A stretch of DNA of 64,000 nt from Phycisphaerales bacterium UBA2421 (lineage in GTDB: Bacteria > Planctomycetota > Phycisphaerae > Tepidisphaerales > Tepidisphaeraceae). How positions within the stretch are numbered: the first letter of the stretch is position 1; each line of letters begins with the position of its first letter. The notes under the pieces were generated by a model that saw only the letters and a program-made list of their open reading frames with translations, did no database searches and was not told where the DNA came from. Of this stretch, positions 1 through 64,000 are shown piece after piece. The position numbers and the translations under genes are program-made. The stretch is from contig DDRH01000010.1 in NCBI GenBank assembly GCA_002343075.1, forward strand, positions 31,086 through 95,085, written 5' to 3'.

Positions 1-2
1 TC

Positions 3-326
3 GGTGGCACCAAGCTCGATGTCAGCCCATTCCTCGAGTTTGACGGCGATTATTTCGTCTATGCCCGATGGTCAACGCCCAGCAGCGAACTTGGCATGGG
101 TGTGTTTGACATCAAGGACTCCAACGGCAGGCAGCAGCGGCCGGTGACGATCGATCTCAACACCAGGGGCACCGAAAACGGTTATGTGTTGATCGGCAAA
201 TACACCTTCAACACCACCGCCGATGCAACGGTTACTTTCCGCCCGCTGAATCGTGCGCAGACAGTGAATCTCGATGCAGTGAGATTCCTGCCGGCGTTTG
301 ATCCGACAACGCGCGGCCGCGCATGA
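3..326 (+). CDS. Secreted protein C-terminus, golvesin C-terminal-like domain (5' truncated)
   Basis: An open frame enters from the left edge and ends in TGA at 324-326, leaving about 107 residues. The fragment carries the pattern of the golvesin/xanthan-lyase C-terminal beta-sandwich: a YFVYARW strand, a central DLNTRG, then GYVLIGKYTF, an alternating ATVTFRP strand and a final NLDAVRF. In that family the domain sits at the end of large secreted or cell-surface proteins and probably mediates carbohydrate or surface attachment. The rest of the protein, and therefore its main activity, lies outside the window. The domain assignment rests on pattern recognition and is fairly likely; the function of the whole protein is unknown. 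Confidence 0.6.
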   Translation, partial: GGTKLDVSPFLEFDGDYFVYARWSTPSSELGMGVFDIKDSNGRQQRPVTIDLNTRGTENGYVLIGKYTFNTTADATVTFRPLNRAQTVNLDAVRFLPAFDPTTRGRA

Positions 327-341
327 CGGCGGCGGGTTTGC

Positions 342-1139
342 TCACCAGGATATGGCTGCAAGCAACGCCGCGCGGTTGTGTTCCCACGCAGCCGGGCCGG
401 GTTGCGCTTTGGGCAGTTCGAGGGTGATGATGGGAATGGCCAAGTCGCCGCCGGCGTAGCTGCCGAGCGAGCCGGGGGTGGGGTAGCCAATATTGGCAGT
501 CACCGGATATCCATTGTGCGCAGTCATGGCGCGTGCCAGCGCTTCCCCGGGACCGTCATAGTTGTTCTGCTGGCGGTCGCCTCTAATCGAATGAATGCTG
601 ATCATGTGCTTCGGGCGAAACTTCGCCATCGCCGCGAGAATGGCCCGGGTTTCCGGCTCGCTGGCAGGCTGAGTCCCCCCGCGGGCGGCTCGCGACCCAC
701 CGGGCTGGAAGTTGCGCGCCGGAAAATTTCGGTTGCAGTCGATTCCCCGGGCGTTGGTTCGAGTGCGCCGGGCGTAGCCGTCTGGGTTGGCCACCTCGAT
801 GATCGCCACAGTTCGACCACTGACAAGCGCCGGGTTGGCACGCAGGTGTGCGATCAAGCCGCGCGTGCAATCGACGCTCGTCGGTTCGTCTCCGTGTATA
901 CCGCCGAGAATGAGTATTGTCGGCGACCCGTTTCCAAAGACTTCAACCTCAATGGACCGGCCCTCAACACTCGTGCCGATAACTTCTCGCCTGTTTTGCG
1001 GCCGCGGCGGGGTTGCCACGGCCGGGCTTGAGGCGGCCGGCTCGCTGGCACTGCGACGGAAGTCTGTCGTGTCGACGCAGCCGACCATCAATCCAATGCA
1101 GCCGATGCCCGTGAGGAGGCCAATCGCAATTACTCTCAT
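342..1139 (-). CDS. M14-family zinc carboxypeptidase, MpaA-like, lipoprotein
   Basis: Predicted zinc peptidase of 265 residues related to murein tripeptide amidase MpaA, which cleaves the gamma-D-Glu-meso-DAP bond of muropeptides. Seen: a signal segment with a lipobox (MVGC, Cys21); zinc ligands His82 and Glu85 in GGIHGDEP and His183 in SIHSIRG; the family hallmark NPDGYARRTRTNARG.DCNRNFP (118-140); and the likely catalytic Glu241 in ITLELP. I chose the ATG at 1139 because the signal peptide begins there; upstream in-frame residues look non-coding. MpaA itself is cytoplasmic, whereas this one appears membrane-anchored outside the cytoplasm, so it may act on periplasmic peptidoglycan. Substrate is inferred. 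It lies just downstream of the DUF3592 gene on the same strand (67 nt gap). Confidence 0.85.
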   Translation of the reverse strand: MRVIAIGLLTGIGCIGLMVGCVDTTDFRRSASEPAASSPAVATPPRPQNRREVIGTSVEGRSIEVEVFGNGSPTILILGGIHGDEPTSVDCTRGLIAHLRANPALVSGRTVAIIEVANPDGYARRTRTNARGIDCNRNFPARNFQPGGSRAARGGTQPASEPETRAILAAMAKFRPKHMISIHSIRGDRQQNNYDGPGEALARAMTAHNGYPVTANIGYPTPGSLGSYAGGDLAIPIITLELPKAQPGPAAWEHNRAALLAAISW

Positions 1140-1145
1140 GCCGCA

Positions 1146-1151
1146 GTTGTA
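1146..1151 (-). promoter_or_regulatory. Possible -10 hexamer TACAAC, 6 nt before the start codon
   Basis: On the minus strand TACAAC lies 6 nt before the ATG at 1139 and no Shine-Dalgarno is visible, matching the spacing of the leaderless-type starts elsewhere in the window. The hexamer ends in C rather than T and no -35 is obvious, so this is the weakest of that set. Confidence 0.25.
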
Positions 1152-1206
1152 TCGGAGAAAACGCCACGGCGACATTCGCCGGCACCCGGACTTTCTCGGC
1201 TTCCGC

Positions 1207-2313
1207 TTACACCACCTGCACCACGAATTTCGACTTGTAATCCGGTCCGCTGCGCTTGACGAGCAGCCGCAGTTCCCATTGATACCGCGGGTAGCTTCGG
1301 TCGCCCTTGAGCGTGGTTGGAAGTTGCTCAAACGGGACATGAAACACAACATCGCCGCTGATCGTTCGATCGGCCACTAAGTCCTGTGCCGGAGCGAATG
1401 GCTGCTCGCTGATCCAGGCGTCATCGGTATGCGTCTGGTTCTTTCCTGTGCGATTACTGCGGATCGTGCGACGGCATACCAGGGTGGCGGTCGCCGTTTC
1501 AATGTTTCCGCCGCCGGCTAGCTCCAGTTTGACATTGACCTTCAGCGGGTGGCCCCTGCGGATGGGGTAGGCGTCGGTTGTCACCAGTGCATCGCTCACC
1601 TTGTGCATCAATGACCAGAAATGTGCGGCAGTCCACAGAGGTGCGATGCCCACCGCCAGGTAGACCACCGAAACCCAGACGGCAAACGAGTCGTACGGCC
1701 TTTCTGCAACCCTGAAGTAGTGAAAAATCGCGAAGCCGCCCACCAGCCACCACACACCCGCAAGCAACGCGGCGTTGTTAAACTTGCTGGCGGTCGTCAT
1801 TCCGGTGGGCAAGAGCCACTGGCCATTGCCCTTCTCGATCGGTGGGAGCTTCTTTGACGATCCACCGGACAGCAGCAGGATCAACCCGATGCTGAGGTGC
1901 AGCATGGGAAAGAGAATGAACAAATATGGCCCGAAGTCGTGTCGCTTGAGTAGAAACGCAGCCGATGCGTCGCGGCGGTCGAAAAAGGCGTCGACGGTGC
2001 TCCCTTTTGGAAATCGCGCGACCAGATCATGGGCCGATTCGCCGCCCACATTCATCCCGCCGGGGTAGATTGTCTTGCTGGTGCGCGTCTCCCCTCCGAC
2101 GGTGTAGTTGTAGCTAATCCGGGCGGTATGCCGGGTGTGCCGTCGGCCCTTGTGGTAGCTGCTGGACGTGTCCACCGCCGAGAGTGTGATCGTAGCCTTG
2201 ACAGGCTCGGCGTTACGGATGGCGGCGTCCTGGTGCCATGCCATGACCAGGCCAACCCCGATAAACACCATTGCCACCCCACCGAACACGATTGAAATGA
2301 TCCATCGACCCAT
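1207..2313 (-). CDS. DUF3592 domain membrane protein
   Basis: A 368-residue membrane protein of the DUF3592 family, whose function is unknown. Seen: an N-terminal membrane helix (about residues 3-26), an extracytoplasmic beta-rich domain with the family pattern ISYNYTVGGE.RTSKTI and VDAFFDRRDASAAFL, a second helix (about 140-160), and two more in the middle of the protein. The C-terminal ~120 residues look like a soluble beta domain. The frame is open to ATGs at 2364 and 2337, but I prefer 2313 (MGRWIISIV) because the helix starts there and a TATCAT hexamer sits 7 nt upstream. It is divergent from the glycogen synthase gene. No specific role can be assigned. Confidence 0.75.
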   Translation of the reverse strand: MGRWIISIVFGGVAMVFIGVGLVMAWHQDAAIRNAEPVKATITLSAVDTSSSYHKGRRHTRHTARISYNYTVGGETRTSKTIYPGGMNVGGESAHDLVARFPKGSTVDAFFDRRDASAAFLLKRHDFGPYLFILFPMLHLSIGLILLLSGGSSKKLPPIEKGNGQWLLPTGMTTASKFNNAALLAGVWWLVGGFAIFHYFRVAERPYDSFAVWVSVVYLAVGIAPLWTAAHFWSLMHKVSDALVTTDAYPIRRGHPLKVNVKLELAGGGNIETATATLVCRRTIRSNRTGKNQTHTDDAWISEQPFAPAQDLVADRTISGDVVFHVPFEQLPTTLKGDRSYPRYQWELRLLVKRSGPDYKSKFVVQVV

Positions 2314-2320
2314 GGCGGGA

Positions 2321-2326
2321 ATGATA
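2321..2326 (-). promoter_or_regulatory. Leaderless-type -10 (TATCAT, 7 nt before ATG 2313)
   Basis: TATCAT on the minus strand ends 7 nt before ATG 2313, so transcription would begin at or next to the start codon. There is no Shine-Dalgarno in the gap. It belongs to the series of similar start sites in this window and helps choose the start of the DUF3592 gene. Confidence 0.45.
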
Positions 2327-2448
2327 TGGATCGCCATCGGGACGTACACCATTCTTGGCGTCAAATCGAGAAATGCCGAAAGTCGTGGCGCGGGCAGCGT
2401 TTGGGATTGCAGAAGGGTGCACTTGCGCGCGATAATGACGAAGGCGAT

Positions 2449-4671
2449 ATGGCGAAACGAACCGGGAACAACTCCAAACCGAAACAGGCACCCCCACGCA
2501 GGCGTGAAGGAGCGACTTCTGTGGTCAGGCCCTCGAGGATGGCGCAGGCCGCCGGGCCGGCGACGGCGATCGCGCCACCACCGCCGACACTATTGCAGTC
2601 GCCGCATTTGCCGGGCGCGGTCTTACCGGTGGAGGCACCGCCGGCGATAGCGCCTGCGCCGCCGGTTCAGCTCATGGCCCCGGAATCCGCTGCGCCTGCA
2701 GTTGCCGAGAGAGGGAACGGCGGCGCCGCGCCTTCGGAAAATCGGGCCAGCACCCCCGGCGGCGTGTCGCCGTTCACCCGGTTTGGCCTCTCACGGTCGG
2801 CGCGCAATGTAAGCGAGCCAATCGTATATGAACCCCAGCCCGAGCCTGCGCATGTACCCATCCCGCCGTTGCTGTTTGAATGTGCTTGGGAAGTCTGCTG
2901 GCAGTTGGGTGGGATTTACACCGTGCTTCGAAGCAAGGCCTCTGCGATGACAGCCCGATGGGGCGATCGCTATTGCCTCATCGGCCCCTACAACCCCGCC
3001 ACCGCGGCGCTGGAGTTTGAAGAGCGGCCCAGCGAAGGCGTCGTGCGCGATGCGCTCGACCGCCTGCGCGCCCAAGGCATCAACTGCCACTATGGCAGGT
3101 GGCTGATTGCCGGGCGACCCCGGGTGATTCTTCTCGACCACCGCTCCCGTTACGACCGGCTGGGCGAAGACAAGTACCTGTTCTGGAAAGACCACGGAAT
3201 TACCGTGCCCGACGGCGACGGCGAGGTGAATGATGTTGTCGCATTTGGCTTCACCGTAACCGAGTTCTTCCGCGCGCTCAGCGAAGTAAAGGGCGAGCAG
3301 CCGGTTCTGGCGCATTTTCATGAGTGGATGGGCGGGGCAGCGGTGCCCCGGATCGCACACCTCGGCTTGCCGATCACGACGGTCTTTACCACGCATGCGA
3401 CGTTACTCGGCCGCTACCTGGCCAGCGACAATCCCCACTTTTACGAGCACCTGCCGTTTCTCGACGGCGACACGCTCGCCGATAAGTATCGCATTCTTCC
3501 AAGGCATCAGATCGAAAAAGCCGGGGCGCACGCTTCGACGGTTTTCACCACTGTTAGCGAAGTGACCAACGCCGAGGCGACGCAATTACTCGGACGCTCG
3601 GCAGACATCATTACGCCCAACGGGTTGAACCTTCAGCGGTTCCATGCGTTGCATGAGTTTCAGAACATGCACGCGCAGTACAAAGAGCGGATTCATCAGT
3701 TTGTGATGGGTCACTTTTTCCCGAGTTATACGTTTGACCTCGATCGCACGCTCTACCTTTTCACGTCAGGTCGATACGAATACAAAAACAAGGGGATGGA
3801 CCTCTTCATTGAGGCGCTGCATCGTCTCAACCAGAGGCTGAAGCACGTTTCTGATCCGCCGACGATTGTGGCGTTCATCGTTACGCGCGCGGCCAACCGA
3901 CATTTTAATGTCGAGGCGCTGCGCAGTCAGGCACAGTTTCGAGAGTTGAAGAATACTTGTATCGATCAGGAACGCGCCATGGGCCGGCGGCTGCTTCAAA
4001 GTGTCCTGACGGGCCGTCTGCCGGCGCTGAGCGACCTGATTACCCCTGATGCGTCGGTGAAGCTCAAGCGTGCCATGCACGCCTGGCGCAGCCCGCGGCA
4101 GCCTTTGATTGTCACGCATGACCTGGCCGACGACGCCGGCGATCCGGTGATTAACCATCTTCGCCATCGCAAGATGTTTAATGCCGCAGACGACCCGGTG
4201 AAGGTCGTGTTTCACCCGGAGTTTCTGAGTGCCACGAGTCCGCTTATCAGCCTCGACTACGACAGCTTCGTGCGTGGCTGTCATTTGGGAATATTCCCAA
4301 GTTATTACGAGCCATGGGGTTATACGCCCCTGGAAGCCAATGCGCTCGGTGTCCCGGCGGTGACGACGGACCTCAGCGGGTTCGGGGCGTACGTCCAGCG
4401 GCATATCGATCGGCACGACGACAACGGCATCGTCGTCCTCAACCGTCGCCAGCGCGGGTTTGAGGAGACCTGCAATAACCTTGTCGATTACCTCATGCAG
4501 TTCTGCAGCCTCAATCGCCGGCAGCGCATCGAAATGCGCAACCGCGTCGAGCGGCTGAGCGATCTGTTCGACTGGGATCGCCTCATCAGCCATTACCACG
4601 ACGCGCACGACATGGCCCTCGAGCGCACGCTCGGCAAACGCCCGGGAAAGCTGGAAGTGAAGCTCATTTAG
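2449..4671 (+). CDS. Glycogen synthase, GT3 (eukaryote-type) family
   Basis: A 740-residue glycosyltransferase resembling the GT3 glycogen synthases of fungi and animals rather than bacterial GlgA (GT5). Expected role: cytoplasmic transfer of glucose from a sugar nucleotide (UDP-glucose in eukaryotes) to glycogen. Seen: FECAWEVCWQLGGIYTVL (143-160), LIGPYNP, HFHEWMGG (289-296), TVFTTHATLLGRYL, the long ITPNGLNLQRFHA and GRYEYKNKGMDLFIEAL stretches, and GIFPSYYEPWGYTPLEA (about 613-630) with the conserved Glu of the nucleotide-sugar site. Residues 1-140 are a Pro/Ala-rich, probably disordered extension that the family lacks. ATG 2449 follows a weak AAGG. Its stop overlaps the convergent phosphatase stop (4668-4671). 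The family call is strong; donor and regulation are inferred. Confidence 0.88.
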   Translation: MAKRTGNNSKPKQAPPRRREGATSVVRPSRMAQAAGPATAIAPPPPTLLQSPHLPGAVLPVEAPPAIAPAPPVQLMAPESAAPAVAERGNGGAAPSENRASTPGGVSPFTRFGLSRSARNVSEPIVYEPQPEPAHVPIPPLLFECAWEVCWQLGGIYTVLRSKASAMTARWGDRYCLIGPYNPATAALEFEERPSEGVVRDALDRLRAQGINCHYGRWLIAGRPRVILLDHRSRYDRLGEDKYLFWKDHGITVPDGDGEVNDVVAFGFTVTEFFRALSEVKGEQPVLAHFHEWMGGAAVPRIAHLGLPITTVFTTHATLLGRYLASDNPHFYEHLPFLDGDTLADKYRILPRHQIEKAGAHASTVFTTVSEVTNAEATQLLGRSADIITPNGLNLQRFHALHEFQNMHAQYKERIHQFVMGHFFPSYTFDLDRTLYLFTSGRYEYKNKGMDLFIEALHRLNQRLKHVSDPPTIVAFIVTRAANRHFNVEALRSQAQFRELKNTCIDQERAMGRRLLQSVLTGRLPALSDLITPDASVKLKRAMHAWRSPRQPLIVTHDLADDAGDPVINHLRHRKMFNAADDPVKVVFHPEFLSATSPLISLDYDSFVRGCHLGIFPSYYEPWGYTPLEANALGVPAVTTDLSGFGAYVQRHIDRHDDNGIVVLNRRQRGFEETCNNLVDYLMQFCSLNRRQRIEMRNRVERLSDLFDWDRLISHYHDAHDMALERTLGKRPGKLEVKLI

Positions 4672-6497
4672 CGCCCGCGGCGCAGGCCCGCGGTGAGTAG
4701 CAGTGCGAGGGAGGCGATCGCCGAAGGTTCCGGCACGGTATAGCTGACTTCGAGCGTTGGTCGTGCCAGCTGCTGCGCTTCCGATGAGTTGAGCGCCCAG
4801 CCGTTTGTTGCGTTGTTGAGAATCACCCAGCCAAAATTCGTGTCGATCCCGTCGCGATGCGCTGCCAGCCAGGCGGCAATCGATGCGGTTACATCAAAAT
4901 CGGCCACCGCATTTCCCGTCGGCGAGGGGAAGACATACTCCGCAGCGGCGAGATAGTCGGCATCCGTGCCCGCCGCATTGAGGCTGAAACCAGTCCCGGA
5001 AACGTTTCCAGCGGTGTTCCATGTGGTCGTATCGTCGAAATCGGTCAGCAGTCGATGAATCGCCAGGCGGCCGGTCGTGCCGTCGCTGCTCTCGCTGCCC
5101 GTGAAAAACGACAGCTTGGCATTGACAATGGTCGCTTCGGCTGGAATTGAGCCTGCACCAAAAAGATCGTCAAACCTGATTGCCAACTGAACAGGGGCGG
5201 CGTTTGGAAATGTGTTGTCCGGATCTTCATCGGCATCAGCGTTCAGGAGAATCGCGGCGCCAAAGGTCTGGTCAGGTGTCGCGGCCTGCAGTTGCGTGTC
5301 AGTGGTGCCGGCGTAGCCGTTCAAACCCTGCTGAAATGAACGCACCGTGATGGGCAGGCTTGGCGCAATCGCAGCGGTGACGGCGAGGCGGGGCACGTCG
5401 GTGTTGTCAATCAGCCCGCGGAAATGCCCGGCGTTCGGCCCGGACGCATAAGTCGGCACCCACGTTGCGTTATGCCGGGTATCGCCCGACTGAGTTCCCG
5501 GCCACATCCCTGCTCCGTTGTTCTGCCCGGCCGTGATACCGCCTGTTTCGTGGTCGGACGTGACAATGATCAGCGTGTCGGGATTGGTTGCCGCAAAGTC
5601 GATCGCCCGCTGCACCGCGCGGCTAAGTTCGCGCACCTCGAAGATGCTGCGCTCGATTTTCTGCGAGCCGGCGACCGGCAGATGGCCCGCTGCGTCTGTC
5701 AGATCTGACTCGACCATCAGGAAAAACCCGTTCGGATTCGCGCTCAGTTGGTCGATTGCTTTATCGGTCATCTCGTGGAGAAACGGATTCGTATCGTAGT
5801 AACTGGTACTGCCGACAGAATAATCGTATGCGAACGCCATCTCACCCGACCCAAACAGCGCCGCGGCATGTGTGCTGGCGGGGGAGAACGCCTGCATTTG
5901 CTGCCGATCGGTTGCCACGGCGTAGCCAAACTGCGAAAAGGTCGCGGTGCCAACGCCTGTTGTGCGCCCGCCGAAGATAACATTCGGGCGCACCTGCGTG
6001 AGCATGTCGCTCAGAATGCCGTTGGTAAATCCGCGCGTCGGCACATGCGCCGCAAATGCCGCGGGGGTTGCATCGGTCACAAAACTGTTTGTAACAACGC
6101 CAGTCGAGCAGCCAGACAGCTTAAACTGTTCGAGGATTGTCGGAAGATCGCGGCCGTCGCTCGGTGTCGCGCTGCGAGGGTCGGGCCCGGAGGCGAGCGC
6201 GACGCTTACAACGTCGTTATTGACCTTGAAACCCGTTGCCAGTGCCGTTCCGCTGGCGGCGGAGTCGGTGACGTCGCCATTGCTGGCGTTATGTTCCATC
6301 CATGCAAAATGGTCGAGTTGTTCAAAACTAAACTGGCCGACGGCACCATTAAAGTAGTATCCGGCCGCCTTGATATGCTCGTGGCCCATGCCGTCGCCGA
6401 CAAACATAATAACATTCTTGGGCGGACCAGCGATTGCCAGGCTCGGGATGGCGAAGACGCTGACAGCAAGAAACGATCGGATCGGGGCGAATCGCAT
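4668..6497 (-). CDS. PEP-CTERM alkaline phosphatase with C-terminal DNRLRE-like domain
   Basis: A 609-residue secreted alkaline phosphatase (PhoA superfamily) that should hydrolyse phosphate monoesters outside the cytoplasm. Seen: signal peptide ending near SLAIAG; metal site GDGMG (Asp35); catalytic Ser79 in VTDSAASGTALATG; further metal-ligand motifs ESDLTDAAGH and VTSDHETGG. The phosphatase core ends near residue 380. A second beta-rich domain (about 385-585) resembles the DNRLRE/disaggregatase-type sandwich and may bind polysaccharide. The C-terminus is VPEP, a hydrophobic stretch and RRGR, a PEP-CTERM sorting signal. The 3' end overlaps the glycogen synthase gene tail-to-tail by 4 nt. 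The fusion of phosphatase, adhesion-like domain and sorting tag suggests retention in the exopolysaccharide or envelope. Confidence 0.9.
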   Translation of the reverse strand: MRFAPIRSFLAVSVFAIPSLAIAGPPKNVIMFVGDGMGHEHIKAAGYYFNGAVGQFSFEQLDHFAWMEHNASNGDVTDSAASGTALATGFKVNNDVVSVALASGPDPRSATPSDGRDLPTILEQFKLSGCSTGVVTNSFVTDATPAAFAAHVPTRGFTNGILSDMLTQVRPNVIFGGRTTGVGTATFSQFGYAVATDRQQMQAFSPASTHAAALFGSGEMAFAYDYSVGSTSYYDTNPFLHEMTDKAIDQLSANPNGFFLMVESDLTDAAGHLPVAGSQKIERSIFEVRELSRAVQRAIDFAATNPDTLIIVTSDHETGGITAGQNNGAGMWPGTQSGDTRHNATWVPTYASGPNAGHFRGLIDNTDVPRLAVTAAIAPSLPITVRSFQQGLNGYAGTTDTQLQAATPDQTFGAAILLNADADEDPDNTFPNAAPVQLAIRFDDLFGAGSIPAEATIVNAKLSFFTGSESSDGTTGRLAIHRLLTDFDDTTTWNTAGNVSGTGFSLNAAGTDADYLAAAEYVFPSPTGNAVADFDVTASIAAWLAAHRDGIDTNFGWVILNNATNGWALNSSEAQQLARPTLEVSYTVPEPSAIASLALLLTAGLRRGR

Positions 6498-6503
6498 TCA
6501 ATC

Positions 6504-6509
6504 ACTATA
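6504..6509 (-). promoter_or_regulatory. Leaderless-type -10 (TATAGT, 6 nt before ATG 6497)
   Basis: TATAGT on the minus strand ends 6 nt before the phosphatase ATG and no Shine-Dalgarno is present, which implies a transcript starting at or close to the start codon. No convincing -35 is visible. Confidence 0.5.
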
Positions 6510-6581
6510 TCACGCGATCGGCGCAGGAAGGCGCGGAATTTGACCCAACTCTTACCCTAAATGCTCCGGAAAGCAGACCCT

Positions 6582-7637
6582 TCAAGCGAGATTTTGCTGA
6601 AAGAACCGCATCCAGTTTTCTCCCATGATTTTGCGCACGGCGGCCGCGTCGAACCCGGCGGTCGTCAGCGCGGCGGCAAGCTGGGGGAGATCGGCGCTGC
6701 TGGTGATTTCCTGCGGAATCTGCTCCCTGCCAAGCCCGCCGTCCATATCGGTGCCGATCGCTACATGGTCGTGCGAGCCGGTAAGGTCGCAGATATGGCG
6801 AATATGAGCAACAACATCCCCAAGCGTGGCCCGGCGCTTCCCAGCAGCGGCGGGGGGGATGAGAAACTTGTCGTAGAAATTGATGCCAATGACCCCGCCG
6901 CGCGCCGCAATGGCCTTAATCATCTCGTCGGACAGTTGGCGGTCGGTCGGAACGATTGCCCGGCAGTTACTATGGCTGGCAATAACCGGCTTGGGTGTGA
7001 GATTCAGCAAGTCCCAGAATGCCTGCTCTGCGAGGTGTGACGTGTCGTGAATAATCCCGAGCCGGTCAAACTCCTTCACCAGTGCGCGGCCTTCGTCGGT
7101 CAGCCCGCCCGGTTCTCCCGTGCCGCCGGCGGCGCGGGTGCGCTTCCAGGCGAGGCCGACTATGCGCAAGCCCGCATCAAACCAATCCGGCACATCCGCG
7201 GGGGAACGCAAGGCGTCGGCGCCTTCCAGGAGCAGAACGGCATTTGTAGGCTGGGTGTTCAACGCATTGGCGGGAACGTGCAGAACAGGCTCGAAGCCGG
7301 TGCTGCGCGTGATGAAGCGCAGCTCTCCTTCGTGAATCCAATTCTGATAAGTTTGAAGTTGTTGTAGAGCCTGCGCGCGGGCTTCGTCGGCGGTGCGGTA
7401 GCCGAGTGACTTATAGCTGGCCGGCGAGCAGAAAATCGTGGCGCACACCAGTCGCACGTTGCCGGCGCGTAAGTCGGGCAGGCCGACTGTGGCATATTCG
7501 TTATCCACATACGGCTGATTCGCCGCGGGCTGCCGCGGGTCGCGACCGCGCACGACGTTGTAGGCGAGGTCAAGATGAGCATCAACGATTAGTATCGGGG
7601 GTGATGCAGGCAAGGGAGTGTTGGAAGCCATTGTCAT
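6582..7637 (-). CDS. Membrane dipeptidase family protein (peptidase M19)
   Basis: A 351-residue zinc dipeptidase of the renal/membrane dipeptidase (M19) family, which hydrolyses dipeptides, often tolerating D-residues at the C-terminal position. Seen: the N-terminal metal motif VDAHLDLAYN, the bridging Glu in LLEGADAL, DTSHL, IASHSNCR and the C-terminal AIGTDMDGGLG. There is no signal peptide or membrane segment, so it is probably cytoplasmic despite the family name. An alternative ATG lies two codons inside (7631). It follows the HDAC-family gene on the same strand by 45 nt, so the two are probably co-transcribed. Substrate is unknown; turnover of cell-wall or D-amino-acid dipeptides is an inference. 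Confidence 0.88.
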   Translation of the reverse strand: MTMASNTPLPASPPILIVDAHLDLAYNVVRGRDPRQPAANQPYVDNEYATVGLPDLRAGNVRLVCATIFCSPASYKSLGYRTADEARAQALQQLQTYQNWIHEGELRFITRSTGFEPVLHVPANALNTQPTNAVLLLEGADALRSPADVPDWFDAGLRIVGLAWKRTRAAGGTGEPGGLTDEGRALVKEFDRLGIIHDTSHLAEQAFWDLLNLTPKPVIASHSNCRAIVPTDRQLSDEMIKAIAARGGVIGINFYDKFLIPPAAAGKRRATLGDVVAHIRHICDLTGSHDHVAIGTDMDGGLGREQIPQEITSSADLPQLAAALTTAGFDAAAVRKIMGENWMRFFQQNLA

Positions 7638-7682
7638 GCGCCTTTGATTTGAACTTGGACGCCGATCTGTCGCAATCGTCGG

Positions 7683-8678
7683 TCACGTCATTCCGACCAG
7701 ATGCCTCACAACACTTCTTCCCAGCGCCCGAAGATTGTAGCCGCCTTCCAGAACACTGATAACGCGCCCTTGGCAATGCTGGTCGGCTAGCGCGCACAGC
7801 GATCGCGTCATTAGTTCAAAGCATTCGTCGGTGAGACGGATCTCGGCCAATGGGTCCTCTTGGTGGGCGTCAAAGCCGGCGCTGAGGATCAAGACCTCGG
7901 GTCTGAATTCATCCAGTTCCGGTATCACGCGCGTGTCGATCACGCGAAGGTAGTCCTCATCGCCTGCTCCGGGGTCAAAGGGAATGTTCAACGTGTAGCC
8001 CCGGGCCGGCCCGACGCCAATCTCCCACGAGTGTCCGCTGCCGGGGTAGCACGTCTGCGGGTGCTGGTGGAGGCTGATGAAATAGACGCTGGCGTCATCT
8101 TCGAGGCAGGCCTGTGTGCCGTTGCCGTGATGCACATCAAAATCGACGATAGCCACACGATCAACGCCGTATTGTTTCTGGAGGTACCGCGCCAGAATGG
8201 CCACGTTGGAATAGAGACAGAAGCCCATCGGCCGGCCCGGCTCGGCATGATGCCCCGGCGGGCGCGCGGCGGAGAAGGAGCGGTGCGCGGCGCATGTCAT
8301 GACCGCATCAGCAGCGGCGATTGCGCTGCCGAGGCTCAGCAGCGCGATCTCGTGGCTGGCGGCGGAAACGGGGGTGTCACCCTGGTCCAAGACACCTCCC
8401 CCCGCGGCACAAACGCGCCTGATCTGCTCAACATGTTCCCGCGGATGACACAGCGAAAGCCACTTCTCGTCCGCCGGTGCCGGCGCAAGCTCCAGCAACG
8501 GCGGCCGATTCAACGGCGAGAGGCCGGTTTCCAGGCGGAATTCGGGAAACGGGTCGGCGGTGATCAGCCGGGCGTCGTACAGTGCTCGGTAGATGGCCCG
8601 AATGCGGTCCGGTCGCTCGGGATGATGCGGGCCTGTATCGTGCTCGACAAAAATCGGCGATGAAACAAACGCGACCAT
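7683..8678 (-). CDS. Histone deacetylase superfamily protein (acetoin utilization/APAH-like)
   Basis: A 331-residue zinc deacetylase of the arginase/HDAC fold. In bacteria such proteins deacetylate acetyl-polyamines or acetyl-lysines, or are linked to acetoin use. Seen: N-terminal HDTGPHHPERPDR, the active-site pair His143-His144 in RPPGHHAEP, zinc ligands Asp181 and His183 in VDFDVHHGNGT, a further Asp in SAGFDAHQEDPL, and the closing EGGYNL. Length is normal for the family. The ATG at 8678 is preceded by TATGAT at 6 nt and no Shine-Dalgarno. It is first in a likely two-gene unit with the M19 dipeptidase. The fold is certain; the substrate is not. Confidence 0.9.
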   Translation of the reverse strand: MVAFVSSPIFVEHDTGPHHPERPDRIRAIYRALYDARLITADPFPEFRLETGLSPLNRPPLLELAPAPADEKWLSLCHPREHVEQIRRVCAAGGGVLDQGDTPVSAASHEIALLSLGSAIAAADAVMTCAAHRSFSAARPPGHHAEPGRPMGFCLYSNVAILARYLQKQYGVDRVAIVDFDVHHGNGTQACLEDDASVYFISLHQHPQTCYPGSGHSWEIGVGPARGYTLNIPFDPGAGDEDYLRVIDTRVIPELDEFRPEVLILSAGFDAHQEDPLAEIRLTDECFELMTRSLCALADQHCQGRVISVLEGGYNLRALGRSVVRHLVGMT

Positions 8679-8684
8679 CGCCGG

Positions 8685-8690
8685 ATCATA
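8685..8690 (-). promoter_or_regulatory. Leaderless-type -10 (TATGAT, 6 nt before ATG 8678)
   Basis: TATGAT on the minus strand ends 6 nt before the deacetylase ATG, with no ribosome-binding site between. The same hexamer and spacing precede lpxI (16912-16917). Confidence 0.5.
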
Positions 8691-8802
8691 CCGGATATTG
8701 GCCTCATGTCTGAGACTGCTCGGGTTGTCGGTGGTCCACCCGATGACGCGTGCCAGCGAAGTGCAGCCGGCGGGAGCGGGAGACGCGCCTGTGACAGACG
8801 GC

Positions 8803-8832
8803 TTGCGTTCTGGGAATCGCTTTGACTAATCT
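8803..8832 (+). promoter_or_regulatory. Promoter of the GDSL gene, leaderless type
   Basis: TTGCGT (8803-8808), an 18-nt spacer and TAATCT (8827-8832) are followed by 7 nt and the ATG at 8840. No Shine-Dalgarno is seen. A TTG at 8822 in the same frame overlaps this promoter, which argues against it as the start. Confidence 0.45.
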
Positions 8833-8839
8833 CCGCGGA

Positions 8840-9475
8840 ATGAGCATCACGTTGACGCAATCGAGCAGGCTGCTTTTTATCGGCGACAGCATTACCGATG
8901 CTGACTGGCGAAAGTGCCCCGAGTCGATTGGAAAGGGGTTCGTGCGAGTCATTCGCGACTACCTCGCGGCGAAGAATCCGGCCGGGGCGCCGACGGTGCT
9001 TAATCGGGGAATCAGCGGAAATAAGATCACCGATTTACAGAAGCGGTGGGATCGCGATGCCGTTGAGCTGCAGCCGGATGTGTTGAGCGTTTACATCGGG
9101 ATCAACGATGTCTGGCACGGGTTTGTCCCCGATCGCGTCGGCTGCCCGATTGACCAGTTTGTCGCCGGCTATCGTGACATTCTTTCACGGGCACGCGCGG
9201 CGTTGCCGAAGCTGCAGTTGATCTTGTGTGAGCCTTCGGTGCTTTGGCTTGCCGAGCCTGCCAATGCGAATGACCTTCTGAAGCCATATGTGGCAGCGGT
9301 GCACGAGATCGCCGGGGAGTTTGCGGCGGCGGGTGTTGTGCGGCTGCATGGCGCGTTTATTCATGCCCGCGAGCAGCGTCCGGACATCGCGTGGACCACC
9401 GATGGCGTGCATCCGAGCAGTTTCGGGCACATGCTCATCGCCAGAGGATGGCTGCAGTCAGCAGGGCAGCTTTAG
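8840..9475 (+). CDS. SGNH/GDSL-family esterase or lipase
   Basis: A 211-residue hydrolase of the SGNH fold. Seen: block I FIGDSITDAD with nucleophile Ser17, block II Gly58 in NRGISGN, block III Asn89 in IGINDVWHG, and block V Asp188/His191 in DGVHPSSFGH, so all four catalytic positions are present. There is no signal peptide, suggesting a cytoplasmic esterase. In this family substrates include acyl-sugars, deacetylation of polysaccharide fragments and thioesters; none can be singled out here. The ATG at 8840 is chosen over an in-frame TTG at 8822 because the -10 hexamer lies between them. It is divergent from the HDAC-family gene. Confidence 0.9.
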   Translation: MSITLTQSSRLLFIGDSITDADWRKCPESIGKGFVRVIRDYLAAKNPAGAPTVLNRGISGNKITDLQKRWDRDAVELQPDVLSVYIGINDVWHGFVPDRVGCPIDQFVAGYRDILSRARAALPKLQLILCEPSVLWLAEPANANDLLKPYVAAVHEIAGEFAAAGVVRLHGAFIHAREQRPDIAWTTDGVHPSSFGHMLIARGWLQSAGQL

Positions 9476-9830
9476 GGCAAGCAACGCGACCCCCGAGGAG
9501 TCGGCTTGGCGCGTCATAAACGGAATGCGCACTGCAGTTTGTCTGCCGGGGAAAGTCGGGTTGGTTGCGCTGATTCGTAATGCCTTTTCGCAATGTTACA
9601 ACACTGTTCATCGGGGTGGGTGTATACTCCGAGCAACATATCAGAGTCGGTCCGACCGGCTGCATGAACGAGCAACAGTTTTTGTTCGAGAGCAATTGCC
9701 TCAGGTGACGCGCGACGTGTCACTTTGGCGGAGTTGAGTCACCCTTGTGGGTGTTCACGTCTTTGGAGTGGTTTAAATCTCATGTCCGGGAGCGTTCTAC
9801 GCGTCCCATAATCCTTTCGGAGGGTCAGTC
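9476..9830 (+). promoter_or_regulatory. 355-nt intergenic region with likely promoter and long leader of the PEP-CTERM gene
   Basis: No convincing gene is present. A TATACT hexamer at 9623-9628, the same -10 form used elsewhere in the window, lies about 200 nt before the start at 9831; its -35 region is poor. A small hairpin (CACCC/GGGTG, 9740-9753) and a good Shine-Dalgarno (GGAGG within 9819-9825) follow. If the promoter is right, the mRNA has a leader of nearly 200 nt. Confidence 0.3.
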
Positions 9831-10895
9831 ATGTCTCGAAATCGTCTCATTCTCGCGTTCGCCGCAACCGCTGGGTTGGCGTCGATCGCAAATGCACAGT
9901 TTGCCAGCATCCGCACCAACGCCGGCGGCGCTGATGCCGATGTTCGCGAGGAGCAGGTCAACGTCGTCGGCGGGATCGCACTCGGCACCAATCTTGGTGC
10001 GTCGACCGAAATCTCCACGCGCGTGGTCAATTCGGTTACCACCGATACACCGGGAACATCCGTCGTCGATGCTTTCCCAAGCGCCGACCGCAGCGGGCTC
10101 ACCATGCTGAAGTTCAATATCAGCAGCCTGCCCAACCACAACACCCCGGGTTTTTGGGATCCGACCTCGAAGGTACAGCTTCGCCTCTATGTGAGGAACG
10201 CGAACAACGTCAACAATCTCTTCGGCGCCAATCCGAGCGATCCGAGTCAGGAAGTGAACATGCGGATGCGTGTTCGCGCGCTCGATCCGTCCAAGGTGTA
10301 TGGCGATGATGATGCCAATGCCTTCAACCGGGTTGATCGTGTTGGCAACAGCTACGTCGCATCGCAGAACAAGTACAATTGGGATGAGTCGGGTGTGACT
10401 TACTACAACGCACCGGGCATCACACCGCATCGCGTGGTTGATAACGCGCAACCGGGCGCGATGTTTGAGACGCTCGGGATTTTTGACGACTTCAACAGCG
10501 ATACGATCGATCTCGGCAGCTTCACCCCCCGAGATTTCCTTGTGCCCCCGGCCAATGCATTGGCGCAGGGCAGTGCCATCGTGTTTGATAACGACACCCT
10601 TCGAGATCTGGTGTTCGATGCACAGGACGCAGGTCGAACGCACATCACATTGATGGTGCATATCGATAATGACGGGAACCGCCATCAGCCGCTGGTCGGA
10701 ATCAATGGTGTGACCCCCAGTGGCATGCTCAACCGCAACTACTTGTTTGTCCCCAAGGAACACATCACCGTTTCAGCGTCGCTTAGCAACGCCAACGGCG
10801 ATTTTTCCCCGGAACTGCGTGTCGTCCCGGAACCGGCCAGCCTTGGCTTGGTTCTCGGCGGGGGCCTGATGCTCCTTCGTCGGAAACGCGCTTAA
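9831..10895 (+). CDS. PEP-CTERM secreted protein, DNRLRE-like beta-sandwich
   Basis: A 354-residue secreted protein. Seen: a signal peptide (about 1-22, ending ANAQF), a beta-rich body without cysteine pairs, containing alternating strands such as KVQLRLYVRNANNV and MRMRVRALDPSKVYG that resemble the DNRLRE/disaggregatase-related domain, and a C-terminal VPEPASLGLVLGG helix followed by RRKRA, a classic PEP-CTERM signal. Such proteins are processed by an exosortase and thought to be released into extracellular polysaccharide; no exosortase lies in this window. A strong GGAGG Shine-Dalgarno and a strong terminator frame the gene, so it is a well-expressed single unit. Ligand and function are unknown. 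Confidence 0.85.
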   Translation: MSRNRLILAFAATAGLASIANAQFASIRTNAGGADADVREEQVNVVGGIALGTNLGASTEISTRVVNSVTTDTPGTSVVDAFPSADRSGLTMLKFNISSLPNHNTPGFWDPTSKVQLRLYVRNANNVNNLFGANPSDPSQEVNMRMRVRALDPSKVYGDDDANAFNRVDRVGNSYVASQNKYNWDESGVTYYNAPGITPHRVVDNAQPGAMFETLGIFDDFNSDTIDLGSFTPRDFLVPPANALAQGSAIVFDNDTLRDLVFDAQDAGRTHITLMVHIDNDGNRHQPLVGINGVTPSGMLNRNYLFVPKEHITVSASLSNANGDFSPELRVVPEPASLGLVLGGGLMLLRRKRA

Positions 10896-10928
10896 GCCAT
10901 TGATCGGTCCCTCTCCACGTGAGACGTG

Positions 10929-10964
10929 CGGCGTCCGCAACACCCGTTGCGGACGCCGTTTTCT
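10929..10964 (+). terminator. Rho-independent terminator of the PEP-CTERM gene
   Basis: A perfect 13-bp GC-rich stem (10929-10941 with 10946-10958), a 4-nt ACCC loop and a TTTTCT tract (10959-10964), placed 33 nt after the stop codon. This is the clearest intrinsic terminator in the window. Confidence 0.92.
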
Positions 10965-11016
10965 GTTGCGCGAAGGCTCGATGCAAGTAGGGTCGATGTC
11001 AGTGGGGTCGCGGTCG

Positions 11017-13710
11017 CTAGGTGCCTATGGCGCTTTGAAAATCATAAGTCCCTGCGGGCACTCGAATTGTGATCGACTGCGCGCCGTCGCCGATGAGTTC
11101 TATCTCCGGGTGCGCGCCTATCGGCCTGCCACTTTCGGTAACACGCTTCGACTGCGTCGTCGGGACGATGATCGTAGCGGTTGAGTTTGGCGGTATGGTC
11201 GCCTGCAGCCGGAGGCTTTGGCCGTCGATGCGCCATTTGGTGCTGATCAATCCATAGGGCGACCGAAGCGCCCCCCTGGCCCAAGTCAGCCCGCCGCCCA
11301 CGTTTGGCCTCACGATCACGTGCTTATAGCCCGGCCGCGTCGGGTCGAGGTCGATTCCCGCAACGCTCGCATATAGCCATTCGCCCACCGCACCGTATGC
11401 GTAATGGTTGTAGCTGTTCATACCGGCATCGTTGAAGCCCTTTTCCGGCGTCCAGCCGTCCCAGCGTTCCCACATCGTGGTGGCGCCATGGGTGATCGGA
11501 AAGAGCCAGCCGGGGAATGTTCTCTGCATCAGCAGGGCGTATGCGACGTCAGATCGGCCAAAGCGCGTGAGTACTGGATTGAGGTAGGGCGTGCCGACAA
11601 ACCCGGTGCTCAGGTGCATGGCGCGCGCCTCGATGTCCTTCACCAGCGCCGCCAGCGCCGTGGGGCGATGCTGTTTGGGCAGCAGATCGAAATGCAGGGC
11701 CAATACGTGCGCGGTTTGTGTGTTGCAACTCAATGATCCGTCAGGGTTTAGGTATCGTCTTTGCCAGGTTGCGCGGACATCGTTGCTCAGTGCGGCGTAG
11801 GTTGCCGCGTCGGTGTCCTTCCCCAGCACGCCGGCGATCGCGGCCATCAGGTTGGCACAGTGCGCATAAAAAGCCACGCCGATCAGATCCTGAGGTGTGT
11901 ACGCGTCGTTGCTCAGCCAGTCGCCGTAGCCGCGCCATTTCTTGCTCTCGTCGGCGCGCACGTGATCGGGGCAGGTTCGCGCGAGGAATTGCATGAACCT
12001 GCTCATCATTTCCCAGCGGTCGGCGAGGATGCGCGTGTCGCCGTAGCAGAGGTAGACCGTCCAGGGGCAGATTACCGCGGCATCGGCCCATGCGGGCCCA
12101 CCTTCAGAGTAGATGCTGGTGACGCCCGGGACAACGGAGTGAATTCGCCCGTCGCCCGCCAAGGCCTGGGTGTCGGCCATATCCTGCAGCCACTTATCGA
12201 AAAAGCTGGCAACGTGCATGTTGAACGCCGCCGTGCGGATGAAGACCTGCGCATCGCCAGTCCAGCCGAGCCGTTCATCGCGCTGCGGGCAGTCGGTGGG
12301 TATGTCGATGAAATTGCCCCGCTGGCTCCAGATTATGTTGCTTTGAAGCTGATTAATCATCGGATCGGAACATTCAAACTCACCGGTTGCCGGGGTGTCG
12401 GAATGGATGACAATCCCTGTCAGGTCGTCAACGCCGGGCGCGCCGCCGGGGTAATCGCGCACTTCGACATACCGAAAACCGTGAAATGTGAATCGAGGCT
12501 CAAAGAATTCTTGGTCGCCCCCGCGCGTGGTGTAGTGGTCGGTTGCCCGCGCGCTGCGCAGCGCGGTGGTGTATGGTTTGCCGTCTTTGTCGAGCATTTC
12601 GGTGTAACGGAGGTCGATCGTCTGCCCCGGTTTTGCACTGCGAATACGCAGCCTGACATGGCCGACAATGTTCTGTCCCAGATCGAAGAGGTTGCGCCGC
12701 TTGTTGGCCGAACGCGTGGGTGCGGCGATGGGCTTGATTTCGCGCAACTTTCGCACCGGCGGGGCTTTACGGGCTACTAACTCAATACTTGGCCCTTCGA
12801 TTTCGATCGCCGCGCGCCAGTCGTCCAAGCTGGGCGCCGTCGAGAACGCCGACGTGCTCCACCCGGGGATTTCGAGGCGAGCGTCGTAGTCTTCGCCCAT
12901 GAGCATGTCGCTGCTGCGAATGGGACCCTCACCGGCGCGCCACGAGCGATCGCTGGCGATTGTGAGGACCCTTCCGCTGTTGAGAGTGATTTCAAGTTGC
13001 GCGAGCAACTTGGGTCGATCGCCGTAGGTTTGGCGGGGGTCGGAATGAAGATGGCCGCAGTACCATCCATCGCCGAGAATCGCCCCGAGTGCGTTTTCCC
13101 CCGTTTGCACGAGGTGGGTCACGTCGTAAACATCGTAAGGCACACGCTTTAGGTATTCTGTCCGCCCGGGTGCAAACACGGCGTCGCCGACGCGCTGGCC
13201 GTTTAACTCGCACTCATAAATGCCGAGGGCCGTCACGTAGAAACGGGCACTCTTGATCGGTTGGTCGATCGAAAACTGCTTTCGGAGATAAGCCGCGGGG
13301 GGGCTTGTGTACGGTCCGCCGACGGTGGGGGATTGAATCCATTTCGCCGTCCAGTCTCCCGCGTGTAGCAAGCCCAGTTCAAAGGTGGCCGGTTGGCTCC
13401 ACTCCGAGGCGACGCCATGCTGATCCCATGTTTGCACGGCCCACACCACGCGCTTCCGGGACCCCAGCGTGCCGCCGCACTCGACGAGAACCGATTGCGC
13501 CGACTCGACCCGCCCGCTATCCCAGACATCGAACATCTGCTTGGCGAGGTTTTCGTCGCTCGACGCGCAGCCGACTCGATACGCCGACTGGTGCGCGCCC
13601 CGTCGCGCGTCATTCACCACCCACGACAACCGCGGGGGGGTTGCGTCGATACCTATTGGATTGTGCTTGTACTCGCAACGTAACTCTGTGGGCGCACCGG
13701 GGGCGTTCAT
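11017..13710 (-). CDS. Alpha-L-rhamnosidase, GH78
   Basis: An 897-residue glycoside hydrolase of family 78, which releases terminal alpha-L-rhamnose by an inverting mechanism. Seen in order: an N-terminal beta domain beginning PTELRCEYKHNPIGID..PPRLSWVV, a carbohydrate-binding-like beta domain (about 150-300), the (alpha/alpha)6 catalytic barrel with DCPQRDERLGWTGDAQ (about 473-488) that carries the conserved acidic cluster, GATTMWERWDGW and NSYNHYAYGAVGEWLY, and a C-terminal beta domain. There is no clear signal peptide, so it may act on imported oligosaccharides. It stands alone on the minus strand, divergent from the membrane glycosyltransferase gene. The start is preceded by AGGAG at a long spacing (about 11 nt). 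Confidence 0.95.
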   Translation of the reverse strand: MNAPGAPTELRCEYKHNPIGIDATPPRLSWVVNDARRGAHQSAYRVGCASSDENLAKQMFDVWDSGRVESAQSVLVECGGTLGSRKRVVWAVQTWDQHGVASEWSQPATFELGLLHAGDWTAKWIQSPTVGGPYTSPPAAYLRKQFSIDQPIKSARFYVTALGIYECELNGQRVGDAVFAPGRTEYLKRVPYDVYDVTHLVQTGENALGAILGDGWYCGHLHSDPRQTYGDRPKLLAQLEITLNSGRVLTIASDRSWRAGEGPIRSSDMLMGEDYDARLEIPGWSTSAFSTAPSLDDWRAAIEIEGPSIELVARKAPPVRKLREIKPIAAPTRSANKRRNLFDLGQNIVGHVRLRIRSAKPGQTIDLRYTEMLDKDGKPYTTALRSARATDHYTTRGGDQEFFEPRFTFHGFRYVEVRDYPGGAPGVDDLTGIVIHSDTPATGEFECSDPMINQLQSNIIWSQRGNFIDIPTDCPQRDERLGWTGDAQVFIRTAAFNMHVASFFDKWLQDMADTQALAGDGRIHSVVPGVTSIYSEGGPAWADAAVICPWTVYLCYGDTRILADRWEMMSRFMQFLARTCPDHVRADESKKWRGYGDWLSNDAYTPQDLIGVAFYAHCANLMAAIAGVLGKDTDAATYAALSNDVRATWQRRYLNPDGSLSCNTQTAHVLALHFDLLPKQHRPTALAALVKDIEARAMHLSTGFVGTPYLNPVLTRFGRSDVAYALLMQRTFPGWLFPITHGATTMWERWDGWTPEKGFNDAGMNSYNHYAYGAVGEWLYASVAGIDLDPTRPGYKHVIVRPNVGGGLTWARGALRSPYGLISTKWRIDGQSLRLQATIPPNSTATIIVPTTQSKRVTESGRPIGAHPEIELIGDGAQSITIRVPAGTYDFQSAIGT

Positions 13711-13895
13711 CGTGTTTCGTACTCCTGTGAGGTAGTTTCCGACCTGACCTACTCATTCGGCAAGGGGTGCATCCACAGTAATCAGAGATTATGCCGAGAT
13801 TGCAACGATTGACTCAGGGGCATCCCAGCACCGGGTCACGATTTGCCGCGGCGCGCTCGGGTGGGGTCGAGATTCTTGTTTCCGGGCGCATTTCA

Positions 13896-13901
13896 TATAC
13901 T
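13896..13901 (+). promoter_or_regulatory. Leaderless-type -10 (TATACT, 7 nt before GTG 13909)
   Basis: TATACT ends 7 nt before a GTG codon that opens a membrane-anchor sequence. There is no Shine-Dalgarno. This spacing is the main reason for placing the start of the next gene at 13909 rather than at the in-frame TTG at 13843. Confidence 0.5.
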
Positions 13902-13908
13902 CGGCGCT

Positions 13909-15678
13909 GTGCGGGCGCGTTGGATTCTCCTCACCATCTTTCTCATCGGCGTTGCATTGCGTGCAACTGTGTGGGCCGAACTGAGGGGCGATGCAGAGTT
14001 TCATCAGCTTGTCGGCGATTCGGCTCGATATGTAGAGTGGTCGGATGATATTGCCCGCGGCGATTATCTCAGCCGGCGCGAAGGCGTGTTTTATCAGGCA
14101 CCGCTCTACCCTTACTTTCTCGCTGCCCATCGGTGGGTGTTTGGCGAATGGGCTTTGTCGGCTGTGCGCGTGACGCAAATCCTCCTCGGCGGCGCGGGTG
14201 CAGTCATGCTTGCGGCGGGAGCGTTGCTGTGGGTGGGCGCGCGCGGTGCCTGGACCGCAGGGCTTCTGCTTGCCGGGTTGCCGTCGGCGGTGTTCTTTGA
14301 TCTGCAAATCGACAAAGCCTCGCTGGACGGCTTTCTGACTTGCGCCATTCTGCTCGCGATTGTGCAATTTCAGCAAGCGCCCGCTTCGCGGTGGTTGTTT
14401 CTGGTGGGCCTGCTCATTGGGGCGCTCACGCTCAGCCGGGAAAATGCGGTCGCCCTGCTCGCAGTGGTGCTGGCGATGGCTTGGCTCGGCGGGCGCTCGA
14501 AGAAGGTGGGGCCGGGTAATCTTCGCCAGTGGGGATTTCCACTCGCGGCTTTGCTCGGGTTTGCTCTGGTGGTATTGCCGGTTTCGCTGCGGAACAAGCT
14601 CATCGGGGGTGAGTTTCACCTGGTCACGTGTCAGTTTGGCCCCAACTTCTTTATAGGCAATGGTGCCGCCGCCGACGGGGTGTATCGGCCGCTGCGCGCC
14701 GGCCGGGGTGATCCGCAATTTGAGAGGAGCGACGCCATCGAACTGGCCGAGGCCGCCGAGCAGCGCAAGCTCACTCCCCGGGAGGTGTCGGCGTATTGGA
14801 CCCGGCGGGCGCTGGGCGACATCGCTGAAACACCGGCGCGCTGGGCTGGTTTGACCGCTCGAAAAGCGCTTCTGGTTTTTCACGAAACCGAGATTGCCGA
14901 CAACAACGACATCTACACGCAATCGGCGGGGTCTTGGGCATTGTGGTGCCTGCGATCTGTTCACGGCCAGACGATCGTGCTGCTCGCTGGCGTGTTGGGG
15001 GCGTTCGCGGGTTGGACCCGCCGCCAAAGCGTGTGGCCGGTATTCGCGTGCATCACAGTGATGACGGCGGCGGTGGCGGGGTTTTACCTGTTTGCCCGGT
15101 ATCGATTTTGCATCGCGCCGATGATGCTCCTGGCTTGCTCTCTGGTTTGGGTTCGCGATCGAGGGCCGCTCGAAATCTTGTCCGTCCGCGGACTGGCGTG
15201 CACGGCAAGCTGTATCCTCTTGTTTGCAGTCGCCAATGCAGCTTGGGTCCTTCCCGAGCGACAGCGCGGCGTCGCAGAATACAACTATGCCCTGGCATGC
15301 GAACGACGCGCGCTGCCGGCGGCGGCGATGCGGGCGTATCGGGACGCGATTGCTCGCAATCCGCGGTTAACCGAGGCAAGGAACAATCTTGGGCTGCTCT
15401 ACGCAAGTGAGAGCAACTACTCGGCCGCCGTCACAGAGTTTACCGCGGTGATCGAGGCGCGCCCGAATGATGCCGTGGCGCGCAACAACCTCGGCATGGC
15501 GCTCGGAGGGCAGGGCAAGCTCCAAGCGGCTGCCGTCGAGTTTGAGCGGGCAGTGCTGCTGGACCCAAACTACACAGTCGCTCGGGAAAATCTCCGCAAA
15601 GCGCGCGATAGGGCTGCCGCGCCAATTCTCCCAACACTCCTCAACGAGCGCAAGCGGGGCGCGAATGATGTAGATTGA
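13909..15678 (+). CDS. Membrane glycosyltransferase (GT39/PMT-like) with C-terminal TPRs
   Basis: About 589 residues. The N-terminal two-thirds hold roughly ten hydrophobic segments. Between the first two is a loop with GDSARYVEWSDDIARGD and FYQAPLYPYFLA, the pattern of the GT-C/GT39 fold in which the first periplasmic loop carries the catalytic acid. Such enzymes move sugars from polyprenyl-phosphate carriers. The last ~110 residues are three tetratricopeptide repeats (for example ARNNLGLLYASESNYSAAVTEF and ARNNLGMALGGQGKLQAAAVEF). The GTG start is inferred from the TATACT spacing; an in-frame TTG at 13843 would add 22 residues. The glycosyltransferase call is from topology and the loop motif; the acceptor is unknown. 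Confidence 0.75.
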   Translation: MRARWILLTIFLIGVALRATVWAELRGDAEFHQLVGDSARYVEWSDDIARGDYLSRREGVFYQAPLYPYFLAAHRWVFGEWALSAVRVTQILLGGAGAVMLAAGALLWVGARGAWTAGLLLAGLPSAVFFDLQIDKASLDGFLTCAILLAIVQFQQAPASRWLFLVGLLIGALTLSRENAVALLAVVLAMAWLGGRSKKVGPGNLRQWGFPLAALLGFALVVLPVSLRNKLIGGEFHLVTCQFGPNFFIGNGAAADGVYRPLRAGRGDPQFERSDAIELAEAAEQRKLTPREVSAYWTRRALGDIAETPARWAGLTARKALLVFHETEIADNNDIYTQSAGSWALWCLRSVHGQTIVLLAGVLGAFAGWTRRQSVWPVFACITVMTAAVAGFYLFARYRFCIAPMMLLACSLVWVRDRGPLEILSVRGLACTASCILLFAVANAAWVLPERQRGVAEYNYALACERRALPAAAMRAYRDAIARNPRLTEARNNLGLLYASESNYSAAVTEFTAVIEARPNDAVARNNLGMALGGQGKLQAAAVEFERAVLLDPNYTVARENLRKARDRAAAPILPTLLNERKRGANDVD

Positions 15679-15682
15679 AAGT

Positions 15683-16408
15683 GTGATTGGACACTCAAAC
15701 AATTCACGGGCCTTCCTCACCGCACGATGGAGCAACCTCGGGCTGATCACCTACGCTGTCGAAGCAGCAGTGCTCAAGCCAGAGCTGCCGCGTGGGTGTG
15801 AACTGGATATGCGCGATGGTTTGGCATTCGTCTCGTTAGTTGTGTTTGATTTTCTCGATACGCGCGTGAAGGGGTGTCGCGTGCCGAGGCATGTGAACTT
15901 CCCCGAGATAAACCTCCGGTACTACGTCCGGTGTAAGGGGTTGCGAGGAGTGAGCTTTATTCGCGAATTCGTTCCGCGCCGCATGATTGCCTGGGTCGCG
16001 CGGCGAATCTACAACGAGCCTTACATCGCCACGCCCATGCAAAGCAGAATCGGATGCGACGGCGATCATTGTGAAACGGCCCACCGATTCTGGTTCGCCG
16101 GAACGTGGCACGAGGTGCGCGTACGCGGATTGCGCCCGCCGGTGGTTCCATCTGCCGGATCGATTGATCACTTCTTTAAGGAACACAACTGGGGATTTGG
16201 CAAGTCGCGCGACGGTGCCCTGCGGCAGTATCGGGTGGAGCATCCGGCGTGGGCGGTTTACCCGGATGCCGCGGCTGAGGTGCGTGTGGATTTTGCTGCG
16301 GTCTACGGTGAAAAGTGGGCTTTCCTGAGCGCCGCCGTGCCCCATGCGGTGACTTTCGCCGTGGGTTCTGAGGTAACGGTTTATCCTTGGACCGACCAGA
16401 AGGCATAG
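15683..16408 (+). CDS. DUF2071 (YqjF-like) protein
   Basis: A 241-residue protein of the DUF2071/YqjF family, which has an acetoacetate-decarboxylase-like fold and no firmly assigned activity. Typical strings are RWSNLGLITYAVE near the start, a VSLVVFDF strand, FPEINLRYYVR, FIREFVPRRMIAWVARRIYNEPY and the late HFFKEHNWGFGKSRDG. It begins with GTG 4 nt after the preceding stop, so it is translationally linked to the membrane glycosyltransferase gene. The following DCC protein is close enough to be in the same unit. Confidence 0.8.
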   Translation: MIGHSNNSRAFLTARWSNLGLITYAVEAAVLKPELPRGCELDMRDGLAFVSLVVFDFLDTRVKGCRVPRHVNFPEINLRYYVRCKGLRGVSFIREFVPRRMIAWVARRIYNEPYIATPMQSRIGCDGDHCETAHRFWFAGTWHEVRVRGLRPPVVPSAGSIDHFFKEHNWGFGKSRDGALRQYRVEHPAWAVYPDAAAEVRVDFAAVYGEKWAFLSAAVPHAVTFAVGSEVTVYPWTDQKA

Positions 16409-16425
16409 AATCGATGCAGGAGGCA

Positions 16426-16869
16426 ATGAAGCGAATTGCTATGAAGTGCGACCACGCCATTGTTATCTTCGACGGCGAGTGCGCGTTTTGCGATCGCAGT
16501 GTGAGATGGCTGATCGATCATGACCGCGCTCACAGACTACGCTTTGCTGCGCGACAGTCGGCAGTGGGTCAGCGGCTGCTCGGGGAGCACCGCCTGCCGC
16601 CGGGCGGTGTGGAGAGTATGATCCTGATTCAGGGAAACCGCGTCAGCACCCACTCAACCGCGGTGCTGCGGGTTGCCAGGCTCCTGCCGCTGCCCTGGAA
16701 GCTCGCTGCGGTCGCGCTCATCATCCCGCGGCCTATCCGCGACTTCTTCTACCGTGCTGTCGCGAAACGTCGCTACAGGCTTGCGGGCCGACTCGACCGC
16801 TGTTCCATCCCCACCGCGGCACAGCGGGCGCGTCTGCTTGACGATTATGAGCAGCCTGCCGCAGAGTGA
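16426..16869 (+). CDS. DCC-family thiol-disulfide oxidoreductase-like protein (DUF393)
   Basis: A 147-residue protein with a thioredoxin-like DGECAFC motif (Asp16-Cys22), the signature of the DCC/DUF393 family, followed by LRFAARQS, a substrate-side Ser/Thr-rich strand (STHSTAVLRVARLL) and a hydrophobic C-terminal half ending PRPIRDFFYRAVAKRRYRL. Members are presumed redox proteins. The start is uncertain: ATGs lie at 16414, 16426 and 16441; AGGAGG at 16418-16423 is too close for 16426 and too far for 16441. DUF2071 and DCC genes side by side hint at a shared unknown role. Confidence 0.82.
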   Translation: MKRIAMKCDHAIVIFDGECAFCDRSVRWLIDHDRAHRLRFAARQSAVGQRLLGEHRLPPGGVESMILIQGNRVSTHSTAVLRVARLLPLPWKLAAVALIIPRPIRDFFYRAVAKRRYRLAGRLDRCSIPTAAQRARLLDDYEQPAAE

Positions 16870-16911
16870 ATCGTTGGCGGTGGTGTGTGGGCGATCGGTG
16901 TCGTGATTTGA

Positions 16912-16917
16912 TATGAT
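16912..16917 (+). promoter_or_regulatory. Leaderless-type -10 (TATGAT, 6 nt before lpxI)
   Basis: TATGAT ends 6 nt before the lpxI ATG at 16924, with no Shine-Dalgarno between. The -35 region is not recognisable. Confidence 0.45.
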
Positions 16918-16923
16918 TGGCAA

Positions 16924-17748
16924 ATGCAATCGCTCGGGCTGATCGCAGGTGAGGGCGTTTTCCCGTTTCTGGTTGCGCGCGGTGCGCGCGCCGCAGGGCG
17001 AAAGATCGCCTGCATCGGCCTGGCGGGTAGCGTTGATCCTGCCATCGCGTCAGAAGTGGATAGCTATCGCGCGGTGAGTGTTGTGCGGCTGAATGCGTGG
17101 ATCAGGACGCTCCGCCGTCAAAATGTGAGCGAGGCGATTATGGTTGGGCGCGTCGTAAAGACGCGCATGTACTCGCGGTGGGCGTGGCTGCATAATATTC
17201 CTGACGTCCGCACCGCGCGGCTGTGGTTCACGCGGCTGCGGCACGACAAGCGGCCATTTGCGATTCTCAATGCACTCGCCGACACGCTGGAACAGGAAGG
17301 CATTCGCTTGATTGATTCGACGACGTACACCGCCGACCAACTCGTGACTCGCGGGGTGCTGACGCGCGCCCACCCGACGGAGGCCCAGCGCCTCGATGCA
17401 CAGCACGGCTGGGAACTGTGCAGGCAAATCAGTGTTCTGGATATCGGGCAGTCGATTGCGATCAAAGATAAAGATGTTATTGCCGTTGAGGCCCTGGAGG
17501 GGACCAACGCCATGATCGAACGGGCCGGCGCGCTGTGCAAAGCGGGAGGTTGGACGCTGATCAAGGTGGCCAACAGCCATCAGGATATGCGGATGGATGT
17601 GCCGACGATCGGGGTGAAAACCATCGAAAAGCTGATCGCGGCAGGCGCAAAATGTGTGGTGTTGGAGGCGGCAAAAACGACATTCCTCGAAAGGGAAAAG
17701 GTTCTCGCCGCCGCTGAGCGCGCCGGGATTGCGATTGTTGGGATGTGA
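16924..17748 (+). CDS. lpxI: UDP-2,3-diacylglucosamine diphosphatase LpxI
   Basis: LpxI hydrolyses UDP-2,3-diacylglucosamine to lipid X and UMP in lipid A synthesis, replacing LpxH in many bacteria. Seen over 274 residues: N-terminal LGLIAGEGVFPFLVARGAR, the VGRVVK and LADTLEQEGI stretches, DIGQSIAIKDKDVIAVEALEGT and the C-terminal KVANSHQDMRMDVPTIG. Asp225 falls at the position reported as essential in the Caulobacter enzyme (recalled, not checked). Length is typical. The gene implies lipid A and hence an outer membrane, in agreement with kdsA at 38 kb. It is followed by moaD after about 60 nt. Confidence 0.93.
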   Translation: MQSLGLIAGEGVFPFLVARGARAAGRKIACIGLAGSVDPAIASEVDSYRAVSVVRLNAWIRTLRRQNVSEAIMVGRVVKTRMYSRWAWLHNIPDVRTARLWFTRLRHDKRPFAILNALADTLEQEGIRLIDSTTYTADQLVTRGVLTRAHPTEAQRLDAQHGWELCRQISVLDIGQSIAIKDKDVIAVEALEGTNAMIERAGALCKAGGWTLIKVANSHQDMRMDVPTIGVKTIEKLIAAGAKCVVLEAAKTTFLEREKVLAAAERAGIAIVGM

Positions 17749-17809
17749 GTTGAAATGGCATTTGCGGTTTGCCCGCATTTTTCCGGGGTCATCAGAAGGA
17801 ACGGGTGAG

Positions 17810-18064
17810 ATGCCCGGGCAAGGTCAAATGAAGGTTAACGTCAAACTCTTCGCCGCCATGCGCGACGCGACAGGAGCCGATCGTGTGACGGTGGAGGCCG
17901 GGACCGTGGGCGAACTTGCGGAGAAGCTGGGAGGCCGTTGGCCTGCTGCGAAACCGCTCATCGACCGCTCGCGCTTCGCTGTGAATCAGGCGTTTGCATC
18001 GCATGAGACCGTGCTGAGGGAAGAAGACGAGGTGGCTGTCATTCCGCCGGTGAGCGGGGGATGA
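17810..18064 (+). CDS. moaD: Molybdopterin synthase small subunit MoaD
   Basis: An 84-residue ubiquitin-like sulfur carrier. Its C-terminal Gly-Gly (VIPPVSGG) is thiocarboxylated and donates sulfur to cyclic pyranopterin monophosphate within the MoaD-MoaE complex. Seen: beta-grasp pattern VNVKLFAAMRDATGADRVTVEAGTVGELAEKL, AVNQAFASHETVLREEDEVAVIPPVSGG. The ATG at 17810 has AAGGA about 9 nt upstream; an internal ATG at 17828 gives the more usual MKVNVKLFA start. moaE follows 25 nt downstream. moaC lies separately at 36.5-37.1 kb. Confidence 0.9.
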   Translation: MPGQGQMKVNVKLFAAMRDATGADRVTVEAGTVGELAEKLGGRWPAAKPLIDRSRFAVNQAFASHETVLREEDEVAVIPPVSGG

Positions 18065-18089
18065 GAAGACGATGAAGTCGGAACAATGA

Positions 18090-18521
18090 ATGATGAACGA
18101 CAGAATTGAAGTTTCGAGCGAGCCGCTGCCGGAGCATGTCGATGTTTCAGCTACCACGGCGGGAGGGGTTGCGGTGTTTCTCGGCTGCACGCGCGGCGAA
18201 ACGCACCCTGACGGTCGGCAGCTTGTGGCACTGGATTACGAGGCTTACGAAGAAATGGCGCTAAAGCAGATGCACGACCTCGCCGCGGCCGCGCGAAGTA
18301 AGTGGCCGATTGAACGACTCGCCATTCTGCATCGCGTGGGTCGGGTCGGCCTCGGTGATCCGAGTGTGCTGATTGCAGTCAGCACGCCCCACCGCAGCGA
18401 GGCGTTTGAAGCCTGCCGATGGCTGATTGATACATTAAAGAAAGATGTCGCGATCTGGAAAAAGGAAGTGTGGGATGACGGCGGAACTTCGTGGGTTGAT
18501 CCGGGTGAGCCAGGATCTTAA
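18090..18521 (+). CDS. moaE: Molybdopterin synthase catalytic subunit MoaE
   Basis: A 143-residue protein that pairs with MoaD to insert two sulfurs into the pterin precursor. Seen: GGVAVFLGCTRGETHPDGR (the substrate-binding loop), LDYEAYEEMALKQM, the IERLAILHRVGRVGLGDPSVLIAVSTPHRSEAF core cut here into its usual strands, and the catalytic lysine segment KKDVAIWKKE. Length is normal. It directly follows moaD, and a dispersed repeat begins immediately after its stop codon. Confidence 0.92.
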   Translation: MMNDRIEVSSEPLPEHVDVSATTAGGVAVFLGCTRGETHPDGRQLVALDYEAYEEMALKQMHDLAAAARSKWPIERLAILHRVGRVGLGDPSVLIAVSTPHRSEAFEACRWLIDTLKKDVAIWKKEVWDDGGTSWVDPGEPGS

Positions 18522-18642
18522 CGACGAAATCAGGAATCCGAATCAATGACGATATCCGAATGACGAATGCCGAAGCGCAGTGCACACGACGACTAGTTGT
18601 GCGAGCTTGATTCGGAGTTCTGGTCTTGTCGTTCGGATTTTG
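18520..18642. repeat. Dispersed intergenic repeat, copy 1 (GAATGACGAATG type)
   Basis: The region after moaE holds short tandem words (GAATCAATGACGA, CCGAATGACGAATG) on the left and their approximate reverse complement (CTTGATTCGGA, GTCGTTCGGATTTT) on the right, so it can fold on itself. A 29-nt core at 18541-18569 matches 22065-22093 at 27 of 29 positions. Both copies lie directly after a stop codon. Confidence 0.75.
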
Positions 18643-18676
18643 ATAATCGTGCGCGTGTGCCTACCATCTGCCGGCG

Positions 18677-19279
18677 ATGGCTTTTCAACTCATCCAAATC
18701 CTCTTCTGGCTGGCACTGGCGGGGTGGTTTGGGTGCGTGCTGTTCATCGCCGTTGCGGCTCCGGTCATCTTTCGCACGGTGAGGGAGGCCAATCCGGTCT
18801 TGCCCAGCGTGCTGAGCGTGAACATGGAAGGCCAGCACGGCACGCTTCTGGCCGGGACGATCGTATTTAACCTGCTCAGGCGACTCCGCCTCGTGCAGAT
18901 TGCTGCCGCGGGGATTGTATTGGTGTCCATTATAGCACAGGTGTTTTTGATCGATCTCAGCGGCACCAACGGCACCGCGGCCTTGGTTCGCGGGGGTCTT
19001 TTCTTTGCCGCGGTGGGCGTGCTGCTGTTTGATTGGCGAGTCGTTGCGCCGCGAATCGAAGCGTTCCGACAGGAATACCTGGAAAATGCCGACGAACCGG
19101 AGATCGCCAACCCTGCGCGGGAAAAGTTTAACGTCGAGCACGCCCGCAGTGTGACGGCATTGCAGGTGCTGCTTTTCTGCCTGCTGGGGATGATCCTTTT
19201 CAGTGCATCGGTTACGCCCCGGCCGCGCGGCCTGGCGATTGATGTTCCAGCGGGCATTTCCAATGGCGCAACCCGGTAA
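18677..19279 (+). CDS. DUF4149 (TMEM205-like) membrane protein
   Basis: A 200-residue integral membrane protein with four hydrophobic segments (about 3-30, 62-92, 101-122 and 155-178) and no catalytic motif. The opening FQLIQILFWLALAGWFGCVLFI and VAAPVIFRTV match the DUF4149/TMEM205-like family, whose function is unknown in bacteria. Its 3' end overlaps the nth start by 17 nt, so the two are translationally coupled. A TACCAT hexamer 9 nt before the ATG may be its -10. Confidence 0.75.
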   Translation: MAFQLIQILFWLALAGWFGCVLFIAVAAPVIFRTVREANPVLPSVLSVNMEGQHGTLLAGTIVFNLLRRLRLVQIAAAGIVLVSIIAQVFLIDLSGTNGTAALVRGGLFFAAVGVLLFDWRVVAPRIEAFRQEYLENADEPEIANPAREKFNVEHARSVTALQVLLFCLLGMILFSASVTPRPRGLAIDVPAGISNGATR

Positions 19280-19979
19280 GAAGACGATCGACCGCATCGC
19301 CCGCGTCGCCAAGGTATTGCCGGTGCTCAAGCGGCTCTATCCTGACGCAAAATGCAGCCTCGATCACAGCTCGCCGCTCGAGCTTTTGGTTGCGACTATT
19401 CTCAGCGCGCAATGCACGGATGCCCGCGTGAATATTGTCACAAAGTCGCTCTTCAAGAAGTACAAAAATGCCCGGGCATACGCAGATGCCCCGTCTGCGG
19501 AGCTTGAGAGGGATATTCAATCAACCGGGTTCTTTCGTAACAAGGCCAGAAGCATTCAGGCCATGGCGCGGTCGCTTGTGGAAAGGCATCAGGGCGCAGT
19601 GCCCGAGACGATGGATGAACTCGTCAAGCTCGCCGGCGTGGGTAGAAAGACCGCCAACGTCGTGCTCGGAAACGCGTTCGGGAAGAATGAAGGAGTGACG
19701 GTTGATACCCACGTCACCCGGCTGAGCAACCGGCTCGGATTAACAAGCCACGCGAGCGATGCCGTCATGATCGAGAAAGACCTGATCCCCATTGTCCCGC
19801 GGGAGGATTGGACGATTTGGTCGCACCTGCTCATTCATCACGGCCGGGCGATTTGCGATGCGCGAACCCCCAAGTGCGAAGAATGTGGGTTGCGCGAACA
19901 CTGCCCCACGGGGCCGAAAATCCTGAAAAGCCGCACGTCCGCCCAGAAATCAGAGGCCCGCTCACGACCACGCCGTTGA
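19263..19979 (+). CDS. nth: Endonuclease III (DNA glycosylase/AP lyase)
   Basis: Nth removes oxidised pyrimidines and nicks the abasic site in base-excision repair. Over 238 residues all key positions are present: the helix-hairpin-helix LAGVGRKTANVVLG with catalytic Lys129, Asp148 in VDTHVTRLSNRLGL, and a [4Fe-4S] ligand set Cys198-x6-Cys205-x2-Cys208-x5-Cys214. The frame stays open upstream, but ATG 19263 gives the normal N-terminus. It overlaps the DUF4149 gene. A basic tail of about 20 residues follows the cluster. Confidence 0.95.
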   Translation: MAQPGKKTIDRIARVAKVLPVLKRLYPDAKCSLDHSSPLELLVATILSAQCTDARVNIVTKSLFKKYKNARAYADAPSAELERDIQSTGFFRNKARSIQAMARSLVERHQGAVPETMDELVKLAGVGRKTANVVLGNAFGKNEGVTVDTHVTRLSNRLGLTSHASDAVMIEKDLIPIVPREDWTIWSHLLIHHGRAICDARTPKCEECGLREHCPTGPKILKSRTSAQKSEARSRPRR

Positions 19980-20026
19980 TTTCGCGTGATTTTTGAGGTC
20001 TGAGCGAAAACTTTGAACAAATCGGA

Positions 20027-20056
20027 GTGACGGACGTCACAATAGTTGGCTAGAAT
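20027..20056 (+). promoter_or_regulatory. Candidate promoter of the Gln-rich protein gene
   Basis: GTGACG (20027-20032) and TAGAAT (20051-20056) are separated by 18 nt; the -10 has 5 of 6 consensus bases. GTGACG-GA-CGTCAC (20027-20040) is also an inverted repeat that could be an operator. Confidence 0.35.
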
Positions 20057-20104
20057 CAATGTTAATCTGCGGGCCGCTGTTAGAGACAGCGTCGCGTAGG
20101 TCAT

Positions 20105-22030
20105 ATGGTCCAGAATGTCATGAGCCGACTCGATCAACACATCGCCTCCGTCCGAAACAAACTTGCGTTGACACAGTTTGTTCACGCGCTGGCGTGGACG
20201 CTGCTGATTCTCGCAACGCTCGTGTTGCTCTACATCGTTGTCAGTCGCCTGTTGCGTGTTGAGCTTCCGCATCAACCTTATCTTCTCTTTGGCGGAGCGG
20301 GTGCCGCGGCGTTGGCGGCGGTGGTGCTGGGGGTGGTTCGTCGGCCCTCCCACGCGGCGGCAGCCGTGGCGATTGATCAGAGACTCGGGCTGAAAGAAAA
20401 GTTTTCCACCGCACTCCAGCTACGCAACGGCAACAATGATGCGTTTGCGCTCGCCGCTATCCGTGATGCCGAGCAGACGGCGCAGAGAGTCGCCGTTAAC
20501 TTCAAACAACATTTTCCATTCAAGTTCCCCGGAGCGACTTATGCCCTGATCGGCGTGACCGCGGCCGCGCTCGCGGCTTTTTATCTGATTCCGACCGATC
20601 TCGATCTCTTTGGAAAGGAAGCCGCACGCGCACAATTGCTGAAGCAAGAGGCGGCAATGAAGGCCGCAGAGGCCCAGGTGAAGAAGGCCCTGGCCACGGT
20701 GGAAGCCGTACCGAAAGCGTCGCAAGATCTAGATGCGGTCAAACAGGCCAAGCTCGATTTGGCCAGCTTGCTCAGGGCACCGATCAAGGACCCTGCGTCG
20801 GCAAATCGTTCGGCGCTCAAGGCATTGCAGGATGTGAATGACGCCGTCAAAAACCAGATCGAAAACCAGCAAAAGTTTGCGGCGGCCCAGAACGACGCCA
20901 AGTTGCTGAAAAACATGGCCCCCGATCCTCAGGACAAAGGCCCCCTGGCCGACGCCCAGCGTGCGATGGCCGCGGGTGAGTTTGCCAAGGCCGCGGACGA
21001 CTTGAAGAAGCTGGTTGAAAACTTTGACAAGCTCGACAACGACCAGCAGCAGCAGGCGAGTCAGCAGATGCAGAAACTGGCCCAGCAATTGCAGCAGGCC
21101 GCGCAGAATCCTCAGCAAATGCAGCAGATGCAGCAACAACTGCAGCAGCAACTCGGATTGAATCAACAGCAGGCGCAGCAAATGGCCCAGCAGATGCAGC
21201 AGGCGGCGCAGGGCAACCCGCAGGCCCAGCAGCAGTTGCAACAGATGGCTCAGCAGATGATGCAACAATTGAACAATGGGCAGGGACCCAACCAGCAGCA
21301 GCAACAGCAGATCCAGCAGATGATGCAGCAGATGCAGGCGCAAATGGGCAACCAGCAGGCGCAGCAGCAGATGGCGCAGGCCATGCAGCAAATGGCACAG
21401 GCCATGCAGCAGGCGGCGCAGGCCCAGCAGGGTCAACAGCCTGGCCAGCAACCGCAGCCGGGTGAAGCCGGGCAGCAGCAAATGCAGCAGGCCATGCAGC
21501 AGATGCAGCAACAGCTCGATCAGATGGAAGCCGTCGCCCAGGACGCCCAGCAGCTCGCCGACGCACAGGCCGGGCTTGATCAGGCAATGCAGGAGGCGGC
21601 GGGCATGTGCAATGGCGAGGGTGAAGGTGAAGGCGGGCAAGCCGGCAATGGCGGGCAGTGGCGCGAAGGCGACCCGAATCGCATGGGCAACAATGGCGAT
21701 GGCATGGGCGGCGCAGGCATCGCCGCCGGAGATCGATCGGCCAAGCAGCAGGCGCCATTTGGCGTCAAACGAGAAACGGCCCCAAGTCAAAACACTAAAG
21801 ACGGACGTCTCCTCGCCTCGATTTACATTAAGGACAACAAGCCCATCAAAGGCAGCGGCAAGGCAGAGCTAAGGGACGTCGCCGCCGCAGCCGAGCAGGA
21901 AGCAGCCGATGAAGTCGATACCGATCGCGTCGGTCGAGGCGCACAGAATGTCGTCAAGGACTATTTCGGCTCCCTGAGCAAAGAAGAAGAGCCCGCCGCC
22001 CCGACGGAACCCGCACCGCTGCCGAAGTGA
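20105..22030 (+). CDS. DUF4175-like membrane protein with long Gln/Met-rich region
   Basis: A 641-residue protein. Seen: two N-terminal transmembrane helices (about 26-47 and 57-76), a soluble stretch with AAVAIDQRLGLKEKFSTALQLR, the pattern typical of DUF4175-type proteins, a third helix (about 143-160), then alanine/lysine-rich coiled coil to residue 310. Residues about 310-500 are dominated by Q, M and A in QQMQQ-type heptads; after this come a Gly/Asn-rich linker and a charged tail with SIYIKDNKPIKGSGKAEL. Comparable proteins accompany MoxR/vWA operons, and such an operon starts 4 kb downstream. An alternative ATG is at 20120. The role is unknown; the Q-rich rod may span the envelope. Confidence 0.7.
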   Translation: MVQNVMSRLDQHIASVRNKLALTQFVHALAWTLLILATLVLLYIVVSRLLRVELPHQPYLLFGGAGAAALAAVVLGVVRRPSHAAAAVAIDQRLGLKEKFSTALQLRNGNNDAFALAAIRDAEQTAQRVAVNFKQHFPFKFPGATYALIGVTAAALAAFYLIPTDLDLFGKEAARAQLLKQEAAMKAAEAQVKKALATVEAVPKASQDLDAVKQAKLDLASLLRAPIKDPASANRSALKALQDVNDAVKNQIENQQKFAAAQNDAKLLKNMAPDPQDKGPLADAQRAMAAGEFAKAADDLKKLVENFDKLDNDQQQQASQQMQKLAQQLQQAAQNPQQMQQMQQQLQQQLGLNQQQAQQMAQQMQQAAQGNPQAQQQLQQMAQQMMQQLNNGQGPNQQQQQQIQQMMQQMQAQMGNQQAQQQMAQAMQQMAQAMQQAAQAQQGQQPGQQPQPGEAGQQQMQQAMQQMQQQLDQMEAVAQDAQQLADAQAGLDQAMQEAAGMCNGEGEGEGGQAGNGGQWREGDPNRMGNNGDGMGGAGIAAGDRSAKQQAPFGVKRETAPSQNTKDGRLLASIYIKDNKPIKGSGKAELRDVAAAAEQEAADEVDTDRVGRGAQNVVKDYFGSLSKEEEPAAPTEPAPLPK

Positions 22031-22039
22031 CGCTGGATA

Positions 22040-22150
22040 CCAGAATCTCAAAACCAGAAATCTGAATCAATGACGAGAACCGAATGACGAATGACGAGCG
22101 GCAACTTCGAGCCTCGGAATTGATTCGTCATTCCGGTTCCCTCTTTCGGA
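22040..22150. repeat. Dispersed intergenic repeat, copy 2, reaching the start of the next gene
   Basis: Left half (about 22040-22097) has AATCAATGACGA and ACCGAATGACGAATGACGA; the right half (about 22114-22150) is its approximate reverse complement (TTGATTCGTCATTCCGGTT). The core 22065-22093 is 27/29 identical to 18541-18569. An in-frame ATG at 22084 lies inside the repeat, so the N-terminal residues read from there are repeat-derived rather than real protein. Confidence 0.75.
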
Positions 22151-23097
22151 TGTTAACCAACCTGTGTTTAGCCGTGTTCATCTGTGGCTCGCTTTCCTGC
22201 GACCGGGCCGACAAACCAAGCCAACTCACGCTTTACACGAGCATCGACGAACCGATCGCCCGGCCGATTATTGAGCAGTTTGAGAAAGAGACTGGCATTG
22301 ACGTCGTAATCATCGGCGATACCGAAGCCAATAAGTCCGTCGGCCTCGCCGAACGCCTGCGCGCCGAACGGAATCGCCCGCGGTGCGATGTGTGGTGGGG
22401 GAATGAGCCGTTTCACACGATTAACCTGGCACGTGAAGGTTTGTTCCAGCCGTACGAGTCGCCCAGCGCCGCCGACGTGCCGGCGATGTACCGCGACCCG
22501 CAGCACCGCTGGGCGGGGAATGGGCTGAGGGCGCGGGTGATCGTGTGGGCTGAGGGCAAAGAGCCTCGGGGCGAGTTCAGTCTCGCTGAGAGGCGATTCG
22601 CGATCGCACGTCCGACGGCGGGGACAACCGCAGGCTACTTCGCCGCGCTCTACACGATCAAAGGGCAAGAGTTCGGCGATGAGTTTGTGCGACGACTCGG
22701 TCGCCCGACACTGCTCGGAGGCAACGGCCCGGTCGCCGAAGCGGTTGGCCGGGGCGAGTTCGATGTCGGCTGGACCGACAACGATGATGCCGCCAATGTT
22801 CTGCGCAACGGCGGAAGGCTGTCGGTGGGCTTTGCGGGTTCGGGCACACTCATGATCCCGACAACCGTGGCGCTGGTGGCGAATCGCCCTGAAAATGGGA
22901 ATGCGAGGAAGCTCGTCGATTTTCTTTTGAGCCGTGGAGTGGAGAACGAGTTGATCCACGCCCAGTTTGCCGGCTGGAGCATCTGCGGAGGCGAGGGCCA
23001 GCCGGCGGCATTGCAGATTGATTACGAGGAAGTTGCCAAGCAGATGCCTGAAGCCGTCCGCAGAGCGACGGCGATCCTCGAAGGAAGAGAGCCGTGA
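22150..23097 (+). CDS. ABC transporter periplasmic binding protein, Fe3+/thiamine type
   Basis: A 315-residue extracellular solute-binding protein of the family-1 type used for ferric iron or thiamine. Seen: a hydrophobic N-terminus with cysteines near 17 (lipobox weak), LTLYTSIDEPIARPIIEQFEKETGI, VWWGNEPFHTINL, a GTTAGYFAALY loop, VGWTDNDDAANVL and a C-terminal QIDYEEVAKQMPEA. I start it at ATG 22150, just after the repeat; the frame continues up to 22084 within repeat sequence. The signal-peptide codons resemble a TTCATCTGTGGC-type dispersed repeat. The permease gene follows after 48 nt. The transported ligand is uncertain. Confidence 0.82.
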   Translation: MLTNLCLAVFICGSLSCDRADKPSQLTLYTSIDEPIARPIIEQFEKETGIDVVIIGDTEANKSVGLAERLRAERNRPRCDVWWGNEPFHTINLAREGLFQPYESPSAADVPAMYRDPQHRWAGNGLRARVIVWAEGKEPRGEFSLAERRFAIARPTAGTTAGYFAALYTIKGQEFGDEFVRRLGRPTLLGGNGPVAEAVGRGEFDVGWTDNDDAANVLRNGGRLSVGFAGSGTLMIPTTVALVANRPENGNARKLVDFLLSRGVENELIHAQFAGWSICGGEGQPAALQIDYEEVAKQMPEAVRRATAILEGREP

Positions 23098-23145
23098 TAC
23101 ACCCTCGCCCGGGGAGCCAGGAGAGAGTGCAGAGGGAGTGGCGGA

Positions 23146-24756
23146 ATGAAGTTTCGGGCGTCATCTGCCTTTAGTTTCCTCTTCTACTCGGCTGTGGCGG
23201 TCTGCTTCGTCGCGCCGCTTGCCTGGGTGGGATTGACGCTGCTCGCGGAGCCTGCCGCGTGGAGTGAGTTGTGGTTGGATGCCTTCCGACTGCGCTTGCT
23301 GGGGCGTACACTTTTCTACAACTCGCTCGTTGCGATGATCGCGACAATCATTGCCATCCCGGCCGCGGTGGCGCTGGGGCGGGGCCGTGGGACGGTTTCG
23401 CGCGGGCTTGTGTTGTTCCTGCCGGTGTCGCTCCTTCTGCCGTCGATCGCATTCGAGTACGGATGGAAGCAAGCGCTACTGCTCGGCGGGGTGTTTCCCT
23501 CTCCGCAGTCGGTCGGCGATGTCGCGCGGTGTATCTGGACGCTCGCTGCATGGCTCTGGCCGATTCCCGCCTGCATTGGCGCGATTGTGTTGCGACGGTT
23601 TGACGTAAGCATCCTGGAACAGAGCGCGATCGATGGTGTACTCAACCGGTTTACCCTGCGAGTGCTCATCAGGCCGCTGCTCGCCGGAGCGGCGATCGTG
23701 CTTCTGCTGGCATCGCAGGAGTTTGCCGTGTTCGAGCCAAGCGGCATCAGCGTGGTGGCGACGGAAGTGCGCATGGTCTTTGATACCGGTGCCTACTCGT
23801 CTTCAACCAACCCGATTACGCAAGTCTTTGGCGCCGGCGGGGGTGAGGCGATCGGCGCGCCCAGCCAATCTGCACGCTCGGCAGCGGCGATCGTCACGGC
23901 GATGCCTCTGGCGGCCACCACTGTGCTGATTGCCGCATTGGCCTGGTGGGCTTCTCGCAGGCTGGCGGTTGAAGGCGAACTGCACGTCGGCCGTCGTCCG
24001 ACGGTCCTCCGCGCGCCGCGGTGGAGTGTAATCGCTGGTTATCTGGTGATTGGAATCACAAGCGGCCTGCCGCTGGTGGCGCTTCTGGTCGCGCACAAGA
24101 GTGGGTTTAGCCCGCAGAAGGTGTGGGCGACTTTCTCGCCGCAGGTGATCGGATCGATTTTCCTGGCCACCATGACGATGACAGTCTCAATTGCGATGGC
24201 GCTGTTTCAGCTTGCCCGGCCGCGCCGTGGAATGATCGCGCTCGCGGCGGTCTGTTTTCTGCTCGGCGGGCAGATGCTGGCGATCGGGCTGATTCGACTC
24301 TTTAACCGCAACATTACGGCGTTCATCTATGATTCATTTGCGATTGCGGTACTGGCCTATGCCGCTCGCTTCGGATGGCTCGCACTGGCGGCGGGGGGAA
24401 TGACCTGGCAACGAGGGTGGGTGTCGTTGCGCGAACTAGCAGCGATCGATGGCGCATCGCCCGGCCAAACGCTTCGCAGCGTGGTGCTCCCGCTCGCATG
24501 GCCCGTTCTGCTGGCGGCGGGCTTGCTTGTCGCCGTGCTGAGTCTCACTGAGGTTGCGGCGACTGTGCTCCTTAGCCCGCAGAATCCGCAGCCACTCGTG
24601 CCAATGCTGCTGCAATGGGTACACCTTCAGCGGTATGATGCGATGATCGAGGGAACGCTGCTCCTATCCTGCGTTGTCAGTTGTCTGGCAGTACTTGCAG
24701 TGGTGCTGGGCGCTTTTGGCCGGAGGGCGTTCTCTGCGCTGGCCAAGTCGCCATGA
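23146..24756 (+). CDS. ABC transporter permease, two-domain Fe3+/thiamine type
   Basis: A 536-residue permease with about twelve hydrophobic segments arranged as two BPD-transport domains, as in FbpB/ThiP-type iron or thiamine permeases. The second domain shows the cytoplasmic loop EAA-like signature (LREL.AIDGASPGQTLRSVVLPLAWPVLLAAGLL). A Shine-Dalgarno (GAGGGAG) stands about 7 nt before ATG 23146. It follows the binding-protein gene, but no ATP-binding subunit is encoded nearby, so the transporter must borrow one from elsewhere. Confidence 0.85.
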   Translation: MKFRASSAFSFLFYSAVAVCFVAPLAWVGLTLLAEPAAWSELWLDAFRLRLLGRTLFYNSLVAMIATIIAIPAAVALGRGRGTVSRGLVLFLPVSLLLPSIAFEYGWKQALLLGGVFPSPQSVGDVARCIWTLAAWLWPIPACIGAIVLRRFDVSILEQSAIDGVLNRFTLRVLIRPLLAGAAIVLLLASQEFAVFEPSGISVVATEVRMVFDTGAYSSSTNPITQVFGAGGGEAIGAPSQSARSAAAIVTAMPLAATTVLIAALAWWASRRLAVEGELHVGRRPTVLRAPRWSVIAGYLVIGITSGLPLVALLVAHKSGFSPQKVWATFSPQVIGSIFLATMTMTVSIAMALFQLARPRRGMIALAAVCFLLGGQMLAIGLIRLFNRNITAFIYDSFAIAVLAYAARFGWLALAAGGMTWQRGWVSLRELAAIDGASPGQTLRSVVLPLAWPVLLAAGLLVAVLSLTEVAATVLLSPQNPQPLVPMLLQWVHLQRYDAMIEGTLLLSCVVSCLAVLAVVLGAFGRRAFSALAKSP

Positions 24757-24879
24757 CGAATGCTGGTGCAAGCCGGCTGAATGCGGGGTCGTGTTCGAAT
24801 GGGCATAGGCGCAGTACCGAGTGCTGAGGTAAAGCAAGAAGTGAGATTTCAGAGGCGAAAACGAACCCGCGAATGTCTT

Positions 24880-25827
24880 ATGGTTTGCTCGGCGCGACGG
24901 CGTTTCCGGGTCGTTTTTCGCTGCTCTGCGCTTGCCTGGAGGAGCCTTAGCGTATTGCTTCTTCTCGCTGGCTGCAGAGACAGGGACCTGCCGCAGGCTA
25001 TTTGGCTCTCCACTGGAACAGGCCCGGCGCAGGTGGTCTACCCACGGGCAATTGCCTATGACGCCCCGCGGGATCAGTTTGTCGTTGTCGATCGCATGGC
25101 GCGCGTGCAGCGAATCGACCGCGATGGCCAGTTTGTCGCCGGCTGGCGCATGCCGGATTACATGATGGGCAAACCTGTGGGCGTGAGCGTGGGGCCTGAT
25201 GGAAATATCTATGTGCCCGATACGCATTACCAGCGGATCATGGTCTACTCGCCGGACGGTCATTTGCTGCGGCAGTGGGGAGCGCCGGGCAAGGAAGACG
25301 GTCAGTTTATCTTCCCGACAGACGTCGCTTTCGATGATCGTGGGCGAGTGTATGTCAGCGAGTACGGCGATCACGATCGGATACAGATTTTTGATATGCA
25401 GGGGAACTACCTGGCCCAGTTTGGGCAGTTCGGGGACGGTGAAGCGGCGTTTTCGCGTCCGCAATCGATCGCGATCGTCGGTGATACGGTGTATCTGGCC
25501 GATTCGTGTAATCATCGAATTGGCGTCTGGAAGACCGACGGGCGTTTCGTCAAAAACATCGGCACAGTCGGCACGGCGGCGGGGGAGTTTCGATTTCCGT
25601 ACGGGCTTGATGTTTCACCCGACGGCAAGCTGCTCGTGACCGAGTTTGGCAACAATCGGGTGCAGGTGATCGATCCAGAAAGCGGCAAGAGCGTATTACA
25701 ATGGGGTCGTGCCGGTCGCCAGCCGGGCGAGTTGGCCTATCCCTGGGCGGCGGTGACTGACAAGCGTGGCAGAGTGGTGATTGTCGATGCGGGTAACAAT
25801 CGATTGCAGGTATTGCAGCGCAGATAA
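24880..25827 (+). CDS. NHL-repeat lipoprotein
   Basis: A 315-residue protein with a lipoprotein signal (LLLLAGC, Cys32) and six or so NHL beta-propeller blades, each with the pattern YPRAIAYD / GVSVGPDGNIYVPDTHYQRIMVYSPDG / FPTDVAFDDRGRVYVSEYG / SRPQSIAIVGDTVYLADSCNHRI. NHL propellers bind proteins or ligands and usually serve as scaffolds. ATG 24880 is chosen because upstream codons look non-coding. It follows the ABC permease by about 120 nt on the same strand in the place where an ATPase gene is often found. Function unknown. Confidence 0.8.
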   Translation: MVCSARRRFRVVFRCSALAWRSLSVLLLLAGCRDRDLPQAIWLSTGTGPAQVVYPRAIAYDAPRDQFVVVDRMARVQRIDRDGQFVAGWRMPDYMMGKPVGVSVGPDGNIYVPDTHYQRIMVYSPDGHLLRQWGAPGKEDGQFIFPTDVAFDDRGRVYVSEYGDHDRIQIFDMQGNYLAQFGQFGDGEAAFSRPQSIAIVGDTVYLADSCNHRIGVWKTDGRFVKNIGTVGTAAGEFRFPYGLDVSPDGKLLVTEFGNNRVQVIDPESGKSVLQWGRAGRQPGELAYPWAAVTDKRGRVVIVDAGNNRLQVLQRR

Positions 25828-25999
25828 CGGCTACCCCGTGTTCGCAGGCAAAGCTCTGGAGGATGCGCAGGCTGGTCGGGAACGGAGGGATGATCGGTTG
25901 ATTTCTGTATGCTGAGGTGCTTCTGGATCGCAGATTGGGTGGTGCCTCGGGTTCGTTTTTAATTCGCTTCGATGTCGCTTAGCATTTCCACGTCGCCGT

Positions 26000-28900
26000 A
26001 TGCCGATTTCACTTGAGTACATGTCCTGGCTGCAGGCGGTTGGCCTGTTTGCTCTGCTGGCTACGCCGGTGGTGTTGCTTGGCATTCGGTCGCTTGTGGG
26101 CTTGGGGCCGGTGCGCAGGTGGGTTGCGGTCGGTACGCGGCTGGCGGTGCTGCTGCTGATGGTGCTGATTCTGGCTGGTGCGCGTTGGCAGAAGATCAAT
26201 CGGACAGTCGAAGTCATGGTGCTTCGCGATGTGAGCGACAGCACACTCAATGTCACCAGCTTTCCGGGTGATTCCCTGCAAAAGTCTATCGAGGACTTCT
26301 TGCGGTCGGCGGCCGATTCAAAACTGAAGCGGCCGGATGACCGCATCGGGGTGATCAGTTTTCATAGCCAGTCGCTGATCGACGCCATACCCAACACATG
26401 GCTCGCCCTCGATGCGCGGCCGATCCGCGACCCCGGGAATGGCACCGATCTCGCCAGCGCCATTCAACTGGGCCTAGCCACGCTCGGCAAGGATAGCATG
26501 CACCGGATGGTGCTAATGTGGGATGGAAACTCGAACACCGGCGATATTGAGCAGGCGGTGGCGGCGGCGACGAGCGCAGGGGTGCCCATCGACGTGATGC
26601 CGCTGAAGTACGATGTGGCCAGTGAGGTATTGCTGGACACATTCAACGCGCCCACTTGGAAACGTGAAAATGAGCCTTTTACCATGCAGGTGATTCTACG
26701 TTCGACCAACCTCGGCCCGGTAACCGGCAAGCTGACGGTGCTGCATCAGGGTGTGCCGATGGACCTCGATCCGGAGACACCGGGCGTGCAGTCGGGCCGC
26801 ATTGTCACGCTTCAGAACGGACTGAACCGTGAGCCGGTGCGAGTACCCGGCTTGCAGAGCGCAGGCGTGCATCAATTTAAGGCTTCATTTGAGGCACCCA
26901 ATGTGAGCGCAACCGTCGCCGGTGCGGGGGGGCTGCCGGCTGGCAATGTGGGTGGTTCTCCGCCGCAGGGGGACACACTCACCCAGAACAACGTCGGCAG
27001 CGCATTTACCTTCGTCCGCGGGAAGGGGAAGGTGCTTTACATCGATAACGTCCCCAACGGCGCTGGCCAGACGCTCCGCAGCGCGCTCATCGATGAGGGC
27101 ATTAACATTGAGGCCGGGCGCACGACGGTTGACCAGTTTCCGAATGATATTGTTGAGCTACAGAATTACGACGCCGTGATCCTGGCCAATGTACCCCGTG
27201 GCAGTGGGGGGCTGAGCGAGGATCAGCAGAAAATGCTGGCAAGCTATGTCCACGATATGGGCGGCGGGCTGGTGATGGTAGGGGGAGACGAATCGTTCGG
27301 TGCCGGCGGGTGGCAGGGATCGCGCCTTGAAGAAGTCCTGCCCGTCAGTATGGATGTGCCGGCGCAACGGCAGATTCCCAAAGGGGCGCTGGTGCTGGTG
27401 ATGCACTCTTGCGAAATGCCAAACGGCAACTATTGGGGCGAGCAATGTGCCATCAAGGCAACCGAAACGCTCAGCAGCCGCGATGAAGTGGGTGTCTTAA
27501 GCTATGCATGGCAAGGCCCCGGCGGCGGGGGAAGCCAGTGGGATTTTCCCTTGCAGCAGAAGGGCGATGGCAGCAAAGTCATCGCCGCGATCAAGAAAAT
27601 GCAGCTAGGCGACATGCCCAGCTTCGACGACATGCTGAATGTCGCCATCAACGGCCGAGATGGCAATCCGGGGTTGAAGCAATCCGATGCGCGTCAGAAA
27701 CATATCATCGTCATCAGCGATGGTGATCCGCAGGCGCCGCGCCAAGATCTGATTGACGATTGCATCAAGAACAAGATCAGTATCACGACTATCACGGTCT
27801 TTCCCCACATGGGCGACCCGGATGGTCTCCCGCCGACCATGAAATCCATGGCTCAGCAAACCAAGGGCCGATTTTATGGCCCGATTAACCAGAATCCTGG
27901 CCAGTTACCGCAAATCTTTATCAAAGAGGCCACGGTTGTGCGCCGCAGCCTGATCCACGAGGAGAAAGAGGGTATTCCGCTTAAACTCTCCGATGCAGGA
28001 AGTGAGCTTATCAAGGGGTTGCCGTCATTCGACCCCATCTTCGGGCTGGTGTTGACGACGCGAAAGCCCAACCCGCAGATTGAAGTGCCCCTGGTCGCGG
28101 GGAAGAACAATGATCCCCTCCTGGCCTACTGGCAAAGCGGGCTGGGGCGCACGGCGGTGTTTACGAGCGACGCGCACAGTCGGTGGTTGGCGAACTGGAC
28201 TGGCAGCGCGATGTATAACAAGTTCTGGAGTCAGGTCGTGCGATCGGTTGCGCGCCCGCCGATGAGCAGCGACTTTGAGGTGAATACGGTGCCAATCGGT
28301 GGCAACAAGGGGCGCATCACGGTGGAGGCGTTGGGGAAAGACAATGCGTTCCTCAATTTCTTATCGATTAATGCGAATGTCGTCAGCCCCAACCCAAACG
28401 CCCCGCCGATGCAAGTTCGGCTGACGCAAACGGGGCCGGGGACATATGCAGGTGAGTTTGACGCCGCCGACCCGGGAAATTACGTCGCAGTGCTGAACTA
28501 TCGGGGCGCCCGGGAAGGAAGTGGGGGCATGCTACTCAGCGGGATGGTGGTCAACACCTCACCGGAACTGCGCGACCTCAAGAGTAATGAAGCGGCGATA
28601 GAGAGAATCCGCGCCGCAACCGGCGGGAGAATGCTAGCGCCGTTTGACGCCGCCAACGCTAACTTCTTTGCCAGAGAGGGTTTACGGCCAAGCATTTCGC
28701 CACAGCCGATATGGGATCGATTACTCCTTGTCTTGCTCGCGCTCATTCTCCTCGACGTCGCGGTGCGAAGAATCGCCTGGGATTGGCTGGCGACGAAGAA
28801 TCTTGCGTACAGGGGCGCGGGTTGGATCCGGTCTTTCACCGCCGCGAGGAACATCGAATCGCGGCAGACGCTGGATGCCCTGCAACGCATCAAGCTTGAG

Positions 28901-29191
28901 CAGATGAGTAAGTCTACAACGGCTACCGACGCTTCCGTGGGAAACAGAACGGCCGTCGCGAGCGAACCCTTGCCCGACCGCAGCCGAAAATTCGAGGCCC
29001 CCGCAGGCGTCGAAGGCGATATAACCAGCGTCGTCGGAGGGGCAACAAACAAGGCAATCCCGTCACCGCCAAGCCCGAAACAGCCCCCCAAAGGAGCACC
29101 GCAACCGGGCGATGGCATGACCGGGCTTCTGGCAGCGAAGAAGCGCGCGCGGGAGCAGATGGAAAATCGGGAGGGCGAAAAAAATGGCTAG
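26000..29191 (+). CDS. Large membrane protein with vWA and glutamine-amidotransferase-like domains
   Basis: A 1063-residue protein, first gene of the MoxR-type operon. Seen: two N-terminal membrane helices (about 9-31 and 43-62); a vWA domain starting VMVLRDVSDST (MIDAS D-x-S-x-S) to about 215; a central domain with GKVLYIDNVPNGAGQTLRSALIDEGI and GGGLVMVGGDESFGAGGW, the fold of class-I GATase-like proteins without an evident catalytic Cys triad; a second vWA-like region with a degenerate MIDAS (MHSCEM) and HIIVISDGDPQ; a beta domain; one helix near residue 905; and a Pro/Lys-rich cytoplasmic tail. Family members occur in BatA/aerotolerance-type clusters. It overlaps the following gene by 8 nt. 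Ligand unknown. Confidence 0.82.
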   Translation: MPISLEYMSWLQAVGLFALLATPVVLLGIRSLVGLGPVRRWVAVGTRLAVLLLMVLILAGARWQKINRTVEVMVLRDVSDSTLNVTSFPGDSLQKSIEDFLRSAADSKLKRPDDRIGVISFHSQSLIDAIPNTWLALDARPIRDPGNGTDLASAIQLGLATLGKDSMHRMVLMWDGNSNTGDIEQAVAAATSAGVPIDVMPLKYDVASEVLLDTFNAPTWKRENEPFTMQVILRSTNLGPVTGKLTVLHQGVPMDLDPETPGVQSGRIVTLQNGLNREPVRVPGLQSAGVHQFKASFEAPNVSATVAGAGGLPAGNVGGSPPQGDTLTQNNVGSAFTFVRGKGKVLYIDNVPNGAGQTLRSALIDEGINIEAGRTTVDQFPNDIVELQNYDAVILANVPRGSGGLSEDQQKMLASYVHDMGGGLVMVGGDESFGAGGWQGSRLEEVLPVSMDVPAQRQIPKGALVLVMHSCEMPNGNYWGEQCAIKATETLSSRDEVGVLSYAWQGPGGGGSQWDFPLQQKGDGSKVIAAIKKMQLGDMPSFDDMLNVAINGRDGNPGLKQSDARQKHIIVISDGDPQAPRQDLIDDCIKNKISITTITVFPHMGDPDGLPPTMKSMAQQTKGRFYGPINQNPGQLPQIFIKEATVVRRSLIHEEKEGIPLKLSDAGSELIKGLPSFDPIFGLVLTTRKPNPQIEVPLVAGKNNDPLLAYWQSGLGRTAVFTSDAHSRWLANWTGSAMYNKFWSQVVRSVARPPMSSDFEVNTVPIGGNKGRITVEALGKDNAFLNFLSINANVVSPNPNAPPMQVRLTQTGPGTYAGEFDAADPGNYVAVLNYRGAREGSGGMLLSGMVVNTSPELRDLKSNEAAIERIRAATGGRMLAPFDAANANFFAREGLRPSISPQPIWDRLLLVLLALILLDVAVRRIAWDWLATKNLAYRGAGWIRSFTAARNIESRQTLDALQRIKLEQMSKSTTATDASVGNRTAVASEPLPDRSRKFEAPAGVEGDITSVVGGATNKAIPSPPSPKQPPKGAPQPGDGMTGLLAAKKRAREQMENREGEKNG

Positions 29192-29432
29192 CGACGCGGG
29201 TTTCATGCCGCTGCGATTTAACAATCCGGTAAAGTTGCGGCGGCAGATGAGTCAGCGCGGTTGGACTGAGGTGCAGATACTTGAGGCGATGCAAACCAAA
29301 CCGATTTCGGTCCCCGGAAAACTTGGGCCGGCGTTGCGCTATGTGCATCCCGTGACCGGGAAGTCGGTGGTTGTTGATGCAATGACTGGCGAGATTTTTC
29401 ACGTTGGTGGCGAGGGTTTCAGATATGGTTGA
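29184..29432 (+). CDS. Colicin-E5-like ribonuclease domain protein (putative toxin)
   Basis: An 82-residue basic protein. From residue 23 on it follows the pattern of the colicin E5 catalytic domain: RGWTEVQILEAMQTK, a variable loop, then ALRYVHPVTGKSVVVD, TGEIFHVGGEGF. Colicin E5 RNase cuts tRNAs with a queuosine anticodon (Tyr, His, Asn, Asp). No secretion or receptor domain is present, so this would act inside the producing cell or be part of a TA-like pair. ATG 29184 overlaps the upstream stop by 8 nt and its own stop overlaps the next ATG by 8 nt. Homology is by pattern only; active residues were not verified. Confidence 0.65.
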   Translation: MASDAGFMPLRFNNPVKLRRQMSQRGWTEVQILEAMQTKPISVPGKLGPALRYVHPVTGKSVVVDAMTGEIFHVGGEGFRYG

Positions 29433-29664
29433 ACAAATCTTCATAAAACTTCTGAATGAAGGTGTCGACGTTTGGCGACCGGTACCGGGATATCGCGTTG
29501 ATTCCAACACATACATTGTGCTGCGATCAGAGCATTATGATCCTGAGGCTGAGACCTGGGAGTTTCCGCCGGGTTCGGTGGTCGTTTGTGAGAACCACGC
29601 CTCCTCGGATGGCGAGATTTTTGCAGCGGTGCGTCACCGTGAACTTGACAAGCGAACTGCGTGA
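29425..29664 (+). CDS. Small acidic protein, probable partner/antitoxin of the E5-like RNase
   Basis: A 79-residue acidic protein beginning MVEQIFIKLLNEGVDVWRPV, with a central YIVLR strand and WEFPPGSVVVCE. I recall this LLNEG.DVWRPV...WEF.PGSVV pattern from small uncharacterised bacterial proteins; no function is established. Its ATG overlaps the RNase gene stop (ATGGTTGA), implying coupled translation at matched levels, and its acidity would suit neutralising a basic RNase. Antitoxin or immunity role is inference from position and charge. The GTG at 29661 overlaps its stop, but MoxR more likely starts at 29691. Confidence 0.55.
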   Translation: MVEQIFIKLLNEGVDVWRPVPGYRVDSNTYIVLRSEHYDPEAETWEFPPGSVVVCENHASSDGEIFAAVRHRELDKRTA

Positions 29665-29690
29665 ACCACGACATCGCAAGGGATAAATTC

Positions 29691-30704
29691 ATGAGTCAGC
29701 AGAATATAGAAGCCGCGACTGAGTCGTTTCGACGGGATTATCGCGCAGTGCACGCGGAAATCTCAAAGGCGATTGTGGGCCACCAGGCAATCATTGACGG
29801 CGTGCTTACCTGCCTGTTTGTCGGCGGGCATGCACTGCTTGAGGGCGTGCCGGGGTTGGGTAAGACGGCGCTCATTCGCTCGCTTTCGGAAGCGTTGCAC
29901 CTGAAGTTCAGCCGCATTCAGTTCACACCCGATCTGATGCCCGCTGACGTCATTGGCACCAATATTATGCAGACTGACGACAGCGGACGGCGCGCGTTTC
30001 AGTTTCAGCACGGGCCGATTTTTGCGCAGATTGTCCTCGCGGATGAAATCAATCGTGCCACCCCGAAGACGCAAAGCGCGCTGCTCGAAGCAATGCAGGA
30101 AAAGCAGGTGACTGCCGGTGGGGAGGTGCGCAAGCTGGAGGCGCCGTTTTTTGTAATGGCGACACAGAATCCGCTAGAACAGGAGGGGACCTATCCCTTA
30201 CCGGAAGCACAGCTTGACCGTTTCTTCTTCAAACTGGTAGTCAACTACAGCAGCCGAGATGAGCTGCATGAAATTCTTGCCCGAACCACCGCAGGCAAGG
30301 TGCCGAAGGTCGAGCCGGTGCTGGATGCATCAAAGATCATCGAGTATCAGAAACTGGTGCAGCGGGTGATCATTGCGCCCCATGTGCAGGATTTTGCCAT
30401 CCGTTGCACGCTGGCAACGCATCCGCAGGGTCCGTATGCCATTCCGATGGTCAACCAGTTCATCCGCGTCGGCGCGTCACCGCGTGCGGCTCAGGCAATC
30501 GTCCTCGCGGCAAAGGTGAAGGCGCTTCTTGACGGCCGTTATCACGCAGCGTTCGACGACATCAAAGCTGTCGCCATCCCGGCCATGCGACACCGGATAA
30601 TTATGAATTTTGAAGGTGAAGCCGAAGGAATGACCACCGACATGGTGCTGGAAAAAGTCATCAACGAAACGCCAACCGCGGCGGAGGTGGCGGGGGCGCG
30701 ATGA
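29691..30704 (+). CDS. MoxR-family AAA+ ATPase
   Basis: A 337-residue AAA+ ATPase thought to act as a chaperone with vWA proteins. Seen: Walker A GVPGLGKT (52-59), Walker B IVLADEIN (114-121) followed by RATPKTQSALLEAMQE, sensor ATQNPLEQEGTYPLPEAQLDRF, and the C-terminal lid domain with SPRAAQAIVLAAKVKALLDGR. The ATG at 29691 has AAGGGA 7 nt upstream; a GTG at 29661 overlapping the previous stop would add 10 residues. It sits between the E5-like pair and the run of small ORFs, with DUF58 and BatA-like genes downstream, the standard MoxR-vWA association. Confidence 0.95.
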   Translation: MSQQNIEAATESFRRDYRAVHAEISKAIVGHQAIIDGVLTCLFVGGHALLEGVPGLGKTALIRSLSEALHLKFSRIQFTPDLMPADVIGTNIMQTDDSGRRAFQFQHGPIFAQIVLADEINRATPKTQSALLEAMQEKQVTAGGEVRKLEAPFFVMATQNPLEQEGTYPLPEAQLDRFFFKLVVNYSSRDELHEILARTTAGKVPKVEPVLDASKIIEYQKLVQRVIIAPHVQDFAIRCTLATHPQGPYAIPMVNQFIRVGASPRAAQAIVLAAKVKALLDGRYHAAFDDIKAVAIPAMRHRIIMNFEGEAEGMTTDMVLEKVINETPTAAEVAGAR

Positions 30705-30775
30705 ATGGGATTTGGAGTGTCTTTTTCTGGTTACTGATGACAGCGTTGCTTTGGCGGAAGATTTTTACGCTGTAG
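30701..30775 (+). CDS. Putative 24-residue hydrophobic peptide
   Basis: ATG 30701 overlaps the MoxR stop as ATGA and opens a 24-codon frame for a single hydrophobic helix (WSVFFWLLMTALLW) with a basic end. The overlap makes coupled translation plausible. Nothing identifies it, and such a short frame could be chance. Confidence 0.35.
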   Translation: MNGIWSVFFWLLMTALLWRKIFTL

Positions 30776-30857
30776 TCAACCTGGATATCTGGGCGATTTG
30801 GCAGCGACGGTCAATATCAATGATGTTGCAAAGCCACTTTCACACGGGAGTATAGGT

Positions 30858-31085
30858 ATGCCGAACGAGATAACATTCGTCGTCACTGAAGACGACGTAG
30901 ACGGCGGCTTCACCGCCCATGCACGGGTAAAAGATGGCAACCGCGATATCTTCAGCGAAGGTGACGAGCGCGAATCGCTTATCAAGAACGTCCGCGAAGC
31001 TATTGATGCCGCATTCGACGCAGGCGAGCGAAAGCCGGAGTTGATTCACCTCCACTTTGTCCGTGACGAGGTGGCGGCAGGATGA
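30858..31085 (+). CDS. HicB-like small protein
   Basis: A 75-residue protein starting MPNEITFVVTEDDVDGGFTAHAR and ending IHLHFVRDEVAAG. This is the HicB-like partial RNase-H fold seen in many small proteins that end in LHFVRDE; those often pair with a HicA toxin but also occur alone. No HicA-type frame adjoins it here. ATG 30858 has GGAG 7 nt upstream. Its stop overlaps the next ATG (ATGA, 31082-31085). It may be an orphan antitoxin or a regulator recruited to this operon. Confidence 0.65.
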   Translation: MPNEITFVVTEDDVDGGFTAHARVKDGNRDIFSEGDERESLIKNVREAIDAAFDAGERKPELIHLHFVRDEVAAG

Positions 31086-31249
31086 GTCGTCAAACAGAAG
31101 ATGATTTTCTCAGTTATCGCATGCCAGATCTCGGTAACGAGTTGGAGACGCGCCGGCGTCTGAACAAGATCGACTTCTGGGGCACGCTAATCGTCGCAAC
31201 ATGCATTGGGGTGTCTTTCATTTGTTTTGTGGTATGGACTGGAAGGTAA
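31082..31249 (+). CDS. Putative 55-residue single-helix membrane protein
   Basis: ATG 31082 overlaps the preceding stop. The product has a charged, partly acidic N-terminus (30 residues) followed by one transmembrane helix (about FWGTLIVATCIGVSFICFVVW). No family recognised. The overlap, codon quality and clear topology support a real gene. Confidence 0.55.
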   Translation: MSRQTEDDFLSYRMPDLGNELETRRRLNKIDFWGTLIVATCIGVSFICFVVWTGR

Positions 31250-31255
31250 GCTCAC

Positions 31256-31366
31256 GTGTCGCGCCGTCGCGGATGGTACTGGTTGATTTTCTTCCCGTTA
31301 ATCGGCGCGGTGGTCGCGGCGGTGTGGTGGTATCGCGGGTTGCTGCAGAGTGTGATGCCGCAGTAA
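31256..31366 (+). CDS. Putative 36-residue membrane peptide
   Basis: A GTG at 31256, 6 nt after the previous stop, opens a frame with a basic SRRRGW start and one hydrophobic helix (YWLIFFPLIGAVVAAVWW). No recognisable family. It continues the chain of tiny ORFs between MoxR and DUF58. Confidence 0.4.
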   Translation: MSRRRGWYWLIFFPLIGAVVAAVWWYRGLLQSVMPQ

Positions 31367-31387
31367 ATCCATGAATGACAGGTAGTT

Positions 31388-31612
31388 ATGGCCCTATACA
31401 AAGTCCCTCCCAACACCGGCAAAGTGCGCGTCGCCATGTTTCATGGCGGCGCGTATGCAGTCTGGAATGGCAAGCAGGGTGCGAATGAGTTTCGAATTCT
31501 CGTGCGCACCAAGCGGCAGGCGGAGGCGATTGCCCGGGCGATCAACGAAAAGCGTCATAATGGCGAGATTGATACCGCCGGCTGGTCGGCTTTTGAGGAG
31601 ACCCCACAGTGA
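31388..31612 (+). CDS. Small hypothetical protein (74 aa)
   Basis: A 74-residue basic soluble protein, ALYKVPPNTGKVRVAMFHGG at its start, then FRILVRTKRQAEAIARAINEKRH. The last helix resembles short nucleic-acid-binding or regulatory proteins but no family is identified. Its stop overlaps the DUF58 GTG start (GTGA at 31609-31612), so it is translationally coupled to DUF58. Confidence 0.6.
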   Translation: MALYKVPPNTGKVRVAMFHGGAYAVWNGKQGANEFRILVRTKRQAEAIARAINEKRHNGEIDTAGWSAFEETPQ

Positions 31613-32535
31613 TCGCCGCACCCGCAAAATCGGCTCGCACGCAACTGCTCGACTCGCAGTTCATGGCCCGTCTTGATCAACTCGATCTACTCTCGCGCAA
31701 ACTGCTCGCCGGCAAGATGAAGGGTGAGCGGCGCAGCAAGCGGCGGGGACAGTCGGTCGAGTTTGCAGACTTCCGTAACTATGTAATTGGCGATGACTTA
31801 CGTTTCATCGACTGGAACATCTATGCTCGGCTCGACAAGCTGTTCCTCAAGCTGTTTTTGGAAGAGGAAGACCTGTCACTTTATGTGTTGATCGACACCA
31901 GCTTGAGTATGGATTGGCCCCGAAGTGGAGCAAGGCCTGCCGATTTTAACAAGCTGCACTACGCCCGTAAGCTCGCGGCGGCGCTCGGATACATCGGATT
32001 GGTGAACTACAACCGGGTGAACGTCGTAGCGCTCAGTGACACCGTCGTTGCCGAGACCGGAGGCATGCGCGGACGTCGGCGGGTGGCGCAAATGCTCGAT
32101 TTCGTCAGCGGGCTGCAGCCGCAGGGGGCGAGTCATTTCGCAGCCGCGTGCAAGCGGTTTGCGCTGGCCAATCGTCAGAAGGGCGTGTGCGTGGTGATCA
32201 GTGATTTCTACGACAAGAGTGGTTTTGAGACCGGCCTTCGCTATCTCGCCAGCGGTAAGTATGACCTTTTCGCCGTTCAAGTCCTTTCCCCTGCCGAGAT
32301 CGAGCCTGAACTGCAGGGCGACCTTAAGCTGAAAGATATTGAAGATGCCGACCTCGCTGAAGTGAGCATCACGCAGCCTCTGATAAAAAAGTATAAAGCC
32401 AACCTGAATGCGTACTGCCTTTCGCTGAAAGAGTACGTCACTCGCCGCGGGGGAACGTATCTGTTCACGAACTCAAACGTGCCATTCGAGACGGTCGTCC
32501 TGAACTACCTACGCGAGAGGAGGCTTCTGGGATGA
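31609..32535 (+). CDS. DUF58 protein (vWA-like, MoxR partner)
   Basis: A 308-residue soluble protein. The DUF58 signature is clear: SVEFADFRNYVIGDDLRFIDWNIYARLDKLFLKLF followed by LYVLIDTSLSMDW, a vWA MIDAS (D-T-S-L-S). DUF58 proteins are the usual substrates or partners of MoxR ATPases. It starts with GTG overlapping the 74-aa gene and ends overlapping the BatA-like ATG at 32532 (ATGA). The residue string above is broken by the family's normal loops in other members. Function in envelope or metallo-complex assembly is assumed from the family. Confidence 0.92.
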   Translation: MIAAPAKSARTQLLDSQFMARLDQLDLLSRKLLAGKMKGERRSKRRGQSVEFADFRNYVIGDDLRFIDWNIYARLDKLFLKLFLEEEDLSLYVLIDTSLSMDWPRSGARPADFNKLHYARKLAAALGYIGLVNYNRVNVVALSDTVVAETGGMRGRRRVAQMLDFVSGLQPQGASHFAAACKRFALANRQKGVCVVISDFYDKSGFETGLRYLASGKYDLFAVQVLSPAEIEPELQGDLKLKDIEDADLAEVSITQPLIKKYKANLNAYCLSLKEYVTRRGGTYLFTNSNVPFETVVLNYLRERRLLG

Positions 32536-34556
32536 GCTGGTTTCCCTCGTTCCTCAACCCCCTTACCGCCGCCTTCGCCGCCGCGGTGGTGGTTCCTTCA
32601 CTGCTCCTGCTCTACTTTCTCAAGCTCCGTCGAAAAGAAATGGAGTTTGCATCGACGATTCTCTGGAAGAAGAGTATTCAGGATCTACAGGTGAACGCGC
32701 CGTTTCAGAAGCTGCGGCAGAATCTGCTCTTGATTCTGCAGATGCTCCTGCTGCTGCTGTTGCTGCTGGCGCTGTCCCGGCCGATTTCCCACTACACGCC
32801 GGGTGCAGGCAAGAGCAGCGTGATTCTGATCGATCGCTCTGCATCCATGTCCGCAAAAGAGCCAGGCGGGGGCTCCCGGCTGGACTCTGCCAAACGGCAG
32901 GCGAAAGATCTTGTGGATTCGATGGACCGAAACGGTTATTCGATGGTGATCGCCTTTGATGACGATGCAAAGGTGGTCCAGGGTTTCACCTCCGACCGCG
33001 CCGCTCTGAAGCGGGCGATTGACTCAGTCGGCCCGAGCGATCGCAAGACCAATCTGAAGCTGGCGTATCAACTGGCCGAGGCGCAGGTCGCGTTCATCCC
33101 CGAACAAAATCGCACCAATATAGACCCGCCGGCGGTCTGGCTTTACAGCGACGGGCGTGTCGCCGATTCGACGGGGCTTTCGATTAAGTCGCCGGTCACG
33201 CTCGTGCAGGTGGGCAGTGAAGATGTGAAGAATATCGGCATCGTGGCGCTGAGCGCAAAGCGCAATTACGACCGCCCGGCAGAGGTGCAGATCTTTGCAA
33301 GGCTGGCCAATTTTGGGGCTGAGCCTGTAAAGGCCCAGGTTCAGTTAAGCATTTCGCCGATGAACCCTGACAACCCGGAAACAGATGCGTTTGTGGTAAG
33401 TCGAGTGGCGGAGGTGTCTCTGCCGCCGGAGCGGTGGACGGATGACGATCGCAGAACCGCGGAGCAATCGACTGGCTTTCTGGTGCGCGATGGGGTGGAG
33501 TTCAACCTCGACCTCACGACGGCAGCGGTGATTCGGGTTGAGCAGATGAACCGCGAAGGCGACGCGCTGGCAGCCGACGATGCCGCGATGGTTGTTGTCC
33601 CCCCACCGAAGGCGCTATCGCTACTGCTGGTCACCGACGGCAACTACTACCTGGAGCGGGCTGTTGACAGCCTAAACCTGCAGAAGCCGCAGCAGATGAC
33701 GCCCGCCGACTTCGATCAGAATCTGCACGGCGATTTTGATGTGATCATCTTTGATCGCCACTCCCCAAAGAAGCTGCCCGAAAGTGGTAACTTCGTCTAC
33801 TTCGGCGGCGTGCCCGGTGGCATCAAGGTGACGATGGAAGAGAAAGATGGTGCTCCAGTTCCGATTGAGGAGCAGACCGTTCTTGATTGGCGAAGAGATC
33901 ATCCGATCTTGAAGCACCTTAACCTTGGCAAGGTCTATGCGGGGCTTGCCCTGAAACTGAATGTGCCGGCAGAGTCGCAGACTCTTGTCGATGGCGTTAA
34001 GGGGCCGATAGTCGTATTGCACCGCGAAGCGCGTTCAACTCATCTGATCATTGGATTTGACCTGATGCAGAGCAATTGGCCACTTCGAGTGAGTTTTCCG
34101 ATCTTTCTGCAGCAGTCACTACAGTTTCTGGCACTCGGCGGCGACTTAAGTGTTCGCGAGAGCTTTGTGCCTGGTGCTTCGCCGCTGCTTCCTCGCTCGA
34201 ATCTTGCGAGAGCTCAGGCGGGAGAAATCAGGGAAATTGCACTCGTCGGTCCGAATGGTGCAACCAAGGTCGCCGTCCCTGAAGAGGGTGATTTTGCGCT
34301 GCCGCCGTTGGAACGGGTGGGGGTTTACCGAACGGTGCCACTGGTGCCGCAATACGAGCGGCTTGCGGTCAATCTGCTCGATGCGAGTGAGAGCAACCTG
34401 TTGCCGGTCAAAACCGTGCCCGGCGGCAGCGGAGAGACCATCACCGCTGAGGGCCGCAAGACTCGGCTCGAACTGTGGTGGTGGATCATAGCGTGTATCG
34501 GCCTGCCACTGTTAATGATTGAATGGTGGGTGTACACGCGGCGGGTACACCTGTAG
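32532..34556 (+). CDS. BatA-like vWA membrane protein
   Basis: A 674-residue membrane protein. Seen: N-terminal BatA-type region with FLNPLTAAFAAAVVVPSLLLLYFLKLRRK and a second helix (LLLILQMLLLLLLLLALSRP), then a vWA domain with MIDAS VILIDRSASMS, a long extracytoplasmic beta-rich part (about 250-640) and a final helix near the C-terminus. It corresponds to the BatA/BatB-like proteins of MoxR operons, in which vWA domains are thought to bind metal ions or partner proteins. It is the last gene of the operon; a promoter for the next transporter follows. Confidence 0.88.
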   Translation: MSWFPSFLNPLTAAFAAAVVVPSLLLLYFLKLRRKEMEFASTILWKKSIQDLQVNAPFQKLRQNLLLILQMLLLLLLLLALSRPISHYTPGAGKSSVILIDRSASMSAKEPGGGSRLDSAKRQAKDLVDSMDRNGYSMVIAFDDDAKVVQGFTSDRAALKRAIDSVGPSDRKTNLKLAYQLAEAQVAFIPEQNRTNIDPPAVWLYSDGRVADSTGLSIKSPVTLVQVGSEDVKNIGIVALSAKRNYDRPAEVQIFARLANFGAEPVKAQVQLSISPMNPDNPETDAFVVSRVAEVSLPPERWTDDDRRTAEQSTGFLVRDGVEFNLDLTTAAVIRVEQMNREGDALAADDAAMVVVPPPKALSLLLVTDGNYYLERAVDSLNLQKPQQMTPADFDQNLHGDFDVIIFDRHSPKKLPESGNFVYFGGVPGGIKVTMEEKDGAPVPIEEQTVLDWRRDHPILKHLNLGKVYAGLALKLNVPAESQTLVDGVKGPIVVLHREARSTHLIIGFDLMQSNWPLRVSFPIFLQQSLQFLALGGDLSVRESFVPGASPLLPRSNLARAQAGEIREIALVGPNGATKVAVPEEGDFALPPLERVGVYRTVPLVPQYERLAVNLLDASESNLLPVKTVPGGSGETITAEGRKTRLELWWWIIACIGLPLLMIEWWVYTRRVHL

Positions 34557-34602
34557 ATCTAGTTGCGCCAAATCCCCGCCGCGGGTTCTGACAGCGATGT
34601 AC

Positions 34603-34632
34603 TTCGCACGGCTCTGTCCTGGCGGCTATACT
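34603..34632 (+). promoter_or_regulatory. Promoter of the CNT transporter, leaderless type
   Basis: TTCGCA (34603-34608), 18 nt, TATACT (34627-34632), then 7 nt to ATG 34640. There is no Shine-Dalgarno. The -35 is weak (4 of 6), but the -10 and its distance match the series found across the window. Confidence 0.5.
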
Positions 34633-34639
34633 CCCGTAC

Positions 34640-35962
34640 ATGATCCTCTCGGCCGCGCCTGCAATACCGCCGGGCACACTTCTTGAACGGTCGCAATCGC
34701 TGTTTGGATTGCTGAGTTTTATTCTCATCTGCTTTATCATCGGTCGGCTGCGCGGGGTGCGGTCGTTTCCCGTTCGGGTTGTGGTGTGGGGGGTGATTCT
34801 GCAGTTTGCCTTTGGCGCGGTTGTGGTGTTCAGCCCGGACGTGCTCCGCGTTGTGCAGGATAACATCGAGCGCCTATTGGGATACTCCAATGCCGGCGCG
34901 CGGTTGATCTTCGGCTCGCTGGTTGATTGGGTTGCGCCGGTCAAGTCCGATGACGGGAAGACAGTGGGGATTGTGACGCTCGCCGCGAGCTTTGCATTTT
35001 CAGTCTTGCCGACGATTGTTTTTGTCTCGATGCTCACGGCGATTCTCTACCACGTCGGCGTGTTGACATGGGTGGTGCACGGGCTTGCGTGGATCATGCG
35101 TCGCACCATGGGCTGCAGCGGGGCAGAAACGCTTTCCACCGCGGCCAACATCTTTGTTGGGCAAACTGAAGCCCCGCTGATCGTCCGGCCCTTTCTTGCC
35201 GGAGCGACCCGAAGCGAGATGATGGCGATCATGGTTGGCGGATTTGCCAACATTGCCACCGGCGTGCTCGTGGTCTACACCGATCTACTCAAGGACCATG
35301 TGCAAAACGTCGGCGGACACCTCGCAGCGGCGTGTTTCATCAGCGCACCGGCGACGCTGCTCGTGAGCAAACTTATCATGCCCGAGCGCGAGACGCCCCA
35401 AACCGTCGGCGGCGCCGCAATCAAAGTCGAGCGCGCCGATGCCAATCTGATCGATGCGGCCACCAGAGGCACAAGCGAGGGGGTCACCCTCGCGATCAAT
35501 GTCGGTGCGATGCTGATTGCGTTCACCGCGCTGATCGCACTGATAAACTCGGTGATCGGCAGCGTCGGGGGATGGGTTGGAATGCCGGGTGTCTCGCTCG
35601 AACGCATGCTGGGGGTCATCGCATCGCCACTGGCCTGGCTTTGTGGCATTCCGTGGGCGGATAGCCACACAGTCGGCGGGCTGATTGGGATGAAAACGGT
35701 GCTGAACGAGTTCATTGCCTACAATGAAATGGGACAGCAGTTTCGCACGAACGCAGCCTATCTTTCGCCCAGATCGGCACTGATCGCGACGTATGCCCTC
35801 TGCGGCTTTGCCAATTTTGCGAGTGTGGGGATCCAGATCGGCGGAATCAGCGTGCTCGCGCCGTCTCGCCGGAGCGAACTCTCTCGAATCGGTTTGCTTG
35901 CCATGGCCGGCGGGGCGATCGCTTCGATGATGGGAGCATGCGTGGTGGGAGTGCTGATTTAA
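34640..35962 (+). CDS. Concentrative nucleoside transporter (NupC/CNT family)
   Basis: A 440-residue permease that imports nucleosides by ion symport. Seen: about nine hydrophobic segments; the N-terminal GLLSFILICFIIGR..R region; the core SMLTAILYHVGVLTW, GCSGAETLSTAANIFVGQTEAPLIVRPF (the nucleoside-binding GQTEAPL), MVGGFANIATGVLVVY, and the second half-repeat with LNEFIAYNEM and YALCGFANFASVGIQIGG. Length and motif order are normal. It appears to be a single gene with a leaderless-type promoter. Confidence 0.93.
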   Translation: MILSAAPAIPPGTLLERSQSLFGLLSFILICFIIGRLRGVRSFPVRVVVWGVILQFAFGAVVVFSPDVLRVVQDNIERLLGYSNAGARLIFGSLVDWVAPVKSDDGKTVGIVTLAASFAFSVLPTIVFVSMLTAILYHVGVLTWVVHGLAWIMRRTMGCSGAETLSTAANIFVGQTEAPLIVRPFLAGATRSEMMAIMVGGFANIATGVLVVYTDLLKDHVQNVGGHLAAACFISAPATLLVSKLIMPERETPQTVGGAAIKVERADANLIDAATRGTSEGVTLAINVGAMLIAFTALIALINSVIGSVGGWVGMPGVSLERMLGVIASPLAWLCGIPWADSHTVGGLIGMKTVLNEFIAYNEMGQQFRTNAAYLSPRSALIATYALCGFANFASVGIQIGGISVLAPSRRSELSRIGLLAMAGGAIASMMGACVVGVLI

Positions 35963-35995
35963 CTGGCGTCTGATCGGTTGCACGGAGGTTTGCTC

Positions 35996-36568
35996 ATGAA
36001 CGATGATCTTGACCCCGGTGCGATACTGAATGACATCTGGTCGCGCCTCACTGCGGGGCAAAAGCATCGGGCGCACCCATTTTATCTACCCGCGGTCGCG
36101 ATTACCGGCATTGACGGTGCGCCGACGGTGCGGACGGTTGTGCTGCGCGCCGTCGAGCAAGAAGCCCGGTTGCTATCATCCCAGACGGATCGGCGCAGCC
36201 CCAAATGCGCCGCCTTGCGGAGCAATCCATCGGCGGTGTGGTTGTTTTACGATCCGCCGGTGCGCCTGCAGATTCGCATAAAGTCTGTCGCCACAATTCA
36301 CACGGACGACTCGATCGCCGATGCGGCCTGGGCTGCTGTGCCCACGACCAACCAGTTAAACTACCTCGGCGAGCTATCGCCGGGAACGGTCATACCGATG
36401 GTTTACCGCAGCCCGACGCAATGGCGCGCCGTGGGGCGGGAAAACTTCGCGGTTGTGAATTGTCTTGTGAATGAGATTGACTGGCTAATGATTCATCCCG
36501 AAGGCCACCGTCGCCTGCGCATCACTTACGACCGCGGGGCGGTTTTGAGCGAGTGGTTGGTGCCGTAG
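35996..36568 (+). CDS. Pyridoxamine 5'-phosphate oxidase-like flavin protein
   Basis: A 190-residue PNPOx-fold protein. Seen: the FMN-binding-type N-terminal pattern [56 protein letters not shown] and W at the C-terminal part. It resembles the Alr4036-type subgroup rather than PdxH proper, because the PLP-binding C-terminal dimer motif is not evident. ATG 35996 has GGAGG 7 nt upstream. It ends inside the convergent moaC gene (47-nt overlap). Confidence 0.75.
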
Positions 36569-37100
36569 CAGATTGTGATGAAGGCGGCACAAAAGCGCCC
36601 GCCACGAAATCGCCACTTTTTCCGCCTGTTTTTTCTATGAGGCGAATGCCGTCGATGCGCATCGTCTTGTCGATTGCCTTGCACATGTCATAAATTGTGA
36701 GGGCGGCGACACTTACAGCCGTGAGGGCTTCCATTTCCACGCCGGTTTTGGCGGTGATGGTTGCGGTGGCGCGCAGACGAATCTCGACTAGAGTTGCAGA
36801 AAACCGGCCGAGTTTGGGAAGGTTAATCTGTATGTTCACGCTCTCGATGGGCAGCGGGTGGCAAAGAGGAATTAGTTCCCCGGTACGCTTCGCCGCCATG
36901 ATGCCTGCAAGCCGGGCGGCCGCGATGACATCGCCTTTAGGTGTCTGACCCTTTGCGATGGCAAGCACCGTCGCCCGCTGTAGACGAATGACTCCCTCAG
37001 CCGTCGCCGAGCGCCTGGAAATCGCCTTCGCGCCGACATCAACCATGAGAGCGCGCCCAGCGGGATCGAGGTGGGTGAGGTTTTTTGTTCGTGTTTTCAA
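36522..37100 (-). CDS. moaC: Cyclic pyranopterin monophosphate synthase MoaC
   Basis: MoaC makes cyclic pyranopterin monophosphate in molybdenum cofactor synthesis. Over 192 residues the family core is clear: [50 protein letters not shown] with the usual PKGD variant, [25 protein letters not shown] and [12 protein letters not shown] with catalytic lysines. The C-terminal 25 residues are an extra Pro/Ser/Arg-rich tail, encoded where the gene overlaps PNPOx-like. Its ATG overlaps the parE stop as ATGA, so it is the third gene of a ParD-ParE-MoaC unit, far from moaD-moaE. Confidence 0.93.
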
Positions 37101-37411
37101 TCCCGAGATGCATCTCCGAAGACCGTCGAGAAATCGCGGCTTCCTTGAATGATCCGTACGACTTCCACGCGGGCTTCGTCGTGTCGATAAGCGATCACAT
37201 AAGAGTAGATCCGGTAAAAGCGGAGCGACTTGTTACGAACATCTTTTCGTTGATGTCCAAAATGAGGACTGTACTGCAATGTTGTAAAGACACGCTGGAA
37301 GTTGCGCAGCACGCGGTCGGATGTCTTTTCGCTCGTCCTTCGCTCGATGTAAGAAATGATGTCCACAAGGTCGTTTTGTGCTGACGGCGCAATGAATAGC
37401 TGGCGAGTCAT
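37097..37411 (-). CDS. parE: ParE/RelE-family toxin
   Basis: A 104-residue RelE/ParE-superfamily protein with the family pattern [18 protein letters not shown] near the start and [45 protein letters not shown] at the end, which includes the conserved Arg and the typical closing strand. ParE toxins poison gyrase; RelE-type ones cut mRNA, and this sequence sits nearer ParE. It overlaps the antitoxin upstream (4 nt) and moaC downstream (4 nt). The symbol is used at family level. Confidence 0.85.
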
Positions 37412-37671
37412 GGCTGCTTGGGCTGACGACGCTTTAGGAGTTCACTCTGAACATTCAAAATCGCTTTCGCCGCGGGAACGCCTTCGCCAGCATCAAGTTC
37501 TCTTACCCCGACTTCGAGGATTGCGTTCAAGTCTTCCGGACACATCTCCAAGTTGTCTTGCGAAAACTGCTGCAGTGCCGCCGCAATCAGTTCAGCGGGC
37601 GAAGTATAGCCATGCGCCTGCATTTGCGATTTGACAAGAAGCTCGGTTTCTGGATCGATCCTGATGGTCAT
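37408..37671 (-). CDS. parD: ParD-like antitoxin (ribbon-helix-helix)
   Basis: An 87-residue acidic protein with an N-terminal ribbon-helix-helix pattern (MTIRIDPETELLVKSQMQA, then GYTSPAELIAAALQQF) and a C-terminal region that should wrap the toxin. It is first in the operon, has AGGAG 7 nt before the ATG and a perfect TATAAT upstream. Autoregulation by the RHH domain is typical of the family and would here also affect moaC. Confidence 0.8.
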   Translation of the reverse strand: MTIRIDPETELLVKSQMQAHGYTSPAELIAAALQQFSQDNLEMCPEDLNAILEVGVRELDAGEGVPAAKAILNVQSELLKRRQPKQP

Positions 37672-37688
37672 TCAATGGCTCCTATTTG

Positions 37689-37719
37689 ATTATAGCAGCA
37701 ATGCCAAACTCGAGCGCAA
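37689..37719 (-). promoter_or_regulatory. Promoter of the parD-parE-moaC operon
   Basis: On the minus strand TTGCGC (37714-37719) and a perfect TATAAT (37689-37694) are 19 nt apart. Transcription would begin near 37682, just upstream of the AGGAG site (37679-37683), so the leader would be short. Confidence 0.5.
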
Positions 37720-37740
37720 AAATTCGACAAGGCGTGAGTC

Positions 37741-38019
37741 TTACCTCCGCAGCATCACCCACGACATCACGATGATTGCCACCGCTGCACCGCCGATGAG
37801 CAGCCAGATTGGGACGGGGCGTGGCTCGTCTTCTCGGCTGATGTATTGGCCGCAGAGGTGGCACCACTCGGCGTCTTCGGTGATGAGTTTCTTGCAATAG
37901 GGACATGGGTCCAGGGCAGGGGAGTCGGGGTCGGGATCCATGTCTTCCTCCCGCGGGAGATCGCGGTCGGATAGCGCGTCGGATTCGCTGTCTTCACGGT
38001 CGTTGTCGTATTGCGACAT
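37741..38019 (-). CDS. Zinc-ribbon single-helix membrane protein
   Basis: A 92-residue protein: a strongly acidic N-terminus (about 35 residues), a zinc ribbon of type CPYCKK...CHLCG, and one C-terminal transmembrane helix (PIWLLIGGAAVAIIVMSWVM). It begins 3 nt after kdsA stops, on the same strand, so it is cotranscribed with kdsA. Function unknown; a small envelope-associated metal-binding or scaffold protein. Confidence 0.7.
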   Translation of the reverse strand: MSQYDNDREDSESDALSDRDLPREEDMDPDPDSPALDPCPYCKKLITEDAEWCHLCGQYISREDEPRPVPIWLLIGGAAVAIIVMSWVMLRR

Positions 38020-38022
38020 GTC

Positions 38023-38859
38023 TTACTTCAGATTGAGCTGGTGAATCGCCTGGCACTTTTGAAGCAATGGCTGGACCTCGTCCAAACCAAGCATCGTTGC
38101 AGGGTCGCTTCGGGCATTCTTCGGGTCTGGATGGCATTCCATGAAAAGCCCACTCACGCAGCCTGTTGCGACCGCGGCGCGTGCCAGCAATGCAGAGAAC
38201 TGTGGGTTTCCACCCGACTGCGTACCTTGTGCGGCAGGCTGTTGCGTGCTGTGGGTAATGTCAAACACCACGGGGCAGCCGGTCTGTTTCATCAGCGGCA
38301 GGCCGGTAAAGTCGTTAATCAGCCTATTGTAGCCGAAAAAGGTGCCGCGTTCGGTGAGCAAGATCGAGGGTGCCGGAGAATCAGCCTGCGCAGTGGCAGC
38401 GCGGTTGGCCAGCCCCTGGGCTTCCCGAATCTTCGAGACTGCGTTGCTCATCTCAGCGGGGGACATGAATTGGCCCTTTTTGACGTTAATCGCCTTGCCA
38501 GTTCGCCCGGCGGCGTGCAGCAGATCGGTCTGGCGGGCCAAAAATGCAGGTATCTGCAGGATATCGACTACCTTTGCCGCGACGGCGGCCTGGTCTGGTT
38601 CATGAATGTCGGTCAACACCGGCACGCCAAGCTCGTTCTTTACTCGGTCGAGCACGAGCAGGCCGTCAGTCATCCCCGGGCCGCGAAAACTCGCCCCGCT
38701 GGAACGATTGGCCTTGTCAAAGCTGGCCTTGAAGACATAAGTCATGTTCAGAGCATCACATACGCGCTTAACATGCGCGCCGATCTGCAGGCACTGCTCC
38801 AGAGATTCAATCACGCAAGGGCCGGCAATCACGAACAAGCGTTCAGGCGGAAGTAGCAT
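38023..38859 (-). CDS. kdsA: 3-deoxy-8-phosphooctulonate synthase KdsA
   Basis: KdsA condenses phosphoenolpyruvate with arabinose-5-phosphate to Kdo-8-phosphate for the LPS inner core. Over 278 residues: FVIAGPCVIES at the N-terminus, TYVFKASFDKANRSS, VLTDIHEP, DILQIPAFLARQTDLL, NVKKGQFMSP, LTERGTFFGYNRLINDF, VVFDITHSTQQP and FMECHPDP, all in the usual order. A metal-ligand Cys is absent from the AGPCVIE type assignment only if read as class I; the Cys in that motif is present, pointing to a metal-dependent form. ATG 38859 is the natural start; upstream in-frame residues are not conserved. With lpxI it supports an LPS-bearing outer membrane. Confidence 0.95.
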   Translation of the reverse strand: MLLPPERLFVIAGPCVIESLEQCLQIGAHVKRVCDALNMTYVFKASFDKANRSSGASFRGPGMTDGLLVLDRVKNELGVPVLTDIHEPDQAAVAAKVVDILQIPAFLARQTDLLHAAGRTGKAINVKKGQFMSPAEMSNAVSKIREAQGLANRAATAQADSPAPSILLTERGTFFGYNRLINDFTGLPLMKQTGCPVVFDITHSTQQPAAQGTQSGGNPQFSALLARAAVATGCVSGLFMECHPDPKNARSDPATMLGLDEVQPLLQKCQAIHQLNLK

Positions 38860-38940
38860 GTTGGCGTTTGAAGGAAAGAGGGGGGTAGCCCCGGGCGGGC
38901 AGCGAACGCGACACAGCATTCGACGATCTGCCCGGCTGAG

Positions 38941-39837
38941 CTATTGCACGATAAACGGCAGCCGGACGTCCATCAACTCAATTGTCGCCGGCGTGTGGCC
39001 CGCGGCTTCACCGTCGAGCTGGATGGGAACGGGTGAAGGACCGTCAACAATAACCTTGTGTCCACGCACATAAACTGCGCCCTCGGCCCGTACATGCATT
39101 CCAGTAGCCGCCTTTAGCATCCATTTGACGGCCTGAGCACGAGTCTTGCAGGGCAAAATGCAGATGTCGAGTAAATCGTCGTCGCTGCGCGCATCGGGAA
39201 GCATGGGAATACCAGTGCCGTACTCTCGCACGTTGCCCACATAGACCAACGCTGGCGCGTCTCGGTGCACGGTCTTCCCATCGACCTCGACTGTCACTTT
39301 TGGGTAACTGAACGCCCGCAGCGTATCGATCGTCGGAATAACGTAGCTGCCTTTGGTAATCGGGCCGGTCCGGCGCCTGGTAAGTTCATGAACGACATGT
39401 GCATCGAACCCCACACCGGCGACGGCGAGAAAGATGTTGCCGTTGCAGCGGCACGCATCGATCTCGACGATTTTGCGAGCCTCAATCGCATGCCCGATTC
39501 GCTCGATATCGCGGGTTCGCCGCCACGGTAGCTTGAGGTGTTTGGCAACCAGATTTGCTGTGCCGAGCGGGACAATGAGGATCGGCGGGAGCACATTGTC
39601 GGAGACATTGAGGACCAGTTCTGAAACGCCTTGAAGGGTGCCATCGCCGCCGATACTCACAACTGCGTGCAAGGGGCCCAGCGATCGCACGCGGTCGCGA
39701 TCGACCCCGCTTGCGGGGAGCGAGAAGTGCTCGACATGAAAGTCGCGTTGCAGGTGGGCCTGAAGCTGCTCGCTGATGCCCATGGCCTTCCCTCGGCCGG
39801 CAATGGGATTGGCGAAGATAACGACGGGTCGTTTCAT
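38941..39837 (-). CDS. Diacylglycerol kinase family lipid kinase (YegS-like)
   Basis: A 298-residue DAGK-catalytic-domain protein that should phosphorylate a lipid hydroxyl. Seen: VVIFANPIAGRGKA at the N-terminus, the nucleotide site VSIGGDGTLQGVSE, LIVPLGTANLVAKHLKLP, VAGVGFDAHVV and the late LDICIL and QLDGEAAG. These are the hallmark YegS/DgkB motifs. The start at 39837 gives the conserved N-terminus; TATCAT lies 10 nt upstream on the same strand. Lipid substrate unknown. Confidence 0.9.
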   Translation of the reverse strand: MKRPVVIFANPIAGRGKAMGISEQLQAHLQRDFHVEHFSLPASGVDRDRVRSLGPLHAVVSIGGDGTLQGVSELVLNVSDNVLPPILIVPLGTANLVAKHLKLPWRRTRDIERIGHAIEARKIVEIDACRCNGNIFLAVAGVGFDAHVVHELTRRRTGPITKGSYVIPTIDTLRAFSYPKVTVEVDGKTVHRDAPALVYVGNVREYGTGIPMLPDARSDDDLLDICILPCKTRAQAVKWMLKAATGMHVRAEGAVYVRGHKVIVDGPSPVPIQLDGEAAGHTPATIELMDVRLPFIVQ

Positions 39838-39899
39838 AAGTCGCGGAATGATACTCAAACCCGGGCATAAGCGTGAGCAGGCGAGAGGCTGCATCACAA

Positions 39900-39927
39900 T
39901 TGAACAGGGGCGCGGCGGGACTATACT
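39900..39927 (+). promoter_or_regulatory. Promoter TTGAAC-N16-TATACT of the coiled-coil membrane protein
   Basis: TTGAAC (39900-39905), a 16-nt spacer and TATACT (39922-39927) form the best two-box promoter near this gene, about 50 nt before ATG 39980, which has its own GAGGAAG Shine-Dalgarno. The same boxes occur elsewhere in the window. Confidence 0.6.
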
Positions 39928-39979
39928 GTCTGCGAGGCACAATGGCCCTGACACGACATTTGCGCACGAGGAAGCAGAC

Positions 39980-41611
39980 ATGCCAGACAACCCGGTGACA
40001 GTTCGAGGGATCGACTATAAATCGGTCTTCCCCTTTACCTTGATTTTTCGATCGTTTCGAGTGGCGGTGCATCCGTCGAAGCTGATTCTCGCGGTGCTGG
40101 CGATGATCCTGATTTACTTTTCCGGGTCAATCCTCGACGCCATCTGGCCATCGCGCGCGGTGCCGGGTGAGATTGCGATCTACGCTGCATCGCGGGGCGA
40201 AAGAAACGCCGGCCGCCTGTACCATGAGCGCGTGGGTGAGGCCCGTCGCGAGGCGCAGGCCGAGTATGAGCGGATGCTGGTCGCGACGGGCAAATCGAAA
40301 GAGCAGGCCCGGTTCGGCGATATCAAGTGGACCATCATTCATAACCGCGACAAAGACGTGAAGGCCGCCCGCGAGCGTTATGAAAACGTCAGAAAGTCGG
40401 CGGACGAAGCATTGGCCAATGCGCCGGAAGACAAGAAATCCGAGGCGCGCACCGCGCGCGATGAAGCCCTCGCCGCAGCGGAGCAGGCGGCGAACCGCGC
40501 GGTTACGGTGGCGTATTCGGAGGCCAGCGATCAGTACAAGGAAGCCCGCGCGGCGCGCGGTGCAGGACTCTTTGAGACGTTCGTAGGTCAGCAGGTGGGA
40601 TTGCTCAATAATCTGATTGCCGCCGTGCGCGACTGGCGATGGATTGGCCGTGAGGGCGTCATTGACATCTGTGTAAGGTTTTTTACGGTTGGCCCGGTGT
40701 GGGCGATTCGCCATCATCCAATTTTCTTTTCGCTGTTCTTCCTCGCTTTTCTCTCGATCTGGTCGGTGTTTGGCGGGGCGATCGCCCGAATCGCAGCGGT
40801 GCATCTGGCGCGGGAAGAAAAGATCTCGATTCGGCAGGCTTTGCGATTCTCGACATCAAAGTTTCTGAGCTTCTTTTCCGCACCGATCATTCCACTCTTC
40901 ATTGTGCTCGGGCTGGGTCTGGTTGTCGCTGTAGGTGGGTTGATTACCAATATTCCATTCTTGGGGCCGATTGTCGTGGGTGCGCTGTTTTTCCTCGCGC
41001 TCGCGGCGGGGTTTGTGATGGCACTGGTCATTCTCGGCCTCGGCGGTGGGTTTAACCTGATGTATCCCACAATCGCCGTTGAGGGTTCCGACAGCTTCGA
41101 CGCCATCAGCCGCAGCTTCAGCTATCTCTACGCGCGCCCGTGGCGGTTGGCTTTTTACAGTGCGGTTGCGATTGTCTACGGCGCACTCTGCTACATGTTC
41201 ATCCGCTACTTTTTGGACCTGTTGCTGATGCTTGCACATTTCTTTGCCGGCATGCTCGTCTTCGGCACCGCGAACAACAACGATCCGCTTTGGAATGTGA
41301 TCTGGCCCGGCCCGACGATCACGGGGCGGCTCTCTTACTCGGTCGACTTCTTTGCGCTGGGTGCTGGCCAGAGTCTGGGGGCATTTTTTATCTGGTGCTG
41401 GGTGCATTTGCTTGCGGCCCTCCTCGGCGGTTTTGCGATCAGCTTTTTCTTCGTTGCCAGCACTTCGATTTATTACCTGATGCGCAAAGAAGTCGACGCC
41501 ACCGAACTTGACGATGTTTACCTTGAACAAAGCGAGGAAGATTTCGGCGAGACCCTGCCCGCTGCGAGTGTCCCCGATGCGACCGCTCCAGCTCCTCCGG
41601 CGGCAGGATGA
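39980..41611 (+). CDS. Unknown polytopic membrane protein with periplasmic coiled coil
   Basis: A 543-residue protein of no family I recognise. Seen: one helix near the start (LILAVLAMILIYFSGSILDAIW), a charged Ala/Arg/Glu-rich coiled coil (about 65-190), then five to six hydrophobic segments (about 235-460) with glycine-rich helices, and an acidic C-terminal tail. The pattern of a long internal-repeat-free coiled coil followed by a permease-like bundle resembles some envelope-spanning scaffolds. It is preceded by a good promoter and Shine-Dalgarno, so it is a real, separately expressed gene. Confidence 0.7.
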   Translation: MPDNPVTVRGIDYKSVFPFTLIFRSFRVAVHPSKLILAVLAMILIYFSGSILDAIWPSRAVPGEIAIYAASRGERNAGRLYHERVGEARREAQAEYERMLVATGKSKEQARFGDIKWTIIHNRDKDVKAARERYENVRKSADEALANAPEDKKSEARTARDEALAAAEQAANRAVTVAYSEASDQYKEARAARGAGLFETFVGQQVGLLNNLIAAVRDWRWIGREGVIDICVRFFTVGPVWAIRHHPIFFSLFFLAFLSIWSVFGGAIARIAAVHLAREEKISIRQALRFSTSKFLSFFSAPIIPLFIVLGLGLVVAVGGLITNIPFLGPIVVGALFFLALAAGFVMALVILGLGGGFNLMYPTIAVEGSDSFDAISRSFSYLYARPWRLAFYSAVAIVYGALCYMFIRYFLDLLLMLAHFFAGMLVFGTANNNDPLWNVIWPGPTITGRLSYSVDFFALGAGQSLGAFFIWCWVHLLAALLGGFAISFFFVASTSIYYLMRKEVDATELDDVYLEQSEEDFGETLPAASVPDATAPAPPAAG

Positions 41612-41732
41612 GCAGGCTTCAGATTTGGGCATTCACCAGTTTGGTCTGGCGCTGGCAGTCATGTGGCTCGGCGATCGGGTTCATTCCCGTTGTCAGCGAG
41701 CAGAGTGCCCATGGTGCGCTCGTTGACGGCGG

Positions 41733-41960
41733 CTACACCTTACTGTCTGCGTCGTCGGGGCCGATTCCGTCTCTGCCGATTTCTCCGCCGATTTCTCCAT
41801 CGTGCGCTTCGTCGGTGTCTATCACGGGAATCTGATACTTCCCGCCGAGCCAGCGGCCGAGATCGATGAGCTTGCAACGGTCGCTGCAAAATGGAGAGAA
41901 TCGGTCCGGTACACTGCCCGGGCGGGGGGAAATCGACCGCTTGCAGATGGGGCATATCAT
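41733..41960 (-). CDS. yacG: DNA gyrase inhibitor-like zinc protein YacG
   Basis: A 75-residue protein with the YacG zinc-finger layout Cys3-x2-Cys6...Cys25-x3-Cys29, then CKLIDLGRWLGGKYQIPV, the family's fixed core. YacG binds and inhibits GyrB. The C-terminal 25 residues are acidic and Gly-rich. It is the last gene of the HicB-HicA-DnaJ-GrpE-FmdB unit. Confidence 0.88.
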   Translation of the reverse strand: MICPICKRSISPRPGSVPDRFSPFCSDRCKLIDLGRWLGGKYQIPVIDTDEAHDGEIGGEIGRDGIGPDDADSKV

Positions 41961-41984
41961 CCAACACCAGCCTTCTGCAGCCGG

Positions 41985-42365
41985 CTATCGCGGCTTTCCG
42001 CGAGGCTTCGCACTTTTCGCAGGGGGTGCCTTGGGCGATTCAACCTTCGCCGGCGGCCCAGCGGGCGACTTTGCCCCGCCGTCGGCTTTCGCCGGCGCAC
42101 CGGCCGAGGGTGCGGCGTCGGCTGGCTTGGCTGAATCGCCGGTTGCCGGTGAATCAGCCTTAGCAGCCTCTTTGTATTTCTCGCTTCGGTAGTCGGTAAT
42201 GTAAAAGCCGTCGCCCTTGAACAGCAGCGCCGCACCCGTTCCAATCAACCGGCGAAGCTTCGGCTTCTTACAACTGGGACACTTTTTCAGCGGCGCAGCG
42301 GTGATTGACTGAAACGCCTCGAACGCGTGCTCGCACTTCTCGCATTTATAGTCGTATGTCGGCAT
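41985..42365 (-). CDS. FmdB-family zinc-ribbon protein
   Basis: A 126-residue protein with an FmdB-type zinc ribbon MPTYDYKCEKCEHAFEAF ... CPSC (Cys8, Cys11, Cys29, Cys32) and RLIGTGAALLFKGDGFYITDYR. The rest is a Pro/Ala/Lys-rich tail. FmdB-like proteins are proposed regulators, without a settled role. It follows grpE by 7 nt. Confidence 0.85.
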   Translation of the reverse strand: MPTYDYKCEKCEHAFEAFQSITAAPLKKCPSCKKPKLRRLIGTGAALLFKGDGFYITDYRSEKYKEAAKADSPATGDSAKPADAAPSAGAPAKADGGAKSPAGPPAKVESPKAPPAKSAKPRGKPR

Positions 42366-42372
42366 GAGTGTT

Positions 42373-42939
42373 TTATTGTGCCTTGGATACGATTACACTG
42401 GCTGGCCGGAGCGTTCGCCCGCGCAGCGCATAGCCCTTTTGCAGCGTTTGCAAGATGGCGGGCTCGGCATACTTGTCGCTGTCCTGCTGCATCACCGCTT
42501 CATGCATGTTCGGATCAAACGCGTCTCCTTCAGATGGTGCAATGAGTGCCACCTGCTGCTGAGCCAACACCGCCAATATTTGATCGTGAACGAGTTGTAA
42601 CCCCTTCAGCACGCTGGCGGTGTCAGTGGCAGCCTCGACTGCGAGTGCGCGCTCAAAGTTATCGATCGCTGGAAGTAGCGCCTTGATCAGCGCGCTATTG
42701 GCGTACTGTTGCCGCTGTTCGGCATCAGCCTCAAGCCGGCGGCGGGAGTTGGCGAAATCGGCCTGAATTCGGGCAAGCCGATTGAGCGCATCATCGCGCT
42801 GCGCGCGCGCTTCGATCAGCTCATTGCTGGCGCCCTCAACCCCGCTTCTGCCCGCGGCCTGTGCTTCAGCCTCGGCGGCGTTGGCGAGATCGTCAAGGTT
42901 CGGCTCGTCGTCGGTGATGTTGTGATCGTGTTCACTCAT
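42373..42939 (-). CDS. grpE: Nucleotide exchange factor GrpE
   Basis: A 188-residue GrpE, which releases ADP from DnaK. Seen: acidic N-terminus, coiled coil with NRLARIQADFANSRRRLEADAEQ, LIKALLPAIDNFERAL, LKGLQLVHDQILAVLAQQQVALIAP and the C-terminal beta domain GDAFDPNMHEAVMQ...QKGYALRGRTLRPASVIVSK. It lies downstream of dnaJ (131-nt gap with a hairpin); no dnaK is in the window. Confidence 0.93.
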   Translation of the reverse strand: MSEHDHNITDDEPNLDDLANAAEAEAQAAGRSGVEGASNELIEARAQRDDALNRLARIQADFANSRRRLEADAEQRQQYANSALIKALLPAIDNFERALAVEAATDTASVLKGLQLVHDQILAVLAQQQVALIAPSEGDAFDPNMHEAVMQQDSDKYAEPAILQTLQKGYALRGRTLRPASVIVSKAQ

Positions 42940-43022
42940 GTTGTTCGAGGTCGTTTAGTGACTGGTACAGCTCCTTGACCGGTGGCCCGCAGTGATTCTC
43001 GGAGCTTCACAGCCCCTGCACT

Positions 43023-43058
43023 CTACCGCGTACATTCTGAGTCCGCCGTACGGGGTAG
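43023..43058 (-). other. Hairpin between dnaJ and grpE
   Basis: An 11-nt arm at 43023-43033 and its near reverse complement at 43048-43058 (10 of 11 pair) flank a 14-nt loop. No T-run follows in the direction of transcription, so it is more likely an mRNA processing or stability structure than a terminator. Confidence 0.4.
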
Positions 43059-43070
43059 CAGGCACGGATC

Positions 43071-44216
43071 CTATGCATCTCCGGTAAAGACTCCCTTAAT
43101 CTTCTCCAAAAAGCCCTTCTTCTGCGGCAGTACATCGACATCTTCCGTTGCGGCAAAATCTCTGAGAAGCTGCTTTTGCTTATCGCTAAGCCTCTTGGGC
43201 ACTTCCAGCAGGATCTGCACAACCTGGTCGCCGGTGCGGTGCGAACGCAAGTCGGGCAGGCCTTTGCCCTTCAGTTTGAACATCTCGCCGTGTTGCGTGC
43301 CGGAAGGTACCTCCAGCAATTCGGTCCCTTTCAGCGTCGGCACATCGATCGCCGCCCCGAGAGCCGCCTGCGTAAAGCTGATCGGCACCTGGCAAACGAT
43401 GTCGTTTCCGTGCCTGCTGAAGAGTTGATGCGGCTTGACGGCGATATAGCAGTGCAGATCGCCGGCCGGGGCGCCGGGTTCGCCGGGTTCTCCTTCGCCG
43501 GCAATGCGGACCGCCTGACCCTCGTGTACGCCAGCTGGAATCTTGATCGAAACAGATTTCTTGCGAAGCTGCCTTGCGGTGCCGCCGCAGGACTTGCAGA
43601 AGTCCTTGATGACGGTGCCGCGGCCTCGGCAATTGGGGCAGGTGGTGACCATGCGGAACATTCCGCCGAAGCCCTGCTGCGCGACGCGACCCTGCCCGCC
43701 GCACTGGCCGCAGGAGACTGGTTTCGAACCCTGCTTTGCGCCGGTACCATCGCAGGTAGAGCAGAGGTCTTGCTTTTCAAATTCGATCGACTTTTCGCAG
43801 CCGCTGAGAACCTCATTAAGAGTCAATTCGACCTGTGTTTCGAGATCAAACCCGCGTTGCGCCCGCCGTTGTCCACCGCCGCCGCGCCCGCCACCTATTC
43901 CGCCAAACCCGCCGCCGAAGATGTCCTCGAACATCGAAAAGATGTCGCCGACATCCATGTGCGAGAAATCATGCTGGCCTTGGACGCCCTGATGCCCAAA
44001 CTGGTCGTACCGCTGGCGCTTGTTGGGATCGGACAGGATTTCATACGCTTCGGCACACTCTTTGAAGTGCAGTTCTGCCTGGGTATCGCCCGGATTGCGG
44101 TCGGGGTGATACTTCATCGCCAGCCGACGATATGAGCGCTTGATCTCCTCACTGTCAGCGGTCTTGGTGACGGAGAGGATTTCGTAATAATCGCGTTTAG
44201 TTGTTGCCACGGACAT
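43071..44216 (-). CDS. dnaJ: Chaperone DnaJ
   Basis: A 381-residue DnaJ (Hsp40). Seen: J domain DYYEILSVTKTADSEEIKRSYR with HPD in KYHPDRNPGD, a Gly/Phe-rich linker (GGGFGGIGGGRGGGG), four zinc-binding CxxCxGxG-type repeats (CSTCDGTGA, CGQCGGQGR, CPNCRGRGT, CKSCGGTAR) and the substrate-binding C-terminal domain with GDLHCYIAVKPH. Start at 44216 is 14 nt after the hicA stop, so dnaJ is probably co-transcribed with hicBA. Confidence 0.96.
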   Translation of the reverse strand: MSVATTKRDYYEILSVTKTADSEEIKRSYRRLAMKYHPDRNPGDTQAELHFKECAEAYEILSDPNKRQRYDQFGHQGVQGQHDFSHMDVGDIFSMFEDIFGGGFGGIGGGRGGGGQRRAQRGFDLETQVELTLNEVLSGCEKSIEFEKQDLCSTCDGTGAKQGSKPVSCGQCGGQGRVAQQGFGGMFRMVTTCPNCRGRGTVIKDFCKSCGGTARQLRKKSVSIKIPAGVHEGQAVRIAGEGEPGEPGAPAGDLHCYIAVKPHQLFSRHGNDIVCQVPISFTQAALGAAIDVPTLKGTELLEVPSGTQHGEMFKLKGKGLPDLRSHRTGDQVVQILLEVPKRLSDKQKQLLRDFAATEDVDVLPQKKGFLEKIKGVFTGDA

Positions 44217-44230
44217 ACCTGGGTTATCGG

Positions 44231-44455
44231 CTACAGGGCGGCAAGGAACTGATCGACCGTCACATTCGCCGCACGAATCAAATTGCGAGGTGTGCCGCGG
44301 GCAACTTCCTTGTGGTCTGGCACGGAAAGCGAGACGACCTCTCCGGCCTTCGTCATAATGATGTGACTGGCCTGCTGCCTGTCAACCGTCCAGCCGAATC
44401 GCTGGAAAGTTTGCGCTACCTTCCGGCCGCTGATCACTGGAACATGCGAGCCCAT
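44231..44455 (-). CDS. hicA: HicA-type mRNA interferase toxin
   Basis: A 74-residue HicA-fold protein: PVISGRKVAQTFQRFGW, the catalytic His31 in QQASHIIM, SLSVPDHKEVARGTPRNLIRAANVTVDQF. HicA cleaves mRNA in translation-independent fashion. Its ATG overlaps the hicB stop by 1 nt (TGATG). It lies 14 nt before dnaJ. Confidence 0.88.
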   Translation of the reverse strand: MGSHVPVISGRKVAQTFQRFGWTVDRQQASHIIMTKAGEVVSLSVPDHKEVARGTPRNLIRAANVTVDQFLAAL

Positions 44456-44661
44456 CAGACCTTCACCTCGACCTGTTGCGTCTCGACGGTGAGGGGCAAG
44501 CCCTTTTCCGCGCGAACTTCAAGGCAAACCTTTACTGCTTTCTTCACGTTCGCAACCGCTCGAACTTTTGTCTTACCTTGACTCACGAAGCCGGGGATCG
44601 ACAGGCATTCCGCGATCCACATGCCGCCCTCGTCGCAGCTAAGGGTTATCGCGCAATTCAT
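44455..44661 (-). CDS. hicB: HicB-family antitoxin
   Basis: A 68-residue HicB-type protein: CAITLSCDEGGMWIAECLSIPGFVSQGKTK, a partial RNase-H fold, then AVANVKKAVKVCLEVRAEKG. Many HicB proteins add a DNA-binding domain at the C-terminus; this short version has none, so autoregulation is unclear. I start it at ATG 44661. The antitoxin-first order and 1-nt overlap with hicA are typical. Confidence 0.85.
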   Translation of the reverse strand: MNCAITLSCDEGGMWIAECLSIPGFVSQGKTKVRAVANVKKAVKVCLEVRAEKGLPLTVETQQVEVKV

Positions 44662-44736
44662 CCAATCCCTCCACCCGTCATCATCCTGACTACCACCAAT
44701 CGCGCGCCATGCCCACGAAAATGATGATGGTTGCAA

Positions 44737-45018
44737 TCAATCTCGAGACAACACCAGCGGAATCAAGCTTGCCGCACTTCCAAAAAATGAGGCGGTGCGT
44801 TCCCTGGCAACTCGCTCGATCTGATCCTCAATCGATGACACGGTCTCCACATTGCTAATCCCGTTCAATATCAGCAGTGAAAGAGAAAATGGCACAATCA
44901 AGACCGCATTCCACCAGCCAAATTGATCGATCCAATCAAAGTCTAAAACTGCTGCCACAGCGAACGGGATGAGCAAAATCAGCAAAGCTACTCGTAGCCA
45001 GAAGCGAAGTCGCGCCAT
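44737..45018 (-). CDS. Small membrane protein (93 aa)
   Basis: A 93-residue protein with two to three hydrophobic helices (about 7-25, 35-55, 75-90) separated by a charged loop with SSIEDQIERVARERT. No family recognised. It lies upstream of hicB on the same strand with a 75-nt gap and may begin that transcription unit. Confidence 0.45.
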   Translation of the reverse strand: MARLRFWLRVALLILLIPFAVAAVLDFDWIDQFGWWNAVLIVPFSLSLLILNGISNVETVSSIEDQIERVARERTASFFGSAASLIPLVLSRD

Positions 45019-45033
45019 TCTTTTGCCGAACGA

Positions 45034-45071
45034 ACCCTCACCCCAACCCTCTCCCGGAGCACCGGGAGAGG
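45034..45071. repeat. Dispersed hairpin repeat (CCCTCACCCCAACCCTCTCCC type)
   Basis: A 10-bp perfect inverted repeat (45048-45057 with 45062-45071, loop AGCA) preceded by ACCCTCACCCCAA. This is a common intergenic repeat in planctomycete and other GC-rich genomes. On the minus strand it lies between the groL2 stop and the upstream-facing small membrane gene, where it could act as a terminator-like structure, though no T-run is present. Confidence 0.65.
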
Positions 45072-45089
45072 TTGCGGGTAGTCGTCCAT

Positions 45090-46721
45090 CTAGACGACCG
45101 CACCCGCGACCGGCTCGAGCTTCTCGCCTTTGTTTTCCTTCAGTTCGGTAATGAGCACATCGGTCGTTAGCGCAAGACCAATCGCCGAAGCCGCGTTTAG
45201 CAATGCGGTGCGGGCAACCTTAGTCGGGTCGATCACGCCCATCTTGAACATGTCGCCCCACTCTTCGGTGGCTGCGTTGTAGCCATAGGTTTCACTCTTG
45301 TTTTCCAGAATCTTGGCGACGACGACTTCGCCGTCCTCGCCGGCGTTATCGACGATCTGGCGGGCGGGGGCACGCAGGGCTTCGGCGATGATGTCGAAGC
45401 CGAGCTTTTCATCGCCTTTGACCTTACTCTTTCCCGCCTCAACAGCTTCAATTGCGCGGAGGAACGCAACCCCACCGCCGGGGACGATGCCTTCGAGGGC
45501 GGCAGCCTTTGTCGCGTGCAGGGCGTCGTCGATGAGGTCCTTGCGTTCCTTCATCTCGGTCTCCGTGTTCGCCCCAGCTTTCACCACCGCGACACCGCCG
45601 GTGAGCTTGGCGAGGCGTTCCTGGAGCTTTTCCCTGTCGTAGTCGCTGGTGGTCGAATCGATCTGTTTGCGAATCTGGTCGCAGCGGGCTTCGATTTCCT
45701 TCTTCTTGCCGGCACCTTCGACAATGAGTGTATTGTCTTTGTCTACGACGATGCGCTTGGCAGAACCAAGGTCGTCTAGCTCGACGCTTTCGAGCTTGAG
45801 TCCCAAATCTTCACTGATGAACTTGCCGCCGGTGACGGTGGCTAGATCGCCCATCATGGCCTTGCGGCGGTCGCCGAAGCCGGGGCACTTCACTGCGCAC
45901 ACCTTGAGCACGCCGCGGAGCTTGTTGACGACCAAGGCTGCGAGAGCTTCGCTCTCAACATCTTCAGCGATGATGAGCAACGGCCGACTGCCGCCGACGA
46001 TTTTGTTTAAGAGCGGGAGCAGCTCAGCGAGATTGCTGATCTTCTTTTCGTGCAGAAGTATGTACGCATCCTCCAGCACGGCCTCGAGCGTGGTCGGGTT
46101 GGTGAGGAAGTAGGGAGACAGGTAACCCTTATCAAACTGCATGCCCTCGGTGTATTCGAGAACGCTTTCAGTTCCCTTGCCCTCATCGACGGTGATCACA
46201 CCTTCCTTGCCGACTTTCTGCATGGCGTCGGCCATCAGCTTACCGATGAGCTCATCGCCGTTGGCGCTGATGGTCGCGACTTTCTTGTAGTCGTCATAAC
46301 CCTTCACCGGCTTGGATTGCGCAGTGATGGCGTCGGCGGCGACTTCGGCGGCTTTAAGGATGCCTCGTTGCACCTGAACCGGGTTCGCCGCGCCGCTGGT
46401 AACATACTTCAGGCCCTCGGTGTAGATTGCCTCGGCCAAAACTGTCGCCGTCGTCGTACCATCGCCGGCCACATCGCCGGTTTTGCTGGCGACCATGTTG
46501 ATGAGCTTCGCGCCCATATTCTCAAACGGCTGCGGCAGCTCGATTTCCTTGCTGACGGTCACGCCGTCTTTTGTGATGCGCGGGCTTCCCCAACTCTTGT
46601 GCAGCACCACGTTGCGCCCGCGGGGTCCGAGGGTTGCCTTGACGGCGCGAGCCAACTGCGACAAGCCAGCGGCGATTTCGCCACGGGCATCCACATCGAA
46701 TTTCATTTGTTTTGCGGCCAT
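45090..46721 (-). CDS. groL2: Chaperonin GroEL, divergent second copy without Gly-Met tail
   Basis: A 543-residue GroEL. Conserved chaperonin motifs are present: [49 protein letters not shown] (nucleotide site), [54 protein letters not shown] and [11 protein letters not shown]. The C-terminus ends LEPVAGAVV and lacks the GGM repeats of canonical GroEL, so the cavity-facing tail is missing. It is the last gene of groL1-groS-groL2, and GGAG stands 7 nt before ATG. A client-specialised second chaperonin is the usual inference. Confidence 0.95.
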
Positions 46722-46732
46722 AATTCACTCCG

Positions 46733-46825
46733 GTTGCTAGTTATTGGTTGCTTGTTTCGTACCGTTGCCAGGGCTGTCCGGCTGCCGCTGCTTTCACCAG
46801 CAACAAGCAACCAGCAACCAGCAAC
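46733..46825 (-). other. Long hairpin in the groS-groL2 spacer
   Basis: Arms 46733-46756 and 46802-46825 pair at 21 of 24 positions in DNA; as minus-strand RNA two of the three mismatches become G-U wobbles, giving 23 of 24 pairs around a 45-nt loop. The outer arm touches the groS stop codon and the other arm ends 12 nt before the groL2 start. The arms are built of a GCAACCA-type repeat. Such a structure could be cut or could attenuate transcription, setting the groS/groL2 ratio. Confidence 0.6.
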
Positions 46826-47113
46826 TTATTCAAGAACGCCCAAAAGATCGCTTTCGCGCAGGATAACGAACTTCTGCCCGTCGATTTCCACGTCGGTTCC
46901 AGCGTACTTGCCATAGTAAACGACATCGCCAACGCGCACGCCGACCTCGGTGCGCTTACCATTGTCGTCAAGCTTGCCCGGTCCGACGGAAACGATTTTG
47001 CCTTTGGTGGGCTTTTCCTTTGCGGCATCGGGAAGATAAAGACCGCTCTTGGTCTTCTCTTCAGCTTCGGTCTGACGGACGACAACGCGGTCTGCTAGGG
47101 GTTTGAGTTTCAT
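46826..47113 (-). CDS. groS: Co-chaperonin GroES
   Basis: A 95-residue GroES: KLKPLADRVVVRQTEAEEKTKSGLYLP (mobile loop), GKIVSVGPGK, VGDVVYYGKYAGTDVEIDGQKFVILRESDLLGVLE. It lies between the two groL genes on the same strand, an order different from the usual groS-groL. Shine-Dalgarno-like AAGGAT precedes the ATG. Confidence 0.96.
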   Translation of the reverse strand: MKLKPLADRVVVRQTEAEEKTKSGLYLPDAAKEKPTKGKIVSVGPGKLDDNGKRTEVGVRVGDVVYYGKYAGTDVEIDGQKFVILRESDLLGVLE

Positions 47114-47189
47114 TTTATGATCCTTCGTTCTGCAATGATGAATTGTTTCATTGAATCAGGCGTCGGTTGCGAACACGGGCCTCCGGTGA

Positions 47190-49181
<1,992 letters not shown>

Positions 49182-49183
49182 TC

Positions 49184-50068
49184 ATGACGATCCAAGCGTT
49201 GCAGGAGAGGTTTGGTGTGCCGGGAGTCACCTTTAAGGAAGGCCGAGGCGGTCTGCCGCTGATCGCCATTGAAAACGCGGCGGCGGTCGCGGAGATATAT
49301 CTGCTTGGGGCGACGCTGACGCATTTTCAGCGCCGGGGGCATGAGCCAGTGATTTTCGTCAGTTCTGAGGCGCTGTTTCAGGAAGGCAAAGCCATCCGGG
49401 GTGGGGTGCCCATCTGCTGGCCCTGGTTCGGACCCAAATGGGACGATCCCAAGGCGGGGCAGCACGGGTTGGTGCGCAACAAGCCGTGGCAGATGACATC
49501 GGCGATTGTGGTCGACTCCAAAACCACGCGGCTCCGGCTGGATAGTCAGGCGGGCGGGTTGAGCGTCGGCCTCGAAGTGGAGGTTGGCTTGAATCTCAAG
49601 CTATCGTTACAGACCAAGAACGGCTCGGACGCGCCGGCGAGGATTGAAGATGCCCTGCATACATATCTCTGTGTGGGCGACAGCCGTCAGGTAAGCATCG
49701 ATGGCCTGGCTGGTGCCACATACATCGATAAAGTGGCAGGCGGTGAGCGCAAACAGCAGCCGTCGGAAGCGATTCGGTTCACCGGCGAGACAGATCGCGT
49801 TTACCTTCACTCCGAATCCGTCTGCAAGCTGACGGATCCTGTGATGCGTCGATGCATCACTGTCTCCAAGCACGGCTCGCGATCGACCATCATCTGGAAC
49901 CCGTGGGTCGATAAGTCGAAATCGCTCGTTGATTTCGGTGATGAAGAGTGGCAGAAAATGTGTTGCATCGAAACCGCCAACGCCGCCGACAACCACCTGA
50001 TGCTTTCGCCTGGCCAGACGCATGCGACCGTGGCAGAGATTGCCTGCGACACTGTCGAAACCGCGTGA
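49184..50068 (+). CDS. D-hexose-6-phosphate mutarotase (aldose 1-epimerase family)
   Basis: A 294-residue galactose-mutarotase-fold protein that interconverts alpha and beta hexose-6-phosphates. Seen: FKEGRGGLPLIAIENAAAVAEIYLLGATLTHFQ, GKAIRGGVPICWPWFGP (the typical subgroup string), HGLVRNKPW, HTYLCVGD and WNPWVDKSKSL. ATG 49184 is chosen; TATTCT lies 10 nt before it. It is divergent from groL1 and followed by an SDR gene. Confidence 0.9.
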   Translation: MTIQALQERFGVPGVTFKEGRGGLPLIAIENAAAVAEIYLLGATLTHFQRRGHEPVIFVSSEALFQEGKAIRGGVPICWPWFGPKWDDPKAGQHGLVRNKPWQMTSAIVVDSKTTRLRLDSQAGGLSVGLEVEVGLNLKLSLQTKNGSDAPARIEDALHTYLCVGDSRQVSIDGLAGATYIDKVAGGERKQQPSEAIRFTGETDRVYLHSESVCKLTDPVMRRCITVSKHGSRSTIIWNPWVDKSKSLVDFGDEEWQKMCCIETANAADNHLMLSPGQTHATVAEIACDTVETA

Positions 50069-50140
50069 TTGGTTTAGGTTGCCGGGCAAAGCGGTCTGCG
50101 CAGCGATTCTTTCGGCAGATTCAACTGTACGTGAGGAACG

Positions 50141-50842
50141 ATGAACCAACCCGTAGCGATCATTACCGGCGCCGGCCGGGGAATCGGACGAGCGACCGCG
50201 GTCGAGCTGAGCGGTCGCGGGTATGCCGTCGTGCTGGTTTCACGAAATGAGACCGAACTAGCGGACGCAGCGACCCGCTGCGGCAAGTCGCTCATCGTCC
50301 CCGCGGACGTGACGAGCGATTCAGATGTCGAGCGGATAGTCGCGGAATCGATCAAACGTTTCGGCAGAATCGATGCCGTGGTCAATAACGCCGGCTACGC
50401 GCCGATGCTTTCGATCGAGCAGACCTCCATCGAAGAGTTTCGCAAGGTGCTCGACGCGAATCTTACGAGTGCATTTGCCATGAGCAGAGCGTGCTGGCCG
50501 ACATTTGTGAAGCAGGGGGGTGGCGTGATCGTCAATGTCTCATCTATGGCAGCGAAAGACCCTCGGCCAGGATTTGTTGCTTATGGCCCGGCCAAGGCTG
50601 GCGTGAACATTCTTGGGTTGACGCTGGCACGCGAAGGCGCGCCGCACGGCATTCGCGTACACACGATCGCGCCCGGTTCGACTGAGACAAAAATGTTTCG
50701 CGCCCTTCTCGATGAGACGGCATGGCCCAAAAGTAAGACCATGCCTCCTGAGGATGTGGCGGGGGTGATTGCGGCGTGCGTTGTGGGTGACTTGAAACAT
50801 ACCAGCGGCGAGACGATCTACTTGCGCAAGGAACCGGGGTAG
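50141..50842 (+). CDS. Short-chain dehydrogenase/reductase
   Basis: A 233-residue SDR with cofactor motif TGAGRGIG (10-17), NNAG, catalytic Ser in VNVSSMAA, and the Tyr-x3-Lys pair in YGPAK. The substrate is not predictable. It follows the mutarotase by 72 nt on the same strand. A hairpin shared with the opposing PEP-CTERM gene lies just past its stop. Confidence 0.9.
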   Translation: MNQPVAIITGAGRGIGRATAVELSGRGYAVVLVSRNETELADAATRCGKSLIVPADVTSDSDVERIVAESIKRFGRIDAVVNNAGYAPMLSIEQTSIEEFRKVLDANLTSAFAMSRACWPTFVKQGGGVIVNVSSMAAKDPRPGFVAYGPAKAGVNILGLTLAREGAPHGIRVHTIAPGSTETKMFRALLDETAWPKSKTMPPEDVAGVIAACVVGDLKHTSGETIYLRKEPG

Positions 50843-50867
50843 CTCCGAGAGCCGTGCGCAAGCATAA

Positions 50868-50896
50868 AACCCACGGAAGAATTTCCTCCGTGGGTT
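50868..50896 (-). terminator. Intrinsic terminator of the spondin PEP-CTERM gene (minus strand)
   Basis: A 10-bp stem AACCCACGGA/TCCGTGGGTT (50868-50877 with 50887-50896), extended inward past one mismatch, followed in the minus direction by TTTTATGC. On the plus strand the stem is not followed by a T-run, so it serves mainly the minus-strand gene ending at 50959. Confidence 0.75.
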
Positions 50897-50958
50897 CGGT
50901 GCAGATATTGCCGGGGTGTGGGTATGCCGGCAATACTGTGGGTACAGATCCAGCGACG

Positions 50959-51759
50959 TCAGGCGCGTCGTCGGCGGAGGGCAAGTAGTCCCGCGGTGCC
51001 GGCGAAAAGCCCCGCGGTTGCAGGTTCGGGCACGACGGTGAATGAGATACGAAACACGTCCGAGTTACCGGTGATCAAACCGCTGTCGAAGATGTATCCC
51101 GGTGCAGTTTGCAGGCCGTTGAAAGCATTGAGGTTGCTGAAGTTAAAGGTGACAGGGTTGTTCTCGTTCTCCCGCTGATCGTTCACTCCGCCGACGAGGA
51201 ATGCTGCATTTGCGGGGTTCTGCGTCTCGGAGCCCGCATCCCAGATTTGGCTGCCGCGTTGCAAGATGCTTGCAAGGACCAGATTACCGCTGCCGTCAAA
51301 CACCTCATACTGCTGGGGGTTGGCGTTGCCGATGAAGTGGTCATTACTCGGCACGACCATTGAGCCAAATGTGAAAAATCGATTCGAGGTATCGATCATG
51401 AAGGTCGCTGAGTTGGTTTGCCCGGGAAGAATCGGCCCGCCGGGGCCGGTGACCGTGCCGAGGTTGGCGTTCGGCTCGGCGGCCTGGAAAGCCGGAAACC
51501 AGTTTGCGCCTGATCCGCCTTCGGCGATCGTTACAATCGGAGCATCGGCAATCGTTGGAAAACCGAGCAAGAAAGCCACGGCGTTGTTGTCAAAGCTATC
51601 GAATGTGCCATTGCCAAAACCGAACCGTAACGGAGCAAACGAAATGCTGTTGGCTGGAGCCAGGTTCTCGACGGTGACTTGCACCGGCACGACCACCGCA
51701 GACGCACCCGTCGACAAACCCACGATGACGCCGACGGACAAAAATGCGAGCTTTTTCAT
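50959..51759 (-). CDS. PEP-CTERM protein with spondin-N domain
   Basis: A 266-residue secreted protein. Seen: signal peptide MKKLAFLSVGVIVGLSTGASA, then VQVTVENLAPANSISFAPLRFGFGNGTFDSFD, the start of a spondin_N domain, which fills most of the mature protein, and a C-terminal VPEPATAGLFAGTAGLLALRRRRA PEP-CTERM signal. Spondin_N proteins occur in bacterial exported and adhesive proteins. GGAGG lies 5 nt before ATG 51759; a terminator follows. It is divergent from the ECF sigma gene. Confidence 0.85.
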   Translation of the reverse strand: MKKLAFLSVGVIVGLSTGASAVVVPVQVTVENLAPANSISFAPLRFGFGNGTFDSFDNNAVAFLLGFPTIADAPIVTIAEGGSGANWFPAFQAAEPNANLGTVTGPGGPILPGQTNSATFMIDTSNRFFTFGSMVVPSNDHFIGNANPQQYEVFDGSGNLVLASILQRGSQIWDAGSETQNPANAAFLVGGVNDQRENENNPVTFNFSNLNAFNGLQTAPGYIFDSGLITGNSDVFRISFTVVPEPATAGLFAGTAGLLALRRRRA

Positions 51760-51833
51760 GAAACCTCCATAGAGCAGAGAATCGCGCACGCCCCGGCCAC
51801 CGACATATCGGCGACGCAGAATCGGGCGTGCCG

Positions 51834-51866
51834 GGGAATAACACCAGTTGCAAAGGTGTTATTCCC
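51834..51866. promoter_or_regulatory. Perfect 12-bp inverted repeat between sigma and spondin genes
   Basis: GGGAATAACACC (51834-51845) and GGTGTTATTCCC (51855-51866) pair perfectly around a 9-nt loop, midway between the two divergent genes. A second, shorter inverted repeat (51786-51793 with 51824-51831) lies toward the spondin gene and GCCGTA-CGA-TACGGC (51913-51927) toward the sigma gene. No T-run flanks it, so it looks more like an operator or ECF promoter element than a terminator. Confidence 0.55.
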
Positions 51867-51931
51867 TTGGAGTGCAGATTTCGGTGGTGAATTTGTCGTT
51901 GCGTCGAAATGAGCCGTACGATACGGCTGCG

Positions 51932-52528
51932 ATGAGTGATTTGTCGAATGATCAGGCCATGCCTTGCGCTTCGTTTCGCGCACTTGCGTTGGCGCAGTTC
52001 GATTCTCTTTATCGCATGGCGTATCACCTAGCCGGGAACCGCACGCAGGCCGATGACCTCGTGCAGGAGACATTCTTGCGCGCCTTGAAAGCACAGTTGC
52101 AGTTCGAGCTTCGCCCGGCTGGCATTCGACCCTGGTTGTTTCAGATTTTGACCAACATTTGGCGAAACGACCGAAGGGCAAGATCGGTTGAATCGCTTGC
52201 GGGCGATGATGCCGCGAATCTACCCGCCGATGAAGAGATTGTGGGCTCGGTTGCCAAGCTCGCCGACTTGGATTGGGATTTGGTGGACGGAGACCTGAAA
52301 CAATCAGTGCACGACTTGCCCGACCCGCTCCGGGAGTGCTTTTTGCTTTTTGCGATCGAACAGATGAAGTACCGCGAGATTGCCGAAGTCCTGGAGCTTC
52401 CAATTGGAACGGTGATGAGTCGGCTGGCTCGAGCACGCAAGCAGCTTGTGGTAGCGCTGACAGCAAGCACGTCGCTTCCACGTGCTCACGCTCGTGCGCC
52501 GCTGCAAACGGGGGAGGTGGACGCGTGA
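51932..52528 (+). CDS. ECF-type RNA polymerase sigma factor
   Basis: A 198-residue sigma-70-like ECF factor: region 2 with FDSLYRMAYHLAGNRTQADDLVQETFLRALKA, region 4 with LPDPLRECFLLFAIEQMKYREIAEVLELPIGTVMSRLARARKQL. Start ATG 51932; the in-frame extension upstream is not sigma-like. Its stop overlaps the anti-sigma GTG (GTGA at 52525-52528). The divergent spondin gene is a plausible target. Confidence 0.93.
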   Translation: MSDLSNDQAMPCASFRALALAQFDSLYRMAYHLAGNRTQADDLVQETFLRALKAQLQFELRPAGIRPWLFQILTNIWRNDRRARSVESLAGDDAANLPADEEIVGSVAKLADLDWDLVDGDLKQSVHDLPDPLRECFLLFAIEQMKYREIAEVLELPIGTVMSRLARARKQLVVALTASTSLPRAHARAPLQTGEVDA

Positions 52529-53406
52529 GTAGGCCGGTTTCCAAGCTGGAACTGATCGCATTTGCCGACGGCGAACTGTCGCCGGCGCGTGCTGCCGAAG
52601 TTGAGGCGTTTCTTTCGACCAACCCCAGTTTGAGGGCGGAAATCGATTCGCTGCGGACACTCCGATCGCAAGCTGCACGCACACTACGCGCCGAGCCACA
52701 GAACCCACTGCTTCGGCAGCGGGTCGAAGCGTTGTTTGACGAGCCGGCGACCTCTCAACCCCCGACGGCACACCTCGTGCTTCCTCTAGCGAAGCGACGG
52801 TGGTGGGCATCACCCAAGCTCGCGATTGCAGCGGCAGTCATGATCTCGCTCGGGGTTGCTTCGTGGGTCATTCTTGCTCCCGAGGGTGAATCCGGCGTGG
52901 CGCAAGGCGACCGCGGCGAACTACTGATCGAGTTTCGGGACGGCAGGCCACCGGATGGTATGCCGGCGAGCATGATCCTGGTGGCGGTGCGCAAACACCT
53001 GACTTGCCAGCAAATGTCGGACCATTTCTACGATAGCCGCTTTCCTCGTGTTCTGGCGGAACTCGCGACACCCGCGGCGGCATTTCTTGGCGCGGATCCG
53101 TCGCTGCCCGACCTGTCGACCATCGGCTACCACTTCGCTGGTGCCGGGGGTTGTCGCATCACCGGCGGAGAGACGCTGCATGCGCTTTATCGATCAGATT
53201 CTCCGGCGAGCGAGGGAATCAGCGTTTTTGTGCAGCCATTCAAGGGGCAAGTGAGTTTTGAGGCGGGCCAGATCCTTGTGCTCGCAGGGCCGACCAGCAA
53301 GCACCAGATGCTCGCTTGGCGCACTGAATCCCTTCTGTTTTACGTCGTCGGTGATGAATTGGCGGCAACGGAACGAACTGCGGAGCTAATGGGTCAGCGG
53401 CTTTAA
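52525..53406 (+). CDS. Transmembrane anti-sigma factor
   Basis: A 293-residue protein: a cytoplasmic N-terminus with LELIAFADGELSPARAAEVEAFL, typical of anti-sigma sequences although the zinc HxxxCxxC is absent, one helix (about 97-117, LAIAAAVMISLGVASWVI) and an extracytoplasmic sensor part with two cysteines. GTG start overlaps the sigma gene stop, the standard arrangement for a cognate pair. Confidence 0.85.
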   Translation: MSRPVSKLELIAFADGELSPARAAEVEAFLSTNPSLRAEIDSLRTLRSQAARTLRAEPQNPLLRQRVEALFDEPATSQPPTAHLVLPLAKRRWWASPKLAIAAAVMISLGVASWVILAPEGESGVAQGDRGELLIEFRDGRPPDGMPASMILVAVRKHLTCQQMSDHFYDSRFPRVLAELATPAAAFLGADPSLPDLSTIGYHFAGAGGCRITGGETLHALYRSDSPASEGISVFVQPFKGQVSFEAGQILVLAGPTSKHQMLAWRTESLLFYVVGDELAATERTAELMGQRL

Positions 53407-53408
53407 GG

Positions 53409-53437
53409 TTGAACTAGCCAAAGGGACGGCGTACAAC
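53409..53437 (+). promoter_or_regulatory. Promoter TTGAAC-N17-TACAAC, 7 nt before ATG 53445
   Basis: TTGAAC (53409-53414), exactly 17 nt, TACAAC (53432-53437) and 7 nt to ATG 53445. It is the clearest complete two-box promoter of the leaderless set and lies just after the anti-sigma stop. Confidence 0.6.
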
Positions 53438-53444
53438 GTCCTGG

Positions 53445-54551
53445 ATGCGCCGACTCTTTCTAAAATCATGCGAACCGGGCGACATACTTGACGATGTCTA
53501 TGTGCTTTCCAACAAGCAGCTTTCCGCCACCGCCAACGGGAAACATTTCATCAAAGGCTTCATCTCCGACCGAACCGCGCAGCTGACTGCGCGCATGTGG
53601 AATGCCACGCGTGAGATTTTTAACTACCTGCCTGACAATGGATTCGTGAAAATTCGGGCGAGGGTTGAAAACTATCAGAACAATTTGCAGGTGATCATCG
53701 AGTCGGTCGGCCCGGCGATTGAGGGCAGCTACGACATTGCCGACTTGCTGCCGACAACAGAAAAAGACATTCCGCAAATGCTGGCAAAGGTGGATGAGCT
53801 GCTTGGCAGCGTGCAGAACCGGCACGTCGCGGCACTGTTGCAGGCATATCTGGATGATAAGGAGCTGATGGGAAATTTCGCACGCGCCCCCGCGGCGATG
53901 AGCTTCCATCATGCATACATCGGCGGGCTGCTCGAGCACACACTTAACGCGCTCGAAGTGGCCGATGCTGTCGTGAAGTTTTACCCCGGGCTTAACCGCG
54001 ATCTGGTCCTGGCGGGTGTGTTTCTTCACGACATCGCCAAGACGTGGGAGCTAAGTTACGTCACCGCCTTTGGTTACACCGATGGTGGCCAACTGGTAGG
54101 GCACATTGTTAAAAGCGCCATGTGGGTCGAGGAGAAAGCCAAGGCGGCCGAAGTGACGCTCGGGGAGACGATTCCGCGCAACCTCATCGATGTCTTGCAG
54201 CACATCATTCTGTCGCATCACGGCGAGTATGAGTTTGGCTCACCCCGGCTGCCCAGCACGCCGGAAGCGATCGCTGTGCACATGATTGAGAACATGGATG
54301 CGAAGTTGATGATGAGCCTCGGCGTCACCCGCGGCGAAGGCGTTTCTGAAGGGAATTGGACGGAGTACCAAAAGGCGTTTAATGGCAAGCTATATCGCCC
54401 CGATGTTGCCCCCGCCGATGCTCCGCTGACAGAGGCACTCCCGATTGTCGGCCCAGCGCCAACCCGCTCGCCAGCCGCTGAAACGCCGGCTTCGGGCAAC
54501 GTGCAGATCAGCAACCCACTGTTCGCTGCCAGCGCGCCGCGAAACAAATGA
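53445..54551 (+). CDS. HD-domain 3'-5' exoribonuclease, YhaM-like
   Basis: A 368-residue protein: N-terminal OB-fold (GFISDRTAQLTARMWNATREI...VKIRARVENYQNNLQVIIESV) and a C-terminal HD domain with FHHAYIGGLLEHTLNALEVA, AGVFLHDIAKTWEL and HIILSHHGEYEFGSP, the YhaM pattern. YhaM degrades RNA from the 3' end. The last 50 residues are a Pro/Ala tail. Promoter and start are as described above. Function by family. Confidence 0.88.
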   Translation: MRRLFLKSCEPGDILDDVYVLSNKQLSATANGKHFIKGFISDRTAQLTARMWNATREIFNYLPDNGFVKIRARVENYQNNLQVIIESVGPAIEGSYDIADLLPTTEKDIPQMLAKVDELLGSVQNRHVAALLQAYLDDKELMGNFARAPAAMSFHHAYIGGLLEHTLNALEVADAVVKFYPGLNRDLVLAGVFLHDIAKTWELSYVTAFGYTDGGQLVGHIVKSAMWVEEKAKAAEVTLGETIPRNLIDVLQHIILSHHGEYEFGSPRLPSTPEAIAVHMIENMDAKLMMSLGVTRGEGVSEGNWTEYQKAFNGKLYRPDVAPADAPLTEALPIVGPAPTRSPAAETPASGNVQISNPLFAASAPRNK

Positions 54552-54629
54552 ACGGACGTCCAGCGCACACATTCACGCCCTAGGACATCGCTTCTCTGCC
54601 GAGCCTTGCCGCCTGTAGAAGACGCTACC

Positions 54630-55757
54630 CTACGCGGAGTGGTTACTGGCATCGGCCGCGAGTTGCTCCGATGCCTCAGCGAGGAATTCTTCGGCACGCG
54701 CGATTGCTTCGGCTTCCGTCTGGGTGCGCTCGCGCACGCTGACGAGTGAGCGAAACGGATGTTCAAGCCGATCATCGTAACACCCGAAGATCGCAGCACA
54801 CGGCACGGCAGCCTCCCGGCATGCTGCGGCCACGCGAACGGGCATTTTACCTGCCATGCTGGCTGCATCGAATCGGCCCTCGCCGGTGATACACAAGTCG
54901 GCACCGCGGAGGCGATCGCGCAGGCGCGTGGCATCGATGGTAAGTTCGGCGCCAGGCCGCATCCCTGCTGCAAAAAATGCCATCATCCCGAAGCCCAACC
55001 CACCCGCGGCACCGGCCCCCGGCCGCAGAGCGATGTCTTCTACATTGCAGCGGATTGCAAGTAATCTCAGCCACTCATCAAACAGGTTGATTTGCGCGTC
55101 GGTCGCGCCCTTTTGTCTCCCAAACACGCGCGCCGCCCCGGTGTCACCGAAAAGCGGGTTTGATACATCGCATGCAACCGTGATCTCAATGCCCGATAGC
55201 TTGTCGCCACGGTGCGACTTGATGCGCACCACGCGAGGCAAGTCTCGGCCGCACAGTGGCTCGGTGAGACTGGTCGGCTCACCGCCATCGAGCAGTACCG
55301 GCAGACCGGCCGCGTGGCAGCAGCCGATGCCTCCGTCGATCGTCGCACTACCCCCGATTCCGAGGACGATTCTCCGGCACCCAGCCTCCACCGCGGCCAG
55401 CAGAAGTTCGCCTGTCCCGAAAGTGGTGGTGGCTTCCGGATTGTGGTCGCGAACGTCGGTCAGCAGTTCAATGCCCGATGCGCTGCTCATCTCGAGGACC
55501 GCCGTCAGATCGGGAAGCATCCCAAACGTCGCATCGACCTTCATTTCGGGCAGGGGGCCGGTGACGCGCCGGGTGACGCGCTCGCCACCGCAGGCGCGAA
55601 GCATCGTATCAACAAATCCCTCGCCACCGTCGGACATTGGGCAGCAATCAATAACTGCATCGGGGCGCGCTCTCCGGACGCCAATTGCCATCGCATCAGC
55701 CACGCGCACGGCGGAGAGGCAATTCTTGAACTTGTCAGGGGCAAGCACGACTCTCAT
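54630..55757 (-). CDS. glxK: Glycerate kinase (GlxK/GarK family)
   Basis: A 375-residue glycerate 2-kinase of the GarK/GlxK type: VVLAPDKFKNCLSAVRVADAMAIG, CPMSDGGEGF, VLEMSSASGIELL, GTGELLLAAVEAG.RRIVLGIGGSATIDGGIG and the late ITGEGRFDAASMAGK. It converts glycerate to 2-phosphoglycerate. It starts 33 nt after the HtrA stop on the same strand, so the two are likely co-transcribed. A Gfo/Idh gene lies upstream on the other strand. Confidence 0.93.
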   Translation of the reverse strand: MRVVLAPDKFKNCLSAVRVADAMAIGVRRARPDAVIDCCPMSDGGEGFVDTMLRACGGERVTRRVTGPLPEMKVDATFGMLPDLTAVLEMSSASGIELLTDVRDHNPEATTTFGTGELLLAAVEAGCRRIVLGIGGSATIDGGIGCCHAAGLPVLLDGGEPTSLTEPLCGRDLPRVVRIKSHRGDKLSGIEITVACDVSNPLFGDTGAARVFGRQKGATDAQINLFDEWLRLLAIRCNVEDIALRPGAGAAGGLGFGMMAFFAAGMRPGAELTIDATRLRDRLRGADLCITGEGRFDAASMAGKMPVRVAAACREAAVPCAAIFGCYDDRLEHPFRSLVSVRERTQTEAEAIARAEEFLAEASEQLAADASNHSA

Positions 55758-55790
55758 CGGTGCGAAACCAATATCTGCGGCGACTGCTGG

Positions 55791-57095
55791 CTACAATGTC
55801 ACAAAAATCGACCCCACGGCGTTCTGGCGCACCACGCCGAAACGGATGCGCCCCGATTGCGGCAGGGCGTTCATCAATCCCGAAAAGTCACTTTCATTGC
55901 GGACGATGTATCGCCCGATCTGCACAATCACATCGCCCGGCTGCACCCCGGCCCGGGCAGCGGGGGAGCGCGCTAGCACCTCCATCACCAGCATGCCATT
56001 CTCGACAGGAATGCCATACTTCTGCGAAAGCGCCGGTGTGAGCATCTCAAGCTTCAGCCCCAACCGATCGCGCGCAACCGCCAGGCCCTCGGGAAGCGGT
56101 AACTGCCTGGCCGCGACGGTTTCCGTGCTGCCGTCGATCAGCTCGATGCTCACCTGATCACCGTCGCTTAACTTCAACAGTTGCACATACGCATCGAGGA
56201 TATCGCGCACCTCGCGGCCATTCACCTTCTTCACGGCTTTGCCGCCGAGCGTCACCTCCGGTGTGACCGTTGCCGGCGCCGCTAGCGCGCGCCGTTCGGT
56301 CAGTTGCAGCGGAAGATCGAGCTTGGCCGTCTGTTTAGGCGATAGCAACTCCGGAATGAGATCGCGAAGCGTGTTGACCTGAATCGCAAAGCCGATGTTC
56401 TGCGCGTCGCCCCGGATGGCAGTGTTGATGCCGATCACCTGCCCATATGCGTTCAGCAACGGCCCGCCGGAGTTGCCGGGATTGATCGCTGCATCGGTCT
56501 GCAACACGTCCTTCAGCGATATCTGCTGGTTGATGGGCAGCTCTCGGTGTAAGGCGCTGACAATTCCTGTGCTCACACTATGCGAGTAGCCGAGCGGGTT
56601 GCCGACTGCGATCACCGGCTCGCCGATCATCAGGTCGCTGCTATCGCCGAGCGGAAGTGTGGGGAACGGCCCCGTCTCCCCGATTTTCAGCACAGCAAGG
56701 TCCGCCTCGGCATCAGAGCTGATCACCTCCGCGGGTAGTTTGCGACCGTCGGCCAGCTCGATCGTCACGGTGCGCGCGCGGTCGATCACATGATGGTTCG
56801 TAATCACATACCCATCGGGATGCGCAATGAAACCGCTGCCCAGCGAGCCGGCATCGCGCTCGACGATCTGCCCCGGCCCGAACTGTTCAAAGAACGGATC
56901 GCCCCCAAACGCGCTGACGCGCTGACGCACACGCTTGGTCGCCGAGATGTTCACAACCGCGTCTTTGGTTTTCTCAAACACACCGACGGTAACGGTCTTG
57001 CGAAGGTTGATAGCTTCGGGTGGCTCGGCTTGTGCAACAAGCGCACAAGCCGCGATGCCCGCGACGGCGGCAATGGATTTGATCATGGTATTCAT
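55791..57095 (-). CDS. HtrA/DegP-like serine protease with PDZ domains
   Basis: A 434-residue periplasmic protease: signal peptide ending near AQA, trypsin fold with His102 (TNHHVI), Asp132 (EADLAVLKIG) and Ser209 (NPGNSGGP), then two PDZ-like domains, the second with KYGIPVENGMLVMEVLARSPAARAGVQPGDVI. It should cut or chaperone misfolded envelope proteins. AGGAGG lies only 3 nt before ATG 57095; an ATG at 57086 has a better spacing. Confidence 0.93.
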   Translation of the reverse strand: MNTMIKSIAAVAGIAACALVAQAEPPEAINLRKTVTVGVFEKTKDAVVNISATKRVRQRVSAFGGDPFFEQFGPGQIVERDAGSLGSGFIAHPDGYVITNHHVIDRARTVTIELADGRKLPAEVISSDAEADLAVLKIGETGPFPTLPLGDSSDLMIGEPVIAVGNPLGYSHSVSTGIVSALHRELPINQQISLKDVLQTDAAINPGNSGGPLLNAYGQVIGINTAIRGDAQNIGFAIQVNTLRDLIPELLSPKQTAKLDLPLQLTERRALAAPATVTPEVTLGGKAVKKVNGREVRDILDAYVQLLKLSDGDQVSIELIDGSTETVAARQLPLPEGLAVARDRLGLKLEMLTPALSQKYGIPVENGMLVMEVLARSPAARAGVQPGDVIVQIGRYIVRNESDFSGLMNALPQSGRIRFGVVRQNAVGSIFVTL

Positions 57096-57144
57096 CTTCC
57101 TCCTACACGCTTCAACCCCGGAAAAGTTCTACCTGCATATTAGC

Positions 57145-57254
57145 GCCGATCAACGCGGATTTTTCAAAGGAACGCCCGAGATTCGAGAACGCGCCGCACC
57201 GCTTTGCAAAGTCTGCCTCTTTCATCTGCGTTCATCTGCGTTAATCTGCGGCGG
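57145..57254. repeat. Intergenic repeat with three TTCATCTGCG-type units and an inverted partner
   Basis: Three 10-nt units (57221-57250: TTCATCTGCG twice, then TTAATCTGCG) lie just before the Gfo/Idh gene. About 60-75 nt upstream, GCCGATCAACGCGGATTTT (57145-57163) resembles their reverse complement. The same repeat type appears, degenerate, inside the start of the SBP gene (about 22160-22190). Confidence 0.7.
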
Positions 57255-57284
57255 TTGAACCGTCTAAGCTGGAGAATAGTAGGG

Positions 57285-58469
57285 ATGAAACCAATCAACA
57301 TATGCCTTGTCGGTCAGAAGTTCATGGGCCGGACCCACAGCAATGCGTTTCTGAAAGTCGGCAAGTTCTTTGATTGCCCGCGCGACCCCGTCATGCACAC
57401 CATCTGCGGGCGCAACCTCGCCGAGCTGCGCGAGTTTCAGTCGCGATGGGGATGGAAGCACGCCACCACCGACTGGCGCGCCGCGGTGACCGACGCGCAG
57501 ATTCATTTGGTCGACATCGGCACACCCAACCACCTTCACAAAGAGATGGCCATCGCCGCGCTCGAGGCCGGCAAGCACGTTGCCTGCGAAAAGCCGCTCG
57601 CCGGCACGCTCGCCGATGCCCGCGACATGCTCGTCGCGGCGAGGCGCGCCAAGCAGAGCAAGACGTTCGTCTGGTACAACTACCGCCGCTGCCCCGCGGT
57701 GGCGTTGGCGCATCAACTCGCGCGCGCCGGCAGGCTCGGCCGCATCTACCATGTGCGGGCGCACTACCTGCAGGACTGGGGCGGGCCTGACGTGCCGCTA
57801 CTCTGGCGATTCCAAAAGAAATACGCCGGCAGCGGGGCACATGGCGACCTCAATGCCCACATTATCGACATGGCCCGCTTCATCACCGGCGATGAAATCA
57901 CCGAAGTCGTCGGCTCCATCGCTGAAACGTTTATCAAAGAGCGCGCCATCGTCGACGAAGGCCCCCGCGGCGGAATCGCCGGCGGCACGCGCGGCGCAAA
58001 ACGCAAAGGCAAAGGCGATGTCGATGATGCCGTGCTTTTTCTCGCTCGCTTCAAGCAAGGCGCCATCGCCACTTTTGAAGCCACGCGCCTCGCCACCGGC
58101 AACCAGAACAAAAACGGCATCGAAATCAACGGCGACAAGGGCAGCATTCGCTTCAACTTCGAAGACATGAACTACCTCGACTACTACGACGCCACCGCCG
58201 AGCGCAAGGTTCAGGGGTGGACGCGCATCATGGCCACCCACGCCCCCGATCACCCCTACGCCGGCAACTGGTGGCCGGACGCGCACATCCTCGGCTACGA
58301 ACACGGCTTCATCAACCAGACCGCCGACATGCTCAACATCATCGCCGGCAAAAAACCCGTCGTGCCCATGCCCGATTTCGAAGACGCCTACAAAACGCAA
58401 CAAGTGCTGGAGGCCGCCATCGTCAGCGCCGAAGATCGCCGGGCGGTGAAGACCGCGGAGATGGAATGA
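57285..58469 (+). CDS. Gfo/Idh/MocA-family oxidoreductase
   Basis: A 394-residue NAD(P)-dependent sugar oxidoreductase: N-terminal Rossmann INICLVGQKFMGRTHSNAF, GTPNHLHKEMAIAALEAGKHVACEKPLAGTLADARDML with the catalytic-site EKP, FVWYNYRRCPAVALAHQL and GDLNAHIIDMARFI. The glycine motif (VGQKFMG) departs from the usual GxGxxG. ATG 57285 is used; the frame continues into repeat sequence upstream. Substrate unknown. Confidence 0.9.
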   Translation: MKPINICLVGQKFMGRTHSNAFLKVGKFFDCPRDPVMHTICGRNLAELREFQSRWGWKHATTDWRAAVTDAQIHLVDIGTPNHLHKEMAIAALEAGKHVACEKPLAGTLADARDMLVAARRAKQSKTFVWYNYRRCPAVALAHQLARAGRLGRIYHVRAHYLQDWGGPDVPLLWRFQKKYAGSGAHGDLNAHIIDMARFITGDEITEVVGSIAETFIKERAIVDEGPRGGIAGGTRGAKRKGKGDVDDAVLFLARFKQGAIATFEATRLATGNQNKNGIEINGDKGSIRFNFEDMNYLDYYDATAERKVQGWTRIMATHAPDHPYAGNWWPDAHILGYEHGFINQTADMLNIIAGKKPVVPMPDFEDAYKTQQVLEAAIVSAEDRRAVKTAEME

Positions 58470-58486
58470 AGGCGTGCCGACACGCC

Positions 58487-58588
58487 GGGGAAGAGGCACG
58501 GAGGCATATAGGGAGATGGGGAGATAGGGAGATAGGCACGGGGGCACAGAGGCACGAAGGCACAGAGGCGGAGAGGCACGGAGGGACG
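58487..58588. repeat. Low-complexity GGCACAGAGG/GGGAGATA tandem repeats
   Basis: After the oxidoreductase stop, short GGGAGATA units (three, near 58510-58540) and GGCAC[AG]GAGG-type units extend to about 58588. This is a simple intergenic repeat, and it borders the truncated ORF below. Confidence 0.7.
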
Positions 58589-58590
58589 GG

Positions 58591-58791
58591 CTAGAAAACG
58601 AGCGAGGCCGGCAGTCTGAGGCTCGCCGCCTGCAGCTTCGTGCTGCAGTCCTGCTGCTTCGTCACGAACTCCGAACTGATCACCTTAGTCACCCCAAACG
58701 CCTCAGGCGTCGCATCGATCAACGCCCCAAAATTGACCGCCCACGCCCGCAACGCCTCATCCTTCTTGGGCAGATAATCCTTGATCGCCAT
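58591..58791 (-). pseudogene. Truncated small planctomycete-type protein (N-terminal remnant)
   Basis: 66 residues beginning MAIKDYLPKKDEALRAWAVNFGALIDATPEAFGVTKV. From memory this opening matches a family of ~200-residue hypothetical proteins in planctomycetes that start with a DxLPxxDxxFxxW...NF pattern. Here the similarity fades around residue 50 and the frame ends at the GGCACAGAGG repeat, so it looks like a cut-off remnant. ATG 58791 is chosen over 58842. Function unknown. Confidence 0.5.
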
Positions 58792-59197
58792 GTCGCATCC
58801 TTCCCTTTCTAATAGAAAAAGGACAGGCGACACGAGGCCCACGCGGGCCGAGATATCGCCTTATCTTGGAGGTATCGGGTGGATGCGGAGACGAGTTAAC
58901 TCCTCACAAGAGAATTCGCCGGATGAATGTGAAATCTCTCGCCGAAAACCCCGCTGCCACTCGCCGGAACATCCGTTTCGAAATCGGCCGATCGGCCGCA
59001 AATGCTTCAACTCCGACTTGACAAACGTCCGCTCCGCGCGCGATCATCGAGATGTCAGTCGAGCGACCCGACCCGACCCGCCGGCTCGGCTGCCAAGGGT
59101 TCTTGACGCGTCGGCACCGACCTCTCGGCGCACAGCATCAGCGGCATCGGCGACCCACCAATGCCGCAGGGTTCAACGGGGCCTCGGGGCGTGAAGG
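58792..59197 (+). promoter_or_regulatory. Upstream region of the surface protein with 14-bp palindrome
   Basis: About 400 nt without a supported gene. Seen: a perfect 14-bp palindrome CGGCCGATCGGCCG (58985-58998), a TTGACA (59018-59023) with a weak GATCAT 18 nt later, and no other clear signal. It may carry the promoter of the surface protein. Confidence 0.35.
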
Positions 59198-62100
59198 GTG
59201 GTTCTTGTGTTCTCGGCTTTCTTCAATTCATCGGCGGCAAAGATGTGCTCGTTGTTCCGTCCGTCCGTCAGCAACGGGCATGCCTTTGATCCAAGAAATC
59301 GGGCCGCTATGGCCGTATTTAGCACCGATTTCCTGGAGTCTCGCCTCCACTTCGGGTTTTCAGATTTCAGCTATGGCAACGGGGGCTTCATTACGACCGA
59401 TATCGGGACGAGTTCGACCGACACTGTGTTCGACGTGGCGATCCAGCCAGATTTCAAGTCGGTGGTTGTTGGAAGCACGGGCAACGACTTTGCCATCGCG
59501 CGATACAGCAGCGATAGTTCATTGGACGAGGCTTTTGATACCGACGGCAAACTTGTACTGAATCTCGGCGGCACCGACATTGCACACGGTGTTGCGGTCC
59601 AACCCGACGCAAAGATTGTCGTGGTTGGTGAATCCGCCGGAAACTGGGCGTTGACCCGCCTGAATGAGGACGGTTCACTGGACACTACGTTCGACAGCGA
59701 CGGTAAGGTCTTCACTGACCTCGGCGCGAGCATTGACACGGCGTGGAGCGTTGTTCTCGATCCCGCGACAAACAAGATTTATGCTGCTGGGATTGGTGGC
59801 GACACCGGCGGGAACCCATATGTGGTCATCTGCCGCTACAACACCAACGGATCACTCGACACCAGCTGGGATGGAGATGGTAAAAAGTACACTGGGTTCG
59901 CAAGCGACAACTGCGCGTATTCGATTCAACTCGATGGCAAAGTTGTAATCGCCGGAAAGCTCAACGGAAACTTCCTTATCGCGCGCTACAACACGAATGG
60001 CACGTTTGACACGTCATTTGATGGTGACGGAAGGCAAAGCGTCGACTTCGGAACATCCTCTGACAGCGGTTATGGCTTGGCCGTTCAAAGCGACGGAAAG
60101 CTCGTCGTTGCTGGGGTGAAAGGCACGGGTTCCAGTGGTCAGTTCGCGCTCGCCCGGCTGAACACCAACGGATCGTTGGATAGCACGTTTGGCTCGAGTG
60201 GAACGGTAACCACAAGCTTCACCGGTGGTAACGCCGCCGCATATGATGTGCGCGTCCTTGCCGACGGCCGAATCGTTGCCGTGGGTGGCGCGAATTCCGA
60301 CTTTGCAATCGCCAAGTACAATTCAAACGGTACGCTCGACACAACGTTCGATACCGACGGCCTGGCGACGCTTGACCTCGGCGCTACCGAGTTTATCCGC
60401 GCTGGAGATATCGACGGCGAAGGGGTTCTTACGGTAGCTGGTTCGTCGGGTTCAGATTTCGCACATTCGCGTGCCTACGTTGATCGACTGGTCGCCGCAA
60501 CGGCGCCCAGCGCGTCGTCGACAGCTCCGTCGACGCTGCTTCTCAATTGGAGTGACGGCAATTTGGGCGAGTCGTCGTGGCGCGTCGAGCGTGACGCCTC
60601 TTCAACGTTTCCAGCTCCAGAGTCGATCCTAACTGGGAAAATGTATGAGGCAGAATGGCTCGACGGCGAATTGGAGGAAGGACACATCTATTATTATCGA
60701 TTGACCGCGTTAAGCCCCAGCACTTCCTCAAGCGTATCATCCGCTTTCGCTGGTATTGCCGGTCCACAAAACGCGGGTTCATTTTTCATCGCCAACGGTG
60801 TGAACGCGCTTGATCGCGTTCTGACTTGGGATCAACCGTCCATCGCGTCCTACGGTGCGGTCGAACTAGAGCGATCCACGGCGTCTGATTTCTCGCAGAA
60901 TCTCACGACCATTTCCGTGTCGTCCGGTGCGATCACCGTGACCGACACATTGCCTGCGGCAGGCGACTATTACTACCGCATTCGGCGAGTTGGCAGCGGC
61001 ACCAACGCACTTACTGGGCTGACGATTTCCGCAGCCTCGGAGTACGAGTACGTGTCGACTAGCGACACCGCAAGCAGAAACACGGTGACAGCGCCGATCA
61101 CGCTCGTTCGCGACGATCTCTATTCGCGTTCCGGGGTAAGTGATCTTGCTCCGGATGGAAGTCGATACATCCTCGTTGGCGATGGTAACTCGCTTCATTT
61201 CAGTGGGGTCGGCACCAACACCAATACCCAGCAAAACAAGAGTTGGTTCGCGAATCAGACAGATGAGTCTGTCCGTCCCCAAGCAGATATCAACTGGTCA
61301 ATTACGACCACCCCGGGTGGTACCAACGTCGTGAGCTACCGCGGATACAACGCTGCTCATATCTTCTCAGGCGTCGGAAATCAGTACAAAATCGCGATGA
61401 ACATCACTCCTGCGGGGGGCACGCTGCTTCAACCTGTGTCCGGCCAGGCCGAAACGGCAACCGTGTACGTTCGCGTGGTCGCCAACGCGCGCGACTCGGC
61501 TAATCGGACGATTTATGTCGCAGGCGATCAGGATACGGGCGCACACTCAGAGTCGGATTTCACTCCCACAGGTCCAACCCAGACTCCGCCAGACCCCGAG
61601 CGCGGCCTGCTCGATGCCAAACCGATCAAACTTCGAGACCTTCAACGGTTCTGTTTCAAACGCGGGTTTACACAGGATTTCAAAATTCTTTTCAAACGGA
61701 ATCGCACTTTCAACTTTCAGCTGCGCAATCCGTATTCGGGCGGTAGTGGAACCGCTGACGTTGCTTTTCAACCGTTTCGCTTGACCAACATCGGAAGCGG
61801 GGGTGTCAGCTCACCGGCGTTTACAAACGTGCTGATTAGTGCGTACGGCTCCGGAGCGCTTCCTCTCCCAACATTCGATCTGCGCGCTGGTACGACGTTC
61901 AGCGCACTTGAGTACGCTGCAAATGGGAACAATCAATTCATCGACATCAACTCTATTCGGATGCTCGGTTCACTCGCGATTTCAGCCGACAAGAAGACGA
62001 TCAATCCGCGCGGGCAGGTGCTGAACCCACGCGGTTCCGTCCTTTCGATATCGAGCGTCAAGTACGACCATGTGAATTTTGGAGTGAACACCAATCACAG

Positions 62101-63232
62101 TTCGCTAAATGGGTTCCTCATTCAGAACGTCGAGACCGTTTCTAGTCCGAACAGTTCAGAACTTGGACCGACAGGCAACTACTTTGCATACCTCGCAGGT
62201 GGATCGAATGTTTTTATCAACAAGTGCAAGACGGGAGACACGCTGCAGAAGGATCACAACATGCGGCTGTTCGCCGACCGCCTGACGATTGCCGATTGCG
62301 ATCTGCGAAACGTCACGGATTGGAGTAGGTTCATCGGTCAACTTGATAAGGATCATCTGGACGATGGAAACACGAGCGGCGCAGACCGAAAAGGAATGCA
62401 TACCATTCGACTGAACGACGGCGATTACATTTGGGCCACGGGAAATCGCATCACCGGTGGTCAGATTTATGTGGGCAAGTTCGAGAGGGGCAATAATACG
62501 ACGTTCAGCGATGGAATCGTCAAGTACTTCGTTTTTGAGCGCAATCGGGTTTTGGCGGACAGCAATGAGACTAATGCCGATTTCATTCGCCAGCCCGAAG
62601 CAACGCCCGGGACAACGGGCGCGTACAGCTACAAAATCAACGACGCTAGAATTTTCATCAATGTCAAAGGCAACAGCAGCGGAGCGAAATTTGGCGTGTT
62701 GCGCAACAACCTGATTGAAAGCACGAATTCACCCTATGGGGTCGTTCAGATGCGCGTCAACGACGACGCGAACTACAAGTTCCTGCAGAACACCATCCGC
62801 TACCGGGGAGACGTTGGAACACCGGATTCATTCTTGAGGCTGGAGCGCCTTGGAACCGGCGACGGCGATTGCGCCATCTATGGGAATCTATTCGCTGAAG
62901 CTCCCAATGGCACGAAGGCAGTCAGACTGAGCGGGACCAATGCTCTGGCAGCCATTACGACCGGGAGCACCGTTCTAAAGGGCCACAACGTATTCGACTC
63001 CGCTTCCGCCTACATGGTCGGAACATCTACACCGACCTTGTCAAGCTGGAACGCACTCGGTGGAAGCGCCGATTTCGAGGCCGAGGCGACGATCGCGCGA
63101 CTCACCGCAGTTCCGACACTCGTGAGCGGAGCCATTGAACGCAATTTTGATGTCGTCGGTGTCATCGACGACTTCGATGGGGGCACAGCGCGTCCGACAA
63201 CAGGGCGGACTGCCGGTGCGTACGAGTTATAG
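59198..63232 (+). CDS. Large cell-surface protein with delta-60 repeats and beta-helix
   Basis: Up to 1344 residues. N-terminal region with FLESRLHFGFSDFSYGNGG (about 45-63), a planctomycete LESR-type secretion motif. Residues about 63-430 are delta-60-type repeats (units such as IARYSSDSSLDEAFDTDGK, LTRLNEDGSLDTTFDSDGK, LARLNTNGSLDSTFGSSG, each ~50 residues), predicted to form a propeller. Then two FN3-like domains, a beta region, and a right-handed parallel beta-helix (about 880-1320). It starts with GTG 59198; ATGs at 59243 and 59309 are alternatives. Function unknown: adhesin or polysaccharide-active surface protein. Confidence 0.8.
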   Translation: MVLVFSAFFNSSAAKMCSLFRPSVSNGHAFDPRNRAAMAVFSTDFLESRLHFGFSDFSYGNGGFITTDIGTSSTDTVFDVAIQPDFKSVVVGSTGNDFAIARYSSDSSLDEAFDTDGKLVLNLGGTDIAHGVAVQPDAKIVVVGESAGNWALTRLNEDGSLDTTFDSDGKVFTDLGASIDTAWSVVLDPATNKIYAAGIGGDTGGNPYVVICRYNTNGSLDTSWDGDGKKYTGFASDNCAYSIQLDGKVVIAGKLNGNFLIARYNTNGTFDTSFDGDGRQSVDFGTSSDSGYGLAVQSDGKLVVAGVKGTGSSGQFALARLNTNGSLDSTFGSSGTVTTSFTGGNAAAYDVRVLADGRIVAVGGANSDFAIAKYNSNGTLDTTFDTDGLATLDLGATEFIRAGDIDGEGVLTVAGSSGSDFAHSRAYVDRLVAATAPSASSTAPSTLLLNWSDGNLGESSWRVERDASSTFPAPESILTGKMYEAEWLDGELEEGHIYYYRLTALSPSTSSSVSSAFAGIAGPQNAGSFFIANGVNALDRVLTWDQPSIASYGAVELERSTASDFSQNLTTISVSSGAITVTDTLPAAGDYYYRIRRVGSGTNALTGLTISAASEYEYVSTSDTASRNTVTAPITLVRDDLYSRSGVSDLAPDGSRYILVGDGNSLHFSGVGTNTNTQQNKSWFANQTDESVRPQADINWSITTTPGGTNVVSYRGYNAAHIFSGVGNQYKIAMNITPAGGTLLQPVSGQAETATVYVRVVANARDSANRTIYVAGDQDTGAHSESDFTPTGPTQTPPDPERGLLDAKPIKLRDLQRFCFKRGFTQDFKILFKRNRTFNFQLRNPYSGGSGTADVAFQPFRLTNIGSGGVSSPAFTNVLISAYGSGALPLPTFDLRAGTTFSALEYAANGNNQFIDINSIRMLGSLAISADKKTINPRGQVLNPRGSVLSISSVKYDHVNFGVNTNHSSLNGFLIQNVETVSSPNSSELGPTGNYFAYLAGGSNVFINKCKTGDTLQKDHNMRLFADRLTIADCDLRNVTDWSRFIGQLDKDHLDDGNTSGADRKGMHTIRLNDGDYIWATGNRITGGQIYVGKFERGNNTTFSDGIVKYFVFERNRVLADSNETNADFIRQPEATPGTTGAYSYKINDARIFINVKGNSSGAKFGVLRNNLIESTNSPYGVVQMRVNDDANYKFLQNTIRYRGDVGTPDSFLRLERLGTGDGDCAIYGNLFAEAPNGTKAVRLSGTNALAAITTGSTVLKGHNVFDSASAYMVGTSTPTLSSWNALGGSADFEAEATIARLTAVPTLVSGAIERNFDVVGVIDDFDGGTARPTTGRTAGAYEL

Positions 63233-63263
63233 TCGTTCTTAGATTTCGATCTGGGTTAGAATC

Positions 63264-64000
63264 ATGCGTACCTCCACATTGCTTCGCGCACAGCTTGAGA
63301 GCCTCGAACATCGGATCACTCTGGCGGCAAGTGCGAGTCTGGATTCATCCGGACTGCTCACAATCCTCGGAACGGATAGTTTCGATCAAATCAGGCTGTC
63401 CCTTGTAAACCATGTGATTAGAGTTCGTGTTTCGACCGATTTTACACCTGCCCTCTCTCGCGACTTTGCATCAGGGGCCGTTTCCCGAATCAGTATCGAC
63501 GCTGGCGCTGGGGGCGATGGGGTGACGGTCGATCCGCTCATCGAGCATCCTGTGACGGTTCGTGGGGGCGCGGGCAGGGACAATTTGTCAACGGTGCCAC
63601 CGGGGGCGACCATTCTTAGTGACTTCCGGGATTCTTTGGCCCCCCCCGAGAATTCGCTAATCCAATACATTGAGGAAGATGTTTTTTTCGTTCCTTCCTC
63701 ATTCGAGTTTACGGTGGAGACGACACACGATCCGGTGCCATTGCTGAATGTGACGCTTTCGTTAAGCAATGGTGAGTTCGCAAATGAGAGTTGGCCGTTC
63801 AATTCTGACGGGATTGTCATTCGGCTCTCGGATCCGAGCGACATCGTGTCCGTCAGCAATCAACCTGGCACATTTCCGCTACATCTGCAAACCGGACTCG
63901 GCGCAGATACGATCACCGTACGCGGCGAAGGATTAATTTCGGTGGACGCTGGCGGCGGACCCGACATCATTAACGGAGGGACGTTTGCAGGCGGGCCCGC
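63264..64000 (+). CDS. Surface protein with LEHR motif, 3' truncated by the window
   Basis: An ATG at 63264, 31 nt after the previous stop, opens a frame that stays open to the window end (about 245 residues). It begins MRTSTLLRAQLESLEHRITLAAS, the planctomycete LESR/LEPR-type motif near the N-terminus, followed by beta-rich sequence with Gly/Asp-rich turns (AGAGGDGVTVD, GGAGRDNL, GLGADTITV, GGGPDIING) resembling loose RTX or cadherin-like repeats. It is probably the next gene of the same surface-protein cluster. The end is unknown. Confidence 0.75.
   Translation, partial: MRTSTLLRAQLESLEHRITLAASASLDSSGLLTILGTDSFDQIRLSLVNHVIRVRVSTDFTPALSRDFASGAVSRISIDAGAGGDGVTVDPLIEHPVTVRGGAGRDNLSTVPPGATILSDFRDSLAPPENSLIQYIEEDVFFVPSSFEFTVETTHDPVPLLNVTLSLSNGEFANESWPFNSDGIVIRLSDPSDIVSVSNQPGTFPLHLQTGLGADTITVRGEGLISVDAGGGPDIINGGTFAGGP

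Follow-up and report, generated by a model that had tools for sequence, protein, structure and literature searches.

Colicin E5 cleaves the tRNAs for Tyr, His, Asn and Asp between G34 and U35, and its immunity protein, ImmE5, binds and blocks it. Colicins, pyocins and CdiA toxins all include E5-type tRNases according to the available text of PMC9990079, and the accessible sections of PMC3482391 list E5 domains carried by delivery proteins, RHS proteins among them, together with ImmE5, as well as Imm22 beside toxins of the ColD/E5 fold. A related arrangement without the delivery part is known from Salmonella, where, according to the excerpts available of PMC7043789, orphan Rhs toxin tips and their immunity genes act as type II toxin-antitoxin (TA) modules, whose immunity proteins are degraded under stress. 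Furthermore, ternary conflict systems in which MoxR and a vWA protein are encoded with an effector have been described (PMC7159879, accessible part); the P-loop GXXXTAKS is often seen in those of the beta-propeller type.

The stretch of DNA analysed here (64,000 nt, hereafter the window) belongs to a 4.47-Mb assembly with 67 contigs and a completeness of 91%. In its MoxR/vWA operon, a small E5-type gene and an acidic partner gene are inserted between the vWA gene and moxR:

26000..29191, + strand: vWA protein with GATase1-like and vWA domains, 1063 aa, host operon
29184..29432, + strand: stand-alone colicin-E5-family RNase, 82 aa, pI 10.0
29425..29664, + strand: acidic partner, 79 aa, pI 4.9, candidate immunity protein or antitoxin
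29691..30704, + strand: MoxR AAA+ ATPase, host operon (ATG start preferred, GTG at 29661 possible)
31609..32535, + strand: DUF58 protein, host operon
32532..34556, + strand: BatA/vWA protein, host operon
29184..29191, + strand: overlap of vWA stop and toxin start, 8 nt, ATGGCTAG
29425..29432, + strand: overlap of toxin stop and partner start, 8 nt, ATGGTTGA

The preliminary description had the genes from vWA to moxR joined by 8-nt overlaps, which is correct for the vWA/toxin and toxin/partner junctions; moxR most likely starts without overlap at ATG 29691, 26 nt downstream of the partner gene. A Shine-Dalgarno-like GGGAGGG lies immediately 5' of the vWA/toxin overlap.

The assignment of the 82-aa protein to the E5 family, proposed from the letters of the window, was borne out by homology to colicin E5 and by fold. 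With the PF12106 profile it scored 23.6 bits, below the curated cut-off of 25; this profile matched 43 of its 46 aligned homologues at E ≤ 0.01. Homology to the solved colicin E5 was detected at E = 4e-7 with a profile and at E = 0.0062 with the single sequence, and the colicin E5 fold was recognised. Among the E5 domains at other loci, the tips of L013, L014, L017 and L021 passed the cut-off, L020 remained under it with 22.9 bits and L022 gave no match at 1e-3. K17 and R25 of the window protein align with Lys25 and Arg33, the catalytic residues of colicin E5 (PMC6277466, available text), and V74 aligns with Ile94. R25 is kept in all 74 aligned E5 rows; at the K17 column ten rows are gapped, and 63 of the remaining 64 have the lysine. 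Lys60 of colicin E5 has no equivalent in the window protein, where the loop is shorter; the nearest column holds K in 5/74 rows. By its family membership, the protein would cut tRNA anticodon loops. The source genome carries one clear E5 copy, and E5 was detected in 5 of 248 genomes in a survey of the class. A distinct N-terminal motif (L-R/K-F type) is present in 50 of the 69 small relatives of the protein.

The partner matched no Pfam-A or NCBIfam family, and none of its 31 relatives matched Pfam at E ≤ 0.1. It was modelled as a small all-beta protein (pLDDT 86.2), for which the fold search returned no clear relative; a PDB sequence search up to E 10 gave four matches, none of them ImmE5, and no ImmE5 fold match was reported. 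With the family profile, a partner gene was found directly behind the E5 domain in 14/14 distinct loci read as DNA (the window, L012-L018, L019-L022, L062 and L063), in which the E5 domain lacks its middle in L016 and L018 and is matched only partly in L062 and L063. Across 13 pairs, toxins have a pI of 9.0-10.5 and partners of 4.3-6.5. In the class survey the partner occurred in 8/248 genomes, including all five with E5; in the other three (L029, L030 and L031, which ends at a contig edge) no E5 accompanies it. The protein encoded at L030 (1405-2142) joins the partner-family domain to a second one, which shares 55% identity across 89 residues with the product of a small gene (L019 3629-3931) located just upstream of the L019 E5 gene. 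We infer that this second domain is likewise an immunity domain; the fusion is reminiscent of the polyimmunity proteins known for polymorphic toxins (PMC3482391, accessible sections). The constant placement, the Rhs tips treated below and the L030 fusion together make a strong, though circumstantial, case for an immunity function of the partner, and thereby strengthen the original suggestion that the acidic neighbour is a neutraliser. The family appears to be an undescribed immunity family for E5-type tRNases. Distances between toxins also correlate with those between partners (r 0.78, 13 pairs, 0/20000 permutations as high; r 0.79 in the eight non-operon pairs, 3/20000 permutations); this was set aside as a proof of interaction because linked genes correlate regardless.

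With colicin E5/ImmE5 the pair shares the sequence family, the fold, the equivalents of Lys25 and Arg33 and a small neutraliser candidate alongside. It differs in a toxin devoid of receptor and translocation domains and with the shorter loop, in a partner family without detected ImmE5 match and in its location in a chromosomal operon. The likeness to type II TA modules is one of gene layout, namely two small overlapping genes for a putative toxin and a protein antitoxin. Unlike in RelBE and YoeB-YefM, the toxin is by sequence an E5 and not a RelE protein, no DNA-binding domain was recognised in the partner and the toxin gene comes first, an order from which the usual one of RelBE differs.

Rhs proteins are the closest relatives with a delivery part. 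In Roseibium (L013) and a member of the Bdellovibrionaceae (L014), thus in other phyla, E5 forms the C-terminal tip of proteins that are 1540 and 1287 aa long, carry RHS_repeat or YD-shell Pfam matches and are followed by the partner gene. E5 subfamily, partner family and gene order are as in the window, where, unlike there, E5 stands alone as an ORF without its own delivery protein. Locus L015 begins within an Rhs-type protein, and the ~40 residues at its start match a plasmid protein annotated as RHS core. E5 also ends frames of 744 aa (L017) and ~303 aa (L021), in which Rhs-core-like letters are seen by eye and no RHS match was found in Pfam. The long frame upstream of the E5 domain in L022, without Pfam match, may be due to chance. 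As small ORFs, E5 occurs in L019 (89 aa) and L020 (86 aa); at the latter locus, in G496, a transposase-like ORF (by eye, 8229-9425) directly adjoins the orphan pair.

In the tree of 74 E5 domains, the 66 small proteins grouped as a single clade (97/69), which 96% of 200 bootstrap trees contained and to which the Roseibium Rhs tip is sister (98/85); P0067-P0069 of the 69 small matches were left out of alignment and tree. This clade is only suggestive of a single group of stand-alone E5 proteins, given the length filter in the search that yielded the small proteins, the many contigs below 2 kb among their sources and the 82 columns of the alignment.

We consider it probable that the pair is an Rhs polymorphic toxin/immunity cassette that has been left without its delivery part and now works inside the cell as a two-gene, TA-like module. 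This explains best the E5 family and its catalytic residues, the invariable partner, the Rhs tips, the L030 fusion, the clade of small proteins, the lack of RHS_repeat matches in the source genome (at its 91% completeness) and the Salmonella precedent. The delivery part would have been lost, with toxin tip and immunity gene remaining. The pair would be translated from the vWA-moxR message through coupled re-initiation, and the acidic partner would bind and block the basic RNase in the manner of ImmE5. Stress or loss of the partner could free the RNase, which may then cut anticodon loops and so slow or stop translation. The MoxR operon would offer steady expression and a stable home, with MoxR and vWA outside the mechanism. 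The Salmonella pairs are alike in consisting of a toxin tip and an immunity gene; according to the excerpts of PMC7043789 a full-length rhs gene adjoins there, whereas the window pair lies in a MoxR operon of a genome without RHS_repeat match.

In the open-licence literature, as far as its text was accessible, no description of an E5 pair standing alone within a MoxR operon was found. Toxin family and principle are known; the stand-alone form was not found described, the immunity family is apparently undescribed and the operon home is unusual.

The operon setting itself is not confined to the window. A Humisphaera MAG, thus a second genus, has the order vWA-E5-partner-moxR at L012 (apparently the same genome as G460), so that the pair is present at the same position in a relative; there the toxin/partner overlap is also of 8 nt and the vWA/toxin overlap is of 4 nt (ATGA). 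It should be added that moxR of L012 (3861-4906) is read in two frames of 138 and 209 aa, perhaps by an assembly error. Among the matches listed, close vWA proteins include several named Tepidisphaeraceae or Phycisphaerales; with the Humisphaera MAG, these names indicate the Planctomycetota. At least four of 18 small-E5 contigs equal a vWA-gene contig in size and source (6745, 8510, 205004 and 5319 bases, with the partner matching too at 6745), against 0.11 expected in a jitter control, where four or more size matches were reached in 0/20000 trials. The set comprised small-E5 contigs of at least 3.2 kb, with the window's own sequence (P0001) excluded, and because only 120 listed of 812 vWA matches were compared, the 14 non-matching contigs say little. 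These matches are indirect evidence for linkage of E5 and vWA genes and speak for neither order nor distance.

Such recurrence, and the overlap of the toxin gene with the vWA gene, would suit the alternative raised in the preliminary description, namely that MoxR/vWA controls the toxin: the toxin/antitoxin complex would be a client of the MoxR-vWA chaperone pair, and a membrane or phage signal would strip the antitoxin and release the tRNase. It would also suit the described conflict systems with effectors (PMC7159879, accessible part), which resemble the locus in combining MoxR, a vWA gene and an effector-like gene, and the MoxR protein passes the cut-off for bpMoxR (PF20030, 58.9 bits). However, its match to AAA_3 (212 bits) is far higher and its P-loop reads GVPGLGKT, not GXXXTAKS. 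None of the third components named in that part of the source was recognised in this DUF58/BatA operon: the Pfam scan of the operon genes, bpMoxR for moxR apart, named no VMAP, iSTAND, FtsH or beta-propeller domain; an NHL-repeat protein has a gene of its own at 24781.

The distribution of the pair weighs against such control as well. E5/partner pairs also occur without MoxR, no moxR relative having been found in the flanks of 12/14 pair loci (flanks of ~0.25-8 kb, some ending at contig edges). Within the family, the vWA gene was found in 24 of 26 genomes and E5 in two; 22 of the 24 with the vWA gene show no E5, some of these genomes being incomplete. Behind the vWA gene, moxR was encountered within the flank at 19 of 28 vWA loci, and these 19 junctions hold the pair in two cases, a GxxExxY-type gene in three and another small gene in one. 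The GxxExxY-type genes, of the PDDEXK_3 family (PF13366; L037 4732-5106, L046 1011-1427, L050 4556-5083), imply that the vWA/moxR junction repeatedly holds small extra genes. Given the flanks without moxR, the rarity of E5 in the family and the mixed junctions, the findings suit a passenger no less than a controlled effector, and control of the toxin by MoxR/vWA, as first proposed, now seems unlikely.

To follow the pair through the family, we built a tree of 21 vWA rows, of which 17 represent genomes (out of the 24 that carry the gene) and four are metagenome proteins; partial, interrupted and second copies were excluded, and G418 was flagged as a long branch. The six pair-bearing rows need four changes, at least three of them by well supported branches, which implies repeated gain or loss of the pair; the pair label did not cluster significantly on this tree (68/500 shuffles as low). 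Distances of E5 and vWA correlate moderately across the six rows (r 0.68, 20/720 permutations as high), which fits vertical descent in part. A combined account, in which an Rhs tRNase/immunity cassette was recruited as resident effector of the GATase-vWA/MoxR operon in soil-type planctomycetes, where the chaperones would remodel the immunity protein under envelope or phage stress and free the nuclease, and the module was repeatedly lost or replaced at the junction, strikes us as distinctly unlikely.

The same correlation would also suit a domesticated RNase, the pair then being a regulator that acts by trimming tRNA or RNA of the operon itself and whose toxin side is no longer lethal. E5 is moreover conserved about as well as the host gene (58-71% against 54-74% identity among the six rows), and for a BECR RNase found in flagellar operons a regulatory role is considered possible (PMC3482391, accessible sections). 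Yet presence is patchy, and both operon copies read as DNA keep the neutraliser beside the RNase, which speaks against domestication because a harmless enzyme needs none; we regard this explanation as quite improbable. That the pair is a decayed remnant of an Rhs locus, produced by recombination and on its way out, is highly improbable: broken E5 tips do occur in the family (a fragment in L063, a partial match in L062, the domain without its middle in L016 and L018), but the genes in the window are intact, have Shine-Dalgarno-like sites and keep the catalytic residues, 50 of the 69 small relatives share a motif of their own, and the genome gave no RHS_repeat match.

The Rhs-derived module, as we favour it, would be the tip of an interbacterial weapon turned into a stand-alone intracellular device, with Rhs-borne relatives available for comparison, and its partner would represent an immunity family for E5-type tRNases that is apparently undescribed. 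The recurring MoxR/vWA home raises the possibility that tRNA-cutting toxins and chaperone systems are connected.

Two further small ORFs, 30798-31085 and 31388-31612, lie between moxR and the DUF58 gene and are without significant Pfam match; a resemblance of the first to HicB was unsupported by Pfam or NCBIfam. Both have relatives in L012 (37.5% and 60% identity, respectively), and a relative of the second occupies the vWA/moxR junction of L035, with others following moxR in L044 and L045.
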